Positions 1 through 64,000 of a stretch of DNA of 64,000 bases are shown piece after piece. Positions within the stretch are counted from its first letter, which is position 1, and every line of letters starts with the position of its first letter. The stretch lies in contig JAIBCL010000025.1 of the NCBI GenBank assembly GCA_019694165.1, positions 1-64,000 on the forward strand, read 5' to 3'. Made by a program: the position numbers and the translations under genes. The notes beneath the pieces were generated by a model. It did no database searches. It was not told where the DNA came from and saw only the letters and a list, made by a program, of their open reading frames with translations. This DNA comes from Verrucomicrobiaceae bacterium (GTDB lineage Bacteria; Verrucomicrobiota; Verrucomicrobiia; Verrucomicrobiales; Verrucomicrobiaceae).

Positions 1-1724
1 ACTTGGCGAGCTTTCTGCAATACGCTCAGACGCCGTTGCCGAAGGTCTGGCAGGCGCTGTCCGACGCGTTGGCCGACGAGAAGCACCGGCAGACGCTCGT
101 TGACGCCGCCCTCGCCACGCCGCTGGGCGACTTGGCGAGTTTTCTGCAAAGCGCGCAGACGCTAATGTCGAAGGTCTGGCAGGCGCTGTCCGACGCGCTG
201 GCCGAGGAGAAGCACCGGCAGAGGCTCGTTGCCGCCGCCCTCACCACGCCCCTGGAACACTTGGCAAGCTTTCTGCAATACGCTCAGACGCCGATGCCGA
301 AGGTCTGGCTGGCGCTGACCGACGCGTTGTCCGACGAGAAGCACCGGCAGGTGCTCGTTGACACCGCCCTCGCCACGTCGTTGGGCCACTTGGCGAGTTT
401 TCTGCAATGCGCGCAGACGCCGATGCCGAAGGTCTGGCTGGCGCTGTCCGACGCGTTGGCCGACGAGAAGAACCGGCAGACGCTCGTCAACGCCGCCCTC
501 GCCACGCCTCTCGGCCACTTGGCGAGCTTTCTGCAATACACGCAGACGCCGATGCCGCAGGTCTGGCTGGCGCTGTCCGACGCGCTGGCCGACGAGAAGA
601 ACCGGCAGACGCTCGTCAACGCCGCCCTCGCCACGCCGCTGGAGCACTTGGCGAGCTTTCTGCAATACGCGCAGACGCCGATGCCGCAGGTCTGGCTGGC
701 GCTGACCGACGCGCTGGCCAGTCACGCTGACCGTTTGTCACAAAACGGAAAAACCGCGACAACAAACGCTCTCGTTGGCTTCGCTCATCATGCTCCGATT
801 TCACTATTCGAAGTCGCCCTCCGTGAAATCAGACCGGGACACTGGAGTTCAACCCCGGTTTCAAAGGGCCTAGTCGGGGCAATATGGCTTGCAAGGCGGT
901 GCGAGAATGCGAAACGCGATGACCTCACTGCTGACCTGGTGGCTTTGTTGCTTCGGCGCGCGAATTGGCGCGATTTCCCGAGTCAAAGCGGCGGTTATGC
1001 GCAGGTTTGCTGGCTTCTTGCTAATATCCCTGACTCAGCGGCCGCACTCGTTGAACCTTTCCTCAAAGCTGTTCGCACGGACAAGTGGTTGCAAATTGCC
1101 TACGTGGCCACCGGTAGCGGCCCATTGGCTTCCGGGCTCAGGCAACTTGCGCTTCACCAGTCCGTAGAACGCTGCCGCCAATTTCACCACAAAGGATTGG
1201 GCGGTCGCTTGAACAAGGAATTGGCCGTATTCGAGCGGGCATCGCCAGAGGAGCAGTCGCAGATCATTCAATTCCTTGGATGCGCCGGGCTTTGCGGGTG
1301 GGCCGTCAGCCAGCGCAGCCTCGCTGGAATTTCGCTTGGGCCTGCGTCGCAGCTGCCGGTAAGCGTCCTTCCCCACCGACTAAGTGCGGCGAACGTCGAA
1401 GACCACCAACTGCAACTTTGGCTCGGACTACGTCTGTTTGTTTCAATTACGCGGGAGAGACTTCCTCTATCGCGTGCGATCATTGAGGAGACGCTGAGGC
1501 TCTGGCGTGTCAATCTCGGTGAGACGGCTTCGACGCCCGCGACCACCGCTCATCGCGTCAACCAGAGCATGGTCGCCTGGCTGGAAAGCTGTGCCCGCGC
1601 AAATCCTCCTGCTCTTGTGCCATCGTCCGAGCCTCTGTGGGTTTTGGCAGGATTCCCTTTCCGGTTAAATTCCATTAAGCAGGGATTTGTTGACCGTACG
1701 CAGGCTCCGCAAGAAGAAGAATGA
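1..1724 (+). CDS. Helical-repeat protein, 3' part (5' end outside window)
   Basis: The reading frame is open at the window edge, so the true start lies upstream. The first 240 residues are five full copies and one partial copy of a 43-residue unit (LASFLQ..QTPMP.VWLALSDALADEK.RQTLV..ALATPL). The units begin at 3, 132, 261, 390, 519 and 648 and are nearly identical at the DNA level. Each unit looks like two or three amphipathic helices, as in TPR/HEAT-like solenoids. About 330 non-repeated, mostly helical residues follow, rich in Trp and Leu. Such repeats before a DUF4365 domain resemble the sensor and C-terminal parts of bacterial STAND/NLR-like proteins; no NTPase motif lies in the window, so this is inference. 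The gene ends at a TGA inside an overlap with the DUF4365 frame. It could equally be a self-standing repeat protein. Near-identical repeats suggest recent expansion. Confidence 0.6.
   Translation, partial: LASFLQYAQTPLPKVWQALSDALADEKHRQTLVDAALATPLGDLASFLQSAQTLMSKVWQALSDALAEEKHRQRLVAAALTTPLEHLASFLQYAQTPMPKVWLALTDALSDEKHRQVLVDTALATSLGHLASFLQCAQTPMPKVWLALSDALADEKNRQTLVNAALATPLGHLASFLQYTQTPMPQVWLALSDALADEKNRQTLVNAALATPLEHLASFLQYAQTPMPQVWLALTDALASHADRLSQNGKTATTNALVGFAHHAPISLFEVALREIRPGHWSSTPVSKGLVGAIWLARRCENAKRDDLTADLVALLLRRANWRDFPSQSGGYAQVCWLLANIPDSAAALVEPFLKAVRTDKWLQIAYVATGSGPLASGLRQLALHQSVERCRQFHHKGLGGRLNKELAVFERASPEEQSQIIQFLGCAGLCGWAVSQRSLAGISLGPASQLPVSVLPHRLSAANVEDHQLQLWLGLRLFVSITRERLPLSRAIIEETLRLWRVNLGETASTPATTAHRVNQSMVAWLESCARANPPALVPSSEPLWVLAGFPFRLNSIKQGFVDRTQAPQEEE
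3..719 (+). repeat. Tandem 129-bp coding repeat, about 5.6 units
   Basis: Units start at 3, 132, 261, 390, 519 and 648, each with ttggc[ga]ag[ct]tttctgcaa and a spacing of exactly 129 bp (43 codons). Units 4 to 6 differ at only a few positions, so the array is young or homogenised. The array probably continues upstream of the window. Confidence 0.9.
1669..1724 (+). other. Frame-overlap window between repeat protein and DUF4365
   Basis: Both frames are open between 1669 (just after an in-frame TAA of the DUF4365 frame) and the TGA at 1722-1724. The upstream frame ends in three GAA codons before the TGA. A +1 slip at that stop would join QEEE to ETPTIICVGC and fuse the two products. There is no Shine-Dalgarno-like stimulator before it, so a simple indel mutation or TTG re-initiation explains the arrangement as well. 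Confidence 0.4.
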
Positions 1725-2310
1725 GACGCCCACCATCATCTGCGTGGGCTGCGAGCAGCGGGTGCCGCTCTGGGATGAGATGGAGCAGTGCTTCGCCAGC
1801 CCGGAGATTCAGCAACGGGTGCGCGACATGCAGGAGGAGGCCAATGTCGAACTCGACAACGAGAGCAAGGAACGGGCGCTGGTTGGCGAAGTCATCTCGA
1901 CAGTGGCTCTCGCTGCACAGATCAGCCGCGAGAAGAACGTGAGCGACCATGGCATCGACATGGAGATCGAGTTCAAGGACGACGCGCACGAGGCTACCCA
2001 CCGCTTCATCTTCCTGCAGTTGAAGTCTGGCGACTCCTATACGCGGAAACGGAAGAAGGACGGCACGGAGGTATTCACCATCAAAGATGAACGCCATGCC
2101 CGCTATTGGATGGCGTCTCCGTTCCCGGTGCTGCTCGTCATCCGCAACTCCGATGGCGAAGTCCGCTGGATGGAAGTGCGCGACTGGCTGAAGCGCGAGA
2201 GCGAGAACGGGAAGAAGCCGGTGAAGCAGATCATCTTCGACGGCGAGCGCTTCGATGTGATGAGCGTGCGGCGGTGGCGGGAGCGGGTGCTGGGCGGCGA
2301 AGCAAAGTAG
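1687..2310 (+). CDS. DUF4365 domain protein, probable C-terminal nuclease-like domain
   Basis: The 207-residue frame begins with two consecutive TTG codons and overlaps the upstream gene by 38 bases in another frame. Residues about 19-22 hold a CxxC pair (ICVGC), then a charged helix, then a DUF4365-type core: GIDMEIEF, FIFLQLKSGDSY, FTIKDERHARYW and PFPVLLVIRNSDGEVRWMEV. DUF4365 belongs to the PD-(D/E)XK nuclease-like fold; D in GIDMEIEF and Q-L-K in LQLKSG are the likely active-site positions. The domain usually sits at the C-terminus of large multidomain proteins (Roco, TIR, STAND types), so this piece probably once continued the upstream frame, or still does through a frameshift. The stop codon TAG is the foot of a REP palindrome. 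Confidence 0.65.
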   Translation: MLTVRRLRKKKNETPTIICVGCEQRVPLWDEMEQCFASPEIQQRVRDMQEEANVELDNESKERALVGEVISTVALAAQISREKNVSDHGIDMEIEFKDDAHEATHRFIFLQLKSGDSYTRKRKKDGTEVFTIKDERHARYWMASPFPVLLVIRNSDGEVRWMEVRDWLKRESENGKKPVKQIIFDGERFDVMSVRRWRERVLGGEAK

Positions 2311-2333
2311 CCGTCTCGCTCCGCGAGACGAGC
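2308..2333 (+). repeat. GTAG-type REP palindrome, copy 1
   Basis: A 26-base element starts with TAG (preceded by G, giving GTAG) and forms a hairpin CGTCTCG-loop-CGAGACG around the core CGCTCCGCG. The TAG is the stop codon of the DUF4365 gene. GTAG-footed palindromes are the hallmark of REPs mobilised by RAYT (TnpA-REP) transposases. Copy 2 at 2459-2484 has the same foot and core with compensating stem changes. Confidence 0.65.
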
Positions 2334-2458
2334 ATTGTGGGTGCGATGCGCGGGTCAGCTTCCGACTTGGGTGCGCTTCCTGTTTTGCGGAGATTGATTG
2401 GCTTCGCAGGGGAGGTGCTTTGGGGGCTTCGCGGATCGTTGGTTCAACACCGCGCAAG

Positions 2459-2484
2459 GCTCATCACGCGGAGCGTGATGGCTA
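2459..2484 (-). repeat. GTAG-type REP palindrome, copy 2 (inverted)
   Basis: Read on the minus strand it starts GTAGCC, then CATCACG-core-CGTGATG with the same central CGCTCCGCG as copy 1. It faces copy 1 about 125 bases away. Its TAG is the stop codon of the sulfatase fragment. The stem differs from copy 1 on both arms so that pairing is kept. Confidence 0.65.
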
Positions 2485-2815
2485 CTGTACCGCCTTCTTG
2501 CCCTTGCCCTTGCCCTTGCCCTTGCCCTTGCCCTTGCCCTTGCCCTTGCCCTTGCCCTTGCCCTTGCCTTTGCCCTTCTTCTTCGGCGTTTCCGAAGCAG
2601 CCGCCGGCGTGTTTTTCTCGGGCATCTTGGCGCCGATGGAGGTGCGCCAGGCGAGCATCTGGTCGTGGAGTTCCTTGGCTTTGGTGGGGTTTTCGGTGGC
2701 GAGGTTGTGCTGCTCGCTGAGGTCGGTTTTGAGATTGTAGAGTTCGAGGCGGCCGTCTTCGAAGAACTCCATGAGTTTCCAGTCGCCGACTTCGATGGTG
2801 CCGACGGGTGTGGGC
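2482..2815 (-). pseudogene. Truncated sulfatase 3' end
   Basis: The frame encodes only the last 110 or so residues of a sulfatase (VGTIEVGDWKLMEFFEDG onward) and is about 95% identical by eye over 2590-2813 to the 3' end of the intact sulfatase (3760-3983). Homology stops abruptly at about 2813; the catalytic Cys, metal ligands and signal peptide are all missing. A GTG can be found at 2820 but is probably fortuitous. The tail is a long run of alternating Gly-Lys, then AVQ and a TAG that belongs to a REP element. It is a remnant of a duplicated or neighbouring paralogue. Confidence 0.8.
2495..2572 (-). repeat. (CAAGGG)n hexanucleotide microsatellite
   Basis: Eleven perfect copies of the hexamer (cccttg on the plus strand) cover 2501-2566, flanked by one imperfect copy on each side. 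In the sulfatase fragment it encodes a Gly-Lys run. The intact sulfatase has a related but degenerate Gly-Lys tail, so this tract is a recent expansion. Changes in copy number keep the frame. Confidence 0.9.
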
Positions 2816-2866
2816 GTCACATGCCTATGTCAACGCCGAGGCAGGCGTGTGAGACACAGGCAGACT

Positions 2867-3358
2867 TTACTGAAGCTCACCCGCAATCGTCAAAGCCTCC
2901 CGCAGGAGGGATGCGCTGATACGGAACTGGCCGTCCACAATCAGGCGGCGAAGCGATGACGAGATCTCAGGCAGGAGGCCGCGCTGCTTTGCCGTTATGA
3001 GCAAGCCCAAGGTGCCGAAGATGGTGAAACCCAAGGCGCGGGCGGCCTCTCGACCATTGCTTTCATCCAGAAGGATCGCAGATGCTTTTGTTTCGATGGC
3101 CAGCGCAATGGCTTCGGCCTCGCCAATGTCGAGGCGCGGATCGGTGGCGAGCGATGAGGGGACGGTGGAGATCCGCTTGGTCTGACAGCAGAATGGCATT
3201 TTCAATCCGCCGAAACGACCGCTGCTCGCTGACAGGCGAATGAATTCGCGTTCGACGGCTTCAGGAATCCACACTGCGCCAAACAGCGAGACAAGGAGAT
3301 CGTCCCGCCCGAGGAATGCCAGATTCAGCAAGACGGAGGTGTCCGCTACGACGATCAC
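2867..3358 (-). CDS. PIN-domain toxin (DUF3368 family)
   Basis: Predicted ribonuclease toxin of a type II toxin-antitoxin pair, 163 residues, the usual DUF3368 length. PIN features in order: an N-terminal VVADTSVLLNLA with the first acidic residue (Asp6), the acidic GEAEAIALA stretch in the middle, and the LLDE strand-Asp followed by a helix and GTLG. These Asp/Glu residues bind the metal ions used to cut RNA. The start is GTG and overlaps the antitoxin stop as GTGA, so translation is coupled. It lies between the sulfatase fragment and the intact sulfatase. Such pairs are normally autoregulated; no operator was identified. Confidence 0.88.
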   Translation of the reverse strand: MIVVADTSVLLNLAFLGRDDLLVSLFGAVWIPEAVEREFIRLSASSGRFGGLKMPFCCQTKRISTVPSSLATDPRLDIGEAEAIALAIETKASAILLDESNGREAARALGFTIFGTLGLLITAKQRGLLPEISSSLRRLIVDGQFRISASLLREALTIAGELQ

Positions 3359-3585
3359 CGGCCTAGCAACTGGTTCAGCGCATCCACTTCATCTGCAAGA
3401 TCATGCGGCTGGCAACCATTGCTGATGCCGCGCCGTTGCAACTCGCGCTCGAAATCGTCGGTGTCCAGGCCGGCGAGATTCGCGGCAAGGCCTCGCGCAA
3501 GTTTTCGCGATGAGTAAAGCGCGCAAGCGAGTTCGAGGCGGATGTCCTCCTCCTTCATTGGCATGTCCGGCAAGGTCAGAGTCAT
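3355..3585 (-). CDS. UPF0175 family antitoxin
   Basis: A 76-residue protein matching the UPF0175 family: an acidic N-terminus, then IRLELACALYSSRKL, GLAANLAGLDTDDFERELQRRGI. This is a short helical, HTH-like protein that commonly partners DUF3368 PIN toxins as antitoxin and repressor. The ATG at 3585 is chosen because upstream in-frame residues (Cys- and Ser-rich) are unlike the family. Its TGA overlaps the GTG start of the toxin by the sequence GTGA. The pair lies in the gap between two copies of a sulfatase 3' end, so it may have arrived by recombination between them or by insertion. Confidence 0.85.
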   Translation of the reverse strand: MTLTLPDMPMKEEDIRLELACALYSSRKLARGLAANLAGLDTDDFERELQRRGISNGCQPHDLADEVDALNQLLGR

Positions 3586-3646
3586 GCGATTAAAGTGTCT
3601 GACCTTTGATGAAGAGCAACTTTGTGTTCGCGCTGGTGGGTTCTGG

Positions 3647-3676
3647 CAGGCACCAGTCACGGAGTGCCTGGACTAC
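3647..3676 (-). repeat. GTAG-footed palindrome at sulfatase stop
   Basis: On the minus strand the intact sulfatase ends with ...AAGTAGTC and is followed by CAGGCAC-10 nt loop-GTGCCTG, a perfect 7-bp stem. The stop TAG again forms a GTAG foot. The core differs from the REP pair at 2308 and 2459 (CTCCGTG instead of GCTCCGCG), so it may be a diverged REP or an unrelated hairpin acting as terminator. Confidence 0.45.
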
Positions 3677-5187
3677 TTTGCGTTCGTCGCTTCTTCGGCG
3701 GCTTTCTTCTTACCCTTGCCTTTTCCCTGGCCCTTTCCTTTGCCTTTGTTCTTGGGGGCTTCGGAAGCAGCGGTGGGTGTGTTCTTCTCCGGCATCTTCG
3801 CGCCGACACTGGTGCGCCAGGCGAGCATTTGGTCGTGGAGTTCCTTGGCCTTCGCTGGGTTTTCGGTGGCGAGGTTGTGCTGCTCGCTGAGGTCGGTTTT
3901 GAGATTGTAGAGTTCGAGGCGGCCGTCTTCGAAGAACTCCATGAGCTTCCAGTCGCCGACCTCGATGGTGCCGACGGGTGTGGTGCGCCAGGTGTCTTTC
4001 CCAAAGCCGAGATAGCCGGGGAAGTGCTGGTAGATGGCGGTGCGCTTCAGCGTGGCGGCGTCGCCATTCTTGAAGAGGGGGACGAGGCTCTCGCCATCGA
4101 GCGGGTAGTTCGCAGGGGCAGGGGAGCCGGTGATGTCGAGGAAGGTGGGATACATATCGACGTGAATGCCGGGCACGTCGCAGGCGGTGCCGGGCTTCAC
4201 CACGCCGGGCCAGCGGATGATGAAGGGCACGCGCGTGCCGCCTTCGTAGAGGCTGCCTTTGCCGGAGCGCAGCGGCCAGTTGTCCGTGATGCCGCCTTCC
4301 TCGCCTTTGCCCGTGAGGCCTTCGCGCGCGTAGCCGCCGACGCCGCCATTGTCGCTGGTGAAGATGAGCACGGTGTTGTCGGCGAGCTTCAGGTCATCGA
4401 GCGTCTTCATCACGCGGCCCACGCTTTCATCCACGCTGGCGATCATGGCGGCGTAGGTGGGGTTGTTGTGACCGCCGACGGCGGGCTTCGGCTTGAAGTG
4501 CCCGATCAAATCCGCCTTCGCCTGATGCGGCGAGTGGACGCCGAAGTGCGGGAGGTAGAGAAAGAAGGGCGCGTCCTTGTGTCGCGTGATGAAATCGACG
4601 GCCTTGTCGGTGAGGAAGTCGGCGAGGTAGGTGCCCTCGGGGTATGGCGTCTTCGGATTGGTGGCGAAGTCGAAGTGTTTCCCCATGCTGACGATGGCTT
4701 CGTCAAAGCCGCGCTTGCCGGGATGATAGTCGTCCTTCTCGCCGAGGTGCCATTTGCCAAACATGCCGGTGGCGTAGCCGGCAGACTTCAGCGATTGCGC
4801 GATGGTGATCTTCTCGAGCGGAAGCTGCTGGACGTTATCGACGGGTCGGAGCGGGCGCTGCTGCCAGTTGAAGCGGTCGATGCCGCCGACGGTATAGACG
4901 CCAGTGCGCGGCGAGTATTGTCCGCTCATGAGGGCGGCGCGTGTGGGCTGGCAGTTCTGGCAGTGGTGATAGCGCGTGAGCTTCATCCCCTGAGTGGCGA
5001 GCCGGTCGATGTTCGGCGTCTCGTAGTACTTGCTGCCGAAGCACGCGACATCCGTGTAGCCGAGATCATCGGCGAGGATGAAGACGATGTTGGGCTTCGG
5101 TGCGGCTGCAGCGCTCGTGGTGATGAGGAACCACGGAATGCATGGAAGACACGGGATGAATGAAAGGAGCAGAGTGAGGTGGCGCAT
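3673..5187 (-). CDS. Secreted sulfatase (arylsulfatase family, Cys type)
   Basis: Hydrolyses sulfate esters, probably of sulfated polysaccharides, after export. 504 residues from the ATG at 5187, chosen because it gives a clean signal peptide (MRHLTLLLSF to about Ala29). Motifs: PNIVFILADDLGY with calcium-binding Asp40/41; CQPTRAALMSG with Cys79, the residue matured to formylglycine; GKWHLG; TSDNGG in the second half. The signature is C-x-P-T-R rather than the usual C-x-P-S-R, a variant also common in planctomycete-type sulfatases. The C-terminal sub-domain ends in a Lys/Gly-rich tail. It lies 75 bases after a lipoprotein gene. A truncated paralogous 3' end lies 0.9 kb downstream. Confidence 0.93.
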   Translation of the reverse strand: MRHLTLLLSFIPCLPCIPWFLITTSAAAAPKPNIVFILADDLGYTDVACFGSKYYETPNIDRLATQGMKLTRYHHCQNCQPTRAALMSGQYSPRTGVYTVGGIDRFNWQQRPLRPVDNVQQLPLEKITIAQSLKSAGYATGMFGKWHLGEKDDYHPGKRGFDEAIVSMGKHFDFATNPKTPYPEGTYLADFLTDKAVDFITRHKDAPFFLYLPHFGVHSPHQAKADLIGHFKPKPAVGGHNNPTYAAMIASVDESVGRVMKTLDDLKLADNTVLIFTSDNGGVGGYAREGLTGKGEEGGITDNWPLRSGKGSLYEGGTRVPFIIRWPGVVKPGTACDVPGIHVDMYPTFLDITGSPAPANYPLDGESLVPLFKNGDAATLKRTAIYQHFPGYLGFGKDTWRTTPVGTIEVGDWKLMEFFEDGRLELYNLKTDLSEQHNLATENPAKAKELHDQMLAWRTSVGAKMPEKNTPTAASEAPKNKGKGKGQGKGKGKKKAAEEATNAK

Positions 5188-5262
5188 GGGGGCTTGAACG
5201 AAGGCGGCGTGCCCACCTTTCTCAAAGCGCATCGGCGTTTTTGCCAGGTACTCCCGGCCGGG

Positions 5263-5688
5263 TCAACGCCCCAACTGCCCCACCCAATGAGCCGAGCGCG
5301 AGGCGGCGGAACTGATCGAAGCGCCGACCGCTGCGATTTTCGAAGCGACCGAACGCGAGAACCAGTTCTTGTCGCGCAGTGACGCCTCGCGCGCCACGAG
5401 CGCCTGCTTCCGGCAGCGCTGCGCGTCCTTGCCCGTCGGGATGAAGAAGCGCGATTTGCGGTCGGCGAGATAGACATACTCGCCGTCGAGGATGCCGTAC
5501 TTCACACCGGGGAGTTTGTAGCCCTTCGGGCAAAACGTGAGCGGGTCCTGGCTCGCCACATACCAGCCGGAGGATTCGACCGTGGCGGCACCGACCGGTG
5601 CCGCTGACGGCGCGGGCTGGGGCGTGGACCGACACGCGATGATGGTGAAGAGCAGGACTATGGAGCAGGAGATGGAGCGTGTGTTCAT
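5263..5688 (-). CDS. Small putative lipoprotein, unknown function
   Basis: 141 residues from the ATG at 5688, which places an N-terminal hydrophobic segment (SCSIVLLFTIIAC) in front of a Cys at about residue 19 that could be lipidated. A Pro/Ala linker follows, then a small domain with GWYVASQDPLTFCPKGYKLPGVKYGILDGEYVYLADRKSRFFIP. The two Cys in that domain (CPKGY and RCRKQ) could pair. No family was recognised. It sits between the sigma-factor gene (141-bp gap) and the sulfatase (75-bp gap) on the same strand, so co-transcription with the sulfatase is possible. Confidence 0.6.
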   Translation of the reverse strand: MNTRSISCSIVLLFTIIACRSTPQPAPSAAPVGAATVESSGWYVASQDPLTFCPKGYKLPGVKYGILDGEYVYLADRKSRFFIPTGKDAQRCRKQALVAREASLRDKNWFSRSVASKIAAVGASISSAASRSAHWVGQLGR

Positions 5689-5829
5689 GATGCGGAATGC
5701 GGCTGGATCTAGATCGCGACCACATCTTGCACTCCGGGCAACAAAGGTCGAGCGCTGGCATGATTCGTTTGAGATTCGCCGCATGAAGCTCGTCTCCGGG
5801 TGCCGCGGGTCCGCGTCCGGCGCGGAGCT

Positions 5830-6639
5830 TCAGCCGTCGGTGGAGAAAACGCGGAGCAAGTGGTCCAGTTCGGCGTCCGCTTCATCCGGCGAATCGACCG
5901 TCGCCTCGATGTGCTTTTGCAGCAGATCACGGTAGCGCTTGCGCATGCGGTGCACGGCGACGCGCGCATTCTGCTCGGTGATGCCCAGGGCACGGGCGGC
6001 GTGCTCGTACGAGGGCGGTTCGACGCTGAAGGAGAGAAAGGCGCCGAGGCAGGCGAAGACATTCCGTCTGCCTGCCTTCTCGTACTCGGACTCCAGTTCT
6101 CTGAGCACATGCTCCAGCAACGTGACGGCCCAGCGCTGCTCGAACTCGCGCTCAGGATCGGCGGCGGCCTGACTCAGATCGTTTTGCAGCCGGCCTTCGG
6201 CCCACTCGACATCGAGCGAGATGAACTCGCGCCCGCCGCCGCGCTTCAGACGCTGGCTGTCCCGGAATGAATTGGCGAGGTAGTTCTTGATCGATGCGAG
6301 CAGGAAGTTCCGCAGCTTGCCGTCACGCTGGTCCACCGAGGACAAATCCTCCCGCCGGATGATCCCCATGAAAAACCCCTGCGCCAGATCCTCCGCATCA
6401 TGCGGCGAGTGCCCGCGGCTGCGGATGTAGGCATAGACGGGATACCAGTACAGCTCGCACACCCGCGCGAGCGCCTGGCGGGCGGACTCGTCATCGACGC
6501 GCAGCCGCATGAGCTGCGACCACGGCGTGGCGGGGAAGAGGCCGGACTGCGCGTCCGACCCGGGGGCTGTTGGTTTGTCGGGCACGGTGCGAGTTTGATC
6601 GCAAAGCGGTTCGAGGATCAAGCAGGATGATGAGTTCAT
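5830..6639 (-). CDS. ECF-type RNA polymerase sigma factor (PVC group)
   Basis: Directs RNA polymerase to specific promoters. 269 residues from the ATG at 6639; the longer upstream reading is low-complexity and unlikely. Region 2 is about residues 45-120: ALARVCELYWYPVYAYIRSRG, DAEDLAQGFFMG and KLRNFLLASIKNYLANSFRD. Region 4 is about residues 165-250 with an HTH-like YEHAARALGITEQNARVAVHRMRKRYR. This length and the extended linker are typical of planctomycete and verrucomicrobial ECF factors that work with a Ser/Thr kinase. No kinase or anti-sigma gene is adjacent here. The upstream neighbour on the same strand encodes a secreted repeat protein. Confidence 0.88.
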   Translation of the reverse strand: MNSSSCLILEPLCDQTRTVPDKPTAPGSDAQSGLFPATPWSQLMRLRVDDESARQALARVCELYWYPVYAYIRSRGHSPHDAEDLAQGFFMGIIRREDLSSVDQRDGKLRNFLLASIKNYLANSFRDSQRLKRGGGREFISLDVEWAEGRLQNDLSQAAADPEREFEQRWAVTLLEHVLRELESEYEKAGRRNVFACLGAFLSFSVEPPSYEHAARALGITEQNARVAVHRMRKRYRDLLQKHIEATVDSPDEADAELDHLLRVFSTDG

Positions 6640-6760
6640 GGCTCGGAAGAGTGATGGATGATGAAGTGATGAGCTGGCGGGCGTCTCAAAGGAGAAGGAG
6701 AAACCCGGCACTCCTTCCGAGTGCCGGGTTGCTGGTTGGCTCGGGATTAGAAAGCAACCA

Positions 6761-7723
6761 TCAGCGTGTCGTCGTGCCGAAGACGAAGCCATAGCTCGTG
6801 GTGCCCCAGAGGGTGTCGGAGTCATCATCGCCGTGCAGGCTGCCGGTGGTCATCATCTGGAGGATCATGCTGTCCGTGTGCAGGTCATCGCCGGCATCAC
6901 CGGTGATGCCCGGCGCGCCACCGGCACCCGGGCCAGCGACGATGCTGTCCGGTCCGCCATCGCCGGTGATACGCGCCTGGGCGAATTCGGCGTTCAATTC
7001 TCCCCTCAAATCCGCCGCTCCGGCGAAGCGGGCGACCTCGTTGTTCAGGCCGCATGCGCCCGCTCCTCCGAAGACGGAGTCATTGCCGTTGCCGCCGCAG
7101 ATGTTCAGCGCGCCGGAGGCCAGCCCCTGGTTCGTCGGCGGCATGGCTGAAATGCGCGCGACCTCGTTGTTCAGGCCGCATGCGCCCGCTCCTCCGAAGA
7201 CGGAGTCATTGCCATTGCCGCCGCAGATGTTCAGCGCGCCGAAGGCCAGCCCCTGGTTCGTCGGCGGCATGGCTGAAATGCGCGCGACCTCGTTGTTAAG
7301 ATTGGCTTCACCACCGGACGGATGAACAAGCGTGTCATTGCCGAGGCCGCCGGCGATCGCCAGCGTCCAGCCGCCGCCATCCGAGGTCATCGATGCGATG
7401 CCTTGGCCGGGTGCCGCGACGTTCGACGAATTGACCGGCCCGGTGCTGAAGCTGGTCGGATTGCTGGCTCCGAACGAGAATCCCGCGATGTCGCCTCTGA
7501 CGAAGTCCGCGCCGTCGCCGCCGACGATCTGGTCGTCATCGGCCCCGCCATCGAGGCGGGCGTTCGAGGCAGGCAGGCCGACGTAGCCGTCTGTCATGAG
7601 CTGGAGGATGGCCGCGTCGATGGGCTGCACGGCACCTCCCTGCACGAGGTCGGCGCGCGTGGTGGTGTCAACGGTGAACATGACCGCAAGGGTCAGCAAT
7701 TGGGTGGTGAGTTTCGTTTTCAT
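6761..7723 (-). CDS. Secreted GGxGxD-repeat (RTX-like) protein
   Basis: 320 residues with an N-terminal signal-like segment (MKTKLTTQLLTLAVMFTV). The body is rich in Gly/Asp motifs of the calcium-binding nonapeptide type: LDGGADDDQIVGGDGADFV, GGLGNDTLV, GGNGNDSVFGGAG (twice), TGDAGDD and GDDDSDTLWG. Such repeats form beta-roll or loop structures that bind calcium outside the cell. Two 42-residue blocks (NNEVARISAMPPTNQGLA and following) are almost identical. No catalytic domain or classical RTX export signal was recognised, so the role is unknown, possibly structural. The gene is followed on the same strand by the sigma factor. Confidence 0.7.
   Translation of the reverse strand: MKTKLTTQLLTLAVMFTVDTTTRADLVQGGAVQPIDAAILQLMTDGYVGLPASNARLDGGADDDQIVGGDGADFVRGDIAGFSFGASNPTSFSTGPVNSSNVAAPGQGIASMTSDGGGWTLAIAGGLGNDTLVHPSGGEANLNNEVARISAMPPTNQGLAFGALNICGGNGNDSVFGGAGACGLNNEVARISAMPPTNQGLASGALNICGGNGNDSVFGGAGACGLNNEVARFAGAADLRGELNAEFAQARITGDGGPDSIVAGPGAGGAPGITGDAGDDLHTDSMILQMMTTGSLHGDDDSDTLWGTTSYGFVFGTTTR
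7032..7283 (-). repeat. 126-bp tandem duplication in GGxGxD gene
   Basis: Unit 1 is 7032-7157 and unit 2 is 7158-7283. They differ at about two bases (gccgttgcc/gccattgcc and ccggaggcc/ccgaaggcc). A third partial start, gcgacctcgttgtt, follows at 7284. The length is a multiple of three, so the frame is kept. It is a recent duplication. Confidence 0.9.
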
Positions 7724-7877
7724 GGCTGTCGTTTCTTTCTGTGTTTGTGAGTTGGGTTGAGTTGTCGGGATTCGCCTTCCTCAGCAGGGCCGATCCGGCG
7801 GGTTCACAGGGGAGAGAACCGGCCGCCCGGACGTGTTACCGGATAAGTGAAATATTTTTCAGGGAGCGAATGGCACG

Positions 7878-7906
7878 TTGATTCCGGCAGGGCTGCTCTC
7901 TACTCT
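7878..7906 (+). promoter_or_regulatory. Putative sigma-70 type promoter of aldehyde dehydrogenase gene
   Basis: TTGATT at 7878-7883 and TACTCT at 7901-7906 are separated by 17 bases, with the start codon 31 bases downstream of the -10 box. The position and spacing fit a housekeeping promoter. The -10 box matches TATAAT only partly, so this is a prediction. Confidence 0.4.
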
Positions 7907-7937
7907 CGCGCTCCAGTCCATCCGCACCGAACACGCC

Positions 7938-9527
7938 ATGACCATCACCGGCCATCACTTCATCGCAGGCAGAGCCGTCCCGCCGACGGGAGAACTTTTC
8001 AGGGCCACGAACCCCGCCACGAGCGAGGCCGTCGAGCCGGGCTTCGGCGAGGGCACGGCGCTGGTGGACGAGGCGCTCAATGCGGCGGACGCGGCCTTTG
8101 ACGGGCTCCGCCTCGCGCCAGTCGAGACGCGGGCGAAGTTTCTCGAAACACTCGCCGACGAGATCGTCGCGCTCGGCGATGCGCTCCTCGAGCGCGCGCA
8201 CGCGGAGACGGCCCTGCCGATGGCGCGGCTCACGGCGGAACGCGGTCGCGCCGTGGGGCAGTGCAAGATGTTTGCGGCGCTGATCCGGGACGGATCGTGG
8301 GCGAATCTGCGCATCGACCGGGCCATGCCCGAGCGCCAGCCTCTGCCCAAGCCCGACGTACGCCAGATGCTGCAGCCGCTGGGACCCGTCGTGATTTTTG
8401 GCGCGAGCAATTTTCCCTTCGCCATCGGCGTCGTGGGCACCGACACGGTGTGCGCCCTCGCCGCAGGCTGCCCCGTCGTGGTGAAAGGGCACCCGGCGCA
8501 CCCGGGCACCTGCGAGATGCTGACGACGGCTGTCTATGCGGCTTTGCAAAAGAGCGGCCTGCCCGCGGGCGCGTTCTCGGTCTTGCATGGCAGGAGCAAT
8601 GACATCGGCATTGCGCTGGTGAAGCAACCGCTCACGCGTGCCGTGGGCTTCACCGGCTCCCTGCGCGGCGGCCGCGCCCTGATGGACGTGGCGGCGGCTC
8701 GTGCGGAGCCGATCCCGTTTTACGGCGAGATGGGATCGGTGAATCCCGTCTTTGTGCTGCCGCGTGCGCTCAAGGAACGCTCCGTGAAGATGGCGGAGGC
8801 GTACATCCAGTCGGTGAACATGGGCGTGGGCCAGTTCTGCACGAACCCCGCGCTCGTGCTGGGAATAAAGAGCGATGAGTTGCGCAGCTTCGTCAACAGC
8901 GCGGCGGACCTCGCGGCAAAGGTCGCGCCCGCCACGATGCTGCACCGCGGCATCTGCGATGCGTTCGATGCGGGCGTCGGCGCGTGGGGAAAAATCCCGG
9001 GCCTCAAGCTCGCCGGGAAATCCGGGACGGCGCCGGCTTCCTCGGCCACACAGGCGGCATGCCAGATCTTCACCACCGACCTCAAAACCTTCGAGACCAA
9101 TCCGTCGCTGCACCGCGAAGTCTTCGGCCCGTGCTCGATCATCACCGAGTGTGCCACGCGCGATGAACTGCTGGCCTTTGCCCGCGGACTCGAAGGCCAG
9201 CTCACGGCGGCCATCCACGGCACGCCGGAGGATTTGCGCGAGTTTGCGCCGCTTGTGCGCATCCTCGAGCGAAAGGTGGGGCGCATCATCTTCAACGGCT
9301 TCGGCACCGGCATCGAGCCATGTCCGTCGATGCACCACGGCGGCCCGTATCCGGCGGCATCGCACGCCTTCTTCACGAGCATCGGCACGGCCAGCATCTA
9401 CCGCTTCGTACGGCCTGTGTGCTATCAGGGCTTCCCGGATGATTGCCTGCCCGAACCTCTGCAAAATGCCAACGCACGCGCCGCATGGCGGCTGGTGGAC
9501 GGGCAGTTCACCAACATCCCTTCCTGA
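7938..9527 (+). CDS. Aldehyde dehydrogenase, alpha-ketoglutaric semialdehyde dehydrogenase-like
   Basis: NAD(P)-dependent oxidation of an aldehyde, most likely 2,5-dioxopentanoate to 2-oxoglutarate at the end of a non-phosphorylated pentose or hexuronate pathway. 529 residues from the ATG at 7938, which starts the family sequence MTITGHHFIAG. Catalytic Cys301 is in VGQFCTNPALV and the general base Glu264 in YGEMGSVNPVF. The cofactor region has GASNFPFAIGVVGTD, and the C-terminal part ends with a PSMHHGGPYPAAS stretch. These motifs and the length fit the ketoglutaric-semialdehyde dehydrogenase branch rather than general ALDHs; the exact substrate is inferred. It is followed 66 bases later by a small Dabb protein gene. 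Confidence 0.88.
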   Translation: MTITGHHFIAGRAVPPTGELFRATNPATSEAVEPGFGEGTALVDEALNAADAAFDGLRLAPVETRAKFLETLADEIVALGDALLERAHAETALPMARLTAERGRAVGQCKMFAALIRDGSWANLRIDRAMPERQPLPKPDVRQMLQPLGPVVIFGASNFPFAIGVVGTDTVCALAAGCPVVVKGHPAHPGTCEMLTTAVYAALQKSGLPAGAFSVLHGRSNDIGIALVKQPLTRAVGFTGSLRGGRALMDVAAARAEPIPFYGEMGSVNPVFVLPRALKERSVKMAEAYIQSVNMGVGQFCTNPALVLGIKSDELRSFVNSAADLAAKVAPATMLHRGICDAFDAGVGAWGKIPGLKLAGKSGTAPASSATQAACQIFTTDLKTFETNPSLHREVFGPCSIITECATRDELLAFARGLEGQLTAAIHGTPEDLREFAPLVRILERKVGRIIFNGFGTGIEPCPSMHHGGPYPAASHAFFTSIGTASIYRFVRPVCYQGFPDDCLPEPLQNANARAAWRLVDGQFTNIPS

Positions 9528-9593
9528 CGGTGGCTGCCCTGCCCCGCCCATGGCTTCCTTCGTTCGCCCCCCTCATCCATCCTCAATCCCATC

Positions 9594-9902
9594 ATGATCC
9601 ACGCCGTCTTCTTCTGGCTGAAGCCCGACCTCACCGCTGAACAAAAACTAACCTTCGAGACCGAACTGACGCACCTGCTGGAAATCGACTATCTGGCGCA
9701 CGGTTTCGTCGGCAAACCGGCGCCCACCGCACACCGGCCCGTGACGGACCACTCCTTCAGCTACTCGCTCACCCTCCACTTCAAGAGCATCGAGGATCAC
9801 GACTACTACCAGGCGGACTGCCCGAAGCACAAACACTTCGTGGACACATGCAAAACCTTCTGGGAGCGCGTGGTCATCTACGACAGCTCGCCGATTCATT
9901 GA
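9594..9902 (+). CDS. Dabb (stress-responsive alpha/beta barrel) domain protein
   Basis: 102 residues spanning a full Dabb domain: MIHAVFFWLKPDLTAEQKLTFETEL at the N-terminus, HGFVGKPAPTAHRPVTDHSFSYSLTLHF in the middle and HKHFVDTCKTFWERVVIYDS at the end. These small proteins form dimeric ferredoxin-like barrels and range from plant stress proteins to small-molecule modifying enzymes; the function here is unknown. It sits on the same strand between the aldehyde dehydrogenase and the GH75-like gene (17-base gap), so it is probably part of a short transcription unit. Confidence 0.8.
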   Translation: MIHAVFFWLKPDLTAEQKLTFETELTHLLEIDYLAHGFVGKPAPTAHRPVTDHSFSYSLTLHFKSIEDHDYYQADCPKHKHFVDTCKTFWERVVIYDSSPIH

Positions 9903-9919
9903 CTCCGCAGCCGATCCGT

Positions 9920-11527
9920 ATGAACCAGGAAACGCCTCCCTCAGCACCGACTCCGGAGCCGCAGGACCCGCAGGCCTGGGAGCCCAAGTACAAGCCCGGA
10001 CCTGTCGCCGTCTTCAGCCGCCTGTTGCTGTTGCTGATCATCGCCACGCTGGTGATCCTGCCGTTCACTCCGTACGCGGGGAAGATTCAGCGCGGGCTGA
10101 AGGACATCGTCTCCGGTGCGCGCGCGACCACGGAACGGATCGTGACCAAAGACCATGTCGTCACGAAGGAAGTCCCCGTGGTGAAGGAAGTGATCAAGGA
10201 AGTGGTGAAAGAAGTGCCCGCGCCGCCACCGCCGCTGCCGGAGCAGTTCATCGCGCGCAAGGAAGTGGACATCGCCACGCTCTTCAATGGCATCACCGTC
10301 AAGACCGACCTGCTCACCGAGCAGGGCACGTTTGCCAGCCTCGAAGTGCTCGATCCCGAGGCGTACAAGGTGCAGTTCCAAGTCAGCGTGCGTGTGCCGA
10401 AGGCAAACCAAAGCCTGCAGGAACTGCGCCGCATCAACTCCAATCTCCCAGCCATCCTGCCGGGGCTGGAGGCGCTGCTCGCCTCGTCGAAAGTCTCGCC
10501 TTTCTACCACAAGCTCTATGACAACAAGACCAGCGTGGTGAAGCGCGACATCACGCGGCTCACGAAGATCCTCGACCGGCACAATTTCTTCGACTGCGAG
10601 ACCATCCTCGAACTCACGCACCCTTCCTCCCAACGCAAAGCCCTGCTCATCCAGAGCGAGATGGACGTGGTGGCCGACGGCTCCGATGGCGACCGCGCCG
10701 ACAAGCTCGACGACTACATCTCCCTCTCCGACTACTACCAGCCCTTCACCAGCTACGCGTGGCCGAAACAGACCAAGACGCCGAACCCGCTGCTCCCGCG
10801 CTGGGAAGGCCGCCTCGCGAAGGCGAAGGAGGAGAAGGCGCGCAAAGACATCTCGACGGCACGCAGCCGCGAATTGAAAAGCGTGATCGACCAGCTCCAG
10901 CTTGAGATCAAGGACATGAAGGCGCGCAGCAGCCTCATCGCCGACAAGGATCCCTTCATCGTGAACTCGCTGATCTTCAAACCGTACATCGGCTCGAACA
11001 AGTTCGCGCCGCAGATCGGCGATTACGCGGTGGTGATCCACGACAAGAAAATCTACCCGGCCATCTGCGGCGACTACGGTCCCACCATGAAGATGGGAGA
11101 GGCATCGCTGTTCATCGCCAAGGCCGTCAACGAGAAGGCCACTCCCTACCGCCGCGGCGAGGATGAGCTGAAGGTCACCTATCTCATCTTCCCCGGCACC
11201 GCCGACAAGCCCTTCGGCCCGCCCGATCTCGTGAAGTGGCGGGCGAAGTGCGCGGAATTCATCGAGCAGATCGGCGGCATCGGCAGCGGCTACGCCTTGC
11301 ACGAGTGGGCGGATCCTTTCAAGAAACCCGAACCCGAGACACCACCCGCGGCCGACACAACGGCCGCGGCCGCAGCATCGCCATCGGCTACGGCGACCGG
11401 TGCCACCCAGCCTGCCGCCGCTGCATCTGCCAGCGCACAAAGTCCGGCGACCACATCCAAGCCCGAGGAAATAAAGTCAGCGGCTCCTGCCGCTCCCAAG
11501 GGTCAGACGAAGGCGAAGGGGAAGTGA
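9920..11527 (+). CDS. Membrane-anchored protein with GH75 (chitosanase)-like domain
   Basis: 535 residues from the ATG at 9920. Layout: a Pro-rich N-terminus (1-30); one transmembrane helix (about 32-52, FSRLLLLLIIATLVILPF); a charged Val/Lys-rich segment (KEVPVVKEVIKEVVKEVP); a middle domain of about 200 residues; a charged helix (about 295-330); then IGDYAVVIHDKKIYPAICGDYGPTMKMGEASLFIAKAVN, VTYLIFPGT. This last part resembles the double-psi barrel of fungal-type GH75 chitosanases, with GDYGP and KMGEASL as the typical motifs. The tail is Ala/Pro/Lys-rich and low-complexity. The protein would face the periplasm. Whether it cuts chitosan-like polymer is unproven; the middle domain was not recognised. 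Confidence 0.6.
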   Translation: MNQETPPSAPTPEPQDPQAWEPKYKPGPVAVFSRLLLLLIIATLVILPFTPYAGKIQRGLKDIVSGARATTERIVTKDHVVTKEVPVVKEVIKEVVKEVPAPPPPLPEQFIARKEVDIATLFNGITVKTDLLTEQGTFASLEVLDPEAYKVQFQVSVRVPKANQSLQELRRINSNLPAILPGLEALLASSKVSPFYHKLYDNKTSVVKRDITRLTKILDRHNFFDCETILELTHPSSQRKALLIQSEMDVVADGSDGDRADKLDDYISLSDYYQPFTSYAWPKQTKTPNPLLPRWEGRLAKAKEEKARKDISTARSRELKSVIDQLQLEIKDMKARSSLIADKDPFIVNSLIFKPYIGSNKFAPQIGDYAVVIHDKKIYPAICGDYGPTMKMGEASLFIAKAVNEKATPYRRGEDELKVTYLIFPGTADKPFGPPDLVKWRAKCAEFIEQIGGIGSGYALHEWADPFKKPEPETPPAADTTAAAAASPSATATGATQPAAAASASAQSPATTSKPEEIKSAAPAAPKGQTKAKGK

Positions 11528-11601
11528 GGCGCGTCTGTCCAGGCCGAGCGGCCGCCGGCCTGCGTCGAGATTTTCAATCTCATCCCGCCACGCCTCTCCA
11601 C

Positions 11602-11629
11602 TTGCATTCCCGGACGGCGCCCCTACTCT
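11602..11629 (+). promoter_or_regulatory. Possible prfB promoter
   Basis: TTGCAT at 11602-11607 and TACTCT at 11624-11629, 16 bases apart, end 10 bases before the prfB ATG. This would give a very short leader. The -10 box is the same TACTCT seen before the aldehyde dehydrogenase gene. Weak evidence. Confidence 0.3.
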
Positions 11630-11639
11630 GCGCGCCCTT

Positions 11640-12792
11640 ATGGAAAAACCGAACAAGGCCGTACTCACCGACCTGAGCGCTTTCGACATCGACGGCCTCA
11701 AAGAGCGTCTCGCCGCGCTCAGGAGGTTTCTTTGACCTCCCGAAACTGGCCGGCGAACTCGCCGAACTCGAAGACCGGCAGAGCAGGCCTGATTTTTGGA
11801 ACGATCAAGCTGCGGCCCGCAAGGCGGGTGCCCGGGCCAAGGCCATCGAGCGCATCATCACTCCGCTGAAGCAGCTCACGCAACGCGTCGAGGACTTCCC
11901 CGTGCTCGTCGAGCTGGCAAAGGAAGACGGCGGCACCGCGATGTGGCGCGAGGTGGAGGGCGAATACGCGTCGCTGGAGAAGGACATGGCGCTCTTTGAA
12001 CTCGACCAGCTTCTGGCCGGCCCGCTCGATCGCGGCAGCGCCTTCATCACCATCCACTCCGGCGCGGGTGGCACCGAGGCATGCGACTGGGCCGACATGC
12101 TCATGCGCATGTACCAGCGCTGGTGCGAGCGCAAGGGCTACAAGACCGAGATCATCGACTACCAGCCCGGCGATGAAGTGGGCCTGCGCTCAGCCACGCT
12201 CGAGGTCGTCGGCGAGAATGCCTACGGCTTCCTCCAGGCTGAGCGCGGTGTGCACCGGCTCGTGCGCATCTCTCCTTTCGATGCCGCGAAGAAGCGGCAC
12301 ACGTCCTTCGCCAGCATCGACGTCACGCCGGACTCCGACGAGGACATCAACATCGTCATCCGCGATGAGGACCTGAAGGTGGACACCTACCGTTCCGGCG
12401 GCAAGGGCGGCCAGAACGTGAACAAGGTGGAGACCGCCGTGCGCATCACTCATGTGCCGAGCGGCATCATCGTCGCCTGCCAGGCGGAGCGCTCACAACC
12501 CAAGAACCGTGCGAAGGCCATCTCCATGCTCAAGGCGCGCCTCTTCCAGATCGAGGAAGACAAGAAGAAGGCGGAGATCGAGCGGCAGTACGGCGAGAAG
12601 GGCGACATCGCCTGGGGCAGCCAGATCCGCTCTTATGTCTTCCAGCCCTACCAGATGGTCAAAGACCACCGCACAGGCGAGAAGACCAGCGCCGTGCAGG
12701 GGGTGATGGACGGCGACCTCGATGCATTCATCGAGGCCAAGCTCCGCGGACGCAAGGCCGGGGAAGCGGATGGCGACATCGACATCGACTGA
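11640..12792 (+). CDS. prfB: Peptide chain release factor 2 (programmed +1 frameshift)
   Basis: Recognises UGA and UAA stops and triggers release of the finished protein from the ribosome. The coding sequence is 11640-11732 joined to 11734-12792. The first 31 codons end at an in-frame TGA (11733-11735); skipping one base continues as LDLPKLAGELAELEDRQSRPDFW, a perfect match to the family. The product is about 383 residues. Diagnostic motifs: SPF stop-recognition tripeptide in RISPFDAAKKRHTSF and GGQ at about residues 256-258 in GGKGGQNVNKVETAVR. The frameshift site makes synthesis autoregulated: when RF2 is scarce, the ribosome pauses at UGA and shifts. uppS follows 45 bases later. Confidence 0.96.
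11721..11736 (+). promoter_or_regulatory. prfB: prfB programmed +1 frameshift site
   Basis: AGGAGG (11721-11726) lies three bases before CTT TGA C (11730-11736), the classical RF2 arrangement: an internal Shine-Dalgarno sequence, a slippery CTT codon and a UGA stop followed by C. The reading frame resumes at 11734. Confidence 0.96.
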
Positions 12793-12837
12793 CTGGACTA
12801 GCGTGGTGCCTGGGGTACATTCGCGGCCCCTGTCCGC

Positions 12838-13560
12838 ATGAGCCGCACTGACGAAGAACCCAAGATCATCCCGCGCCACATCGCCATCATCATGGATGGG
12901 AACGGACGCTGGGCGAAGGAGCGCGGGCTGCCGCGCACGGAAGGACACCGCGTGGGCGCGGACTCCGTGCGCGCGGTGGTGGAGGAGTGCTCGCAGCTCG
13001 GCGTGGAGTTCCTCACGCTCTACGCCTTCTCGTCCGAAAACTGGAAACGCCCGAAGCGCGAGGTGACGGCCCTCATGAGCCTGCTGGAGCGCTTTCTGAA
13101 GACCAAGACGCCAGAGATGATGGAGCAGAACGTGCGGCTCCAGGCCATAGGCCGGCTGCATGATCTGCCGCCGTCCTGCCAGGACCAGCTTCACCGCTCG
13201 ATCGCGACGACCTCGCAAAACACCGGCCTCACGCTGATCCTCGCCCTGAGCTATGGCGCGCGGGAGGAGATCATCGACGGCGTGAAGAGTCTGCTGGACA
13301 GCGTCGAGAAGGGCCACCTCGACAAGGCGATGATCGACAACGACATCTTCGCCAAGCATCTCTACACCCGCTACTATCCCGACCCCGACCTGCTCATCCG
13401 CACTTCCGGCGAGCTGCGCATCTCGAACTTCCTGCTCTGGCAGATCAGCTACACCGAATTCTACGTCACGGAGAAACTCTGGCCTGACTTCCGCAAGGCC
13501 GAGCTGCGGGATGCCGTGCACGAGTACGGCCGGCGGCAGCGGAGGTTTGGCGGCGTCTGA
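12838..13560 (+). CDS. uppS: Isoprenyl (undecaprenyl) diphosphate synthase
   Basis: Cis-prenyltransferase that condenses isopentenyl diphosphate onto farnesyl diphosphate to make the C55 lipid carrier for peptidoglycan and surface polysaccharides; cytoplasmic and membrane-associated. 240 residues. Signature motifs are complete: HIAIIMDGNGRWAKERGLPRTEGHRVGAD with the catalytic Asp, FSSENWKRP, LSYGAREEI, and the C-terminal DLLIRTSGELRISNFLLWQISYTEFYVT. The length fits the bacterial family. It follows prfB by 45 bases on the same strand. No cdsA is adjacent, unlike many bacteria. Confidence 0.96.
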   Translation: MSRTDEEPKIIPRHIAIIMDGNGRWAKERGLPRTEGHRVGADSVRAVVEECSQLGVEFLTLYAFSSENWKRPKREVTALMSLLERFLKTKTPEMMEQNVRLQAIGRLHDLPPSCQDQLHRSIATTSQNTGLTLILALSYGAREEIIDGVKSLLDSVEKGHLDKAMIDNDIFAKHLYTRYYPDPDLLIRTSGELRISNFLLWQISYTEFYVTEKLWPDFRKAELRDAVHEYGRRQRRFGGV

Positions 13561-13755
13561 CCCGGCCAGGCCGCTGTTCGGGTCGCGTCACTCATGGGTG
13601 TGGGCAAGAAGTGCCCGATCCCGAACCGCACCCATTCCCTCGCGCAGCCGCACAGTGCCCGGGGCCATATTTTGACGTGCGCGGACGCGGCGCCACAAAA
13701 GCGCTCGCCAAATCGCAACCTCCATGTTGAGTCCTGTTTGAAACCAGATTCTCTC

Positions 13756-15234
13756 GTGCCGAATTCTCAGCCTCCTGCATCCACCCGCCGCCAGTTTCTC
13801 CGGCGTGCCGCCGCGATCACGGCCATGAACGGCCTGCCCGTCGGCTGCTTCAAACCGAAGGGCGCGAACGGCGACGTCCGCGTCGGCGTCATCGGTTTTC
13901 ACGGGCAGGGCGGCCATCACCTGCAGGAACTGCTGAAGCTCGATGGCGTGCGCGTGACGGCCTTGTGTGACGTAGATGCACGCGTGATCGACGAAGGCGT
14001 GGCGCTCCTGAAGAAAAAAGGCCTCGTCGCGCGCACCTACTCCGACTTCCGCAAATGCTGCGAGGACAAGGAGATCGACGGCGTGATCATCGCCACGCCG
14101 AACCACCTGCACGTACTCATCGCGCTGACGGCGATGGCGAACGGAAAACATGTCTATGTCGAGAAGCCCGTGTCGCACAACCTTGCCGAGAGCCGCCTCC
14201 TGGTGGAAGCAGCGGCGCGGCGGCCAAAGCTCATCGTGCAGCACGGACTGCAGCGCCGGTCGGATGAAGGCTGGGCGGAGGTGATGGCGTGGCTCGGCGA
14301 GGGACATCTCGGCAAGGTCACGCTCTCGCGCGGGCTGAATTTCAAGGCGCGCGAGTCCATCGGCAAGGTGGACGGGCCTACGCGCGTCCCGAAATTCGTC
14401 AACTATGATCTCTGGTGCGGCCCGCGGCCGAAGGCGCCGCTGATGCGCACGAAGCTGCATTACGACTGGCACTGGCAATGGCCGTACGGCAACGGCGACA
14501 TCGGCAACCAAGGGCCGCATCAGCTAGATGTCGCACGCTGGGCGCTCGGGCAGATGAAATTCCCGCAGCGCGTGATGAGCCTCGGCGCGCGCTGGGGCTA
14601 CGACGACGACGGCCAGACGCCGAACAACCAGCTCGCCCTCTTCGACTACGGCGAGGGCAGTGCGCCGCTGCTCTTCGACAACCGCGGCCTGCCGATGAAG
14701 GACATGGACTGGAAGGTCGAGCCGGTTTACCGCATAGGCGGATTCGCCTGTCCGCGTATCGGCAATGTCATCCACTGCGAAGGCGGCATCGTGGCGGAAT
14801 CCAAGGCCTACGACCACCAAGGTGGAACGATCCGGAAGTTCAGCCTCCGCGACGGCGGCGCTCACCGGGAGAACTGGCTTCAGTCCATCCGCGACGGGAA
14901 ACCACGGAGCGACAACCTTTCCATTCTCAACGGACACCTCTCGTCCTGCCTCGCGCATCTGGCGAACATCTCGTGGCGCATCGGCACAAAGATGAAACCG
15001 GAGGAAGTGCGCGAGCGCTTGGCGTCCGACAAGGCCGCGCTGGAAACCCTCCACGACTTCGAGGCCAACCTCGCCGCCAACAAGATCGACTGGTCAGTGG
15101 CAAACCCGACCGTCGGCCCATGGGTGCAGTTCGATCCGGCGACCGGGAGGTTTGCCGGCGAATTTGCCAGGGAGGCGGACAAGCTGGTGGACGAAGACTA
15201 CCGCGAGGAGTTCAAGCTGCCGGTGATCAGCTAG
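13756..15234 (+). CDS. Tat-exported Gfo/Idh/MocA family oxidoreductase
   Basis: NAD(P)-dependent oxidoreductase-like protein of the periplasmic type abundant in Planctomycetes and Verrucomicrobia. The start is uncertain; the GTG at 13756 places a twin-arginine signal (STRRQFLRRAAAITAM) at the N-terminus. Rossmann part: VRVGVIGFHGQGGHH, TALCDVDARV, DGVIIATPNHLHVLIALTAMANGKHVYVEKPVSHN, containing the EKP motif typical of the family. The C-terminal part has WHWQWPYGNGDIGNQGPHQLDVARW. About 490 residues, somewhat longer than cytosolic members, as usual for this secreted group. The substrate is unknown, presumably a sugar or glycoside. A MITE-like element starts immediately after its stop. Confidence 0.85.
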   Translation: MPNSQPPASTRRQFLRRAAAITAMNGLPVGCFKPKGANGDVRVGVIGFHGQGGHHLQELLKLDGVRVTALCDVDARVIDEGVALLKKKGLVARTYSDFRKCCEDKEIDGVIIATPNHLHVLIALTAMANGKHVYVEKPVSHNLAESRLLVEAAARRPKLIVQHGLQRRSDEGWAEVMAWLGEGHLGKVTLSRGLNFKARESIGKVDGPTRVPKFVNYDLWCGPRPKAPLMRTKLHYDWHWQWPYGNGDIGNQGPHQLDVARWALGQMKFPQRVMSLGARWGYDDDGQTPNNQLALFDYGEGSAPLLFDNRGLPMKDMDWKVEPVYRIGGFACPRIGNVIHCEGGIVAESKAYDHQGGTIRKFSLRDGGAHRENWLQSIRDGKPRSDNLSILNGHLSSCLAHLANISWRIGTKMKPEEVRERLASDKAALETLHDFEANLAANKIDWSVANPTVGPWVQFDPATGRFAGEFAREADKLVDEDYREEFKLPVIS

Positions 15235-15397
15235 CAGGTTGCTGAAAAAGGGCTGTGGAAGCAGATTCGGAGCGCGGCGGCACGGACTGCAAGGCGGGTG
15301 GTGCAGCCGCAATCCAAGTGATAACGGCAAAGCGCCCAACGCAGCAGGCGGTGCCGCCCCGTCCGAAGATGCGGCACATGCATTTTTCAGCAGCCTG
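15235..15397. mobile_element. MITE-like hairpin element with 15-bp terminal inverted repeats
   Basis: The ends read CAGGTTGCTGAAAAA and TTTTTCAGCAGCCTG, an inverted repeat with one mismatch. Inner parts also pair (TTCGGAGCGCGGCGGCAC near the left, GTGCCGCC.CGTCCGAA near the right), so the whole 160 bases could fold into one long imperfect hairpin. It fills the gap between the Gfo/Idh/MocA stop codon and the next gene and encodes nothing. No clear target-site duplication is seen. Confidence 0.55.
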
Positions 15398-15446
15398 CCA
15401 GGCACGGCGCCGAAAAACCCGGCCTCTGGCGACGTTGAGTGCGGAC

Positions 15447-16550
15447 ATGCAAACCCGCCGTCACTTTTTTCTCACCGGTCTTGCCACCGCAGCCGCCGCC
15501 ACATGGACCCGGCAGATCAGAGCCGCGCCGGATCCGAAGAAGGACATCGTCGTCGGCCACGGAGCGCACCGCTACAAGGTCGTCAAAGACTGGGTGCCGC
15601 CAGGCCAGGGACGCCATCACCCGATCCTGAACTGCCATGAGATGGTGCAGGTCAAAGACGGCCGCCTTTTCATGATCGGCGATCACTGGGACAACCAGAT
15701 GCTGATCTACAAGCCCGACGGCACCATCATCGACTCCTGGGGCGGCGTCTGGCCGGGCGGACACGGTCTCACGCTGTCGAATGAAAACGGCGAGGAGTTT
15801 CTCTTCGTGTGTGACTCAGGCCTGTGGAAGAGCGGCGGCGGCGCGTATCGCCAGACGGGACGGGTGGCAAAGATCGATCTCGCCGGACGTGAGATATTCT
15901 CCATCAGCCACCCGATGAGCGTGGGCGCGTACGAGCCGGAAATGATCTTCAATCCGACCGAGACCGCCATCGCTCCGAACGGCGACATCTACGTGGCCGA
16001 CGGCTACGGCTCGAACTACGTGCTGCGCTACGATGCACGCGGCCGGTTCATCCAGCGCTTCGGCGGCAAGGACGGCCCCAAGGATCAGCAGCTCAACAAC
16101 GCGCACGGAGTGGCCGTCGATCTCCGCGCGGGCGCAGACAAGGCCACGGTCATCGTCACCTCGCGCGTGGATCACTGCTTCCGCCGCTTCACCCTCGACG
16201 GGAAATTCATCGAGACCATCCCCGTGAACGGCTGCAAAGTGTGCCGCCCGGTGATCTCGGGCGACCACCTCTACGCCGGAGTCTGCTGGAGCACCGACCC
16301 CGTGGCCAGCAAGCTGCCGAACAATCCATCCGGCTTCACCGTGATCCTCGATGCGCAAAACAAGGTCGTCTCCGCGCCCGGCGGCAGCCAGCCTGCTTAC
16401 GATGACAGCGGCGTGATGGCCGCGCTCACCCGCGCGCAGCCGGTGATCGATCACGGCCACGACGTATGCGTGCTCGCCAACGGCGACCTCATCGTCTGCC
16501 AGTGGAATGCCTACCAGACCTATCCGCTGAAGCTGGAGAAGATCGCATGA
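15447..16550 (+). CDS. Secreted NHL/six-bladed beta-propeller protein
   Basis: 367 residues from the ATG at 15447. The N-terminus MQTRRHFFLTGLATAAAATW is a Tat-type signal. The remainder has propeller-blade motifs: DGRLFMIGDHWDNQMLIYKPDGTIIDSWGG, TAIAPNGDIYVADGYGSNYVLRYDARGRFIQRFGG, NNAHGVAVDLR and ANGDLIVCQWNAYQTYPLKLE, the pattern of NHL repeats and of peptidyl-hydroxyglycine lyase-like proteins. The enzymatic role is unknown. It follows the oxidoreductase gene on the same strand and is followed 40 bases later by a VOC protein gene; the group may act on one exported sugar or aromatic substrate. Confidence 0.8.
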   Translation: MQTRRHFFLTGLATAAAATWTRQIRAAPDPKKDIVVGHGAHRYKVVKDWVPPGQGRHHPILNCHEMVQVKDGRLFMIGDHWDNQMLIYKPDGTIIDSWGGVWPGGHGLTLSNENGEEFLFVCDSGLWKSGGGAYRQTGRVAKIDLAGREIFSISHPMSVGAYEPEMIFNPTETAIAPNGDIYVADGYGSNYVLRYDARGRFIQRFGGKDGPKDQQLNNAHGVAVDLRAGADKATVIVTSRVDHCFRRFTLDGKFIETIPVNGCKVCRPVISGDHLYAGVCWSTDPVASKLPNNPSGFTVILDAQNKVVSAPGGSQPAYDDSGVMAALTRAQPVIDHGHDVCVLANGDLIVCQWNAYQTYPLKLEKIA

Positions 16551-16590
16551 GCCGCATGTTCGCGCCCGTGCTCCGCCCCGTCATCCATTC

Positions 16591-16962
16591 ATGAACACCA
16601 CGCCTGCCTCCGCCCTCCGTCCCGAGAAAATCAAATTCATGCTCATGGCTGCCAACATGGGCCGCGCGGTGAAATTCTACCGCGACGTCATCGGACTCGG
16701 GGAGATTTTCGTCAGCGACTTCTGGACGGAGCTGTCGTTTGGCGATGCCATCGTCGCTCTCCACGGCGGCCATGACGGCTCGCGGAATCCGACGGGCCTG
16801 AGCCTGCAATTCGAAGACGTGTTCGAGGCCGCCGACCGCATCGAGGCCGGCGGCGCGAAAATCATCGACACGCCCGTCCAGCGCGAAGGCGAGCCGATCC
16901 TCCTCGGCCGCTTTTGCGACCGCGAGGGCAACGAGGTTTACATCACGCAATACCTCGGCTGA
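16591..16962 (+). CDS. VOC (glyoxalase/bleomycin-resistance fold) family protein
   Basis: 123 residues covering one vicinal-oxygen-chelate domain: IKFMLMAANMGRAVKFYRDVIGLGEIFVSDFWTELSFGDAIVALHGG in the first half, LSLQFEDVFEAADRIEAGGAKI and GRFCDREGNEVYITQYLG in the second. Potential metal ligands include His in ALHGG and Glu in GNEVYI. VOC members include glyoxalases, dioxygenases and resistance proteins, and the motif set does not decide between these. It ends a plus-strand run and converges on galU. Confidence 0.85.
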   Translation: MNTTPASALRPEKIKFMLMAANMGRAVKFYRDVIGLGEIFVSDFWTELSFGDAIVALHGGHDGSRNPTGLSLQFEDVFEAADRIEAGGAKIIDTPVQREGEPILLGRFCDREGNEVYITQYLG

Positions 16963-17047
16963 GAATTTCCTTGCACGACTTCCCGTTTGTCCGGGCCGCA
17001 AGCTTTCACCGAGCACCGTTCGCCATTCCCGACCGGCGCTTTTCCTC

Positions 17048-17061
17048 CCGGCGATCGCCGG
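17048..17061. terminator. Perfect palindrome between convergent VOC and galU genes
   Basis: CCGGCGATCGCCGG is a perfect 14-base palindrome in the 120-base gap between convergent genes. It lacks a T-run, so it is only a candidate terminator or recombination-neutral hairpin. Its centre GCGATCGC equals the cyanobacterial HIP1 octamer, probably by chance. Confidence 0.25.
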
Positions 17062-17083
17062 CGCACCATCCCCTCCTCTGCCC

Positions 17084-17980
17084 TTACACCTCGCGCATCA
17101 GCTTCCCGATCCACTCTCGCAGCGCACCGCCGATGTCCTCGCGCTGAAGGCCGAAGTGCACGTTCGCCTTGATAAAGTCGAGCTTGTTTCCGATGTCATG
17201 CCGTTGACCATCGAAGCGCAGCCCGTGCAGCACCTCGCTCCTCATGAGCAGCGCCATCGCATCCGTGAGCTGGAGTTCCCCGCCCTTCCCCGGCGGCGTC
17301 CGCTCGAGACACTCGAAAATGCCCGGTGACAACACATAGCGCGCACTCACTGCCAGCCGGCTCGGCGCCTCCTCAAGCTTCGGCTTCTCGATGAACTTCG
17401 CCGCGCGGATCAATCCAGGCGCGATCTCATCGCCACCCAGAATTCCGTAGCGGCCGACCTTGTCCGCGGGCACTTCCTGCAGCGCCACCGCCGAGCCGCC
17501 GTGCTTTTCCACCACATCGGCGAGTTGCCGCGTCACCGGCGCGCCCTTCGTCGTCACCACCGTGTCGCCGAGGAGCACGGCGAACGGCTCGTCGCCCACA
17601 TGATCCCGCGCATGCATCACCGCATCGCCAAGCCCGCCCATCTTTGCCTGCCAGACGAAATGAATGCGCGCCATGCCCTGCAGGCTGCGCAGCGACTCCA
17701 GCTCCTCTTTGCGCCCCTTGGCTTCCAATTCCGCCTCAAGATCGAACGCAGGATGAAAATGCTCCTCGATCGCCCGCTTCGACCGGCTGATGACGATGAG
17801 AATGTCCGTGATGCCGCTGGAAACCGCCTCCTCCACCACATGCTGGATCACCGGCTTGTCCACCAGCGGCAGCATCTCTTTGGGCACGGCCTTTGCGATG
17901 GGAAGAAACCGTGTGCCATAGCCGGCGGCCGGGATCACTGCTTTGCGGACGACAGATCGCTGCATGAAATCGAAAGTCAT
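17084..17980 (-). CDS. galU: UTP-glucose-1-phosphate uridylyltransferase
   Basis: Makes UDP-glucose from UTP and glucose-1-phosphate, a precursor for surface polysaccharides and glycogen-related routes; cytoplasmic. 298 residues from the ATG at 17980; the ATG at 17965 is an alternative. Motifs: RKAVIPAAGYGTRFLPIAKAVPKEMLPLVDKPVIQHVVEEAV (nucleotide-binding loop and activator Lys), ILIVISRSKRAIEEHF, FAVLLGDTVV, GRYGILGG, KFIEKPK, GELQLTDAM and FDGQRHDIGNKLDF. The length is the family norm. It lies 54 bases after the DUF4838 gene on the same strand. Confidence 0.95.
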   Translation of the reverse strand: MTFDFMQRSVVRKAVIPAAGYGTRFLPIAKAVPKEMLPLVDKPVIQHVVEEAVSSGITDILIVISRSKRAIEEHFHPAFDLEAELEAKGRKEELESLRSLQGMARIHFVWQAKMGGLGDAVMHARDHVGDEPFAVLLGDTVVTTKGAPVTRQLADVVEKHGGSAVALQEVPADKVGRYGILGGDEIAPGLIRAAKFIEKPKLEEAPSRLAVSARYVLSPGIFECLERTPPGKGGELQLTDAMALLMRSEVLHGLRFDGQRHDIGNKLDFIKANVHFGLQREDIGGALREWIGKLMREV

Positions 17981-18033
17981 CACTCTGACAACGTTCCTGC
18001 GTTTGTCCAGCACCCGGGCACAACACGACAGCG

Positions 18034-21000
18034 CTATCGCTTCGCCGCCGTTGGGTTCAACTTCCGCAATCCCTCCCGGGCAGCCTGCTCCAATCGCGAG
18101 GACACGCCCGGCTCGGCCAAAACTGCACGGAAACTCTCCGCGGCTTCATTTGAGCGCCCTGCCGCTTGAAGAGTCTCCGCTGTCCAAAGGCGAAACTGAT
18201 CGCGCCAGATGCCGCCGACTTTCTCATGATCGACAAGCTGCAGCGTGGAGAGCGCTTCGTCGTGCTTGCCGCGCTTCGACAGGATTAAAGCGATGCCATG
18301 CACGGCGTCGAACTGCGTGGCGCTGCCGAGTTGCTTTTGGCCGTCGATGATCTCGTGGAATCTCGCGAGTGCGGCGTCGTCGTTGGCGAGATTGTTTGTG
18401 GCGTTTTGGCCGAGCATCAGCAGCACTTCGTTGCGCTTGAGTGGCTCGGAAGTCCATTCGAGTGCGCGTGTGAGATCGGTCTCGGTTTCTTTGCCAGACT
18501 TCGTGATGACGTAAGCGCGACCGCGTGACGCGAAGCCTTCGCCGCGTTTCCAGAAGGGCCAGGTGGTGATGTCTTCGTTGGCGAACTCGCTGATGAGTTG
18601 CGGTGCTTTCGCAAGGTCGAGCAAGTGCTGCATCTTCGCGGCCTTCTGAACGGCGGGAATCGGGATGCGCGCGATGAGTTTCTCTGACTCGTCCGGTTTC
18701 TTTATACCGCGTGCCGCAGCGGCAGCGAGTTCAAGCGCGTGGCTTTGTTGTTCCTTCGTGAACTTGCCTTCGGCCATTGCGGTGTAGGCGGCGGCGGCTT
18801 GTTCGCGACGGAGGTCTTTGGCGTTCTTGAGAGCGAGGAGGAAATCGTCGTCTGGCGGACCGGCATCGAATTGGAAACTGTTGCCGTCGTAGAACGTGGC
18901 GAACTTCATCGGATGATGGAAGTCGGCGGCGCCGGTGGGCGAGAAGGCGCTGGCTTCGGTGCCGTCTTCTCGCACGCGCTGGCGGCAGATATTGATGTGC
19001 CAGGGCAGGCTCTTCGTGGGCTTGTGGCCGATGACTTGATGCAGCGGATCGTTGGTGTCGTCGGTGATCGGCAGACGCATCTCGATGGTCCAGCCATCGT
19101 CGTCGATCTGCGTGGCGATCTCGGCGTTCGAGTCCCAGCTGAACCACTTGTCGCGCGATGCGCTGCGATCGAGGTCAGCGACCATGCCGTTCGGTGCGAT
19201 GGCGATTTGATAATACGAGTGCGATTCCGTTTCGAGCAGCACCTCGACGGCGTCGCCATACCAGAGCGCGGCGTCGTCTTTCTTTGTGGCGGAGATCGCG
19301 GGCTTCTCACCGTGATGATCGTCGCAGCGAATCGCAAAGTAGAGATCGTGGCCGACCCAGCGCGATTTCACCTGCGTGCCAAAGATGGGAGCGCGACCGG
19401 TTTGCAATTCGCGCAGTCGCACGGTGGAGGCTAACGGGCAATTCACCCACAGTTCTTCGTCGAGCTTGCCATCAATCACGGGCCGCGTGTCCGGGTCCTG
19501 CACGAGCCGCAGCACCGGCACGGGGCCGCGCACGCGACCGAGTTGGAGCGACTTGTTGCGCAGGCCATTGAGGAACTCATCCATCTGCGCGAGACGCTTG
19601 CCATACACGCTCGCGCCATCGGCTTTCGACTTCGCTTGATCAAAGAGCGCGAGCGCGGTGTCGGCCTTCGCTTTGTCCTTCTCGGTGGCGATCCAGTTCG
19701 CTTCGCAGAAGTCGAAGAACGCGTTCATCTCCGCCTCGGCGGGGCCGTAGTAGAGCCGCACGTATTCGCGGAACATCGCGTCCACATCGGCGCTCTTCCC
19801 GCCCCAATACATGCGCTGTGTGAAATAGACGAGCTGGTGGTTGAACGCGACGTCCTTCGTCTCGAAGTCGCGCGTGACGCTGAGCCAGATGTCCTCGCCG
19901 GCAGACATGCCTTTGGTTGCATTGATGCCATCGCCGAGCGTGTGCGGGATGAACGCGGGCAGATACCAGCCGCGATCGGTGAAGGGATAGTTTTCAAAGA
20001 CGAAGATCAGGTTTGCGGACTTCGCCTGCCAGTCGGCGCGAAGCTTGGCGGTGTCGCCGCTTTCTCCTGAGCGCTTGCTGATCGGATCGCGTCCGCCAAC
20101 GATGCCGACGACGACATTCGGCTCCAGCTTGTCGATCTTCAGCGGCGGCAGCGTGTAGATGCCGTAGGCGCAGTTGCAGACCTTCTTGGTCGGATGCGTC
20201 TTCGCGACTTCCTTCGCCACACGATTGACGAAGGTCCAGATGTAATCGCTCGCGAGGCCACGGCTGTCGCGCTCGGGCGAGTCCTTGCCTTTGCACTGAT
20301 CGCACTGGCAGATCGCGGTGTAGCCATCGGGCGGCATGATGCTCACGGCATCCATGTGGTAGTGATCGAACTCCGCGCGCACGCGCTTCGCGGTCTCCAG
20401 GATGAGCGCTTCGTTCGAGTAGCAGAGATGGTTGTTCGCGCCTTCCTTGAACTGCCGCTTGCCGCCATACATCGCGAACCACTCGGGATGCTGTGCAAAC
20501 AAGTCCGCGCGATCCGTCATCTGTGCCATGCCGTGCGCGATTTCAAAACCATACGGCGCGCGCATGCCCAAACGCATCGCCCACTTCGCCAACGCCTCGC
20601 CATGCACGCCGAAGCGGATGTTGACCTGGCGCATGGGGAAGTCGGGCTGCACGGTTTCGTTCAGCTTCGGCAAAGGAATTGTCGCCAACTTCGGGACCAC
20701 TTCGCCGAGATCGCCCGGCGCATACCATCGCATCCCGAGTTTCATGAGGAAGCCGCACACCGCACTGAAGGAACCGCGCTCGTCGAAGCTCCAGATCGAG
20801 AGCTTGTCCTTGCCGCCCTTGCGCTCAGCATCGGACAAGCCGGTGTCCGCAGACACATTGAACTTCTCTTTGTAGATCAGCCGGTTCGGCATGCCCCACA
20901 GGGCACCGGTGATCGCATCCCATTCCTTCTGCGACTTGCCGCTGACGAGATCTTGATTCCCCTTCGCCCACGGCTCGACGGGCGTGAACTCCGTATCGAG

Positions 21001-21339
21001 CCCGACCAGCGCCAGCCAGTCATCGCCCGACACCATGCGAAACGCGCCGTCCTTCAAGTCATCCACACGCACCTTCAGGGCGTCCGTGTGCTCGCTGCGA
21101 CCGACGAAGAGATGCGTCGCGCCCGCCGTCGGTTTCACCACGATCGGTAGATGCGCGCCGCTGATCTTCTCGATGCCGTCTTGCAACTCCTGCGCCGCGA
21201 GTCGCACGGTGCGCAGCGGTTTGTCGGCGATGACGATCTCTGCGCGCGGCTGGTTGTTCTCGATGAGGAGTCTATCCGCACCGTTTGCACACGGACTGAC
21301 GTGGAAAATCGAGAGAGTGATGACGAAGAGGATTCGCAT
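18034..21339 (-). CDS. Secreted DUF4838 protein with CBM9-like domain
   Basis: 1101 residues from the ATG at 21339, beginning with a signal peptide (MRILFVITLSIFHVSPCANG). The N-terminal 120 residues resemble the alpha-glucuronidase-type beta-sandwich (VRLAAQELQDGIEKISGAHLPIV). DUF4838 spans about residues 220-560 (FPMRQVNIRFG, HPEWFAMYGGKRQF, NHLCYSNEALI, DGYTAICQCDQCKGKD). A carbohydrate-binding family 9-like domain follows at about 640-860 (RPVIDGKLDEELWVNCPLA, AALWYGDAVEVLLE, GWTIEMRLPI). The end is an alpha-helical TPR-like region. It probably acts on complex polysaccharide outside the cytoplasm, though no activity is established for DUF4838. Confidence 0.85.
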   Translation of the reverse strand: MRILFVITLSIFHVSPCANGADRLLIENNQPRAEIVIADKPLRTVRLAAQELQDGIEKISGAHLPIVVKPTAGATHLFVGRSEHTDALKVRVDDLKDGAFRMVSGDDWLALVGLDTEFTPVEPWAKGNQDLVSGKSQKEWDAITGALWGMPNRLIYKEKFNVSADTGLSDAERKGGKDKLSIWSFDERGSFSAVCGFLMKLGMRWYAPGDLGEVVPKLATIPLPKLNETVQPDFPMRQVNIRFGVHGEALAKWAMRLGMRAPYGFEIAHGMAQMTDRADLFAQHPEWFAMYGGKRQFKEGANNHLCYSNEALILETAKRVRAEFDHYHMDAVSIMPPDGYTAICQCDQCKGKDSPERDSRGLASDYIWTFVNRVAKEVAKTHPTKKVCNCAYGIYTLPPLKIDKLEPNVVVGIVGGRDPISKRSGESGDTAKLRADWQAKSANLIFVFENYPFTDRGWYLPAFIPHTLGDGINATKGMSAGEDIWLSVTRDFETKDVAFNHQLVYFTQRMYWGGKSADVDAMFREYVRLYYGPAEAEMNAFFDFCEANWIATEKDKAKADTALALFDQAKSKADGASVYGKRLAQMDEFLNGLRNKSLQLGRVRGPVPVLRLVQDPDTRPVIDGKLDEELWVNCPLASTVRLRELQTGRAPIFGTQVKSRWVGHDLYFAIRCDDHHGEKPAISATKKDDAALWYGDAVEVLLETESHSYYQIAIAPNGMVADLDRSASRDKWFSWDSNAEIATQIDDDGWTIEMRLPITDDTNDPLHQVIGHKPTKSLPWHINICRQRVREDGTEASAFSPTGAADFHHPMKFATFYDGNSFQFDAGPPDDDFLLALKNAKDLRREQAAAAYTAMAEGKFTKEQQSHALELAAAAARGIKKPDESEKLIARIPIPAVQKAAKMQHLLDLAKAPQLISEFANEDITTWPFWKRGEGFASRGRAYVITKSGKETETDLTRALEWTSEPLKRNEVLLMLGQNATNNLANDDAALARFHEIIDGQKQLGSATQFDAVHGIALILSKRGKHDEALSTLQLVDHEKVGGIWRDQFRLWTAETLQAAGRSNEAAESFRAVLAEPGVSSRLEQAAREGLRKLNPTAAKR

Positions 21340-21385
21340 GGAAGGTGAATCACATACGAACACTCACCGTCAAGGTTTCGCGTGT

Positions 21386-21528
21386 CAGGGCTTACCTATG
21401 AATTGCTTCTGAGTGAATTCCCACGGATTCAGGACGATCACGGACTGGGCTTCTTCTGAACCCATCTGTGGAATCCTGAATCGGGGCAAATCATAGATTT
21501 GAGGCTTTCGGTTCATGCGCAAGCCCTG
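21386..21528 (+). mobile_element. MITE-like element, family CAGGGCTTAC, copy A
   Basis: 143 bases bounded by CAGGGCTTAC and GCGCAAGCCCTG. The interior (ttgcttctgagtgaattcccacggattcagg, continuing to ttcttctgaac) matches copies at 34551-34697 in the same orientation and 25715-25867 in inverted orientation. It lies in the gap between two minus-strand genes and has no coding capacity. Confidence 0.85.
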
Positions 21529-21543
21529 TTCGCGCGTGCCTCT

Positions 21544-22791
21544 CTACTTTGCTCCGATGCAAATCAGATGCTTCCGGCCGCGCACGATGATCTTCCCACT
21601 GGCAAACGCCGGACTGGCAAAAACTTCCTCGCCGAGTGCTGAGCGGGCTGCTTCATGAAACTCGCGCGCGGCATCCACGGCGATGACGGTGCCTTTGAGT
21701 GAGATGAGAATGAGTTTGCCGCCGACGATGCTGGGCGAAGCTTTGCATTCCTCCTCAAGATCGTGCTGCCACTGCTTGCGGCCCGTCCTGGCATCGTAGC
21801 AGGTGATCGTGCCGCCGGTATCGACGAGGAAGACCAGCTCGCCGTTGCTCACGGGGCTGGTCACGTCGGGAATGCCATCCTCGGCGATCCAACCGAGGTG
21901 CGTCTTGGTGACGTCGCCGCTGCCGCCGGGGCTGATGGCTTGCAGCTTGTTGAGCGGACTGACAACGAACACCATCCCGCCCGCGAAGACGGGCGATGGA
22001 GCGACTTCGCCGTCAAGGCACTCCGCGCGCCAGATTTCCGCGCCGTCCTTGGCCGCATACGAGATGGCCCATGGCACGCCTAGCGCGAGAATCTGCGACC
22101 GACCAGCGGCATCGAAAGTGATCGGCGTGGCCCACGATGCGCCGGCCGCACGAGGCTGCTCCCACGCGACGGTGCCGGTGGCGCCATCGAAGGCGATGAG
22201 CTTGCTGAGCTTGTCCTCGGCATCGCCCTGATCGAGCTGCACGATGACGCGCTCACCGACCGTCAGCAACGACGTGGCGTGGCCGTATCCGTTCTTTGGC
22301 GCGCCGAGGTTCTTTGACCACGCGACGCCGCCGTCGAAGTTGAACGCGACGAGATCGCCGTTCGCGAAAATGGCGTACACGCGGCGGCCATCGGTGGCGG
22401 GCGTGGCGGCGGCCATGCCGCTTTGATCCGGCGTCTCGCTTCGTTCGCCGTCGGGCACGGCGCTCTTCCATTCGAGCGCGCCGGTGCGGAGATCAAAGCT
22501 GGCTACCTCGCGCTTGGAGTCGTCGCCACCCGAGATGAACACATGCTCACCCCACACGACGGGCGAGCCGTAGCCGTCCAAAGACGACTCAACGCTCCAC
22601 GCGATGTTCGCGCCAGTTTTCAGGTCGCATGACAGCGGCACATCGCCCTTCGCATAAACGCCGCCGCCATCCGGGCCGCGAAAGCGCGGCCAGTCGTCCG
22701 GTTGGTCGGCACCTGCGGGCGGCCCGGCCGCGAGCGCCACGGAGACGGCGAGCGCGGGAAGCAGGAGAATTTTTCGAAGAAGGCGGGTCAT
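21544..22791 (-). CDS. Secreted PQQ-binding-like beta-propeller protein
   Basis: 415 residues from the ATG at 22791, with a signal peptide (LLRKILLLPALAVSVALAAG). The body is an eight-bladed quinoprotein-type propeller: WPRFRGPDGGGVY, GSPVVWGEHVFISGGD, ASFDLRTGALEWKS, AATPATDGRRVYAIFANGDLVAFNFDG, IAFDGATGTVAWEQ, SPVFAGGMVFVVSP and ITCYDARTGRKQWQHD. These resemble BamB and alcohol-dehydrogenase blades but no PQQ ligand set is evident, so it is probably non-catalytic or of unknown activity. It is divergent from the TIM-barrel gene at 22947. Confidence 0.88.
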   Translation of the reverse strand: MTRLLRKILLLPALAVSVALAAGPPAGADQPDDWPRFRGPDGGGVYAKGDVPLSCDLKTGANIAWSVESSLDGYGSPVVWGEHVFISGGDDSKREVASFDLRTGALEWKSAVPDGERSETPDQSGMAAATPATDGRRVYAIFANGDLVAFNFDGGVAWSKNLGAPKNGYGHATSLLTVGERVIVQLDQGDAEDKLSKLIAFDGATGTVAWEQPRAAGASWATPITFDAAGRSQILALGVPWAISYAAKDGAEIWRAECLDGEVAPSPVFAGGMVFVVSPLNKLQAISPGGSGDVTKTHLGWIAEDGIPDVTSPVSNGELVFLVDTGGTITCYDARTGRKQWQHDLEEECKASPSIVGGKLILISLKGTVIAVDAAREFHEAARSALGEEVFASPAFASGKIIVRGRKHLICIGAK

Positions 22792-22946
22792 CTTGTGAGC
22801 GGTTGTGTGAACGTGACAGACCCGCTGATGTGTCGCCGCGTATGCGACAATTGTCATTTCCCAGCGATCTCGCGCCAGAAAACCGCTCGCCCCGCGTTTT
22901 GATGCGGCCGAGCCCTCGCAACAGAACGACCCGCCTTGATTAATCC

Positions 22947-23867
22947 ATGAACCACTGCACCCGCCGTCATTTCTCCTCCCTCGCCCTCACCGCGCTGCCG
23001 CTTGCCTTTGCGCGGCGCTCGCTCGCCGCAGCCAGGCCGGACTCCCGCGTCAATGGCGTGCTCATCGGCTTGAACGTGCCTTACAGCTTCGGCAACATCG
23101 GCATGAGCGGCGACGAAGTGCTCGACAACTGCGTGAAGCTCGGCCTCAGCGGCGTGGAGCTGCGCACGCAGCCGGTGGAGGCGTTCCTGGGCGGGCCGCC
23201 CATCGGCGGCAAAGGCAAGACGCCGAAGGATGAAGGCGCCGCGGCGAAGCTGCGCGAGTGGCGCGAGGCGCAGGATGTGTCCAAGGCCGCGGCCTTCAAG
23301 CAGAAGTGGAACGAGGCCGGCGTGCTCATCGAGATCGTGAAGGTGGACGGTCTCTTCAAGATGAGCGACGGCGAGCTGGACTACGCATTCAAGCTCGCCA
23401 AGACGCTCGGCGCGCGCGCGATCTCGACGGAGATCTCCCACAGCGACGATGAACTCAAGCGCGTGGGCCAGTTCGCCGACAAGCATCAATTCCTCGTGGC
23501 CTATCACGGTCACGCAACCACGGGGCCGGCGGAGTGGGAGAAGGCGTTCTCCTTCGCGAAATTCAACGGCGCGAACGTCGATATCGGACACTTCGTCGCG
23601 GGCGACTTCGGCTCGCCAGTGCCCTTCATCACGAAGTATCACGAGCGCATCAGCCATGTGCATATCAAAGACCGCAAGGTTCACAACGGCGGCAACACGC
23701 CCTTTGGCGAGGGCGACACACCGATCAAAGACGTGCTGCGCCTCATCCGCGACAACCAGTGGCCGATCCAGGCCACGATCGAGTTCGAATACAAGGTGCC
23801 GCAAGGCTCCGACCGCATGGCTGAGCTGGCAAAGGCCGTGAAGTTCTGCCGCGACGCGCTGGCGTAG
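22947..23867 (+). CDS. Tat-exported sugar phosphate isomerase/epimerase-like TIM barrel
   Basis: 306 residues. The N-terminus CTRRHFSSLALTALPLAFARRSLAAA is a Tat signal. The xylose-isomerase-like barrel (AP endonuclease 2 fold) follows: DEVLDNCVKLGLSGVELRTQPVEAFLGG, GARAISTEISHSDDELKRVGQFADKHQFLVAYHGH, NVDIGHFVAGD, HERISHVHIKDRKVH and IQATIEFEY. The metal ligands are likely the Glu, His and Asp in these strands. Members of this secreted group are frequent in Verrucomicrobia near PQQ-like and oxidoreductase genes; substrates are unknown. It is followed 19 bases later by another propeller gene, suggesting one operon. Confidence 0.87.
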   Translation: MNHCTRRHFSSLALTALPLAFARRSLAAARPDSRVNGVLIGLNVPYSFGNIGMSGDEVLDNCVKLGLSGVELRTQPVEAFLGGPPIGGKGKTPKDEGAAAKLREWREAQDVSKAAAFKQKWNEAGVLIEIVKVDGLFKMSDGELDYAFKLAKTLGARAISTEISHSDDELKRVGQFADKHQFLVAYHGHATTGPAEWEKAFSFAKFNGANVDIGHFVAGDFGSPVPFITKYHERISHVHIKDRKVHNGGNTPFGEGDTPIKDVLRLIRDNQWPIQATIEFEYKVPQGSDRMAELAKAVKFCRDALA

Positions 23868-23886
23868 GACCATTGCACCCACCATC

Positions 23887-25548
23887 ATGAATCGAACCAC
23901 CCAGCTCACGCTCGCGGGAATCGTCCTGCTGATCCTTCCGCACACCACCGCGCAAGGCGCCGACTGGCCCGCCTGGGGCGGCGCTGATCCCGGGCGCAAC
24001 ATGGTCGCGCCCGAAAAAGGTCTGCCGGACTCTTTCAAGCCCGGCGAGAAATCTCCCAACGGCGACGGCATGATGCCCGGCACGACGGAGAACGTCCGGT
24101 GGGTGACGAAACTGGGCACATTCATCTGCGGAAATCCCACCGTGGCGGGCGGACGCGTCTTCGTCGGCACCGATGATTCGACCCTGCAGGGCGACGCCCG
24201 GCTGAAGCGCAGCAAGGGCGGGATGGTCTGGTGCCTCGATGAGAAATCCGGCCGGACCATCTGGCGGCTGCCCGTGCCAGCGCGGCCGAAGGAGCGGCTG
24301 CCGAAGGATGCGCACTACGGCCAGCAGAATCTCGGCGTGTGCTCAGCGCCCACAGTCGTGGGTGACCGCGCCTATGTCGTGACAAACTCCGCCGAGATCA
24401 TCTGCATCGACGTCAAAGGCCAGGCCGACGGCAATGCCGGCCCGTTCAGGGATGAAGGCCGCTATATTGCCGACAGCAAGAACCCTCCAGTGCAGTTGGA
24501 GAAGACCGATGGCGACATCATCTGGAAATACGACCTGGTGGACGACCTCGGAGTGTGCCCGCACGACGTCGCCGCGTGTTCGGTGCTCGTGGATGGCGAC
24601 ATTCTTTACTGCACCTCGGCGAATGGCGTGAACCACGAGCACACCTTCTGCCTGCATCCCGACGCGCCCAGCTTCATCGCGCTCGATGCGCGCACTGGAA
24701 AGCTGCTCGCCACCGACACGGAAGACCTCGGCCACCGCATGTGGCATTGCCTGTGGTCGCCGCCCACCGTCGGCGTGGTCAATGGCAAGAAGCTCGTCTT
24801 CTTCGGCGGCGGCGACGGCATCTGCTACGCATTCGAGGCGCTCACGTCCGCGCCGGAGAAGCCCGTGCATTTCAAGAAAGTGTGGTCCTATGACTGCGTG
24901 CCGCCGCGCTACCGCGACCCGCTCGGCGACGGCAAGCCCTTCAACTATTACATCGGTGACAAGCGCAAGAAGTACACGACCAACACCAACGACGGCACCT
25001 TCCTCGGCCCCAGCGAGATCATCGCCTCGCCTGTGTTTCACGATGGCAGAGTGTACTGCACCATCGGCCAGGACCCCATGCACGGGCGCGGACGCGGCCT
25101 GCTGCATTGCATCGATGCATCCAAGACCGGTGACATCACGCAGACCGGCTGCATTTGGAAATATGACGGCATCGAGCGCACCATCGCCAGCGTGGCGGTG
25201 AGCGGCGGCCTGCTCTACACCGCAGACCTCGCCGGTCATGTGTATTGCCTCGACGACAAAACGGGTGCGCCCTGCTGGGTGCATGACACGAAATCCGAGA
25301 CCTGGGCCACGCCGCTCGTCGCGGACGGAAAAGTGTTTGTGAGCACGACGAAGAAGCTGGTCACCCTGGCTGCCGGGCGGGACAAGAAGGTGCTCTCGGA
25401 CGTATCGCTCGGCTCCGCCGGCTACGCCACGCCCGTGGCAGCCAATGGCACGCTGTTCGTCTGCTCGCAGAGCTACCTGTGGGCCGTGCAAAAGGGATCG
25501 CACGTCGCATGGAGCCGTGCGGATTCACCCACGGCAGCGCGCCCGTGA
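23887..25548 (+). CDS. Secreted PQQ-binding-like beta-propeller protein
   Basis: 553 residues with a signal peptide (LTLAGIVLLILPHTTAQG). Blades: DWPAWGGADPGRNMVAPE, GNPTVAGGRVFVGTDD, GMVWCLDEKSGRTIWRLPVP, SAPTVVGDRAYVVTNSAEIICIDVKG, IIWKYDLVDDLGVCPHDVAACSVLVDGDILYC, FIALDARTGKLLATD, GLLYTADLAGHVYCLDDKTGAPCWVHDT and GYATPVAANGTLFV. This is a large quinoprotein-like propeller, longer than its neighbour at 21544. It probably acts with the adjacent TIM-barrel protein (19-base gap) in the periplasm; the cofactor and activity are unknown. Confidence 0.88.
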   Translation: MNRTTQLTLAGIVLLILPHTTAQGADWPAWGGADPGRNMVAPEKGLPDSFKPGEKSPNGDGMMPGTTENVRWVTKLGTFICGNPTVAGGRVFVGTDDSTLQGDARLKRSKGGMVWCLDEKSGRTIWRLPVPARPKERLPKDAHYGQQNLGVCSAPTVVGDRAYVVTNSAEIICIDVKGQADGNAGPFRDEGRYIADSKNPPVQLEKTDGDIIWKYDLVDDLGVCPHDVAACSVLVDGDILYCTSANGVNHEHTFCLHPDAPSFIALDARTGKLLATDTEDLGHRMWHCLWSPPTVGVVNGKKLVFFGGGDGICYAFEALTSAPEKPVHFKKVWSYDCVPPRYRDPLGDGKPFNYYIGDKRKKYTTNTNDGTFLGPSEIIASPVFHDGRVYCTIGQDPMHGRGRGLLHCIDASKTGDITQTGCIWKYDGIERTIASVAVSGGLLYTADLAGHVYCLDDKTGAPCWVHDTKSETWATPLVADGKVFVSTTKKLVTLAAGRDKKVLSDVSLGSAGYATPVAANGTLFVCSQSYLWAVQKGSHVAWSRADSPTAARP

Positions 25549-25714
25549 TGCGGCAGCGTGCCTGAACCCACGGGCTTTTCGGCATGGAGCGGAGAGCGAC
25601 CCGCGGGCAAGGAAGACTGTCATCCAGCTCGTCCTCCAACCGTCTTCTCGAGGGCGAGCAGGACGCCAGGACGATTTCTTCGGTTTCGAACAGTGGAGTC
25701 ACTCAGGATCAACA
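25549..25714. other. Intergenic stretch without recognised features
   Basis: Between the propeller gene and MITE copy B no convincing frame, promoter or RNA was seen. With the element and the 58 bases after it, the whole gap before the DUF1549 gene is 377 bases. Confidence 0.6.
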
Positions 25715-25867
25715 CAGGGGTTACGCATGAAATGCCTCTGTGAGTCCGGTGCTTCTGGGTTGTCCCACAAGATTCAGGGTTCCACAGATGGGTTCAGAAG
25801 AAGTCCAATCCGTGGTCGTCCTGATTCCGTGGCAATTCACTCAGAAGCAAATCATGCGCAAGCCCTG
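25715..25867 (-). mobile_element. MITE-like element, family CAGGGCTTAC, copy B (inverted)
   Basis: 153 bases bounded by CAGGGGTTACGC and GCGCAAGCCCTG. Read on the minus strand, the first 100 bases closely match copies A and C (ttgcttctgagtgaattgcc, then ttcttctgaacccatctgtgg). The far end has diverged (a segment with cttgtgggacaacccagaag), so this copy is older or recombined. Confidence 0.8.
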
Positions 25868-25925
25868 GGTGCAACAGAGGCCGGCTGCTGAAAGGATCGC
25901 ACTGTCAGGCATGTAGTGTGAAGTC

Positions 25926-27905
25926 ATGCGCCGCGTCGCCATCATCGCCTTCTTAACCATGCTTTGCCATGACTCGCCGGTTCTCGCCGCGAAGAAGGAC
26001 GAGCCGCGGCCGGTGCCCTGGTCGTTCAAGCCGCTGATCGCGTCGCCAGCACCAGCGGTGAAGGATGCCGCCTGGCCCCGGACGCAGACGGATCGTTTTC
26101 TCCTCGCGAAAATGGAAGACGCCGGGGTGCGGCCCTCGCGCGATGCCTCCCCGCGCGAGCTGATCCGCCGCCTCTGCTTCGACCTCATCGGCATGCCCCC
26201 GTCGCCCGACGAAGTCGCCGCATTCGAGCACGAGTCCCATTCGTCGTCCTCTTCCCATGAGTCCTATGCCGCCCTTGTGGAAAAACTCCTCGCCTCCCCG
26301 CACTACGGCGAGCGCTGGGGCCGCTACTGGCTCGACCTCGCGCGCTACACCGACCAGACGCCGAGCTGGCTGGAGTCCACCGCATCGTCCTTTCTTTACC
26401 GCGACTGGGTGGTGCAGGCATTCAACGATGACATGCGCTACGACGACTTTGTGAAGCGGCAGCTCGCCGTGGATCAGATGCCTGGCTTCAAGCCGACGGA
26501 TTTGCCCTCGCTCGGTTTTCTCGGACTCTCGCCCACCTACTTCAAGGAGCTGCAGCTCCCGCCTGAGATCATCCGCACCACCGTCGCCGACGAGTGGGAG
26601 GAGCACGTCGATGCCATCGGCCGCACCTTCCTCGGACTCACGCTCGCCTGCGCCCGCTGCCACGATCACAAGAGCGATCCCGTCTCCGCGAAGGACTACT
26701 ACGCACTCGCCGGCGTCTTCGCCAGCGTGAAGATCACCGAGCGCCCGATGATGAGCGACGACCTCTGGCGGCCCGTCGCCAAGGCGCGCGCCGAAGTCAC
26801 CCGGCTCGAAAAGGAGCGCGACGCCGCCAAGCGCAAACCCAAGGTGGACACCGCGCGCATCGCCGAGCTGGAGAAACAAGTCGCCGAGCTGAAGAAAACC
26901 CCGCACTACAACATGGCGATGGCCAATGCCGTCGAGGACGCCGCCCTCTTCGTCGTCGAGGCCGACAACAAGAAAGGCACCAAGCTCGACTACAAGCCCG
27001 CCATGGCGCGCGACCTCGAACTCATGCGCCGCGGCAATCCCAACGACCTCGGCGAAGTGGTGCCGCGCGGGTTCCTCGCGGCCTTTGGCGGTCGCAAATT
27101 CACCTCGGGCAGCGGCCGGCTCGAGCTGGCGAAGGCCATCCTCGAAGATGCGAAGCCGCTCACCGCGCGCGTCATCGTCAACCGCATCTGGAAACATCAC
27201 TTCGGCCGCGGCCTCGTCGATACACCCAGCGAGTTTGGCAATCTCGGTGATGCTCCGACCAATCAGCCGCTGCTCGACGACCTCGCCGCGCGCTTCATCG
27301 CCAATGGCTGGAGCATCAAGTGGCTGCACCGCGAGATCCTCCACTCCGCCGTCTGGCAGCAGACCTCGCTCGCGCCCGAGTCCGAGAAGCGCGATCCGGA
27401 GAACAAACTCTTCAGCCGCATGACGCGCCGCCGCCTCGACCTCGAAGCCTGGCGCGACGCCATGCTGACCGCCACCGGCACCATCGACCTCAAGGTCGGC
27501 GGCCCCTCCATGCTGGCCTCCGCCCCCGGCAACCACCGCCGCACCCTCTACGCCACCTCCGACCGCCACGAGATGGACAACTTCCTCCGCCTCCACGACT
27601 TCCCCGACCCCGGCGCGCACAGCCCCTGGCGGCCCGAGACCATCACGCCGCTGCAGCAGCTCTTCACCCTCAACGGCCCCGTCATGCTCGAATTCGCCGA
27701 TGCCTTGGCGAAGCGGCTCGATCCCCTGCCCTCCCTCACCCAGCGAGTCGATCAGACTTACGCCTGGCTTTACCAGCGCAAGCCGACCAGCAAAGAACTG
27801 GCGCTGGCCGCCGCCTTCCTCACCGGCCGTGAAAGAGACTCTGCTGCGTGGTCGCAATACGCCCAGGCCCTGCTCGGGAGCAACGAACTGCTGTTTGTGG
27901 ATTGA
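25926..27905 (+). CDS. DUF1549/DUF1553 domain protein (PSD1-type, PVC-specific)
   Basis: 659 residues with an N-terminal signal (MRRVAIIAFLTMLCHDSPVLA). DUF1549 spans about residues 50-240: DRFLLAKMEDAGVRPS, ELIRRLCFDLIGMPPSPDEV, SPHYGERWGRYWLDLARY. It contains a CxxCH heme-c-like motif in CARCHDHKSDPV. A coiled charged insertion follows (ARAEVTRLEKERDAAKRK). DUF1553 is about residues 390-640: RLELAKAILEDAKPLTARVIVNRIWKHHFGRGLVDTPSEFGNLG, then LHREILHSAVWQQTS. These proteins are a hallmark of Planctomycetes and Verrucomicrobia, usually paired with DUF1501, and thought to act in periplasmic polysaccharide or redox chemistry. The N-terminal cytochrome and LamG domains found in longer members are absent. 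Confidence 0.92.
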   Translation: MRRVAIIAFLTMLCHDSPVLAAKKDEPRPVPWSFKPLIASPAPAVKDAAWPRTQTDRFLLAKMEDAGVRPSRDASPRELIRRLCFDLIGMPPSPDEVAAFEHESHSSSSSHESYAALVEKLLASPHYGERWGRYWLDLARYTDQTPSWLESTASSFLYRDWVVQAFNDDMRYDDFVKRQLAVDQMPGFKPTDLPSLGFLGLSPTYFKELQLPPEIIRTTVADEWEEHVDAIGRTFLGLTLACARCHDHKSDPVSAKDYYALAGVFASVKITERPMMSDDLWRPVAKARAEVTRLEKERDAAKRKPKVDTARIAELEKQVAELKKTPHYNMAMANAVEDAALFVVEADNKKGTKLDYKPAMARDLELMRRGNPNDLGEVVPRGFLAAFGGRKFTSGSGRLELAKAILEDAKPLTARVIVNRIWKHHFGRGLVDTPSEFGNLGDAPTNQPLLDDLAARFIANGWSIKWLHREILHSAVWQQTSLAPESEKRDPENKLFSRMTRRRLDLEAWRDAMLTATGTIDLKVGGPSMLASAPGNHRRTLYATSDRHEMDNFLRLHDFPDPGAHSPWRPETITPLQQLFTLNGPVMLEFADALAKRLDPLPSLTQRVDQTYAWLYQRKPTSKELALAAAFLTGRERDSAAWSQYAQALLGSNELLFVD

Positions 27906-28028
27906 AATCTCCCAAGATTCTTCTTGCTGTCCGCCATCGAATCGTTGCAGCATCATCCAACCATGAATGCGGCACCTCGATCGCTCGAGTTCGCGGTTGC
28001 TCGATCTCCCGCACCCGACCCTGATAAC

Positions 28029-30590
28029 ATGAAATCGATCCATGTCTTGGCCTCGCTGTTGCTCCTCGCCTTCCCGGCCGCCGCGCAAACCATCGCTACC
28101 GTGACGCTGGACGTTGGCAGCGGCGGCAATCTCGGCCAGTACACTTCCCAAACGGTCGTCAATGGCAATCCGGCCATCAGTTACTACGATGTCTCCAATG
28201 GAGACCTGAAGTATGTGCGTGCCACGGATGCGAGTGGGACGACATGGGGCACGCCGGTGACCCTGGACAGCACCAACCAGGTGGGCCAGTACACCTCGCT
28301 GGCCATCATCAATGGCAATCCGGCGATCAGTTACTACAACGTGACCAGCGGCGACCTCAAATATGTGCGGGCGTTGGATGCCAATGGTACTGGCTGGGGG
28401 GCACCGATCACCTTGGAGAGCGCAGGCAGCGTGGGCCAGCATACCTCGCTGGCGACCGTCAATGGAAGCCCCGCCGTCTGCTACTGGGATCTGGTCAATG
28501 GCGACCTCAGATACATACGGGCAGTGGATGCGAATGGCGCGAGCTGGGGCACCCCGATCATCGCAACCGGGACGGATCGGGTGGGTCAGTACAACTCGAT
28601 GACCGTGGTCAACGGCATGCCGGCCATCAGCTATTATGACAGCACCAATGGCGACCTGAAGTATCTGCGCGCGAATGACGCCAGCGGCACGAGCTGGGCG
28701 GTGCCTGTAACCTTGGACAGCACAGGCAGCGTGGGCCTCTACACCTCGTTGAAGGTCGTCGCAGGCAATCCCGCGGTCAGCTACTACGACAACACCAATT
28801 CTGACCTCCGATTTGTGAGGGCGCTCGACGCCAGCGGTGCGAGCTGGGATGCCCCCGTGACGGTGGACAGCGCCGGCAGCGTTGGGCAATTCACGACGCT
28901 GGTAGTCGTCAACGCCAATCCCGCCATCAGCTACTACGACAGCACCAATGGTGACCTCAAATATGTGCGTGCCACCGACACGGCCGGCACAAGCTGGGGC
29001 GCGCCCACCACCGTGGAAGCCACTGCCGATTCAGGATCATACGCCTCCCTGTCGCTGGTGAATGGCAATCCCGCGATCACTTACTACGATGCAACCAACT
29101 GCGACCTCAAATACGTCCGGGCAACGAATGCCAGCGGCACGAGCTGGACGGCTGCGCTCACCTTGGACGCGACCATTCCAGTGCCCATCACCGGGCAGGA
29201 CACCTCCCTGGCGATCGTCGCCGGCAACCCCGCCATCAGCTACTACGATGCCTCCAATGGTGACCTTTACTACATTCGGGCTAATGACGTGGGCGGAACC
29301 AACTGGGGCGTGCCCGTGAACGTAACCGCCTCGATCAGCGGCAACCAAGGCAGGTACACCTCGCTGGCAGTGGTCAATGGCAATCCGGCCATCGCCTATT
29401 ATGATGAAACCATCTTCCGCCTCAAGTATGTGCGGGCCAATGACCCGACTGGGACGAGCTGGGGCGCCACTGTCACCGTCGATAACACCGCACAGTCGGG
29501 ATGGGAGAACTCGTTGAAAGTCGTCAATGGCAATCCGGCTATTAGCTATTACGCCCCGGCCAATGGACTAAGGTACGCGCGGGCGCTGGATGCCAACGGG
29601 ACGAGCTGGGCAGCGCCCGTGACGGTGGACATCAGCACCACCTCCGTGGGCAGAAACAGCTCGCTTGCCGTGATCAATGGCAACCCGGCGATCAGCTATG
29701 CCGATGTCGTCAACAACGACCTCCGATATGCACGGGCGCTGGACCCGTCCGGAACCAGTTGGGGCACGCCGCTCGTGGTCGACAGTGTCGGCAACGTGGG
29801 CCTCTCCAGCTCGCTTGCCGTGGTCAATGGCAATCCCGCCGTCAGCTACTATGACAGCTCCAATTTCGACCTCAAGTACGTCAGGGCACTGGATACCAGC
29901 GGCACCACCTGGAGCACTCCGGTTGTCGCAGACAGCACGGGTTTCGTTGGCTTGTACACCTGCCTGATGGTGTTCAATGGCAGCCCTGCCATCAGCTACT
30001 CTGGCGGCACCTCCGACCTCGCGTATGTTCGTGCGTCGGATACCAACGGTACCAGTTGGGGAGCTTCCCTGATCCTGGACAGCACCGGCAGCGTTGGGCA
30101 ATACACCTCAATGGCCGTGGTCAACGGCAACCCGGCCATCAGCTATCACGACGCCACCAACGGTGACTTGAAATTCGCGCGTCTGACTTATCCAGCCGAT
30201 GGTGACGCCGACGGCCTCCTCGATTCCTGGGAACTCACCCACTGGCCCACCACCATCGGCCACGGCCCGCTCGATGACTCCGACCACGACGGCATCTGCG
30301 AGCTGCTCGAACTCGCCTTCGGCCTGAACCCGACACTGCCAAGCGCGGGTGGGCTTCCTCCCGCCGTCGACGACGGAGGCTACCTGTCGATGACGATCAC
30401 CAAGCAGCCCGGCGTGACCTACGAGGTGCAGAGCGCGGGCACGTTGCTGACGGGCCAGCCGGATTCCTTCAGCGCGGCGACGACGACGGTGATCACGAAC
30501 AACGCCACGACGCTCAAGGTGCGGGACAATTTCCTCATCGGCACCTCGCCGCCGCGCTTCATGCGCGTGAAGGTGACGGCGGCGCCGTGA
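28029..30590 (+). CDS. Secreted 14-repeat beta-propeller-like protein with EF-hand-like tail
   Basis: 853 residues from the ATG at 28029 with a signal peptide (MKSIHVLASLLLLAFPAAAQ). Fourteen tandem units of about 49-52 residues follow, with consensus GQYTSLAVVNGNPAISYYD, then TNGDLKYVRA.D.SGTSWG.PVT.DS. Each unit looks like one or two beta-blade hairpins, so the protein may fold as two seven-bladed propellers or a solenoid. The C-terminus has a thrombospondin-3/EF-hand-like segment (DGDADGLLDSWE, DDSDHDGICELLELAFGLNP) and an autotransporter-like or sorting sequence ending LIGTSPPRFMRVKVTAAP, a C-terminal style common in Verrucomicrobia secreted proteins. The function is unknown. It separates the DUF1549/1553 and DUF1501 genes that are normally adjacent. 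Confidence 0.8.
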   Translation: MKSIHVLASLLLLAFPAAAQTIATVTLDVGSGGNLGQYTSQTVVNGNPAISYYDVSNGDLKYVRATDASGTTWGTPVTLDSTNQVGQYTSLAIINGNPAISYYNVTSGDLKYVRALDANGTGWGAPITLESAGSVGQHTSLATVNGSPAVCYWDLVNGDLRYIRAVDANGASWGTPIIATGTDRVGQYNSMTVVNGMPAISYYDSTNGDLKYLRANDASGTSWAVPVTLDSTGSVGLYTSLKVVAGNPAVSYYDNTNSDLRFVRALDASGASWDAPVTVDSAGSVGQFTTLVVVNANPAISYYDSTNGDLKYVRATDTAGTSWGAPTTVEATADSGSYASLSLVNGNPAITYYDATNCDLKYVRATNASGTSWTAALTLDATIPVPITGQDTSLAIVAGNPAISYYDASNGDLYYIRANDVGGTNWGVPVNVTASISGNQGRYTSLAVVNGNPAIAYYDETIFRLKYVRANDPTGTSWGATVTVDNTAQSGWENSLKVVNGNPAISYYAPANGLRYARALDANGTSWAAPVTVDISTTSVGRNSSLAVINGNPAISYADVVNNDLRYARALDPSGTSWGTPLVVDSVGNVGLSSSLAVVNGNPAVSYYDSSNFDLKYVRALDTSGTTWSTPVVADSTGFVGLYTCLMVFNGSPAISYSGGTSDLAYVRASDTNGTSWGASLILDSTGSVGQYTSMAVVNGNPAISYHDATNGDLKFARLTYPADGDADGLLDSWELTHWPTTIGHGPLDDSDHDGICELLELAFGLNPTLPSAGGLPPAVDDGGYLSMTITKQPGVTYEVQSAGTLLTGQPDSFSAATTTVITNNATTLKVRDNFLIGTSPPRFMRVKVTAAP
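28104..30190 (+). repeat. Fourteen tandem coding repeats of about 150 bp
   Basis: Units share caatggcaatcc(g/c)gccatcag and gacctcaa(a/g)tatgtgcg at about 150-base spacing. They are more diverged than the 129-bp repeats at the start of the window, so this is an older array. Confidence 0.85.
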
Positions 30591-30601
30591 GCGGGGCGGA
30601 G

Positions 30602-30620
30602 GTCAGGCTTCCAGCCTGAC
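30602..30620. repeat. Short palindrome GTCAGGCT-AGCCTGAC
   Basis: GTCAGGCT TCC AGCCTGAC is a perfect 8-bp stem with a 3-base loop, 11 bases after the repeat-protein stop. It is a REP-like element, possibly also a terminator. Confidence 0.5.
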
Positions 30621-30627
30621 AATGGCC

Positions 30628-30680
30628 CGGGGCTTTCAGCCTCGGCCGCTCCGTTCCAAAGACCGAGGCTGAAAGCCCCG
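30628..30680. terminator. Strong 18-bp hairpin downstream of repeat protein
   Basis: CGGGGCTTTCAGCCTCGG (30628-30645) pairs perfectly with CCGAGGCTGAAAGCCCCG (30663-30680) across a 17-base loop. It could end or protect the transcript of the preceding gene, but there is no T-run, and the sequence looks like an interspersed palindromic repeat. Confidence 0.5.
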
Positions 30681-30765
30681 TGCCGCTGACAGGCCGGAGG
30701 CCCATCCTCCATGCGCGCTGTTCGCTGCACAATGATCCGGCGCACATTTGAGGTAATTGCAAAAC

Positions 30766-30806
30766 CCATTCTCATGTCATCATGGTTTGGAATGACAGGA
30801 GAATGG
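30766..30806. repeat. Imperfect palindrome CCATTCTC..GAGAATGG
   Basis: CCATTCTC-at-GTCAT and ATGAC-ag-GAGAATGG pair across an 11-base loop. It is one of several unrelated palindromes in this gene-free region. Confidence 0.5.
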
Positions 30807-31092
30807 CGGCAGGAGAATGAATTCAACCTCAGCGCCGGTGCGCTACGCGGAGGATTGCTTTGCGCCACCCAGCGATGAAGATCTCAAGGACTGGGGGCTG
30901 TGATCGTAAGGCAGCTGCTCGACACCTGCGCTTTTCATCTGGCTCACGCACGCAAGAGCCGGGCAAGCTCAGCGCCGCCGCACAGTCAGCCATCAATGAT
31001 CCCTCCAACAGTCTGGCCCTGAGAGCCTGTCCGGCAAATGCCCTGAATCATCATAGCCAGGCAAACGAAAGCGTGCGAGCAAACAGAAACGT

Positions 31093-31285
31093 CCCCCCCT
31101 CACCCCACCCCTTTGCTGGACTTCTTTTGAAGCATCTTCTCCAGCCATCTCGCTGTCGCTCGGTTCCCCAGGGGAGAGGGAGACGATGGCACCCCCGCGC
31201 CACAACGAGAATAGTGTTTTGTCATTCGAGCGGCAGCTCGTTTTGCTCCCTCTCCCTGTGGGAGAGGGCTGGGGTGAGGGGGTGG
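31093..31285. repeat. CCCTCACCCC-type repeat in inverted pair
   Basis: The left end is CCCCCCTCACCCCACCC and the right end GGCTGGGGTGAGGGGGTGG, with inner GGGGAGAGGGAG and CTCCCTCTCCCTGTGGGAG. This is a widespread bacterial intergenic repeat whose spurious translation reads LSLWERAGVRG. It has no coding role. Confidence 0.75.
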
Positions 31286-31469
31286 AGTTCTCGTGGTTCG
31301 AGTGATTTACCGGACAGGCTCTGAGCCATGCCAGCGCATGGGAGATGCAACTGAAACATCACGCCGGAAAACTGATCGTCGCCCAAGCTTTTCAGGAGGG
31401 GTTCAGCGTTGTCTCACCAAATCACCTTTTCACGGACTACGGCGCACCTGTGGCTTGGTGACCTCCCGG

Positions 31470-32891
31470 ATGCAGAGCGCAGGGACGTTAATTCGCCAGC
31501 AAGGCGACGGCGTGGGCGTCCGTATTCCCGCCGTGCAAAACATCCCCGCCATCAATCGCCGTGAAGCGCTCGCCTGCATGGGGGGTGGCTTGGGAATGCT
31601 CGGCCTCAAGTCGGCGTTGGATGCAGCGTCGCCCGTCGTTCATTTCGCTCCGAAGGCGAAGCGGGTGATTCATCTCTTCATGAACGGCGGGCCGTTCGGT
31701 CCCGATTTCTTCGATCCAAAACCGGCGCTCATCAAGTATGCGGGACAGCGTCCTGCCGGTGCTGATTTGCGCACCGAGCGGCCGACGGGCGGCTTGCTCG
31801 CGACGCCGGCCAAGTTCTCGCCGCACGGCCAGAGCGGGCTGCCGGTGAGTGATCTGCTGCCTCACCTAGCGCAGCATGCGGATGATCTGTGCATCTTGAG
31901 GTCGTGCCACACGGACAATCCGAATCACGGCCCCGCTTTGCTCCTGATGAACAACGGCACGATGACCGAGCGCGTGCCTAGCATGGGATCGTGGCTCTCG
32001 TATGGCCTGGGCAGCGAGAATCAAAACCTCCCCGCTTTCGTGGTGCTGTGCCCGGGGCGGCCGGTGCGCTTCAGCATTCTGTGGAGCAGTGCGTTTTTGC
32101 CCGCGCAGCATCAGGGCGTGTACATCAATCACTCGAACCTCGATCCGCGGGAGATGATCCCGTGGCTGCACAATCCGCGCATCCAGCAGGCGGACCAGCG
32201 CCGGCTGCTCGACTTGATGGATGATCTCAATCGCGAGCATCTAGCCGCTCGCGGGGGAATCGACAACGCACTGCAAGGCCGCATCGAGGCGATGGAGACG
32301 GCCTACCGCATGCAGTCGGCCGCCACCGATGCCTTTGATCTGGACAAGGAGCCGCAGAAGACGCGCGAGATGTATGGCACGGGCCATTTCTCAAACGGCT
32401 GCCTGCTCGCGCGCCGGCTTTGCGAGCGCGGCGTGCGCTTTGTGCAGCTCTACTACGGCAACGGCCAGCCGTGGGACACGCACTCGAATCACGACGCCAC
32501 GACGAAGAAGCTGGCGCTGGACATCGACCGGCCCATCGCCGCGCTGATCGCCGATTTGAAGCAACGCGGGCTGCTCGATGAAACGCTCATCGTGTGGGGC
32601 GGCGAGTTCGGCCGCACGCCGGTGAGCGAGAACGGCAGCGGCCGCGATCACAATCCGCACGGCTTCACCATGTTCATGGCCGGAGGCGGCGCGCGGGGCG
32701 GCATGGCCTATGGCGAGAGCGATGAGTTCGGCTTCAAGGCCGCCGAGGACAAGATGCACGTCAACGACGTGCATGCGACAATCCTCCGCCTGCTCGGCAT
32801 CGACCACGAGCGGCTGACCTTCCGCTACGCCGGGCGGGATTACCGGCTCACGAACGTGGCCGGCAAGGTGCCGCAGGCGGTGCTGGGGTAA
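31470..32891 (+). CDS. DUF1501 domain protein (PVC-type, sulfatase-fold)
   Basis: 473 residues from the ATG at 31470; a GTG at 31512 is an alternative start closer to the usual family N-terminus (NRREALACMGGGLGMLGL, a Tat-like signal). DUF1501 motifs: KRVIHLFMNGGPFGPDFFDPKPAL, DLLPHLAQHADDLCILRSCHTDNPNHGPALLLMNNG, NLDPREMIPWL, GTGHFSNGCLLARRLCERGVRFVQLYYGNGQPWDTHSNH, LIVWGGEFGRTPVSENGSGRDHNPHGFTMFMAGGGARGG and VNDVHATILRLLGIDHERLTFRYAGRDYRLT. It belongs to the alkaline phosphatase/sulfatase-like superfamily. It typically pairs with DUF1549/1553 proteins, here 3.5 kb upstream. Confidence 0.92.
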   Translation: MQSAGTLIRQQGDGVGVRIPAVQNIPAINRREALACMGGGLGMLGLKSALDAASPVVHFAPKAKRVIHLFMNGGPFGPDFFDPKPALIKYAGQRPAGADLRTERPTGGLLATPAKFSPHGQSGLPVSDLLPHLAQHADDLCILRSCHTDNPNHGPALLLMNNGTMTERVPSMGSWLSYGLGSENQNLPAFVVLCPGRPVRFSILWSSAFLPAQHQGVYINHSNLDPREMIPWLHNPRIQQADQRRLLDLMDDLNREHLAARGGIDNALQGRIEAMETAYRMQSAATDAFDLDKEPQKTREMYGTGHFSNGCLLARRLCERGVRFVQLYYGNGQPWDTHSNHDATTKKLALDIDRPIAALIADLKQRGLLDETLIVWGGEFGRTPVSENGSGRDHNPHGFTMFMAGGGARGGMAYGESDEFGFKAAEDKMHVNDVHATILRLLGIDHERLTFRYAGRDYRLTNVAGKVPQAVLG

Positions 32892-32896
32892 GCCGG

Positions 32897-32932
32897 GGCG
32901 TGTCCGGCGCAGCGCTCTGCGCTGAAAGGACG
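32897..32932. terminator. Hairpin between convergent DUF1501 and esterase genes
   Basis: GCGCAG-cgct-CTGCGC forms the inner stem, and the flanking gtcc/ggac extends it. It sits just after the DUF1501 stop in a convergent 192-base gap. It is a candidate terminator without a T-run. Confidence 0.3.
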
Positions 32933-33083
32933 CGGCCGGCCTTCTGCTGTGGGTGACTCTGTCCCCGCATCAGGCGGCGGCCAATGCGACACGTTGCCGC
33001 CAGAATCCGGCGATGAGGAATCTCGGGAAACACGGGATTGTCAGGGCCGCGGTTCAAACGCGAACACGGCGGCGAGCAATCGC

Positions 33084-33995
33084 TCACTTGCGCGTATCGC
33101 GGGTATCGCGCGGTCGGGCGTCACTGCTTTCCGACTGAACGGAGCGCGGCAGACCGAGACTGTCCTTCACGAAGTCCGCCACCATCGCGATGCGTTCCTG
33201 ATCGTAGAATTCCTTGCCTCCATGCACGCTGCCAGGGAGTGACACGAGCTTCACGTTGATCTTCATCGCTTCACAGGCCTTTGCGAATTCCTGCGATTGT
33301 TCCGGCGGCATCTGCGGATCGGCGTCGCCGTGGAGGAGCAGCAGTGGGGGATCGCTCTTGTCGAGGTGCGCCACTGGACTGGCGAGGCGGGCGATCCCGG
33401 GTTTCTCCGAGGGCTGGCCGCCGAGCAGAAGCTGCAGGGCCGGCACGCGCATCTTCAAACCGAACTCCGTACTCTGCGACAGAATGGACTGGAGGTTCGA
33501 TGCACCAAAAAAGCTGACGATGCACTGCACGTCGCTGCTTTGCCCCAGATGGGCGCCGACCTTGCCTTCGAGTTCCTGGTGCCCGTTCGTCACGCCTGCG
33601 AGCGCCGCGAGGTGCCCGCCTGCGGACGAGCCGATGATGGCGATGCGCCGGGCGTCGATGTGCCAGGTCCCGGCCGTCGCCCGGAGGAAGCGGATGGCGG
33701 CCTTGATGTCGTGTATCTGGGCCGGGAACTGCGCTTCAGTCGAGAGCCGGTAGTCCACGCTGGCGATGGCGAAGCCGTGGTCGAGGAACTTCTCGAGCGG
33801 CATGTCGGACTTTGATCCCGCGCGCCATGCGCCGCCGTGGACATAGACGACGACCGGAGGATTCACTGCTTCGGGTTTTCGGTGCAGGTCGAGCGTGAGC
33901 ACACGTCCGTCCACGCGCGCATATTCGATGTCTGCCTGCGTGTCGGCACGCCCGGCACAGCAGGCGAGAAAGAAGCAGAGGATGATGCGGATCAT
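33084..33995 (-). CDS. Secreted alpha/beta hydrolase (esterase/lipase, HSL/BD-FAE-like)
   Basis: 303 residues from the ATG at 33995, with a short signal peptide (MIRIILCFFLACCAGRA). Hydrolase motifs: VVVYVHGGAWRAGSKSD (oxyanion HGG), ASVDYRLSTEAQFPAQIHDIKAAIRFLRA, IAIIGSSAGGHLAALAG with the nucleophile Ser in GSSAGG, PPLLLLHGDADPQMPPEQ with the catalytic Asp, and GSVHGGKEFYDQE with the catalytic His. The enzyme probably removes acyl groups such as acetate from carbohydrates. The C-terminal Asp/Arg-rich tail (ARPRDTRDTRK) is unusual. Confidence 0.9.
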   Translation of the reverse strand: MIRIILCFFLACCAGRADTQADIEYARVDGRVLTLDLHRKPEAVNPPVVVYVHGGAWRAGSKSDMPLEKFLDHGFAIASVDYRLSTEAQFPAQIHDIKAAIRFLRATAGTWHIDARRIAIIGSSAGGHLAALAGVTNGHQELEGKVGAHLGQSSDVQCIVSFFGASNLQSILSQSTEFGLKMRVPALQLLLGGQPSEKPGIARLASPVAHLDKSDPPLLLLHGDADPQMPPEQSQEFAKACEAMKINVKLVSLPGSVHGGKEFYDQERIAMVADFVKDSLGLPRSVQSESSDARPRDTRDTRK

Positions 33996-34028
33996 GAAGG
34001 TCACGATGAAGGCGCAGGACCCGTGCAG

Positions 34029-34472
34029 TCACAACTCGAAAGCCATCTGATCGGCCGGCACTTCGAGCCTCACGGCGGAACCGTATGCCACGTCATCCAT
34101 CCAGGGCAGCAGCAGTTCGAGCACGTCGGGCCTCTGAAAGTGCGCGGGCTTCGTGTCTGGATGCGGGAGGTAGATCCATCCGCTCACCGGTGCTGCATCC
34201 GTGCGATGCACGGTCACGTCGAAGAACGAGAAATCTTCCGGCGGCTCGACCGGATGCCACTTCAACTGCCGCACGGTGTGCCGCGCGCGGAGCACACGGT
34301 GGCGGAAGGGAGCGGTGCTGACATTCAGGGTGCCGGGATGAAACGAGCCGAGATCGATCCCGTGTTTTAGAAAGGCTGGCATCTGCAGTCGGATGGTGCC
34401 ACCGGGAAATCGAGGATCACCATTCAGCCCGGAGGCGACGCGATGACCTGGGACGATGGTGGCGGTGATCAT
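34029..34472 (-). CDS. Small protein with resemblance to CTP-dependent riboflavin kinase (DUF120)
   Basis: 147 residues from the ATG at 34472. The opening TIVPGHRVASGLNGDPRFPGGTIRLQMPAFLKHGIDLGSFHPGTLNVS follows the pattern of the archaeal RibK/DUF120 barrel: a G-x-V-xSG-x-G loop, then GI..(F/Y)(H/Y)PGTLNV. The remainder (FFDVTVHRT, GWIYLPHPDTKPAHFQRPDVLELLLPWMDDVAYGSAVRLEVPAD) is compatible with the same barrel. Archaeal enzymes phosphorylate riboflavin with CTP; bacteria normally use RibF, so the activity here is only a suggestion. The next gene on the strand is the esterase, 34 bases on. Confidence 0.5.
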   Translation of the reverse strand: MITATIVPGHRVASGLNGDPRFPGGTIRLQMPAFLKHGIDLGSFHPGTLNVSTAPFRHRVLRARHTVRQLKWHPVEPPEDFSFFDVTVHRTDAAPVSGWIYLPHPDTKPAHFQRPDVLELLLPWMDDVAYGSAVRLEVPADQMAFEL

Positions 34473-34793
34473 GGACAAGCAGGAAGAAAAACCAGGCAAG
34501 GATGCTGCGGGATTTCGTCAAGTGCCTTCCTGGCGGCAATTGGTCACACCCAGGGCTTACGCGTGAGTTGCTTCTGAGTGAACTCCCACGGATTCAGGAC
34601 GACCACGGATTGGGCTTCTTCTGAATACATCTGCGGAACCGCTGCGGGGCGAATCATAGATTTGAGGTTTTCGCTTTCGGTTCATGCGTAAGCCCTGGGC
34701 CACACCGTCCGCCCCCATCGCAAGATGAGGAGAGCACTGTCTTGTCAGCGGTGGCCTCGTAGTATCGGGCGTACTTGGCGGAACCGGGGCCGT
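34473..34793. other. Intergenic region containing MITE copy C
   Basis: Between the RibK-like gene and the secretin stop. Apart from the element at 34551-34697 nothing was recognised. Confidence 0.6.
34551..34697 (+). mobile_element. MITE-like element, family CAGGGCTTAC, copy C
   Basis: 147 bases with the best-preserved ends: CAGGGCTTACGC and GCGTAAGCCCTG, extending to CCCAGGG/CCCTGGG (34549-34699). The interior matches copy A almost base for base in the first 100 bases. Flanks read tcaca on the left and ccaca on the right, a possible imperfect target duplication. Confidence 0.85.
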
Positions 34794-37715
34794 TCACCGG
34801 TTGCTGGCCGGCCGGGAATCGGGGCGGGAGAAGAGGCGTCCGAAGAAGGATTTCTTCTTCGGAGGGGTGTCGGGGGACGGCTCGGGCTGCGCGGGTGTGG
34901 TGGGGAATTTCTTGGCCGCTTCGGCTCCGATGCCGGTGCGGATGTCTTCATTGTAGCTGCTGCGCACGACGTCGGTGTTGTTCTTCACGACATGGGGCTG
35001 GATGAAGATGATGAGTTCTTTTCGAGTATTGGTGTCCTTGTGGTCCTTGAAGAGATTCCCGAGCAACGGAATGCGGCTGATGCCGGGCAGGCCGGAGGTG
35101 TCTTTTTTCTTCTCGTCGGAGATGAGGCCGCCGAGCACGATGGTGTGGCCGTCGGGCACGGTGATGGTGGTGACGAGCTGCTCGGTTCCGATGATGGGCA
35201 CGTCGTTCGGCTCCACGCGCTGAGTGCCGGTGACGGTGTCGTTGACCTGGGAGATGGTGAGGCTCACCTCGCCGTCGGCATTGATGAGGGGGACGACTTC
35301 GAGCTTCAGCACCACATCGCGGTAGGCCACGGTGGTGGTGACGGAGCCGGTGGTGTTCTGATTGCCGGGCACGGAGATGGACTGCGAGGGCACGGGAATC
35401 TGCGAGCCGGAGGTGATGACGGCCTTCTTGTTATTGAGCGCGAAGACGGATGGGCGGGAGAGAATCTTGAAGTGATTGCTGGTGTCGAGCGCGTTGATGA
35501 TGCCCTCGAAGCTCTGACCGAGGGTGCCGTACAGATTGAAACCGCTGGCCGGCCCGATGGCGGAGGTGATGAGGTTGTCCCGGATGTCGGTGATGTTCTT
35601 GCCGGTGATGATGTCCTCGCGCTTGGTGATCTTGCTGCTGGTCCACGAGTTGCTGCCGTCCTTGAGCGTCTTGGTGAGGAAATCGACGCCAAACTCGAAA
35701 CCGTCGCCGATCGAGAGCTGGCCGATGACGGTGGAGAGATAGACCTGCGCGGGCTTCTGGTCGAGTTTGTCGAGCAGGGCGTCGATCTTCTTGGCCTCCT
35801 CCTTGCGTCCGATGACGAAGACGGAGTTCGACATGGGATCGGCCACGATGCGGGTCTTGTTCACGAGGACGGAGACGGGCGCGTTGTCCTCGGTGGGCCC
35901 CTGAATGGTATCGGCCCTGCCGCCGACTCCGGTGGAAGTGCCGCCAGTGGTGGTGCCATCAGCGCTGACGGCGTTGCTAGCACCCGAGGCACTGGAGGCC
36001 ACGGATCCGCCGCGTGTGTTTTGTGTGGAGCGGCCGCCGAGAAGCTGCGAGCGACTGGTGGAGGTCGTCGTCTGACTGCTGGTACCGGCCTGCAGCGTGC
36101 CCCCGCCGGGGAGCTGCGTGGTGCCCGTAGCGCTGTCTTTGAGCAGATCGACGAGGGCGGGGAGCACATCGACGGCGGAGGCGTAGTTGAGCTTGCGCTC
36201 GTAGGGCGGGTCGATGGTCAGAGGTTTGTCGAACTCAGCAATGAGGCTGGCGACGTAGGTGAAGTCCTCCGGTGTGGCGACGACGAGGATCTGATTCAAC
36301 CGCGTGTCCGCTACCACCTGGGTGGAGGGCATGCCCGAGCTGCCGCTGCCCGATGGCGGGTACACCCACTGGCCGTTGTAGAAAATAGGTTGCGCCTGCT
36401 TCGGCTCCTCGCGGCGCTCACTGCGTGATTCACTCTTCTCGCCTTCCTTCGAGCGGCCCGGCTGGGCTTCGCCACGCACGGTCTTGACGCCCTTCTGCTC
36501 GCGCTCGGTGGCCTGGGCATTGAGCGTGGACTGGATGATTTGGGCGACGACCGATGAGTCGGCGTAGGTGAGAGGAATGAATTTGGTGACGAGTTGCGAG
36601 CCGGTGTTCCCCATGTCGATGGCGGCGCGGATGGCGATGAGCTGCCGCACGATGGTGGCGCTCTCCGTGATGAGCAGGCCGGGCGGAGTGGTCACCGGCG
36701 TGATGCGGCCATAGACATTGAGGCCGACGTGATTGGCGAGGATCTCCGACGCCTGCGTGGGGTCGAGGTAGTCGAGCTTCATGAAATAGGTGACGAGAGT
36801 CTCACCGGTGGGCAGGTCCTTGTCCGTGGAATAAAGGCGCACGCCGGCGGAGAATTGCATCTGCTGCACGCCTTGACCGCGTGTGGGCAGGATGCGCGCG
36901 CTCTTGCCATCGGGATCGGCCACGATGGCGTAGCCGTTGGTGAGCAGCGCCGCCTCGATCAGGCGCACGGCCTCGTCCTTTTGGACTGGCTTCGGCGTCA
37001 TGAGGCTGATGGTGGCGCCTTCGAAAATGTTCGTGTCCTTTACCAGCGTCTTGTTTGTGAGGCGCTCGTAGATGCTGAGCAGATCGACGACGGGATTGTT
37101 CGGGAACTGGAGCGTGACCTGATCACCCTCGATCGTAAAAGTCTCCGCCGTACCTCCCATGACACCGAGGAAGCCCGCACCGGAACCTGGCGCGCCGAGC
37201 GTGGCACCGCCGCCGCCAGCACCTGCTGCGCCGCCCGGGCCGGGACCGCCGAATGCACCGCCACCACCGCCGGGCCGACGACCGCCGAAGCCGCCGCCGG
37301 GCGGGCCGAATCCAGGACGGCGCGGACCACCGCCGCCGGGACCGCCGGCACCCGCCCCACCCGGTCCGGCTGGACGCTGCGCGTCATCGGCAGAGGCAGA
37401 AGGCTCGGTACTCGACGAGGACGAAGGTGCGGAAGGAGCAGGTGCGGCTGGCGATGCGGCAGGCGCAGAGGTTTGCGCGAGCAAGCGCTGCTCGGGATCG
37501 GGCCGGGCCGCTGAGCCGATGATGCGCGCGCCATCGGCAGAAGGCAGCGGAGTGGCCGTCTGCGCGAGGAGACGTTCCTCGGGATTGCGGCGCTCAAGCT
37601 GCGCATGTGCCGCGGGTGCGCAAAGTGCGGCGGTGGAAATCACGATGCCGGTGATCGCGAGATGGTGGTGCAGGCGCGAGCGGAGGCGGGGCATGAAGGT
37701 GGCGGGGGCGGGCAT
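34794..37715 (-). CDS. gspD: Type II secretion system secretin GspD
   Basis: Outer-membrane channel of the secretion machine, 973 residues, longer than the usual 650-750. Order: signal peptide (cleavage about AHA-QLERR); a Gly/Pro/Ser-rich low-complexity segment of about 130 residues (positions 60-190); N0 domain (FTIEGDQVTLQFPNNPVVDLLSIYERLTNKTLV); N1-N3 repeats with Ser/Thr-rich inserts; secretin barrel from about 650 (AVITSGSQIPVPSQ, VAYRDVVLKLEVVPLI, VPDGHTIVLGGLISDEKKKDTSGLPGISRIPLLGNLF, RKELIIFIQPHVV). The tail is basic. It is the last gene of the gsp operon. Alternative start ATG at 37694. Confidence 0.93.
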   Translation of the reverse strand: MPAPATFMPRLRSRLHHHLAITGIVISTAALCAPAAHAQLERRNPEERLLAQTATPLPSADGARIIGSAARPDPEQRLLAQTSAPAASPAAPAPSAPSSSSSTEPSASADDAQRPAGPGGAGAGGPGGGGPRRPGFGPPGGGFGGRRPGGGGGAFGGPGPGGAAGAGGGGATLGAPGSGAGFLGVMGGTAETFTIEGDQVTLQFPNNPVVDLLSIYERLTNKTLVKDTNIFEGATISLMTPKPVQKDEAVRLIEAALLTNGYAIVADPDGKSARILPTRGQGVQQMQFSAGVRLYSTDKDLPTGETLVTYFMKLDYLDPTQASEILANHVGLNVYGRITPVTTPPGLLITESATIVRQLIAIRAAIDMGNTGSQLVTKFIPLTYADSSVVAQIIQSTLNAQATEREQKGVKTVRGEAQPGRSKEGEKSESRSERREEPKQAQPIFYNGQWVYPPSGSGSSGMPSTQVVADTRLNQILVVATPEDFTYVASLIAEFDKPLTIDPPYERKLNYASAVDVLPALVDLLKDSATGTTQLPGGGTLQAGTSSQTTTSTSRSQLLGGRSTQNTRGGSVASSASGASNAVSADGTTTGGTSTGVGGRADTIQGPTEDNAPVSVLVNKTRIVADPMSNSVFVIGRKEEAKKIDALLDKLDQKPAQVYLSTVIGQLSIGDGFEFGVDFLTKTLKDGSNSWTSSKITKREDIITGKNITDIRDNLITSAIGPASGFNLYGTLGQSFEGIINALDTSNHFKILSRPSVFALNNKKAVITSGSQIPVPSQSISVPGNQNTTGSVTTTVAYRDVVLKLEVVPLINADGEVSLTISQVNDTVTGTQRVEPNDVPIIGTEQLVTTITVPDGHTIVLGGLISDEKKKDTSGLPGISRIPLLGNLFKDHKDTNTRKELIIFIQPHVVKNNTDVVRSSYNEDIRTGIGAEAAKKFPTTPAQPEPSPDTPPKKKSFFGRLFSRPDSRPASNR

Positions 37716-37793
37716 CGGTGTGGAGAGAGTGAAAGAGGAAACGTGGTGTCGAGATGAGGGCAGCGGGGAAAAGGGGGCGAGGGTCAGGCGGCG

Positions 37794-38468
37794 TCACTTG
37801 CCGCCCTTGTCTTCTTTTTCGATTTTTTCAAAGGCATTGCGCACGAACTGGCGGCGCTCCTCGTCGGTGCCGGCATTGCGCAGGCGCTCCATGTTGTCGC
37901 GGAAGAAGCTGCGCAGCTTTTCCTTGCCGGTGTCGGAGAGCGCTTCGTAGCGGCGGCGATCTTCCTCGGATGGGCCGCGTCCTTCGGGCCGGCGGAAGCG
38001 GTCGCCCCCCGGTCCTCCTTCGGGAGGCGGGCCTGGCGGTCCGCCGCTGCCCTTGCTGCGGTGTTTCTTGAGCTTGTCAGAGGTCATCTCGTCCTTGTTG
38101 TAGCGGATGACCACGACTTCGCCGCCGATGGCGATCTTGGCCTGCGCGCGGTTGATGTCGGTGGTGGCGGTGGCTTCCACGAGCTTCCAACCCTTCGGGT
38201 TCGGCTCCTCGGACACGGACCAGCTCTCGTTGGTTTCCGTGTTCATGATGGTGGCCACTGGCTTGCCGTCGATGTAGGCCAGCCCCGTGAGGATGAGCGA
38301 ATCGGAGAGACTCACCGAGCGGATGAAGGGCGAGTTTTGAATCAACGACGTGACCACCGTGGCATCGAAGGGCTTCGGCAGATCCGTGTCGCCACCGGCG
38401 GGAGCATCCGCCGCACATGCAGCCCCGAGAGGCAGTGCGCAGGCGATGATGGCGGCGATGCGGTTCAT
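37794..38468 (-). CDS. GspC/PilP-like periplasmic protein
   Basis: 224 residues from the ATG at 38468 with a signal peptide (RIAAIIACALPLGAACA). The N-terminal half (DATVVTSLIQNSPFIRSVSLSDSLILTGLAYIDGKPVATIMNT, then AQAKIAIGGEVVVIRYNKDE) has the beta-rich look of the HR domain of GspC or PilP, which links the inner-membrane complex to the secretin. The C-terminal half is a Gly/Pro linker followed by a charged helix (EEDRRRYEALSDTGKEKLRSFFRDNMERL). Its place between gspM and gspD supports the role. The match is structural in style rather than in strict motifs. Confidence 0.55.
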   Translation of the reverse strand: MNRIAAIIACALPLGAACAADAPAGGDTDLPKPFDATVVTSLIQNSPFIRSVSLSDSLILTGLAYIDGKPVATIMNTETNESWSVSEEPNPKGWKLVEATATTDINRAQAKIAIGGEVVVIRYNKDEMTSDKLKKHRSKGSGGPPGPPPEGGPGGDRFRRPEGRGPSEEDRRRYEALSDTGKEKLRSFFRDNMERLRNAGTDEERRQFVRNAFEKIEKEDKGGK

Positions 38469-38504
38469 GGATGGGCGTGTGGTGGAGCGGCGCGCGGTCA
38501 TGCG

Positions 38505-39053
38505 TCAGATGCCGCCTTCGGGCTTGAACCAGCGGGCTACGGTGAGGTTGCACTGGGCCTGCGGCGTTTTCTCTTTCGAGCGCGTGTCGAGTTCGAAGTC
38601 CAGCGCCTTCACCACTTGGAACTTGTCTGGTGACTGCATCGTGGCCAGCCACTGGAGAATGGTGCTCTGGTCGCCGTAAAGGCGGAGGTTCACGCTGACC
38701 TCGCGGTAGTCCGCGTTGGTCACCATGTCCGGCAGCGTCTGCTGCATGACCTTGATCCCGCGGTCGAGCGCGGCGTTTTGCAACTCCTCCAAGAACACGC
38801 CCTGCGCCTTGCCGAGCGAGTCGGTGGCGGGCATGTGCTCGGCCAGCCATGATTTGCGCTTCTCCCAAAAGGCGCGGTCAGCCAGCCACGCCTCGTTTTC
38901 CTTCTTGTCGCTTTGCAGGGTGGTGATGCGCTTTGCCAGCGCAGAGCGCTTTTGCAGGAATGTGTTCACGACGATCAATCCGCCCATGAGCACGAGCACG
39001 CCGAAGCAGAGCAGGAGGAGTTGTTTTTCCCGGCTGGTGAGGGTGCGGCTCAT
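38505..39053 (-). CDS. gspM: GspM-like inner-membrane assembly protein
   Basis: 182 residues from the ATG at 39053, which overlaps the gspL stop as ATGA. One transmembrane helix near the N-terminus (QLLLLCFGVLVLMGGLIVV), then a coiled coil (LQKRSALAKRITTLQSDKKENEAWL), then a ferredoxin-like periplasmic domain (EVSVNLRLYGDQSTILQWLATMQSPDKFQVVKALDFEL). This is the GspM/PilO topology. It follows gspL and precedes the GspC/PilP-like gene, the expected order for the inner-membrane platform. Confidence 0.8.
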   Translation of the reverse strand: MSRTLTSREKQLLLLCFGVLVLMGGLIVVNTFLQKRSALAKRITTLQSDKKENEAWLADRAFWEKRKSWLAEHMPATDSLGKAQGVFLEELQNAALDRGIKVMQQTLPDMVTNADYREVSVNLRLYGDQSTILQWLATMQSPDKFQVVKALDFELDTRSKEKTPQAQCNLTVARWFKPEGGI

Positions 39054-40264
39054 GACTTGAGTTTGCCTTGCGCGCGGAAGGAGGCGGTCTTCTCCCTCAC
39101 GCTGGGTTGCGGCATCGACCACTCGTAGCGGCCGAGGTTTCGGTGCTTCTTGATGTCTTCCAGGAATTGGAACGCCGTCTGCGCATCCCGCGCCTCGCCG
39201 CGAATCTCGATCTCGTGCGTCTTGGCCTCAAACCGCCGGATGACGATGCCGCTCGGCGGCATCAGTGCGGTGATGTCATTAAGCTGCACCAGCAAGAAGC
39301 GGCTCTGCTCGATGGCTGGCGAGAGCGCCTTCCAGTGCTCGGCGGTCTTCTTCACTTCAGCGGCGGCCGGCGCGGTCTTCTCCACGTCGGCGGCGAGTTC
39401 CGCGGCCTGCTTTTCCTGCACTTGAAGGTAGCTGAAGCCGAGAAACACGAGCGCGGCGGCGGCCATGCTGGCGAGCACGCCGATGCGGATGAACTTCGCG
39501 CGCCGGCGGGCCGAGGCCTGCGCTTCACGCACGGCGGGCGGCAGCAGCGAAGTCCAGTCGCGGGTGTCGAGCTTCGAGTCTTTTGCGAGCTGGGGCACCA
39601 CCTCGACGGGCAGGCCGAGGGAGGTGGAGAGGGCGGCCGCCAGCTTCCGATCCCACGAGCCGGCCAGCGTGACGCCCGTCACCAGTCCAAAGCCCGCCTG
39701 TGCCTCAAGACTCAGCCGGGAGAGATTGATCTCCTCGACCAAGCTCTCGGTCGAGCCATCCATCGGACCGATGATGTGGCTGTGGAAAAGGCGGCCTTGA
39801 TGACCGGCGGCGAGCACGGCGTCTCCCTGCTCCTCGACAATGACGAGGTGTCCGGACGGCAATTGCGAGAGGCGCAGGGCCGCCGTGTAGTCCGCCGCAT
39901 GAGGCACGGCGAGCTGGTCCGGAAAAGGATCGGCCAGCACATCGACGCTGATGACGGCCAGCGGTCCCGTGGCACCGAGCTGGTGCCAGCGGAAATTTCT
40001 TCCCGTGTCCGTCATCCCTTTGATGCCCCGCTTCTCGAGCTGGGCGATGATCATCTGCTCGAGCACGCTCTCATCCGATTGCGGCAGGATGAGGCCCAGC
40101 GTGCGGCACGCACTGGCGGGAAGTCCGATGATCAGCGGCTTCGAGGTGTCAGTGAACGAAGACGGATGATCCACCGCATCGCCCGGCGAGGCGGCGCGCG
40201 GTTTCCAGACTCGCCAGGCGGTGTCTGGAGCGGGAAGGAGGAGAGTGGCTGCGGAAACGGACAT
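39050..40264 (-). CDS. gspL: GspL-like inner-membrane platform protein
   Basis: 404 residues. The N-terminal 240 residues are an actin-like cytoplasmic domain (LIIGLPASACRTLGLILPQSDESVLEQMIIAQLEKRG, LPSGHLVIVEEQGDAVLAAGHQGRLFHSHII, FGLVTGVTLAGSWDRKLAAAL), as in GspL and PilM. A single membrane helix follows (IRIGVLASMAAAALVFLGFSYL), then a coiled coil and a small periplasmic ferredoxin-like domain (IVIRRFEAKTHEIEIRGEARDAQTAFQFLEDIKK), as in GspL and PilN. It couples GspE to GspM. Its stop overlaps the gspM start (ATGA). Confidence 0.8.
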   Translation of the reverse strand: MSVSAATLLLPAPDTAWRVWKPRAASPGDAVDHPSSFTDTSKPLIIGLPASACRTLGLILPQSDESVLEQMIIAQLEKRGIKGMTDTGRNFRWHQLGATGPLAVISVDVLADPFPDQLAVPHAADYTAALRLSQLPSGHLVIVEEQGDAVLAAGHQGRLFHSHIIGPMDGSTESLVEEINLSRLSLEAQAGFGLVTGVTLAGSWDRKLAAALSTSLGLPVEVVPQLAKDSKLDTRDWTSLLPPAVREAQASARRRAKFIRIGVLASMAAAALVFLGFSYLQVQEKQAAELAADVEKTAPAAAEVKKTAEHWKALSPAIEQSRFLLVQLNDITALMPPSGIVIRRFEAKTHEIEIRGEARDAQTAFQFLEDIKKHRNLGRYEWSMPQPSVREKTASFRAQGKLKS

Positions 40265-40336
40265 TCTTGGGTATTCGACGGGCGCGAGGATGAACCGGAA
40301 CCGGGAGGAATGGTTGCGGGACCCACGCGGAGTCCC

Positions 40337-41278
40337 TCATTCTTCGATGCGCGCGAGGTAGGTCAACGAACCGTCATCCTGCCGCCTTGCGATGACTGTT
40401 ATCTTGCGGCGTTTTTCTCCCACCCAGCCGATGCTCTCCACGCGGCGCACCGTGTTGCCGCCGTACGTAATGTTGTTCTGGATCAATTTGTACTGGTCCG
40501 AACTCATGCCGAGCAGGCTGATGGCCGTGTTCAGGCTCAAGCTCCCGTCATCCTCGGTGCCGTGGATGCCGTCCGCGCCGTCGCGCTCGCTGATAAGGCG
40601 GTCCACATCGCCTTCAGACGCATTGGTGGTGGCCATGATCACGTCCTTGGTGGCGTGGCGCAGGTCGATGAGGCCGTCGCCGTACACGGAGAAGTAATCG
40701 CGCCATTCAGGCTTTACACGCGCCACGAGGTCCATGCCACGGGCGAGCTGCATCTCATCGACGGAGATGAAACCCTGATTGCGCGGTACGTCGAAGACGC
40801 CGAGAGCCTCGTAATAGTCCTTCTCCGCACCGGAGGCACGCGCGTCCTTGTCGGGGTCCACCCAGTCGGCCAGCGACTGCGCGGCGATGGTCGCATCGTC
40901 CGTGGCAAGGCCCCATTTTTCGAAAAGATTCACCACCATCTCCGTCATGCGGGGGTCGGTGATGTAGTTGATGGGAATGCGCGCGCCTTCACTGGTGAGC
41001 CACACCTCGAAGCCGCTGTCATTGCCCACTTTTTGCTTGAGCACCGGATCGGTCGATCCCACGTCGGGGTGCAGGCCCAGCACGATGCCGCACTCGGCCA
41101 GATGCAGCGTCTTGAAGTCCGCCGCATCGAGGATGGCCTCCTCGTTGCTGTAATGCACATACTGCACCACGCCGGCCACCGTCACCGCCATGAGCATGAT
41201 GGCCCAGATCATGAGCATGAGCGCGGACGCCCGCGCGCGCGCGGGCGTCGGTGTTCGATTCGGACGGGACCGCCTCAT
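40337..41278 (-). CDS. gspK: Pseudopilin-tip protein GspK
   Basis: 313 residues from the ATG at 41278, overlapping the gspJ stop as ATGA. A short basic N-terminus (RRSRPNRTPTPARARAS) precedes a hydrophobic helix (ALMLMIWAIMLMAVTVAGVVQYVHYS), as in GspK, which lacks the Glu5 of other pseudopilins. The body has GspK motifs: RIPINYITDPRMTEMVVNLFEKWG, SLADWVDPDKDARASGAEKDYYEALG, NQGFISVDEMQLARGM, YFSVYGDGLIDLRHATKDVIMATT. GspK caps the pseudopilus and forms a complex with GspI and GspJ. Confidence 0.88.
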   Translation of the reverse strand: MRRSRPNRTPTPARARASALMLMIWAIMLMAVTVAGVVQYVHYSNEEAILDAADFKTLHLAECGIVLGLHPDVGSTDPVLKQKVGNDSGFEVWLTSEGARIPINYITDPRMTEMVVNLFEKWGLATDDATIAAQSLADWVDPDKDARASGAEKDYYEALGVFDVPRNQGFISVDEMQLARGMDLVARVKPEWRDYFSVYGDGLIDLRHATKDVIMATTNASEGDVDRLISERDGADGIHGTEDDGSLSLNTAISLLGMSSDQYKLIQNNITYGGNTVRRVESIGWVGEKRRKITVIARRQDDGSLTYLARIEE

Positions 41279-42264
41279 CGTCCGCTGCCTCCTCCTGAAG
41301 ATGAAGGCGGTCCTCCGCCGCCGGTCGGTGCACCTCCTCCGCCTGAGGAGGGTTTTGTCGAACTGCTCGATGGTGAAGTCGAAGAACTGCTGCTGCGTCC
41401 GGTCGCGGCGCGCAGGGCGATGACCGGCACGGAGAAAACCGAGCGGATCGGCTGCGTGCGGCCTTCCATCGTGAGATTCATCTCGATGAGGTCGGGCCAC
41501 TTCGTCGAACTCCATTCCTCCTCCCAGGTGTCCTCCTGCAACTTGTAGAACCGCCACGACAGCGATGCGACTGCGGGCAGCAGTGGCATCCAGTAGCGGC
41601 CCTGCTCGTCCGCCGCGGTGACGCTGTTCACGTTCTGGCTGGTCACGGACTGGTCGTCAGTCTTCGGGATCAAGTCCTCGCGTGACAGGCTTAGATTGTA
41701 GGTCTGCGTGCCGCTTGCTGTGGTCGTCGTGCTCGTCGAGCCGGTGGACTGCGTGCTATCCAGCCGCAGTCCGAGAATCGTGTCCTTGTAAGACGTGGGA
41801 CTCGTGCCGAATCCGAAGGCGTGCGGCGTGCCGCTGATCGTCAGCTCCTGCATGGGCGGGTCTGTCTGATCGGTGATCTTGAGCGTGAGCGTGCCCGTGC
41901 TCGGCATCGTCTGGAAGGTGAGACGACACAGCTCGATGAAGCGGTTCACCGAGTCGTTCTCCCGCTGCACGCGCTCGATGTCCGCGGCTCCGGTCACCGC
42001 ACCTTTGATGATGGCGAAGAGCGTGCCCGTGATCATCGCCAGGATCGTCAGCCCGATGATCACCTCGATGAGCGTGAAGCCGGCCGGTGGTCGATGGTTG
42101 TCGGTTGATGGTCGATGATCAAACACGGCGCGAGATCGGGGGCGAGGCGGCCCGTCGGCTGGAAGTGATGACACGGATGTCCGGCGTGAATGGCGCGGCT
42201 CCATCCACGATCCATCATCCGCCAACCACCGGTCACCTGCTGCTCTTCTGCGGCTGGTAAACAT
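41275..42264 (-). CDS. gspJ: Minor pseudopilin GspJ
   Basis: 329 residues. A prepilin motif AG|FTLIEVIIGLTILAMITGTLF places the cleavage after residue 62, so the leader is far longer than the usual 6-20 residues. The ATG at 42264 overlaps the gspI 3' end; an ATG at 42204 would give a 42-residue leader. The mature part has the minor pseudopilin fold (DIERVQRENDSVNRFIELCRLTFQ, WMPLLPAVASLSWRFYKL) and ends in a Ser/Gly/Pro-rich tail. Two heptamer-repeat arrays lie in the leader-coding part. Confidence 0.85.
   Translation of the reverse strand: MFTSRRRAAGDRWLADDGSWMEPRHSRRTSVSSLPADGPPRPRSRAVFDHRPSTDNHRPPAGFTLIEVIIGLTILAMITGTLFAIIKGAVTGAADIERVQRENDSVNRFIELCRLTFQTMPSTGTLTLKITDQTDPPMQELTISGTPHAFGFGTSPTSYKDTILGLRLDSTQSTGSTSTTTTASGTQTYNLSLSREDLIPKTDDQSVTSQNVNSVTAADEQGRYWMPLLPAVASLSWRFYKLQEDTWEEEWSSTKWPDLIEMNLTMEGRTQPIRSVFSVPVIALRAATGRSSSSSTSPSSSSTKPSSGGGGAPTGGGGPPSSSGGGSGR
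42088..42122 (-). repeat. Degenerate heptamer array in gspJ leader (1)
   Basis: Plus-strand units: tggtcga, tggttgt, cggttga, tggtcga, tgatcaa, a 7-base period over 35 bases, inside the sequence coding for the prepilin leader just before the cleavage motif. Confidence 0.65.
42203..42237 (-). repeat. Degenerate heptamer array at gspI/gspJ junction (2)
   Basis: Plus-strand units: atccacg, atccatc, atccgcc, aaccacc, ggtcacc, a 7-base period that runs up to the gspI stop and through the gspJ leader. Confidence 0.5.
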
Positions 42265-42757
42265 AAACCGTGACGGGTTCAGGTTGCTGATCCTCGGCCA
42301 CGTTCGGGATCGTGGCCTTGGCGGTGAGCTTGTACAGGTCCGCCAGAGTCTTGCCGCTCTTGTTTTGCAGGCCGGCGTCTTCGAGCGTGCTGGAATAAGT
42401 GACTCCGAGACGGTCGTCCTGCTGCGTCATGGCCATCTCGCCCGTGGTTTTCTTCTTGCGCGCTTCTTCGAGAAACGACCGCAGCCCCATGCGCATGGCG
42501 CTCTCCCGGTTCAGCGTGTTCTGCACGCCCAGGGCCGTGTTCAGCGAATTCGTAAGCCCGAGCACCGCGATGGCAAAGATGGTGAGCGCGATCACGAGTT
42601 CCAGCAGGATGTAGCCGGAGCGGGAGGAGTGAATGGGGAATGACGAGTGACGTATGACGTATGCAGATTGAAGGACGACGGCTCGCCCACGCTCGGCGAC
42701 GGACTCTTCCTTCGTCATTCGACATTCTGCATTCGGCATTCCCAGCTCCGGTTTCAT
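42233..42757 (-). CDS. gspI: Minor pseudopilin GspI
   Basis: 174 residues. The prepilin motif is SG|YILLELVIALTIFAIAVLGLTNSLNTAL with Glu5, cleaved after residue 48; the leader is unusually long and reads MPNAECRMTKEE, then SAYVIRHSSFPIHSS, a translation of heptamer repeats. The body (VQNTLNRESAMRMGLRSFLEEARKKK, RLGVTYSSTLEDAGLQN, VTVYVYQP) fits GspI. The start at 42757 overlaps the gspH stop by four bases. A shorter leader is possible only from internal, less convincing starts (the ATG at 42718 lies inside the repeat array). Confidence 0.85.
   Translation of the reverse strand: MKPELGMPNAECRMTKEESVAERGRAVVLQSAYVIRHSSFPIHSSRSGYILLELVIALTIFAIAVLGLTNSLNTALGVQNTLNRESAMRMGLRSFLEEARKKKTTGEMAMTQQDDRLGVTYSSTLEDAGLQNKSGKTLADLYKLTAKATIPNVAEDQQPEPVTVYVYQPQKSSR
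42639..42673 (-). repeat. Degenerate heptamer array in gspI leader (1)
   Basis: Plus-strand units: aatgacg, agtgacg, tatgacg, tatgcag, attgaag, a 7-base period inside the leader-coding sequence. Confidence 0.65.
42716..42743 (-). repeat. Degenerate heptamer array in gspI leader (2)
   Basis: Plus-strand units: cattcga, cattctg, cattcgg, cattccc, directly after the gspI start codon and of the same type as the array at 43454. Confidence 0.75.
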
Positions 42758-43488
42758 TTGGTGCTTGTCGCCTCCTTCAAGATGTCCGCCGTGAGTGCAC
42801 CGTATTCCACCTGGAGGACGGCGCTGTCGTTCTGCAAGGTGACCGTCAGCGGCTGGCAGATGCCGGAGGGCTGAAAGACCCAGAGCTTCATGATGTCGCC
42901 GGCTATCTCGGTGGCGTCGGCGTCATACCACATCTTGACCGCGCAGTGCATGCCCTGGGGGAACTTGTAGTCCTCCGTCCACTCCTCGAACTTCTTCGCA
43001 CTCTCCTCCGCAGACTTGGTGTAGATGACCTGATCCCCTGTCGGCCGCGAAGCGTTGGTCTCGTTCCCCGGGTCTTCCTCCGGCGGCGGTTCCTTGGCCT
43101 TCTGCTCCACTTCATCGAGGAACTCGGTGAGACCCGCCAGTTGCAAATAAGGACTCAGATACCTGGATGCGGTGAAGCCCGTGCTGCGAAACACCACCTG
43201 GTAAGGCCGCTTCTCCTTCATCGCGCGCAGCCGCGCCTCCTTCGCCAGCCGCGTGAGCGCCTCCACCGGCTCCCGCGTCTGCTGCTCGGCCTGCAGCCCC
43301 TTGAACGTCGGTATCGCCGCCGCCGCGATGATGATGATGATCGTCATCGCGATGACGACTTCGACGAGGGTGAAGCCGCGGGGGCGGAATGACGAATGAC
43401 GGAATGGCGGAGAACGATGGTGACGAACCGCCGGGGGCACGATGGCGCCGGCGCATTCGTCATTCGTCATTCTGCATCCGGCATTCAT
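42754..43488 (-). CDS. gspH: Minor pseudopilin GspH
   Basis: 244 residues. The prepilin motif RG|FTLVEVVIAMTIIIIIAAAAIPTFKGL with Glu5 is cleaved after residue 38, again a long leader (MNAGCRMTNDECAG at its start). The mature part has the GspH style: EALTRLAKEARLRAMKEKRPYQVVFRSTGF, and at the C-terminus WVFQPSGICQPLTVTLQNDSAVLQVEYGALT. The start codon lies in a heptamer array and overlaps the gspG stop by four bases (ATGA). Confidence 0.87.
   Translation of the reverse strand: MNAGCRMTNDECAGAIVPPAVRHHRSPPFRHSSFRPRGFTLVEVVIAMTIIIIIAAAAIPTFKGLQAEQQTREPVEALTRLAKEARLRAMKEKRPYQVVFRSTGFTASRYLSPYLQLAGLTEFLDEVEQKAKEPPPEEDPGNETNASRPTGDQVIYTKSAEESAKKFEEWTEDYKFPQGMHCAVKMWYDADATEIAGDIMKLWVFQPSGICQPLTVTLQNDSAVLQVEYGALTADILKEATSTK
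43387..43407 (-). repeat. Short heptamer array in gspH leader
   Basis: Plus-strand gaatgac, gaatgac, ggaatgg in the leader-coding region just before the GspH cleavage motif. Confidence 0.5.
43454..43488 (-). repeat. Heptamer array over gspG stop and gspH start
   Basis: Plus-strand units: cattcgt, cattcgt, cattctg, catccgg, cattcat. The last unit contains the gspH start codon and the gspG stop codon. Confidence 0.8.
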
Positions 43489-43943
43489 TTCGCCTCTGAC
43501 TTCTTCCAGTTCCCGATGTCATCCTCGTTGCCGTCCACGCCGTCCTTGCCGATGGAGTAGAGGTCATAGGACTTCTTCGACTTCGTGGCCGGGTAGCGGT
43601 ACTTGTATTCCTGGCCCCAAGGATCCTTCGGCATGTCTTCCATGAGCTGAATCCAGCGCTCGGGCACCGGCTCCGTGGTGGGCTTTTCCACCAGTGCCTT
43701 GATGCCCTGTTCCGTGGTTGGCGGGCGCATGTTCCGCGCCTCGTAAAGCTGGAGCTGGGTGGAGATGGCCTGGATGTCGCCCTCGACCTTCGTCTCCTTG
43801 GCGACATCGACGTTGCCCTTCAGCATGTAGATCGCGCCGGAGGCAAGGATGGAGATGATGGTGAGCACGATCACGATCTCGATGAGCGTGAATCCGCGCG
43901 GCCGGGTGATGCGTGAATGGTGGATGGTGGATGGTGTTTTCAT
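43485..43943 (-). CDS. gspG: Major pseudopilin GspG
   Basis: 152 residues. The prepilin motif RG|FTLIEIVIVLTIISILASGAIYML with Glu5 is cleaved after residue 17. The body is typical: KETKVEGDIQAISTQLQLYEARNMRPPTTEQGIKALVEKP, then PKDPWGQEYKYRYPATKSKKSYDLYSIGKDGVDGNEDDIGNW with the calcium-binding Asp residues of GspG. It is the main subunit of the pseudopilus piston. The leader-coding sequence consists largely of heptamer repeats. Confidence 0.94.
   Translation of the reverse strand: MKTPSTIHHSRITRPRGFTLIEIVIVLTIISILASGAIYMLKGNVDVAKETKVEGDIQAISTQLQLYEARNMRPPTTEQGIKALVEKPTTEPVPERWIQLMEDMPKDPWGQEYKYRYPATKSKKSYDLYSIGKDGVDGNEDDIGNWKKSEAK
43907..43934 (-). repeat. Heptamer array in gspG leader
   Basis: Plus-strand units: tgatgcg, tgaatgg, tggatgg, tggatgg, ending six bases before the gspG start codon (43941-43943) on the plus strand, that is, immediately inside the leader-coding region. 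Confidence 0.75.
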
Positions 43944-44012
43944 GCGGTGGAGGGGACGGTGTGCTGGTGTTTTGAAATGGAAGCCGGCGGTGCGGAAAAA
44001 GTTTCGACGTCA

Positions 44013-45257
44013 TCAATGATGACCGCGGATGCCGGACACGGACTGGAAGATGGCGGACACGATGGAATACGCAACGAGGCCCACGATGACCGCCATAAAA
44101 ATGATGATCACCGGCGAGATCATCGCCGTCATGCGCTTGATCTTCTTGTCCAGCTCCTTGTCATAGCGGCCGGCGCATTTCTCCAGCGACTTGCCCAGAT
44201 TCCCCGTTTGCTCGCCCACGGCGATCATGTCCACCAGCAGCAGCGGGAAGTGCCCCACCTTCTTCAGCGCACCGGAGAGTGTGGCACCCTCGCTAACCAT
44301 CGTCGTCACCTTCGCCAGCAGGTCCTGGATGAAGACGTTCACCGAAATCTTTGAAACGAGCCGGATGCCATTGAGCAGCGGCACGCCATTGGAGATCAGG
44401 TTCCCCAACGAGTGCGCGAACTGCGCGTAAAAGCGCGTGGCCATCACCGGCCCGGCCAGCGGGAGGCGCAGCTTCGCCTCATGCCACCACATGCGGCCTT
44501 TCGGCGTGCCGACATAGGCCTTGAAGAGGAGCGCGATGGTCACGAGCACGATGAGGATCAGCCACCACCATGTGCCGAGGAAGGTGTTGAACTTGATGAG
44601 TATCTGCGTGGCCATCGGCAGCTTCTGCCCGCTTTTGGAGAGCAGGTCCGTGATCTGCGGCACCATGAAGGTCATGAACACGATCATCAAGACCACGCAC
44701 GCGCCGATGAGGAATGCAGGATAGATCATCGCCTGCGTCACCTTGCTCTGCAGCTCGGACATCACCTGCAAGTTAGCCGAGAGGCGGCGCAGGATCGGCG
44801 CGAGCGAGCCGGACACCTCGCCTGCCGCCGCGAGGTTGCAGTAAAGGTCATCAAAGCTCGGCGAGGCCTTCTTCAGCGCCTTCGCCACCGTCGAGCCTTC
44901 GCGCAATTGCTCGCGGATGATGCCCGCAACCTGCCGCACGCCCGCGGCCTCCTGCCGCTCCTGAATCACCCGCAGCGCCTGATCGATCTGCAATCCGCCG
45001 TCGAGCAGATCCGCCAGCTCCTCGGTGAAGAGGATGAGCTGCGTGCGCTTCAGCTTCACCGGCTCGCTGCCCTCCTGTTTCGCTGACGACTTCGCCGACG
45101 CCGCGGCATTGGCCGCCTTCAACTCCTCCGCAACGCGCACCGGCGTGAGGGACTGCGCCTCCAGCTTCCGGAACGCCTCCGCCCGCGAGCCGACGCTGAG
45201 CGTGCCGGTGATCTGCTGTCCGGTGGCGTTGAGGGCGGTGTACGTGAAGGCGGGCAT
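44013..45257 (-). CDS. gspF: Type II secretion inner-membrane protein GspF
   Basis: 414 residues. N-terminal motif MPAFTYTALNATGQQITGTLSVGSRAEAFRKLEAQSLTPVRV, an Ala/Ser-rich linker, then two T2SSF domains: LILFTEELADLLDGGLQIDQALRVIQER, GSLAPILRRLSANLQ and FYAQFAHSLGNLISNGVPLLNGIRLV, VGEQTGNLGKSLEKCAGRYDKELDKKI. Three membrane helices are visible (AFLIGACVVLMIVFMTFMVP, WWWLILIVLVTIALLF and VIIIFMAVIVGLVAYSIVSAIF). It anchors the assembly ATPase and pseudopilus in the inner membrane. Confidence 0.95.
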   Translation of the reverse strand: MPAFTYTALNATGQQITGTLSVGSRAEAFRKLEAQSLTPVRVAEELKAANAAASAKSSAKQEGSEPVKLKRTQLILFTEELADLLDGGLQIDQALRVIQERQEAAGVRQVAGIIREQLREGSTVAKALKKASPSFDDLYCNLAAAGEVSGSLAPILRRLSANLQVMSELQSKVTQAMIYPAFLIGACVVLMIVFMTFMVPQITDLLSKSGQKLPMATQILIKFNTFLGTWWWLILIVLVTIALLFKAYVGTPKGRMWWHEAKLRLPLAGPVMATRFYAQFAHSLGNLISNGVPLLNGIRLVSKISVNVFIQDLLAKVTTMVSEGATLSGALKKVGHFPLLLVDMIAVGEQTGNLGKSLEKCAGRYDKELDKKIKRMTAMISPVIIIFMAVIVGLVAYSIVSAIFQSVSGIRGHH

Positions 45258-45263
45258 GGGGGA

Positions 45264-45298
45264 ATCAGTATTCAGTGTTCAGTGTTCAGTGTTCAGTC
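45264..45298 (-). repeat. Heptamer array upstream of gspF
   Basis: Plus-strand units: atcagta, ttcagtg, ttcagtg, ttcagtg, ttcagtc. With the array at 45353-45380 it forms an inverted pair. Confidence 0.85.
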
Positions 45299-45352
45299 GA
45301 TAGCAGGTTGAAAGGAAAACGAGGAACGCGGCAGTTAGCGGTTTCAGCGGAA

Positions 45353-45380
45353 CTGAATACTGAAAACTGAATACTGAAAA
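45353..45380 (+). repeat. Inverted heptamer array between gspE and gspF
   Basis: Units: ctgaata, ctgaaaa, ctgaata, ctgaaaa, complementary in type to the ttcagtg array 55 bases away. The gspE-gspF spacer RNA could fold into a long hairpin. Confidence 0.8.
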
Positions 45381-45392
45381 CTTGCCCCTCCC

Positions 45393-47090
45393 TCACTCGC
45401 TCGCCGCCGTCACCGTCAGCACCTCATCCAGCGTCGTGCGTCCTTCCCATGCCTTGCGGAAGCCGTAGTGCCGCATCGTGGCCATGCCGTCGGCGGCAGC
45501 CTGGGCGCGGAATTCTGAGATCGTCGCGCGGTTGTTGATCAGCTCCTGCATCTTCTCCGTCATCATGCAGATTTCCATGATCGCCATCCGGCCCATGAAG
45601 CCCGTGTTGCGGCACGAGCGGCAGCCGACCGGCTTGCACAGGCCGCCCTTCCACTCCATCGGGAAGTTCACCGAGCGCAGGAAGCTGTCCTCATAATGCG
45701 TCGGCTGCTTGCAATGCGGGCACAGAGTTCTGACAAGGCGCTGCGCCTGAATCGCGCGCACCGATGACGAAATCATGAACGGCTCGATGCCCATGTCGAG
45801 CAGGCGCGAGATGCCGCCCACGGCGTCGTTCGTGTGCAACGTCGAGAACACCAGGTGGCCCGTGAGCGCACCGCGGATGGCGATCTCCACCGTCTCGTGG
45901 TCGCGCATTTCACCGACCATGATCACGTTCGGGTCACCACGCAAAATGGAGCGCAGACCGGCGGCGAAGGTGAGGTCGATCTCCGGCTTCACGGCGATCT
46001 GCACCACGCCGTCGAGTTTGTTTTCCACCGGATCCTCGATCGTGACGATGCGGCGGTCCTTCGTGTTCAGTTCCTTGAGGAAGGTGTAGAGCGTCGTGCT
46101 CTTGCCGGAACCCGTCGGCCCTGTCACGAGAATGATGCCGTTCGGACTCTTGAGCAGCTTGCGGACCTTGTCCTCCGTCTCCTCGTCCATGCCGATGCGC
46201 GACATGTCAAACTTCTGGCGCGTGAGCAAGCGCAGCGCCACGCTCTCACCGTTCACGGAGGGGATCGTCGCCACGCGCACGTCGATCGGCTCGCCGTCGA
46301 GTTCGAGGTTGATGCGGCCGTCCTGCGGCAGGCGGCGCTCCGCGATGTCGAGGTGCGCCATGATCTTGAGGCGGGATACGAGCGACGACTGCAGCAGGCG
46401 CATGTTCGGCGGCACCGGCACTTCGAGCAGCTTGCCATCCACGCGGTAGCGGATGCGCAGGTCCTTCTCCAGCGGCTCCACATGAATGTCCGTCGCACGC
46501 TCCTTGAGGGCCTCGCGGAAGATTTGATTCACGAAGTTCATCACCGTGGCCTCTTCGTCGGCCTCGTCGAGCACGTTCACTTCCTGCGCCAGATCATCGG
46601 GCTCCGTGCTCGCGTCGCGGCCTTCGAGCAGCTCCTCGAAATTCTCCGCACCCACGCCGTAGCCCTGATGCAGCGCTTCGAGAATCCGGTGACGGCTGGC
46701 GATCTGCCAGTGTACTTTTTTCCGCAGCTCGTGCCCCACCGCCTGGCGCGCGTCGAGATTGAAGGGATCGTAGGTGAGCAAGGTCACCTCCAGCCCGCTG
46801 ATGTGCGTGGGATAAATCCGATGTCGCAGCGCCAGCTTCGCCGGGAAGCGGTTGTGCAGCCCCTCTGCCGCATCATCAGAGCCGTTCGTGGCGAATGCCA
46901 TGTGAAGGCGGCCCGCCAGCGTCTCGAGGAAGCGGTCCTCGTCCATGACATTCGCATCGAGCGCGGCATCGACGAGAGGCTGGCGTTTCTCCGACGCATT
47001 CTCCAATGCCAGGCGCAGCCGCGAGTTGTCGCGGCAGCCGGCATCGGTGGCGCTGGAGAGAAGGACGTCGATCAGGGAAGTAGAAGGCAT
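45393..47090 (-). CDS. gspE: Type II secretion assembly ATPase GspE
   Basis: 565 residues from the ATG at 47090; ATGs at 47120 and 47159 are alternatives. N1E-like domain (SLIDVLLSSATDAG to ALHQGYG), then the catalytic core: TDIHVEPLEKDLRIRYRVDG, GPTGSGKSTT (Walker A), ITIEDPVE-type Asp box seen as VTIEDPVENKLDGVVQIAV, LRGDPNVIMVGEMRDHETVEIAIRGALTGHLVFSTLHTNDA (Walker B and His box). The four-Cys zinc site CPHCKQP, then CRSCRNTG is present. It energises pseudopilus assembly on the cytoplasmic side and heads the operon. Confidence 0.96.
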   Translation of the reverse strand: MPSTSLIDVLLSSATDAGCRDNSRLRLALENASEKRQPLVDAALDANVMDEDRFLETLAGRLHMAFATNGSDDAAEGLHNRFPAKLALRHRIYPTHISGLEVTLLTYDPFNLDARQAVGHELRKKVHWQIASRHRILEALHQGYGVGAENFEELLEGRDASTEPDDLAQEVNVLDEADEEATVMNFVNQIFREALKERATDIHVEPLEKDLRIRYRVDGKLLEVPVPPNMRLLQSSLVSRLKIMAHLDIAERRLPQDGRINLELDGEPIDVRVATIPSVNGESVALRLLTRQKFDMSRIGMDEETEDKVRKLLKSPNGIILVTGPTGSGKSTTLYTFLKELNTKDRRIVTIEDPVENKLDGVVQIAVKPEIDLTFAAGLRSILRGDPNVIMVGEMRDHETVEIAIRGALTGHLVFSTLHTNDAVGGISRLLDMGIEPFMISSSVRAIQAQRLVRTLCPHCKQPTHYEDSFLRSVNFPMEWKGGLCKPVGCRSCRNTGFMGRMAIMEICMMTEKMQELINNRATISEFRAQAAADGMATMRHYGFRKAWEGRTTLDEVLTVTAASE

Positions 47091-47191
47091 TTTCGGAGGC
47101 GTGTAGAACGTGGCGGGCATCACGAAGTTGCGCTGGATTTCGGAGGTTCGGCGGGGCATGCGCACGATTGGCGTGCTGATCCTGGGACCGG

Positions 47192-48376
47192 CTACCGCAG
47201 TGCCCGCAGCACGAGCGCGGGACCCAGTTTGAGGACGAGCAGCACGGTGGCAGCGGCGACGATCACTCCAGCGATGCCGATGAGCGCCACCTCGAAGGCC
47301 TTGATGGCGGCGAGCGTGCGCGGCGGAATGCCGATGTCGCCGAGGGTGGCGAATTCCCGGGCGCGCATTTTGAATGAGAGGGTGAAAACGATGAATGAAA
47401 TGGCCGCCGCGGCGCACGCGAGCAGCGCGAGGCCCGCGACGACGGCGCCCTCGATGCGGAAGAGCGTGGAGAGCACGGTGTCCAGTTCGTCCCGCGGACG
47501 GATGAGCTGCGCGGCGGCCTTCGCGTCTTGATAGCGCCCGGCGAGAATGGCCTCGGACTTCGCATCGTGTGGCAGGACGATGGCGGCGGTGACGGGGTAG
47601 CCGGCCACGTCGCCGTGGAAGTGGAAGCTCCCGATGTTGGCCTCCGTCACCTCATTGAACATGCGCACGGCGGCGTTGCCCACGACGTTGCCTGCCTCCC
47701 GCTTAAGCACGTTCGCGCCGGCGTCGGCCTGCGCGAGGTCGTCGTGTCCATGCGCGCGGCCCTCGATGAGCCACGCGGTTTTCACATCGACGAAGACGGC
47801 GGCGTCGTCCGGCGAGAAGGATTCCGCCAGCACGCCGCTCACGCGCATTTTCAGAGGATAGATGCCGGCGATGTCGAACACCTGCTCGGGCGACGAGAAA
47901 ATGAAGTCGCCAGGCTTGATGCCGCGTTCACGAGCGACGTGCGCGCCGACGACGCAGTCTCCAAGGCGCGTGAAGAGCCGTCCGCTGGCGGCGACGAGTC
48001 TGCGAAATGAAAAATACTCCAGCTCCGTGCCGACGATGGGCGCCTCCTGCGCATGGTGGCGCACATGCAGCGGGATCGCATCGGCGAAGCCGGTGGCCCG
48101 GACTTCATCGATCTGCCGCATCAGGACGGGCTCGACCGGCTGGCGGCGGTAGTACAGCGCGGTGAGCATCAGATCGAGCGCACTGCCGCGCGCGCCGAGC
48201 ACCTGGGGCGTGGCGGCCGCACGGGCGCGCATTTCACGCTCGACGGTCTTCGCAAAGACCCGCACCGCCGCCGGCAGTGCGAGCGCCGCGCCGAGCGCGA
48301 GGGAGAGCAGCAGCGACTGCATGCGATGCCGCATCACATAGCGCGCGGCGAGTTGCAGGGCGGCGGACGGACTCAT
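47192..48376 (-). CDS. ABC transporter permease (FtsX/MacB-like)
   Basis: 394 residues with an N-terminal helix (QSLLLSLALGAALALPAAVRVFA), a large periplasmic domain (about 45-280), and then C-terminal helices (EGAVVAGLALLACAAAAISFIVFTLSF, AFEVALIGIAGVIVAAATVLLVLKL). The KMRAREFATLGDIGIPPRTLAAIKAFE loop is the FtsX/MacB-type coupling segment, with TLGDIGIP in place of the usual TLRALGAS. Only the three N- and C-terminal helix positions of a compact exporter are seen, so it may dimerise. Its start overlaps the stop of the ATPase gene by four bases. Confidence 0.82.
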   Translation of the reverse strand: MSPSAALQLAARYVMRHRMQSLLLSLALGAALALPAAVRVFAKTVEREMRARAAATPQVLGARGSALDLMLTALYYRRQPVEPVLMRQIDEVRATGFADAIPLHVRHHAQEAPIVGTELEYFSFRRLVAASGRLFTRLGDCVVGAHVARERGIKPGDFIFSSPEQVFDIAGIYPLKMRVSGVLAESFSPDDAAVFVDVKTAWLIEGRAHGHDDLAQADAGANVLKREAGNVVGNAAVRMFNEVTEANIGSFHFHGDVAGYPVTAAIVLPHDAKSEAILAGRYQDAKAAAQLIRPRDELDTVLSTLFRIEGAVVAGLALLACAAAAISFIVFTLSFKMRAREFATLGDIGIPPRTLAAIKAFEVALIGIAGVIVAAATVLLVLKLGPALVLRALR

Positions 48377-49041
48377 GCGGACAATTCGGTGAAGTCCACC
48401 ACGCGGTCGAAGCGCTGCTGCAGGGCGGGATCGTGCGTGACCAAGATGAGCGGGGCGCTTTCCCGCCGGGCGTAGTCGAGAAGCAGCGAGCCCACAATGT
48501 CGCGACGCACGGCATCGAGCGACGCCGTCGGCTCGTCGGCAAAGACAAACCTCGGCTGATGGGCCAGCGCACGGGCGATGGCGACGCGCTGACGCTCGCC
48601 CTGGGAAATCTCCCGTGTGAGACGCCTGGTGTGCACGGCAATGCCAAGCTGCCCGATGAGTTCGTGCGCGCGCGCGACCGATGATTCACTGTCAAAACCG
48701 CCGAGGCGCACGGGCAGCAGGACGTTTTCCTCGACCGTGAGGTAGTCGAGCAGAGCGAAATCTTGAAAAACGAGACCGACGCTGCGGAGGCGAAACTCCC
48801 GCAGCGCGCGCGCGGACAGCGAGTGGACATCGTGCGCTCCCATTTGCACGCGGCCGGCGTGCGGCGAGAGCAGACCGGCCATCACGCGCAGCAGCGTGGA
48901 TTTTCCGCAGCCGCTCGGTCCGACGATGGCCACTGCTTCACCCGGCATGACCACGAGCGAGTCCACGCGAATGGCAAAGGACTCGTTCGGGTATTCGAAC
49001 TTGAGGCCGGAGACCGTGATGCCGGTACTGTCGGTTGGCAT
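48373..49041 (-). CDS. ABC transporter ATP-binding protein (LolD/MacB type)
   Basis: 222 residues, the normal length for this class. Walker A GPSGCGKST (about 41-49), Q-loop VFQDFALLDYLTVEENV, signature ISQGERQRVAIARALAHQP, Walker B FVFADEPTASLDAVRR, and H-loop LILVTHD. The signature has SQGE rather than SGGE. It energises the overlapping permease, probably for export of a lipoprotein, peptide or small molecule, or for a periplasmic mechanotransmission role. No MacA-like adaptor is adjacent. Confidence 0.93.
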   Translation of the reverse strand: MPTDSTGITVSGLKFEYPNESFAIRVDSLVVMPGEAVAIVGPSGCGKSTLLRVMAGLLSPHAGRVQMGAHDVHSLSARALREFRLRSVGLVFQDFALLDYLTVEENVLLPVRLGGFDSESSVARAHELIGQLGIAVHTRRLTREISQGERQRVAIARALAHQPRFVFADEPTASLDAVRRDIVGSLLLDYARRESAPLILVTHDPALQQRFDRVVDFTELSA

Positions 49042-49083
49042 GAGCGACGAGGTGGCGGCGGGCCGGTGCGCCCGCCGCGAGCT

Positions 49084-50436
49084 TCACCGGGATTTCAATC
49101 CGGCCGTGTTTACAGCGATGACGCGGTAGCGGTGGGATGCTTCGGCGCCGCTCTTCGCGGTCACATCCGTGAAGTGCATCTGCACGAGCGGCTGGACCGG
49201 CGTGTCGCTGTACTGGAGTCCTTGGAAAACTGGGCGGCCGAAGACGTTCTTTGCATCCTGCGGCAGGTTGGCGAGGAACTGCCCGTCGCGCTCGATGACA
49301 AAGCCGGCGAGACCGCTTTCGAGATCTGCCTGCGCCTCCCACGTCAGTTCGTTGCCAGTCACCCGCAACTGCGCGGGTGCGGGCGGCGGCGTTGTGTCGG
49401 GTATCACGGTGTCCTTGACGTATTGCGTCCAGGCTTTGGCGATGGCCTCGTCGGGCAGCCACGCCGATTTTTCGAGCGCGCCGGAATACTTCCCGGCAGG
49501 AACTGCGGGTGAGCCGGGCTGCGCGGCCGCATCAAGCGGGGCGATCCATCCGCCGCCCGCCGGCATGGCCCGGAGCGGAACGCCGTTTTTTTCCGGCAGG
49601 CGGGCCGTGAGACAGGCGTCGAGCCACGGGATGGCAAGGTAGCGCTGGTTCCCGCATTCATGCGCCGTGAGCGGATCGACAGCCACGCCGATGAGCGCAC
49701 CGCGGCTGCGCAGCGTGGTGAAGAAAGTCTCCACGCCAGGCCAAACTCCGGCAAAGCGCCCTTCTTTGACAGTCACTCCTTCCTTGGTGCCCAGATTGCA
49801 CATGACGGGTACGCCCAGCGCCGTCTCAGACACGGCATAAGGTGCGGGTTTGTTTTCGGCAGCCTTCACGGCGGGGACACCCGAGCGGAGCCACGCCGCC
49901 GCCACTCGATCCGGGTGCAGCAGCACCATGCCGCCGGCCCAGTGCCCTCCGCCGCTGTGCCCCCACAAGGCCCAGGGCACAGTGGCGAGTTCCGGGTGTC
50001 CGGATTTCGTGCCGAGGTCCGCCAGCGCCTTTTGAAAAGCTGCGTCGGAGCCGTTGCGCGGATCACACCAGAGCTGGCAGTTCGCCTTCTCGGGCTGCTC
50101 ATAGGATGGCGCGAGCAAGGCGCACGAATGTTTCCGGGCCAGCGCCTGCCAGTGGAGATCGAAGGCACCGGTGAGGCCCGACTTGCACGATCCCTCTCCG
50201 CAGCCGTGCTGGTGGACCACCACGCCGCGCAATTCCCGGATGCCCGGTGGAATCCAGATCGTGTAGTTCACCGGAAACACGAGTTCCCCCGGCCTTGCCG
50301 AGGCCTCGTATCTCACCCGGAAGCAAGGCGGATCTGCCGGCGGAAAAACATCATATGGCGGCTGCTGGGCGGACAAAGGGCTGACCGGCGCTGTGAAGAC
50401 GATGACGAGAGCGGTGGCAAGGGTGAAGATTCTCAT
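49084..50436 (-). CDS. Secreted alpha/beta hydrolase with C-terminal Fn3-like domain
   Basis: 450 residues from the ATG at 50436 with a signal peptide ([24 protein letters not shown]). Residues about 40-330 look like an alpha/beta hydrolase: [79 protein letters not shown] with a GHSGGG nucleophile elbow. The C-terminal 90 residues ([38 protein letters not shown], then [17 protein letters not shown]) form a fibronectin type III-like domain. Four paired-looking Cys suggest periplasmic folding. The substrate is unknown, perhaps an ester of a polysaccharide. Confidence 0.8.
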
Positions 50437-50574
50437 GCAATGGGGCCAGAGGAACGGCGGCGGACGGCGGCGTGTTGCAAGGCGCGCGGAGGCGTGGGGC
50501 ACCATTGAACTGCAGCGGCAGCGCAAAGACCGCTTTGAACCTTCGCACGCGCAGATATTCCGATGTGCACCGGA

Positions 50575-51042
50575 TCAACCAGGGGCGGTGCCCAGCATCA
50601 CACACTCCACCATGCCCTTGCGCATGGACGCCCACGGCTCCTGGGTGGACACATCCACAGGGTCGGGATCCTTTGCCAGATCATCCGGCAGCTTCGCAGG
50701 CGAGAGGATGGCGAGGAATACGAGCGGCTCCTTGTGCGGATTGTACGTCGCGTGGATCGTACCAGGTGGAATATGCGCCATCTCGCCGGCGCTGAGGATG
50801 CGATAGCCATCACCCACCCACTGCTCCGCGCGGCCGTAGATCACGTAGATGATCTCTTCGCGATGCGGATGATAGTGAAACGGGTGGCAGTGCCCAGGGT
50901 CCATGTTTGCGCGCACAAGCAGCAATTTGTCGGCGGCAACGACATCGGGCCGGCAGAGCCATTCGTTGTTCGTCCACGGATTCGTCTCGCGGATCGCATC
51001 AGCGATCTGCACAAAGCGGCGGTTCTCGGCGGTGTCGGGCAT
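50575..51042 (-). CDS. Cupin domain protein
   Basis: 155 residues. One cupin barrel: motif 1 HPFHYHPHREEIIYVIYGRAEQWVG (metal-binding His residues and Glu) and motif 2 IPPGTIHATYNPHKEPLVFLAILSP. Many such proteins bind a metal and act on sugars, organic acids or aromatic compounds, or serve as sensors; nothing in the sequence selects one. It is on the same strand as the hydrolase at 49084 with a 138-base gap. Confidence 0.85.
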   Translation of the reverse strand: MPDTAENRRFVQIADAIRETNPWTNNEWLCRPDVVAADKLLLVRANMDPGHCHPFHYHPHREEIIYVIYGRAEQWVGDGYRILSAGEMAHIPPGTIHATYNPHKEPLVFLAILSPAKLPDDLAKDPDPVDVSTQEPWASMRKGMVECVMLGTAPG

Positions 51043-51150
51043 GAAGCGATGTTAGACAGCCCGACGGAGGAACGCAATCGCCACGCGCAATCCCGCAAAC
51101 AAATCGGCGACGAACCGCGCACGGCGCTGTCGCGGTTGGGGTATCGCAGT

Positions 51151-51858
51151 TTACGCGATCTTGTCCGGATCGATCCCCAATTCACGAAGCTTGCTCGCAA
51201 GGGCTTCCGCGCGCTTCGTCTCAGCTTCGGCACGTTTCGCTTCAGCCTCGGCACGCCTTGCGATTTCGCGCTGGGTTTCCATCAGCTTGCCATCGGGTCT
51301 GCGAACCCACAGCCTGCCATCGGCTGACAGGCCAAAGGTCATGCCCAGCAGCGGACTCTTCCATGTGCCGTCGGCCTGTGGCTTTACCTTGGACAGGCCG
51401 TCCTGTTCCGAGCGGCGTTGAAACGCGGAAAACACGCCGCGCTGATAATCATACGTGTAGAACTCGTCACACCCCAGGTCCGAATAGAAGTCCAGCTTGT
51501 CCATCATCTCTCCGGCCGTGTTGCTCTTGGACAAGAATTCGAAAACCACCTGCGGCGCACGGCCCTTTTCCTCCCACTGCATGTAGGACGAGCGCGGTCC
51601 CGCCGGGTGATCCAGCACCACCATGACATCAGGCGCCTTGCTGATGTCCGGCCGGCCCTCGATCGGATACCACAGCAGGTCGGCGGCGATGAAGACGTCA
51701 TCACGATCGGCGAACCAGTCCTCAAGACCGTTCTTCACAAAGGTGATCCAGCGCAAGTGTTCGGTGTCGTTGCTCAAAGGTTCGCCGTTATCGACCGGAT
51801 AAATGATGCGCCCGGCCTTGTCGGTCTCAAAGCGGCGTGTTGGAGGGGCGATGATCAT
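51151..51858 (-). CDS. Uma2 family (DUF820) endonuclease-like protein
   Basis: 235 residues from the ATG at 51858. Residues about 30-170 form the Uma2 PD-(D/E)XK-like core: ADRDDVFIAADLLWYP, DISKAPDVMVVLDHPAGPRSSY, PQVVFEFLSKSNTAGEMMDKLDFYSDLGCDEFYTYDYQRG. The C-terminus is a long charged helix (RRAEAEAKRAEAETKRAEALASKLRELG), typical of these proteins. The family is hugely expanded in cyanobacteria and found in Verrucomicrobia; its biological role is unsettled. It lies 90 bases after the MBL gene on the same strand. Confidence 0.88.
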   Translation of the reverse strand: MIIAPPTRRFETDKAGRIIYPVDNGEPLSNDTEHLRWITFVKNGLEDWFADRDDVFIAADLLWYPIEGRPDISKAPDVMVVLDHPAGPRSSYMQWEEKGRAPQVVFEFLSKSNTAGEMMDKLDFYSDLGCDEFYTYDYQRGVFSAFQRRSEQDGLSKVKPQADGTWKSPLLGMTFGLSADGRLWVRRPDGKLMETQREIARRAEAEAKRAEAETKRAEALASKLRELGIDPDKIA

Positions 51859-51948
51859 CTTCTGCGTGAGAATACGGGCCTCGAACCGAAGACGCAAACC
51901 ACAAATCGACAGCCTTGGGTGACGCACGCAAGCAGAGCGCTTCGCGAA

Positions 51949-53484
51949 TCACCCTTTCACCCGGTAGTCGATCCACAAATCAGACTCATCATGAGCCGCC
52001 TCAAACTCCTTCTTCTCAGCGGCAGACATGCGCCTGCGCGCCTTCTCAATCTCAGGTGCCAGCTCCCTCGTCTTCTTCGCATCGGCGAACAAGTCCTTGG
52101 TGTTCATCACCATGAGCCGACCTTTCGTCTGATTGAGAAGATCACTGATGATACCCTGGTTTGGCATCGTGTTCTTCCAGTCCTTGCTGATCACGCTGTA
52201 GTCGAGCGTGGCCATCGCGGCGAGGTCGTCGTGCGTCATCATCTCCAGGCCCTTCCGCTTCGCCGTTCCGTTGTGGCTCAAGTGGTGCGCCACTTTGTAA
52301 AACACCGTGCGGTTCAGCAAATCCTCCGTGAGATGCTTCGGGCTGCCGTCGTCATTCTTGCCCCTGCCTTTGGTCTTCCAGGGGATGTCATGCCACGTCG
52401 CCCAGCTTCCGTATTCGGCATCGCCGGGGAAGAGCATCACGCGGCCGCTCTCGATGAATTCGATGGCGAGCGCGAGGCTCAGGTTGTTGATGCCGGTGTT
52501 CAGCCGCAGAGCGAGCGAGCCGGCGCTCATCAGCCAGTCGTTGTCGATTCGGCGCCAGGCGTCCGCTTCGTTCTCATACGGATGAGCCGCAGTCATGTCG
52601 GTCTCGAAGCTCCGGTCAAAGGGCAGCGTGCCACCAGCGCCGCCGTTGCCGGAGAAGGCATTGACGGCGGCGGCGAAGGCATCGCTCCCGGCCAGTTCTT
52701 TGTTGTGATCGTAGGTCTCGCCCTCCTCGGCGGAATCCTCCTTCTTGATGGACTCCCAGCTTTTGGGCGGGCCGAGGACGTAAATGCGCACGCCTTTGAG
52801 GCCGGGCATGTCGTCGATGATGTCGCCCGGCTTGAAGTGTCGGATGCCCTTCGCGGCGATCTGGTCCTTCACCACCGCCATGCCTTTGAGCGGCCCGATG
52901 TACTCGCCCCCGGCGGCGGCCAGGTCGGCGTCCATGTGCAGATCTACAAAACCCGAGACGGACGCAGCAAATCGCTCTTGAGCCTTGAGAAGCTGGCCGC
53001 CCATGTGCCGCTCGTTCTGGTCGCGATGAAAGGCGGGATCGTTCACGGCGCGCGCCATTAGCCCGCCGGCGGCGGCCAGCGCTTTTTTCTTCGCGCCATG
53101 TTCCTTTTTGAGCTTCTCCACGGCGGGCGCGCCGTCTTCCTCCGCCCATGACATCCACGTCTCGCCCACCTTGAAGTCCTTCGTGAAAAGCTTCTCGCAC
53201 AGCTCGAAGCCGAGCACATGGTCCTTGTGCTCGTGCGTGACGACGAGCACGTCCACCCCGTCGCCCACATACTTCTTTAGGTCGGTCACATGTTCGGTGA
53301 AAACCTCCTTTGATCCCTGCCAGGCTCCGCAGTCGATCATCATCTTGAAGGTCTCGGTCTTGCCGGCGAGGAACTTCACCACGAAGCAGTCCCCCGTGCC
53401 GATGCGGTACATGCGCACATGCGCGCCATCGACGGTTTTCGATTTCGTCGCGGGTTTGGCTGGAGCGGTTTTCTTCTTGGCCAT
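51949..53484 (-). CDS. MBL-fold metallo-hydrolase (ComEC/Rec2-like)
   Basis: 511 residues from the ATG at 53484; a TTG at 53508 would overlap the upstream stop. Metallo-beta-lactamase motifs: MYRIGTGDCFVVKF, MMIDCGAW, THEHKDHVLGFELC with H84-x-H86-x-D88-H89, LFPGDAEYGSW with the bridging Asp, and KVAHHLSHNGT with the last His. Long charged inserts between motifs are unlike glyoxalase II and closer to ComEC-type or conflict-system MBLs. It follows the metallopeptidase gene by 20 bases, so the two are co-expressed. The substrate is unknown and could be nucleic acid or a small molecule. Confidence 0.85.
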   Translation of the reverse strand: MAKKKTAPAKPATKSKTVDGAHVRMYRIGTGDCFVVKFLAGKTETFKMMIDCGAWQGSKEVFTEHVTDLKKYVGDGVDVLVVTHEHKDHVLGFELCEKLFTKDFKVGETWMSWAEEDGAPAVEKLKKEHGAKKKALAAAGGLMARAVNDPAFHRDQNERHMGGQLLKAQERFAASVSGFVDLHMDADLAAAGGEYIGPLKGMAVVKDQIAAKGIRHFKPGDIIDDMPGLKGVRIYVLGPPKSWESIKKEDSAEEGETYDHNKELAGSDAFAAAVNAFSGNGGAGGTLPFDRSFETDMTAAHPYENEADAWRRIDNDWLMSAGSLALRLNTGINNLSLALAIEFIESGRVMLFPGDAEYGSWATWHDIPWKTKGRGKNDDGSPKHLTEDLLNRTVFYKVAHHLSHNGTAKRKGLEMMTHDDLAAMATLDYSVISKDWKNTMPNQGIISDLLNQTKGRLMVMNTKDLFADAKKTRELAPEIEKARRRMSAAEKKEFEAAHDESDLWIDYRVKG

Positions 53485-53504
53485 GAGGTGCGAGGGGGCT
53501 GAGG

Positions 53505-55520
53505 TCAATGCTGGTGCAGGAGGGCGAAGGGCTCGGGCAGCCCGCGGGCGAAACCGGTGTCAAAGTACTGCCGGAACTCCGACATGGCGTTCGGCCCGGT
53601 CTCAAACTGATACTCATATTGAGCACGCACGCGGTCTTCGTCGAGCTGTGGTGCATGACGCCCGGACTCTGGCTGCGGGCCCAGCAACGGTTTTGAGATG
53701 ACGTACTTGAGATCGAGTGTGTCGAGATCAAACACGAATGTGCAGCCGCCGCGGAAGATCATGCTGTCGTCATCATCAGCCTCGCCATCCTTGAGGACAT
53801 GCGGCTCGATGGTGCCGTTCTTGATCTTCACGCCGGCGCGCTGGACGATGGAGAACACAATGTTGTTTACTTGATCGCCGTTGGGGGCGGCCCGGGAAAC
53901 GAGCCGGAGATTCTGCACGGCAAAACGCGGACCATATTCGTCCCGTGAATCCGCGACTCCTACATTGCCCCAGTCGGCCCAGGCCAGCCGGGTCAATCTT
54001 TGAAAGTCATACGAACCGTCGAATTTCGCGAGCATCCGGGCATGAAGTCCGAGAATGCTTTTGCCGTTCAGCTTGCTCCTCCCGCCCGAGAAGCAGCGGG
54101 AGATGTCGAACATTTGCTGGCGGTCCATGCAGTAGCTGACCTCACTTCGAAAATCTCTCAGGAACTCCGCGATGATACCGATGAGCTGGCCGATCTGCGG
54201 CCCGATTTCCGGCGAGCGGGTGTGGGCGATGCTGTCCACGCTCAGGACCTTGATCCCCTTCGGATAGATGCCGCGCCGACGGAAGGCATCGATGAAAGCG
54301 AGGCGGAACTCATGCTGCGCTTCGCCCTTGAGGTCGATGTCGGCGGTGATGATGCCGCGCAGGAAATCGCCAAAGGTGAGATCGACCGGCGGGCAGTAGT
54401 CGAGCGCGCGGATGCACATGTTCAGCACGCGCTGGGAGCAGCGGGAGGCCTCGGCGGCGAGGCGGTGCACCAGATCCGGCAGCAACTCGCCCGCCTGCAG
54501 GTTGCCAGAGCCGTCCGAGGCGATGCGCAGCAGGTCGGCCACCTCATGCTTGTACATGCTGAGGAATGCCTCGAACACCGCGGCCACGAGGATGCTGCCG
54601 CGGGCGTGCGGCTCCATCGTCGATTCGTAGTCGCCCGGGTCCGGCTCGGTCGGCCGCCATTGCTTCGTTTTCGGGTCGATGTGGCCGATGGCATCGCGCA
54701 GGCTTCCATAGCAGCCCATTGCCGAGCCGAACTCCTGCGCAAGCTGGCCGAGGAGATTCTGGCCCTCGAGATTGCCGCGCGTTTTGGCGATCTGGTGTTT
54801 GAGCACCTCGGGGAAGGTGAAGTGCTGGAAGAGCGCGACGATGTCCGCGAATGCCTCGTGGAAGGCGAGCACGTCGGGATTCGTCGGCTCATTGTAATAC
54901 GGATACATGCCGTCGAGGATGGCGTGCGTGGTTTCGTGCGCGATGATGTCGTGGCTCAGGCAGGTGAAGACCAGCGCATCGGGCATGTGGCGGGTCTTGT
55001 CCGCCGGCATGGCCTGGAAGTAGCCGAATAGCAGCGCCTTCTTCTGCGGGCTGTAGTACGCGTTGGCCTCGCGCAGCGCGTGCGGGTAGATGCGCAGTCG
55101 CTGCACATATTCTTCACCGCCGCCGCTCAGTCTCCGCGGCGCCCAGATCACCTTGCGACCCAGCGCGGCCTCGAAATTTCTGATCGTCGTCATCGCCACC
55201 GCATAGACCATTTGCTGGTGGAACTGCGGGTTAGCCTCGCTCGGATCGAGGCCGTCCATCGCCAGCGTCAGGCGCTCGTTGAGATCGACCGGCGCATAGA
55301 GCTTCTTCACCGTCGGATCATAGTCCACGACTTCCACATACTCGCCCGCCGGTCCCGGCCCCTGTCCGGCAACCTTGCCCGGCTCAAGTTCCTCCCACGG
55401 CACCTTGTACACGATTTCGTTGATGGTGACCGTGTCGAGCTGCAACGACAGGCTCGGATCAAAGGCGTAGCCGCGCAGCTTTCGGCTGGCTGGCCGTTTC
55501 GTGTTCGGGACGACACTCAT
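53505..55520 (-). CDS. Gluzincin-type zinc metallopeptidase
   Basis: 671 residues without a signal peptide, so probably cytoplasmic. The zinc site is HETTH at 195-199 and HEAFAD at 221-226, the thermolysin-like HExxH plus ExxxD arrangement, with the catalytic Glu196. Around it lie FTCLSHDIIAHETTHAILDGMYPYY and FHEAFADIVALFQHF. The remaining 440 residues (ARGSILVAAVFEAFLSMYKHEVADLLRIASDG, FGDFLRGIITADIDL, AFRRRGIYPKGIKVL) were not assigned to a family but are mostly helical and keep the catalytic domain shape. It precedes the MBL gene by 20 bases. The target protein is unknown. Confidence 0.82.
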   Translation of the reverse strand: MSVVPNTKRPASRKLRGYAFDPSLSLQLDTVTINEIVYKVPWEELEPGKVAGQGPGPAGEYVEVVDYDPTVKKLYAPVDLNERLTLAMDGLDPSEANPQFHQQMVYAVAMTTIRNFEAALGRKVIWAPRRLSGGGEEYVQRLRIYPHALREANAYYSPQKKALLFGYFQAMPADKTRHMPDALVFTCLSHDIIAHETTHAILDGMYPYYNEPTNPDVLAFHEAFADIVALFQHFTFPEVLKHQIAKTRGNLEGQNLLGQLAQEFGSAMGCYGSLRDAIGHIDPKTKQWRPTEPDPGDYESTMEPHARGSILVAAVFEAFLSMYKHEVADLLRIASDGSGNLQAGELLPDLVHRLAAEASRCSQRVLNMCIRALDYCPPVDLTFGDFLRGIITADIDLKGEAQHEFRLAFIDAFRRRGIYPKGIKVLSVDSIAHTRSPEIGPQIGQLIGIIAEFLRDFRSEVSYCMDRQQMFDISRCFSGGRSKLNGKSILGLHARMLAKFDGSYDFQRLTRLAWADWGNVGVADSRDEYGPRFAVQNLRLVSRAAPNGDQVNNIVFSIVQRAGVKIKNGTIEPHVLKDGEADDDDSMIFRGGCTFVFDLDTLDLKYVISKPLLGPQPESGRHAPQLDEDRVRAQYEYQFETGPNAMSEFRQYFDTGFARGLPEPFALLHQH

Positions 55521-55658
55521 GGCGGATATTTTTTCGGGTGCCCGGTCTTTGTAACCGAAGCGTGCGGCGGCAGGAAGACCTTTCTTCGCAAAAAAAAGAT
55601 TGCCCCCGCGTTTCGCTCTGCCTGTAATCAGCCCACTCCAACTCCAACCTCTTCCCGC

Positions 55659-57227
55659 ATGAGCAACACATCCTCTGACTCCGGCGCCAGCGGCGCGAAC
55701 ATGAAACTCTTCTGGGCTTGCTTCATCGCCCTCGTCGCCACGTCGTTCGTCTTTGGCGTCCGGGCAAACTCCATCGGGCTGCTGCAGGATGGCTTCAATC
55801 TCTCCGAGGCGCAGAAGGGCAATATCAATGGCGCGGGCATGTGGCCCTTCGCCATCAGCATCATCTTCTTTAGTCTAGTCATCGACTGGATCGGCTACAA
55901 GACCGTCGCTTTGTTCGCCATCGCCTGTCATGCGGTCTCTCTCGTCCTTACACTGCGCGCGACCGGCTATGCGTCGTTTTACTGGAGCACGCTGCTCGTC
56001 GCGGTCGCGAACGGAACCGTCGAGTCCTTCATCAATCCTGTCGTGGCCACGATCTTCAGCAAGAACAAGGCGAAGTGGCTGAACATCCTGCACGCGGGCT
56101 GGCCGGCGGGTCTGGCACTGGGTGCGTTGTTTTGCGCGCTCTTTCCGGAAGCGAAATTGTTCTTTGACGCCGTCTGGAAGTTCCGCTTTGCGCTGTGCTT
56201 CATCCCGGTGGTGTTCTACGCGCTGCTGATCTTGCCCTGCCAGTTTCCGGTGAACGAGCGTGTAGCCGCGGGCGTGAGCTACCGCGACATGCTCAAGGAG
56301 GTTGGAGCGGTCGGGTTCTTCATCATCGGCTTCCTGATGTACTTCGCCATCATGCAAATGGCTGGCAAGGATGCGTCGCTCAATTCATCGCTCATCGCAG
56401 GCGCGGTAATCGGTGTTGCGGCGGGCGTCTATACCATGTCGCTCGGCAACTGGCTGTTCCTGATCGTGCTCGTGATCATCGGACCGCTCGCCACGACCGA
56501 ACTCGGCACGGATGGCTGGATGCCCGAGCTGCTGAAGTTGAACGGCCCCTTCAAGCTGGCTGAGAGCAATGTGAGCTTTGCCGCCTGGGTGTTCGTCTAT
56601 GTGTCCACGATCATGACCATCCTGCGCTTCTACGCAGGGCCGATCGTGCATCGCTTCTCGCCGATCGGATTGCTCGTGCTCGGTTCGGCGGTGGCGATTG
56701 GCGGGTTGATGTTCCTCTCGGCCAGCGTTGGCTGGATGATCGTCGTCGCCGCGACGGTGTATGCATTTGGCAAGACCTTCCTCTGGAGCACGACGTTGGG
56801 CCTGACTTCCGAGCAGTTCCCTAAAGGCGGGGCGCTCACGCTCAATGGCGTTTCCGCCGTCGGCGTGCTTTTCCTCGGCGTGCTCGGCAGTCCGTTCATC
56901 GGTTATCAGCAGGACAAGGACATGCACTCGCGCCTCGCCGCGAGTCACGCGCCGTTACTGGCAAAGGTGGAGGGCGCTGCGAAGCCGAGCATCTTCGGCA
57001 GCACGCCGAGCCTGGATCAGGACAAGATCAAGGCGCTCGATGCCGCTGCATCCGCCGAACTCACCGCCGTGCAGGCCGAGAGCAAGCGTGGTGCCTTCGC
57101 GAAGATCGCCGTGCTGCCAGCCTTCATGCTCGCGTGTTACCTGTTCATGTGGCTGGTGTTCAAAGCACGCGGCGGCTACAAGCCCGTGGAGATCGGTCAC
57201 GGTGAGGATGCGGAGCCGGGCTTCTGA
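55659..57227 (+). CDS. MFS transporter
   Basis: 522 residues from the ATG at 55659. About 12 hydrophobic helices of the major facilitator superfamily, beginning FWACFIALVATSFVFGVRANSIGLLQDGF and including ATIFSKNKAKWLNILHAGWPAGLALGALF, which resembles sugar/nucleoside-type MFS proteins. A long hydrophilic loop of about 60 residues precedes the last helix (KVEGAAKPSIFGSTPSLDQDKIKALD). It is divergent from the metallopeptidase gene across a 138-base gap. The glycogen synthase-like gene follows 74 bases later, so the pair may serve sugar uptake and storage; the substrate is not evident. Confidence 0.85.
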   Translation: MSNTSSDSGASGANMKLFWACFIALVATSFVFGVRANSIGLLQDGFNLSEAQKGNINGAGMWPFAISIIFFSLVIDWIGYKTVALFAIACHAVSLVLTLRATGYASFYWSTLLVAVANGTVESFINPVVATIFSKNKAKWLNILHAGWPAGLALGALFCALFPEAKLFFDAVWKFRFALCFIPVVFYALLILPCQFPVNERVAAGVSYRDMLKEVGAVGFFIIGFLMYFAIMQMAGKDASLNSSLIAGAVIGVAAGVYTMSLGNWLFLIVLVIIGPLATTELGTDGWMPELLKLNGPFKLAESNVSFAAWVFVYVSTIMTILRFYAGPIVHRFSPIGLLVLGSAVAIGGLMFLSASVGWMIVVAATVYAFGKTFLWSTTLGLTSEQFPKGGALTLNGVSAVGVLFLGVLGSPFIGYQQDKDMHSRLAASHAPLLAKVEGAAKPSIFGSTPSLDQDKIKALDAAASAELTAVQAESKRGAFAKIAVLPAFMLACYLFMWLVFKARGGYKPVEIGHGEDAEPGF

Positions 57228-57301
57228 CCTTGCGCGCGAGTGTGAAATGGAGTTGAGCACTCCTGCCGACAGGGATAGATGCAGGTTTCCGGGCATCATT
57301 C

Positions 57302-58501
57302 ATGAAGGCGCTTTTTCTCACCAACGAATTCCCTCCGTACGTTTATGGCGGAGCGGGCGTGCACGTCGAGTACCTCACCCGCGAGCTGGCGCGGCTGTGT
57401 GAGGTGGAGGTGCGCTGTTTTGGCGACCAGGAAGTGACGCAACCGAACCTCACGGCACACGGCACAGGGCTTGATGCCTCCAAGTGGACTTGCCCGCCGA
57501 ATCTGAAGTCCGTCTTCGGAGCGGTGCAGCGGAACCTGGACTTCAACACGCGCCGGATTGACGCCTCCATCGTGCACCTGCACACCTGGTATGCCCACTT
57601 TGGCGGCATCCTGGCAAAGCTGAACTACGGCATCCCCATGGTGCTCACCGTCCACTCGCTGGAGCCGCTGCGCCCGTGGAAGCGCGAGCAGCTCGGGCAC
57701 GGCTATGACTTCACGGTGTGGCTTGAGCGCACGGCCATCGAAATGGCAGACGCGGTGATCGCCGTTTCCCAGGAGACCAAGGCGGACGTGACGAGACTCT
57801 TCCACGTCGATCCGCACAAGCTCCACGTCATCCACAACGGCATCGACCCCGAGGAGTACAAACACACCGAAAATGCGGACGTGCTCCGCAAGCATGGCGT
57901 CGATCCCGCGCTTCCCTTCGTCCTGTTCGTGGGCCGCATCACCCGGCAGAAGGGCATCATCCACCTCGTGCGCGCCATCCAGCATCTCGATCCAGGCTTC
58001 CAGGTGGTGCTATGCGCCGGCGCTCCGGACACGCCGGAGATCGCCGAGGAGATGAAGGCCGCCGTCGGCGAGGCGCAGCGCACGCGGCCAGGCATCCTGT
58101 GGATACCGGCGATGCTGGACGCTGCCGAGAAGATCGTCCTCTACTCGCATGCGTCGGTGTTCTGCTGCCCGTCGATCTACGAGCCCTTTGGCATCATCAA
58201 TCTCGAGGCCATGGCCTGCGAGACCGCCATCGTCGCCAGCGCCGTGGGCGGCATCAAGGAAGTCGTGGTGGACGGCGAGACGGGCCTCCTCGTGCCGGTG
58301 GAGCAGCAGACGGAGAGCCCCTTTGAAGCCGTCGATCCCGACCGCTATGCACGCGATCTGGCCGCCGGCATCAACAAGCTGATGGCGGATGCACCTCTGC
58401 GCGAAAAGATGGCCGCGGCCGGCCGCAAGCGTGCGGTCGAGCATTTCTCGTGGAAATCCATCGCGCGCAAGACGCTGGCACTCTACAAGACGCTGGCGTA
58501 G
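57302..58501 (+). CDS. GT4 glycogen synthase-like glycosyltransferase
   Basis: 399 residues. GT-B fold with the ADP-sugar type N-terminus LTNEFPPYVYGGAGVHVEYLTRELARL, then HLHTWYAHFGG, PMVLTVHSLEPLRPWKREQLGHGYDFTVWLERTAIEMADAVIAVS, HVIHNGIDPEEY, LFVGRITRQKGIIHLVRAI and the C-terminal E-x7-E PSIYEPFGIINLEAMAC. These motifs and the 400-residue length match the actinobacterial-type glycogen synthase/maltose-1-phosphate synthase (GlgA/GlgM) group rather than GT5 GlgA. It transfers glucose from ADP-glucose to glycogen or glucose-1-phosphate. It converges on the beta-helix gene with a 13-base gap. Confidence 0.88.
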   Translation: MKALFLTNEFPPYVYGGAGVHVEYLTRELARLCEVEVRCFGDQEVTQPNLTAHGTGLDASKWTCPPNLKSVFGAVQRNLDFNTRRIDASIVHLHTWYAHFGGILAKLNYGIPMVLTVHSLEPLRPWKREQLGHGYDFTVWLERTAIEMADAVIAVSQETKADVTRLFHVDPHKLHVIHNGIDPEEYKHTENADVLRKHGVDPALPFVLFVGRITRQKGIIHLVRAIQHLDPGFQVVLCAGAPDTPEIAEEMKAAVGEAQRTRPGILWIPAMLDAAEKIVLYSHASVFCCPSIYEPFGIINLEAMACETAIVASAVGGIKEVVVDGETGLLVPVEQQTESPFEAVDPDRYARDLAAGINKLMADAPLREKMAAAGRKRAVEHFSWKSIARKTLALYKTLA

Positions 58502-58514
58502 CGACCCGGCGCAG

Positions 58515-59600
58515 TCAGCCGCCGGCGGTCGTGTCCATGACGGCCACGAGATCCTCGTCGGCGGGGCTTATGTCGCCCTGGCTGTTGTTCTCGAAGCGCG
58601 AACTCGTCACCATGTTGCCGGTGCAGGAGATGTCGTTGATGCGCAGGCCGTGCCCCTGGTTCCCGGTGACGATGAGGTTCGCGAAGGAGTTCCCCACGCA
58701 GGCGGTGTCCGGCAGCGACTCGGTCTGCGCGATGAAGATGCCCTGCTGGCCGTTGTGCTTGATGCGGAGGTTGCGAAACTTGTTCTCCGCGGCATCGCGC
58801 ATGAAGACGCCCTGGCTGCCATTGTGCTCGAGCGTGGAGTCCTCGATGAGGTTGCGGTTGAACTTCCAGTCGAAGGACAGTGCCGCGCTGCGGTTGTGAT
58901 GCAGATGCAGGCCCGTGAAGGTGCAGTCCTCCGCCTCATAGGCCGCGAGCCCGTCAAAGTGATTGTCATGCGACTCCAACCCGCTGATCAGCACCCGCCG
59001 GCAGTACTTCTCAAGCACCACTCCGCCCGAGCGGGCGCGGCGCGTGACGACATCCTGGATGCACACATTCTCGGCTCCGCGAACGGTGATGCCGTTGTTC
59101 CGGATCACACTCTGCCCGCCGGCATCACAAGGGCCGCCGCAGCATTCCCAAACCTGGCCTTCGCGATTGCCGTCGATGGTCAGGTGACGCACGGCCACAT
59201 CCTTCACGATGCCCGGAACCGGAGTCGTCGTGCTGCCGAGGATGACGACAGAACAGTTCGCATCATCGGCGAGTCTGAGCACGGTTTCCTTGCCCGTGCC
59301 GCGCAGTTCGATGCCATCGCGGTCGATCACGATGGGCTGACGCACCTCGAAGACCGATTCGCCTAGCACCACCGATCCGCCGCTTTCAGGCAGTGAGCGG
59401 ATTCCCTGCATGATGGCCGCGCCGTCTCCTTTCGCGAGATAGATGGCAGGTCGTGGTCCCGTGTCGAAAGGAGCGGACTCTCCTGTTTTGACTGCATCAG
59501 GGCGGGGGCTTCTGAAATGAGTCAATGTTCCATAACCGATAGTCACCGCCAGCCCGAGGGCTGCTCCGACTGGATTGAGTCCATGCCATTTGGTCTTCAT
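58515..59600 (-). CDS. Secreted right-handed parallel beta-helix protein
   Basis: 361 residues from the ATG at 59600, which is preceded by a strong ribosome-binding site (AGGAGG seven bases upstream). An N-terminal membrane/signal segment (GAALGLAVTIGYGTLTHF) precedes a parallel beta-helix with short repeats: NGITVRGAENVCIQDVVTRRARSGGVVLEKYCRRVLISGLESHDNHFDGLAAYEAEDCTFTGLHLHHNRSAAL, SQGVFMRDAAENKFRNLRIKHNGQQGIFIAQ and NSFANLIVTGNQGHGLRIND. Many polysaccharide lyases and epimerases share this fold, but no catalytic motif was identified. It has its own promoter at 59726-59755. Confidence 0.88.
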   Translation of the reverse strand: MKTKWHGLNPVGAALGLAVTIGYGTLTHFRSPRPDAVKTGESAPFDTGPRPAIYLAKGDGAAIMQGIRSLPESGGSVVLGESVFEVRQPIVIDRDGIELRGTGKETVLRLADDANCSVVILGSTTTPVPGIVKDVAVRHLTIDGNREGQVWECCGGPCDAGGQSVIRNNGITVRGAENVCIQDVVTRRARSGGVVLEKYCRRVLISGLESHDNHFDGLAAYEAEDCTFTGLHLHHNRSAALSFDWKFNRNLIEDSTLEHNGSQGVFMRDAAENKFRNLRIKHNGQQGIFIAQTESLPDTACVGNSFANLIVTGNQGHGLRINDISCTGNMVTSSRFENNSQGDISPADEDLVAVMDTTAGG

Positions 59601-59604
59601 AGCA

Positions 59605-59613
59605 AACCTCCTT
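59605..59613 (-). promoter_or_regulatory. Strong ribosome-binding site of beta-helix gene
   Basis: On the minus strand GAAGGAGGTTTGCT precedes the ATG, with AGGAGG 7 bases upstream. Few genes in this window have such a clear Shine-Dalgarno sequence, and it fixes the start at 59600. Confidence 0.85.
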
Positions 59614-59634
59614 CGCTGATTCGACACCGACCGG

Positions 59635-59675
59635 CGTGAATGGGTTGATTCACGGGCCTCCGCCGCCCGGAGACG
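59635..59675 (-). promoter_or_regulatory. Hairpins in 5' leader of beta-helix gene
   Basis: CGTGAAT..ATTCACG (59635-59654) and CTCCG..CGGAG (59658-59673) could fold in the long untranslated leader between the promoter and the ribosome-binding site. No known riboswitch was recognised. Confidence 0.35.
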
Positions 59676-59725
59676 AATCCGGCCAGAAGGCGAAGACGGT
59701 TCAAATTTCGCGGGTAACTATGCTT

Positions 59726-59755
59726 ATATTACAGATCGCCGAAAAATTCTGGCAA
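59726..59755 (-). promoter_or_regulatory. Sigma-70 type promoter of beta-helix gene
   Basis: On the minus strand TTGCCA (59750-59755) and TAATAT (59726-59731) are separated by 18 bases in an AT-rich stretch that stands out from the GC-rich surroundings. The predicted transcript starts near 59719 and has a leader of about 120 bases before the ATG at 59600. Confidence 0.65.
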
Positions 59756-59773
59756 AAAAGAACGGTCCGGCCG

Positions 59774-60712
59774 CTAACGCTTCCGCGTTTGCAGCTTCAT
59801 CCGCAGAGCACCCTGCCCCAAGGCGATGGCACCCAGGAGACCAGAGCGGTCACCCAAGCCTGGCGGGACCAAGTACGTGTCCATCTGGCGGGTGATCTCC
59901 GGCACCTGGAGGTAACCATTCAGATCGCGGATTATCTTTGAGCGGATCAACGCGTGCAGATGGCTCTGGTGCATGACGCCGCCGCCGAGGATGATGCGAC
60001 GTGGCGAGAGGGTCAGTATGAGATTGGTCACGCCATGGGCCAACACCTCGCTCACATCGTCCCAGGCCGGGTGATCCGGCGGCAGATGCTCGGCGCGCTT
60101 TCCCCAGCGTTTCAGGATGGCGGGGCCGCTGGCATAGCCTTCGAGGCAGTTCTTGTGGAAGGGGCACTGGCACTCGTTCATGACGGCGTCCCGGCCCGGT
60201 GGCGGCGGCACATGCAGGTGACCGATCTCAGGGTGAAGCGTGCCGTGCAGCAGGTGGCCGTTCACGATCACGCCGCCGCCGATGCCGGTGCCCACCGTGA
60301 TGTAAACGAGCGGATCGCACCCCTTCCCTGCGCCCCACATGTACTCGCCAAAGACGGCGGCATTCACATCGGTGTCGAAACCCACCGGCACCTTGAACTG
60401 CGATTTGAGCGGCCCCACGAGGTCGGTGTGCTGCCAGCCCACCTTCGGCGTGGTGGTGATGTAGCCGAACGTCGCGCTCGTCGGATGCAAGTCCACCGGC
60501 CCGAAGGAGCCGATGCCGATGGCCGCGAACGGCCCGTGCTCCGCCTTCGCGCCGGAGAGGAAGCGGCTCACGGCGTGGATGGTCTCACGCGGGCTGGTCG
60601 TGCGGATCGTCGTTTCCGCCACGAGTTTGTCCGGCCCTGTGCCTACAGCGCAGACGAACTTCGTGCCGCCTGCCTCGATGGCGGCGATGAGGGGCTGCTG
60701 CTCGGCGCTCAT
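59774..60712 (-). CDS. ROK family sugar kinase (fructokinase-like)
   Basis: ATP-dependent phosphorylation of a hexose, most likely fructose. 312 residues. IAAIEAGGTKFVCAVGTG (phosphate loop; the fructokinase variant with EAGGTK), IGIGSFGPVDLHPTSATFGYITTTPKVGW, VGFDTDVNAAVFGEYMWGAGKGCDPLVYITVGTGIGGGVIVNGHLLHG, then EIGHLHV..ECQCPFHKNCLEGYASGPAI, the ROK zinc site with His and three Cys. The C-terminal part ILGGGVMHQSHLHALIR completes the fold. The start ATG overlaps the metF stop by four bases, so the two are co-translated although their pathways are not obviously related. Confidence 0.92.
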   Translation of the reverse strand: MSAEQQPLIAAIEAGGTKFVCAVGTGPDKLVAETTIRTTSPRETIHAVSRFLSGAKAEHGPFAAIGIGSFGPVDLHPTSATFGYITTTPKVGWQHTDLVGPLKSQFKVPVGFDTDVNAAVFGEYMWGAGKGCDPLVYITVGTGIGGGVIVNGHLLHGTLHPEIGHLHVPPPPGRDAVMNECQCPFHKNCLEGYASGPAILKRWGKRAEHLPPDHPAWDDVSEVLAHGVTNLILTLSPRRIILGGGVMHQSHLHALIRSKIIRDLNGYLQVPEITRQMDTYLVPPGLGDRSGLLGAIALGQGALRMKLQTRKR

Positions 60713-61632
60713 ACGGTCGTGTGCAGCGCCTGAGAGTCGCGGATGCCGAGGCTGGCGTAAATGTCGCGCGTGGCCCGTGACTTGTTCAGCGTGTAGAAGT
60801 GGATGCCGTCCACGCCGTTGTCGAGGAGGTCACGGCATTGCTCGGTGGCGTAGTGCACGCCCACGCGCTGCACCGCTTCGTCATCACCACCCGTGCGCGA
60901 GATGGCGCGCAGCAGCTTGGCCGGGAAACGCGCGCCCGCGGCCAGCTCCGCCATGCGTTTCATGCCGGAGGCGGAAGTGATCGGCATGATGCCCGCAATG
61001 ATCGGCACACGGATGCCGGCGAGATGGCAACGGTCTCGAAAGTCGTAGAAGTCGTGATTGTCGAAGAAAAGCTGCGTGCAGATGTAGTCGGCACCGGCGT
61101 CCACCTTGGCCTTGAGGTGGTCCATCTCCACGAGACGGTTCGGCGTGGCTGGATGCCCCTCGGGAAAGCCCGCCACGCCGATGCCGAAACCGCGCCGGTC
61201 AGAATGCGCGCCGCGCTCGCCGAATTTCCTGATGAAGCGCACGAGATCAGCCGCGTGCTGGAAGGCATCGTCCTGCTTTCGATAGTCCGCCAGCCCGCGA
61301 GGTGGATCACCGCCAAGAGCCAGGATATTGCTCACGCCAGCGGCAGCGTAGCGCTCGAGAATGGAGGCTATGTCCGCTTCGCTGTGACAAACGCAGGTGA
61401 GATGCGGGATGGGGTCCAGCGTCGTGGTCGTTTTCATCCGCACCACCAGATCGTGCGTCAGCTCGCGTGTCGAGCCGCCGGCACCGTATGTCACACTCAC
61501 GAATGCCGGCCGCAGCGCCTCCAGCTCGCCAATGGTTTGATACAGCGCCTCGAACGCCTCAGCCGACCGCGGGGGGAAGAATTCAAAGGAAAAAGTCGGG
61601 CGCTGGTGCTGGAGAATGTCGGCAATGTGCAT
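60709..61632 (-). CDS. metF: Methylenetetrahydrofolate reductase
   Basis: Reduces 5,10-methylene-THF to 5-methyl-THF for methionine synthesis; cytoplasmic, FAD-containing. 307 residues from the ATG at 61632; the longer reading is hydrophobic and not family-like. Motifs: RPTFSFEFFPPRSAEAFEALYQTIGELEALRPAFVSVTYGAGGSTRE with the catalytic Glu, PHLTCVCHSEADIASILERYAAAGVSNILALGGDPPRG, GVAGFPEGHP, AGADYICTQLFFDN, RVPIIAGIMPITSASGMKRMAELAGA-type segment and NGVDGIHFYTLNKSRAT. The stop overlaps the ROK kinase start. Confidence 0.95.
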   Translation of the reverse strand: MHIADILQHQRPTFSFEFFPPRSAEAFEALYQTIGELEALRPAFVSVTYGAGGSTRELTHDLVVRMKTTTTLDPIPHLTCVCHSEADIASILERYAAAGVSNILALGGDPPRGLADYRKQDDAFQHAADLVRFIRKFGERGAHSDRRGFGIGVAGFPEGHPATPNRLVEMDHLKAKVDAGADYICTQLFFDNHDFYDFRDRCHLAGIRVPIIAGIMPITSASGMKRMAELAAGARFPAKLLRAISRTGGDDEAVQRVGVHYATEQCRDLLDNGVDGIHFYTLNKSRATRDIYASLGIRDSQALHTTV

Positions 61633-61845
61633 TGGGCGGTGCGGAAAAAACTCCGGCCACTCAACCAGCAATGGAAAGCAGATGCAAGCAGCGATCCACC
61701 ACGCAGCCAGCGCCACCCGATGCGCGATGCCGCGCCCGAATCACGCATCCGCCCGCCGATTCCTGAATCATAATCTCCCCCGCACCGTATCCTGCGCCAC
61801 ACTCACGAGCATCCAGCGCCACCACCTCAATATCCCCCAGCCGCC

Positions 61846-63078
61846 ATGCCCCGCATCACCGCCATCGAGACTGCCATCCCGTCGAGCATCATGCCGAATC
61901 TGCTGCTAGTCCGCATCCACACCGACGACGGACTCATCGGCTGTGGCGAGACGTATTACACACCGCACGCCATCGCCGCCTTGATTCACGACTGGATGGC
62001 AGAGCGGCTGCTCGGAGCCGACGCGCTGGCCGTCGAGTCTCACTGGCGTTTCATTTACGAGCGTTGCACGCCCTTCGGCCACCCCGGCGCCGAGATGCGC
62101 GCGCTCTCCGCCATCGATGTGGCGCTTTGGGACATCCTCGGCCAAGCCTGCGGCCAGCCCATCTATCGCCTGCTTGGCGGACCGGTGCGCGACTCGATCC
62201 CCATCTACAACACCAGCGGCGGCCCCGGCTACGGCGCGCTCATGGGTGATGGCTCCGCACCACGCCACCCAGGCTGGCCGGGCTATGGTGACATCGGCAA
62301 GGCAGGGCCGTTGCAGGACAATTGGTCGTCCCACTTCGCTGCGGGCGATCTCGCCGAGGAACTCCTCGCCGAGGGCATCACCGCCATGAAGCTCTGGCCC
62401 TTTGACCGCGCCGCGCACCGCAGTGGCGGCCTCCACATTTCATGGGCCGATGTCGAGGAGGCCATGCAACCCTTGTGCGCCATCCGCGACCGCGTCGGCA
62501 TGAAAATGGACATCGCCATCGAAGGGCACGCCTTTTTCCATCTGCCCGCCGCTGAGCGCATCGCCGATGCCCTGCGCGAGATCAAGCCGCTGTGGCTCGA
62601 GGATGTGCTCCGCGTGGACAACGCAAAAACGCTGGCCGATTTCCGCCGCCGCTCCGGCCTGCCCATCGCCGCCAGCGAGATGCTCCTCGGGCGCAAGGAA
62701 TACCTCGCCATGCTAGAATCCCAGGCGTGCGATTATTGCATGGTGGATCCCACCTGGAACGGCGGCATCAGCGAGACACGCCGCGTCCTCGATCTCGCGC
62801 AGACATACAACATCCCCGGCACCATCCACGACTGCACCGGCCCCATCACCCTGTTCTCCGGACTCCACCTCGCCGCCGCATCCACCAACGTCGCCTTCCA
62901 AGAAACCGTGCGCGCCCACATCCGGTCGTTCTACGACAAGCTCATCGATACTCAGCCCGCCATCGCCAACGGCAAAGCCGCCCTCCCCGCCGGCCCGGGC
63001 CTCGGCACGCGGTTGCGCGATGATCTCTTCCAGCCCGGCGTGAATTCCTTCCGCCGTACTGAGAAATCGGCCCGCTGA
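61846..63078 (+). CDS. Mandelate racemase/muconate lactonizing enzyme family protein
   Basis: Enolase-superfamily dehydratase or racemase, 410 residues. Capping domain first (NLLLVRIHTDDGLIGCGETYYTP, AEMRALSAIDVALWDILGQACGQPIYRLLGGPVRDSIPIYNT), then the barrel: GITAMKLWPFDRAA (general-base region), MKMDIAIEGHAFFHLPAAERIADALREIKPLWLEDVLRVDN (Asp and Glu metal ligands), PIAASEMLLGRKEYL (third ligand Glu), DYCMVDPTWNGGISETRRVLDLAQTYNIPGTIHDCTGPITLFSGLHLAAAS. An acid-sugar dehydratase is most likely. Divergent from metF; convergent with the last gene. Confidence 0.88.
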   Translation: MPRITAIETAIPSSIMPNLLLVRIHTDDGLIGCGETYYTPHAIAALIHDWMAERLLGADALAVESHWRFIYERCTPFGHPGAEMRALSAIDVALWDILGQACGQPIYRLLGGPVRDSIPIYNTSGGPGYGALMGDGSAPRHPGWPGYGDIGKAGPLQDNWSSHFAAGDLAEELLAEGITAMKLWPFDRAAHRSGGLHISWADVEEAMQPLCAIRDRVGMKMDIAIEGHAFFHLPAAERIADALREIKPLWLEDVLRVDNAKTLADFRRRSGLPIAASEMLLGRKEYLAMLESQACDYCMVDPTWNGGISETRRVLDLAQTYNIPGTIHDCTGPITLFSGLHLAAASTNVAFQETVRAHIRSFYDKLIDTQPAIANGKAALPAGPGLGTRLRDDLFQPGVNSFRRTEKSAR

Positions 63079-63209
63079 TCACGCCCGATCTCCCAAACCG
63101 TGCGTGCGGCACGAGCAGGCATGAAAAACGAGGCCCCGCCTGCGGGCGATCGACCGCAGCAGACGGCCCGCAGTCCCGGCACCGCGCGCAGCGGGCGGCC
63201 ACATCACTC

Positions 63210-64000
63210 CTACCATGGCTCACCGACGGACCTGAGCGTGCAGCGGGTCCACGGACGCTTCACGAATGGCTCGACGAGAAACAGCGGCTCGTCCGTGTTG
63301 CGCTCGGCGGCGAACAGGCCCTTCCATGTCCAGCCCGTGTAGAAAAGCTGCGGCCCGTCCGAATTCCCGAGCGTCACCACCAGCGGCTGGCCGTAGGTCT
63401 GGACCGTTTTGAGCACCAGATCCATCTGCGCATCTGTCATCGGCGTGTCCGCAAGCATCGTCCTCTTGATCCCGGCTTCGTGATTGATCTTGGTGACGCT
63501 GCTGGGAATCGGGCCGCCAGCCGGAGCTTTCGTAATAGTAACATCGAGGAGTTCCTCCTCGCCGGTGGCAGCGTCTTTTCGTGAACCGATGATGTTGGTC
63601 TGCGTGCTCGATGGCGACCACTTGAAGCCTTTGTCGGTGAGGCGGGTGCTCGTCGCCATCGCCTCGCTTCCGGCCTGCCCCAGATGCATGCCTCGGAAGT
63701 CCACCTTCAGCACGCGTGCAGCGATCTCCTTGCGCGCCGCCACGAATTTGCGCATGGCAGGTCCGACGGGCAAATCATCGGGTCTCTTCGATGCCTTGAT
63801 GAGTCCCGCGTACGTACGCTCATAGTGCGCACGCAGCCGCTGATCAGAAGAGCGGACCTTGAAGTGATGCGACGGCGAAGTCGCCACTTCGACCTTCAAC
63901 TCGGGGAGCAGCGCCTCTCGCTTGTCAGGCGGGCTGGGCACGCAATTGCCTCGATAGGCCCATTCGTACTCCGTCCGCCGCAGCGGCGGGCCCAGGAGTT
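63210..64000 (-). CDS. Unrecognised protein, 5' end outside window
   Basis: The frame stays open from the stop at 63210 to the window edge: upstream of the GTG at 63941 it reads LLGPPLRRTEYEWAYRGNC into VPSPPDKREALLPELKVEVA. The visible 263 residues are hydrophilic, with ARKEIAARVLKVDFRGMHLGQAGSEAM, GFKWSPSSTQTNIIGSRKDAATGEEELLDVTITKAPAGGPIPSSVTKIN and LKTVQTYGQPLVVTLGNSDGPQLFYTGWTWKGLFAAERNTDEPLFLVEPF. No family was recognised. The C-terminal third is beta-rich. It may be a large secreted or membrane protein whose N-terminal domain lies outside the window. Confidence 0.6.
   Translation of the reverse strand, partial: LLGPPLRRTEYEWAYRGNCVPSPPDKREALLPELKVEVATSPSHHFKVRSSDQRLRAHYERTYAGLIKASKRPDDLPVGPAMRKFVAARKEIAARVLKVDFRGMHLGQAGSEAMATSTRLTDKGFKWSPSSTQTNIIGSRKDAATGEEELLDVTITKAPAGGPIPSSVTKINHEAGIKRTMLADTPMTDAQMDLVLKTVQTYGQPLVVTLGNSDGPQLFYTGWTWKGLFAAERNTDEPLFLVEPFVKRPWTRCTLRSVGEPW

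Follow-up and report, generated by a model that had tools for sequence, protein, structure and literature searches.

The window, the 64,000-nucleotide stretch of DNA analysed here, carries on its minus strand a gluzincin metallopeptidase gene followed by a gene for an MBL-fold hydrolase, the ATG of which lies 20 nt past the gluzincin stop; an alternative TTG start of the MBL at 53508 would produce a 4-nt overlap with the gluzincin gene. The two genes and their features, all on the minus strand, are:

53505–55520, minus: thermolysin-like gluzincin metallopeptidase gene, 671 aa; cytoplasmic, with no signal peptide and no propeptide
54924–54938, minus: HETTH zinc-binding and catalytic motif, peptidase residues 195–199
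54843–54863, minus: FHEAFAD motif, peptidase residues 220–226
54606–54608, minus: H305 of the peptidase
53508–54230, minus: C-terminal domain of the peptidase, residues 431–671
51949–53484, minus: MBL-fold hydrolase gene, 511 aa from the ATG, with a ComEC-type core and two inserts
53218–53235, minus: HEHKDH metal-binding motif, MBL residues 84–89
52831–53133, minus: insert 1 of the MBL, residues 118–218
52582–52764, minus: insert 2 of the MBL, residues 241–301, candidate gate
52618–52623, minus: Pro288-Phe289 in insert 2, predicted cleavage site
52420–52422, minus: D355, metal-site aspartate of the MBL (PGDAE)
52282–52287, minus: H400-H401, metal-site histidines of the MBL (VAHHLSH, at the ComEC-type HHGSH position)

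A Uma2 gene (51151–51858 from its ATG, minus strand; Pfam Uma2, E 1.6e-14) lies 90 nt beyond the MBL. The sequence-only reading had described a thermolysin-like gluzincin without a signal peptide, followed 20 bases later in one operon by a ComEC-like MBL hydrolase with long charged inserts and, 90 bases further on the same strand, by a Uma2 nuclease-like gene. The spacings and strands were as described, the long inserts were confirmed, and the two fold assignments were borne out by structural comparison.

Structural alignment placed residues 9–430 of the peptidase on M36 (Z 21.9) and thermolysin (Z 18.2); the thermolysin-like call is drawn from this second-look alignment, which barely tested the C-terminal part. 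Plain Foldseek found nothing below 1e-3 for the peptidase, no Pfam model reached E 1 with the window peptidase, and the Pfam model Peptidase_M4 matched 2 of 57 peptidases with a best E of 0.052, short of the M4/M36 cut-off. H195, E196 and H199 of the HETTH motif, H221, E222 and D226 of FHEAFAD, and H305 were invariant in all 57 aligned peptidases. Judged by thermolysin, E222 is presumably the third zinc ligand, and we take H305 to be the counterpart of the second active-site His. No other possible start lies between the preceding stop and the gluzincin ATG at 55520, and the fold begins at residue 9, so the enzyme is not of the secreted, propeptide-bearing M4/M36 kind. A hydrophobic N-terminus was found in 0 of 83 peptidases (maximum 12-residue hydropathy 1.37 versus 2.32 in the signal-peptide control, with the starts of over-extended ORFs shifted downstream by script beforehand), and the peptidase is thus not exported, in agreement with the sequence-only reading. 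Its C-terminal domain lies outside the thermolysin-matched range and has no assigned fold; with block pLDDT mostly of 81–97 (48–63 in the last 30 residues), it is a candidate sensor or regulatory part.

The MBL possesses a ComEC-type core with an intact metal site: its best fold match was the ComEC MBL domain 9ic4 (Z 21.7, 253 of 266 residues), and H84, H86, D88 and H89, the D355 aspartate and the H400-H401 histidines were each retained in 95 of 95 MBLs. The pair has no name in the family libraries searched. The NCBIfam 6A-MBL antiphage model matched 60 of 62 MBLs and Avs1a 59 of 62, whereas the best general MBL model matched 18 of 62 and the ComEC model 4 of 62; LmuA of PADLOC was matched by 61 of 62. 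The window MBL scored 25.8 bits for Avs1a (cut-off 420) and 25.4 bits for 6A-MBL (cut-off 220), both far below the cut-off, and profile alignment to LmuA-type MBLs reached no further than the N-terminal 84 columns. By these NCBIfam and PADLOC matches, and by comparison with PMC12799240, the MBL resembles protease-activated antiphage nucleases.

Insert counts come from a single MAFFT alignment, comprising 79 or 95 MBLs. Insert 1 is mostly helical and contains no isolated conserved site, its best column (0.79) lying inside a helix. Insert 2 is variable, with a median column maximum of 0.23 and block pLDDT of 48–77, and holds a near-invariant dipeptide, Pro288-Phe289, in a block of pLDDT 51; the position was Pro-Phe in 91 of the 95 MBLs, Pro-Leu in three and Ala-Phe in one. 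Pro-Phe in insert 2 was also present in one of six LmuA-type MBLs (L148). Thermolysin cleaves before Phe or Leu, and the Pro-Phe of insert 2 could plausibly be cut by a protease of this type; alternatively, the dipeptide could be a structural anchor.

Gluzincin and MBL form a conserved, obligate pair. Adjacency in other genomes, on which the sequence-only reading had made its proposal depend, was found in 78 of 80 relatives from GTDB genomes, the contigs of the other two ending first, and is therefore far beyond chance; since these loci were the best 80 of 476 peptidase relatives, the pairing rate is valid for relatives of ~44% identity or more. The MBL partner was likewise present at 16 of 16 plasmid loci examined, and plasmid copies as low as 30% identity retained it. 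The genes kept a fixed order and strand and were no more than 40 nt apart in 77 of 79 loci (median gap 6 nt); the 79 MBL rows leave out L088 (peptidase frame broken, MBL ORF too short), L076 (cut), and L055, L061 and L107 (MBL cut or missing). Peptidase and MBL distances correlated with r 0.71 over 77 pairs, L072 and L084 being additionally set aside, and 0 of 2000 permutations gave a value as high. No shared third gene, NTPase or other obvious sensor belonging to the pair was seen.

At weaker relatives the MBL was absent from six fetched loci (L029–L034) and from L028 (39% identity), where the peptidase is accompanied by caspase and amidohydrolase genes. Together with the fusion of the peptidase to S8 (subtilisin) in some relatives and probable double gluzincins in Variovorax, the MBL-less setting of L028 would suit a defence module whose protease is itself the effector, acting on host or phage proteins beside an uncut MBL serving as an independent nuclease or signal antagonist. 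The near-obligate pairing with the MBL and the retention of Pro-Phe in a variable insert argue against this explanation, which we regard as unlikely. In most loci the peptidase is stand-alone.

The pair occurs in eight or more bacterial phyla, with a patchy spread (3 of 57 relatives, 1 of 240 in the phylum), and is carried on plasmids, including conjugative ones. The source genome has a second copy (L027), from which the window gene is far removed in the tree, where it groups in a Bacteroidota-rich clade; L027 is long-branched and its tree position unsure, according to a warning from the tool. The window copy lies outside any defence island, amid ordinary genes (T2SSE, MacB/FtsX-type, ABC, cupin, MFS, glycosyltransferase, beta-helix and ROK genes), and no defence gene was recognised among the ORFs read near L027. 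Both settings would fit a housekeeping or stress module devoted to protein quality or starvation rather than to antiviral defence. The very patchy distribution, the placement of the window gene far from the second copy of its own genome, the plasmid carriage and the defence-rich flanks elsewhere render this explanation improbable.

Two further candidates were rejected. One was a virus-borne system: phage records held two matches, and the peptidase relatives in IMG/VR were distant (24–35%), with an MBL in 0 of 21. Uma2 as a third gene of the module, suggested by its position in the window, was dropped, since no Uma2-like cluster appeared among the listed neighbour clusters common to at least three loci.

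In other genomes, the flanks of the pair were rich in defence genes. At E 1e-15, PADLOC reported 42 families (25 of the 42 listed) in 124 flanking ORFs versus 5 in 134 ORFs of control regions taken from the same genomes, 17 genomes on each side; the figures are numbers of families, so that a single protein may contribute several, and the controls are 134 of 136 ORFs, one of L191 and one of L202 being omitted. On plasmids, named defence genes were found in 8 of 16 target regions versus 2 of 10 controls, too few for significance alone. Two of the 16 plasmids read carried Hachiman-type (HamAB-type) genes directly downstream of the pair, CBASS genes lay upstream on two plasmids, and one Rhodoferax genome (L111, L150) had a caspase gene and an LmuA-type MBL near the pair. 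No cluster of Lamassu, AVAST or Hachiman core genes (SMC, STAND NTPase, HamAB) was common to the loci. The expected location in defence islands was thus observed elsewhere but not for the window copy. The proposed likeness to conflict modules is partly supported, by the adjacency, the lack of export, the defence-gene neighbourhoods and the resemblance of the MBL to protease-activated antiphage nucleases; Uma2 membership and the window neighbourhood lend it no support.

Lipase genes were the commonest neighbours, yet most loci had none. A patatin gene adjoined the pair on the same strand in 26 of 84 loci (24 by the distance rule and two after setting aside an over-extended peptidase ORF), a Tle1-like gene was near the pair in 3 of 84, L143 also had a Tle1-like gene, and a PLD-like gene was near the pair in L184. 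These neighbours, together with the phosphorylcholine esterase Pce as the next fold match of the MBL after ComEC (Z 18.1) and Apyc1 as a weak sequence match, would agree with a lipid-directed module, in which the MBL would be no nuclease but a phosphodiesterase for phospholipids or some other small molecule, and would act alongside patatin, Tle1-like or PLD-like lipases under regulation by the protease. We consider such a module rather unlikely, given that the ComEC domain ranks above Pce (Z 21.7 versus 18.1), that the nearest families are defence MBLs and that a lipase is missing from the majority of loci. The Tle1-like domain (a Pfam name) is named after type VI effectors, which raises the possibility that the pair, like the lipases, consists of secreted antibacterial effectors, for example those of a type VI system; the lack of a signal peptide and of any type VI component among the listed 25 of 123 Pfam families in the 124 flanking ORFs makes this very improbable.

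Because the pair travels together across phyla, often near antiviral genes, a defence or self-destruct switch is probable, and on balance we favour an obligate protease-effector module, most probably serving as an accessory switch for antiviral defence or programmed death, with a gated MBL nuclease activated by the protease. The MBL would be a ComEC-type nuclease kept inactive by its own inserts. A trigger would act on the cytoplasmic gluzincin, perhaps via its C-terminal domain or, in some relatives, the fused subtilisin, and the gluzincin would then cleave insert 2 of the MBL at its conserved Pro-Phe and free the active site. The freed nuclease would degrade DNA and stop the infected cell, and the patatin or Tle1-like phospholipase in about one-third of loci may be a second effector, directed against membranes; the recurrent lipase neighbours suggest a joint attack on DNA and membrane. 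More tentatively, evolution may have enlisted a further, unrelated class of protease, in the form of a cytoplasmic zinc metallopeptidase, as activator of gated MBL nucleases. The pair would then be a widespread stand-alone two-gene immune switch of at least eight phyla, with a single Pro-Phe gate cut and, in some cases, a phospholipase, subtilisin or amidohydrolase as partner, and would be the bacterial equivalent of a death-protease cascade. If so, proteolytic activation of gated MBL nucleases would extend beyond trypsin-like proteases and caspases to a zincin, and the gate rather than the protease class would therefore be the reusable part. The pair is common, and Pro-Phe offers a sharply testable site.

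Searches of the openly licensed literature found no paper describing a thermolysin-like protease with an MBL, and the supplement of PMC12799240 may already list the clade; the main text of that paper refers to nucleases whose proteases belong to 'other diverse families'. In the same paper, HamM, Avs1a and CanC are gated pro-nucleases cut in their inserts by partner proteases, with mutation evidence supporting the cleavage of CanC, and a conserved site is present in each insert of the published nucleases (PMC12799240).

The peptidase is like M4 thermolysin and M36 fungalysin in fold and in the HExxH, E and H catalytic set, and unlike them in being cytoplasmic, lacking a propeptide, carrying an extra C-terminal domain and falling below Pfam recognition. 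The MBL shares with the ComEC MBL domain the core fold and the HxHxDH and HHGSH motifs, and differs in being soluble, protease-paired and equipped with inserts of ~100 and 60–75 residues. HamM/HamA, Avs1a/Avs1b and the LmuA-type MBL with its trypsin-like protease (PMC12799240) are similar to the present pair in the ComEC-type MBL with two inserts, the adjoining dedicated protease gene, the kept catalytic sites and the conserved insert residue. In contrast, the protease here is mostly a stand-alone thermolysin-like zincin rather than a trypsin fused to a defence enzyme, its gene lies upstream of the MBL, the conserved site is confined to insert 2 and is Pro-Phe instead of the Ile of the trypsin-paired MBLs, and the MBL scores far below the family cut-offs. 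Canu (CanABC; PMC12799240) is alike in the MBL downstream of the protease gene, the occurrence in defence islands and a protease that is separate from HamA, Avs and Lmu cores; it employs a caspase, has inserts with a conserved Gly and includes CanB as a partner, whereas the present pair has a zincin and no shared third gene. The gluzincin-MBL pair is thus best read as a further variant of the published trypsin and caspase nuclease-protease pairs.

From its coordinates, the gluzincin gene is followed on the minus strand, 20 nt away, by the gene for the metallo-beta-lactamase-fold (MBL) protein, as the sequence-only reading had described, and the Uma2 gene that it placed 90 nt further on was also found.

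53505–55520, minus strand, gluzincin gene
51949–53484, minus strand, MBL gene, 20 nt from the gluzincin gene
51151–51858, minus strand, Uma2 gene, 90 nt past the MBL gene (Pfam Uma2, 1.6e-14)

The Uma2-family protein has a charged, Ala/Glu/Lys-rich C-terminal tail, and its gene weakly matched the single-gene PADLOC candidate PDC-S03 (1.4e-6).

The window peptidase had no match at E 1 among Pfam, PADLOC and NCBIfam models. Residues 9–430 of its AlphaFold2 model (pLDDT 86, pTM 0.91) aligned to M36 fungalysins over 326 residues (Z 21.9) and to thermolysin over 289 (Z 18.2), a likeness missed by plain Foldseek with this model, and this fold confirmed the earlier thermolysin-like label. H195, E196, H199, E222 and H305 were invariant in the alignment of 57 relatives; the final 240 residues had no assigned fold. 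A signal peptide, already judged missing from sequence, was indeed absent, as was a propeptide. The MBL model (pLDDT 89, pTM 0.89) matched the ComEC MBL domain 9ic4 in Foldseek (1.4e-8) and in structural alignment (Z 21.7, rmsd 3.0, 253/266 residues), which upheld its description as ComEC-like, and the metal-site residues were the same in 95/95 MBLs. Its closest named families are defense MBLs: 62 MBL members matched 6A-MBL (60/62) and Avs1a (59/62) in NCBIfam, and LmuA (61/62), RTasMBL (59/62) and Avs1a (46/62) in PADLOC. Matches of the window MBL to defense-MBL models were N-terminal, partial and well below curated cut-offs; profile comparison with six LmuA-type MBLs gave probability 97.7 (E 2e-12, 84 columns).

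Scanning GTDB genomes with the peptidase alignment returned at least 476 relatives, the best 80 of which were analyzed and carried the group labels Bacteroidota, Pseudomonadota, Acidobacteriota, Planctomycetota, Myxococcota, Chloroflexota and Thermodesulfobacteriota; a plasmid copy added Deinococcota as the eighth named phylum. The MBL directly followed the peptidase in 78 of these best 80, including two loci (L055 and L107) where a contig end cut the MBL, thus bearing out the conserved neighborhood; in the remaining two, the contig stopped 306 nt past the peptidase gene or inside it. The same order occurred in three loci of the window's own family and genome (L025–L027). The gap was ≤40 nt in 77/79, and peptidase and MBL distances were correlated (r 0.71, 0/2000 permutations, 77 pairs), as joint inheritance would also produce. 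The gluzincin and MBL are one unit. Two window-family relatives share a third gene after the pair (L025 12061–13263; L026 7108–7992), whose protein has a signal-peptide-like start and hydrophobic segments; the L025 protein had no Pfam match. Two HExxH motifs ~590 residues apart in the peptidase ORF of three Variovorax loci (L087, L100, L109) suggest two fused gluzincin domains.

In a tree of the peptidases, the gene from the window grouped within a starred set whose 25 rows include 22 from Bacteroidota, and the second copy in its genome (contig 22, L027) formed a distant long branch of unsure placement. The MBL was present in 3/57 close relatives, own genome counted; a phylum-wide set of 240 genomes gave one with the MBL at E 1e-40, namely the genome of the window. 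Among 72,556 plasmid records, 52 contained a peptidase relative, and 33 of these 52 plasmids were predicted to be conjugative. Distant gluzincin relatives (24–35% identity) were seen on 21 IMG/VR viral contigs (L115–L135), with an MBL nearby in 0/21.

As to presence in defense islands, a check suggested from the sequence-only reading, defense-gene neighborhoods were seen around plasmid and chromosomal copies elsewhere; the window copy is surrounded by ordinary genes. At PADLOC E 1e-15, 124 chromosomal ORFs flanking 17 pairs contained 42 families versus 5 in 134 control ORFs (one arbitrary region in each of the same genomes). Defense-type neighbors (SIR2, CBASS, HamAB, ThiF, caspase or CHAT) were named in 8 of 16 plasmid regions hand-picked from the 52 records (L136, L138–L142, L180, L184), versus 2 of 10 controls taken half a plasmid away (Shedu, L170; restriction endonuclease, L176), a small contrast judged from product names, with toxin-antitoxin genes left uncounted in both. 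On pRle248a and pAtH25_79a, the genes run patatin, gluzincin, MBL, and immediately downstream come a DUF1837 gene and a DEAD/DEAH helicase gene that we take to be Hachiman HamA and HamB; CBASS cyclase genes lie upstream of the pair on pRle248a and pColt5.8d.

Several related arrangements were also seen. Rhodoferax (L111, L150; G079 contig 21) carries a caspase gene and an LmuA-type MBL (Canu-like) within a few kilobases of the pair. At L035 (13509–14486), and likewise at L151, the gene immediately after the pair encodes another MBL, which is LmuA-like. An operon-like run at L028 (5864–12784, G042 contig 91) encodes a protein with Amidase_2 and caspase domains, a gluzincin from the same family at 39% identity, and an Amidohydro_2 protein; it lacks the MBL and is possibly a related system with different effectors. 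In Spirosoma (L148 1486–3891, G058), a patatin gene directly precedes an LmuA-type MBL gene, with no gluzincin nearby within the short locus read.

A patatin gene adjoined the pair on the same strand, upstream or downstream, at 26/84 loci (24 by the distance rule, plus L096 and L109, where peptidase ORFs were over-extended), an adjacency requiring 17 changes on the tree. Tle1-like lipase and Amidohydro_2-type genes adjoined 3/84 and 5/84 loci, and subtilisin–gluzincin fusions occurred on three plasmids (L136, L137, L181; Pfam S8), with three further cases in genomes recognized from motifs and tblastn (L090, L092, L102). None of these accompanies the window pair. Because lipases are the commonest partners, the main rival explanation is that the pair is part of a lipid-directed hydrolase set. 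The best-supported reading is a putative metalloprotease-activated pro-nuclease for defense or programmed death.

For such activation, insert 2 of the MBL (residues 241–301) offers a candidate site. Its median column maximum was 0.23 and its model confidence by blocks fell to 48–77, yet Pro288-Phe289 was kept as PF in 91/95 MBLs (PL in 3, AF in 1), versus 0.80 at best for its other columns. No such isolated conserved pair was found in insert 1; PF also occurs in the corresponding region of 1/6 LmuA-type MBLs, a weaker point. Thermolysin-like enzymes favor cleavage just ahead of a residue that is large and hydrophobic; from this preference and the analogy with published pairs, Pro-Phe is the predicted site at which the peptidase would cut insert 2. 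In those pairs, according to PMC12799240, a trypsin-like partner protease cuts inserts at a conserved Ile, opening the nuclease, and mutation evidence indicates that a caspase partner does so at a conserved Gly.

The pair is best regarded as a new variant of the nuclease–protease pairs, in a clade that may already figure in the supplement of PMC12799240. Hachiman, AVAST, Lamassu and Canu, as defined, do not include it, since they differ from it in protease class and in partner genes.
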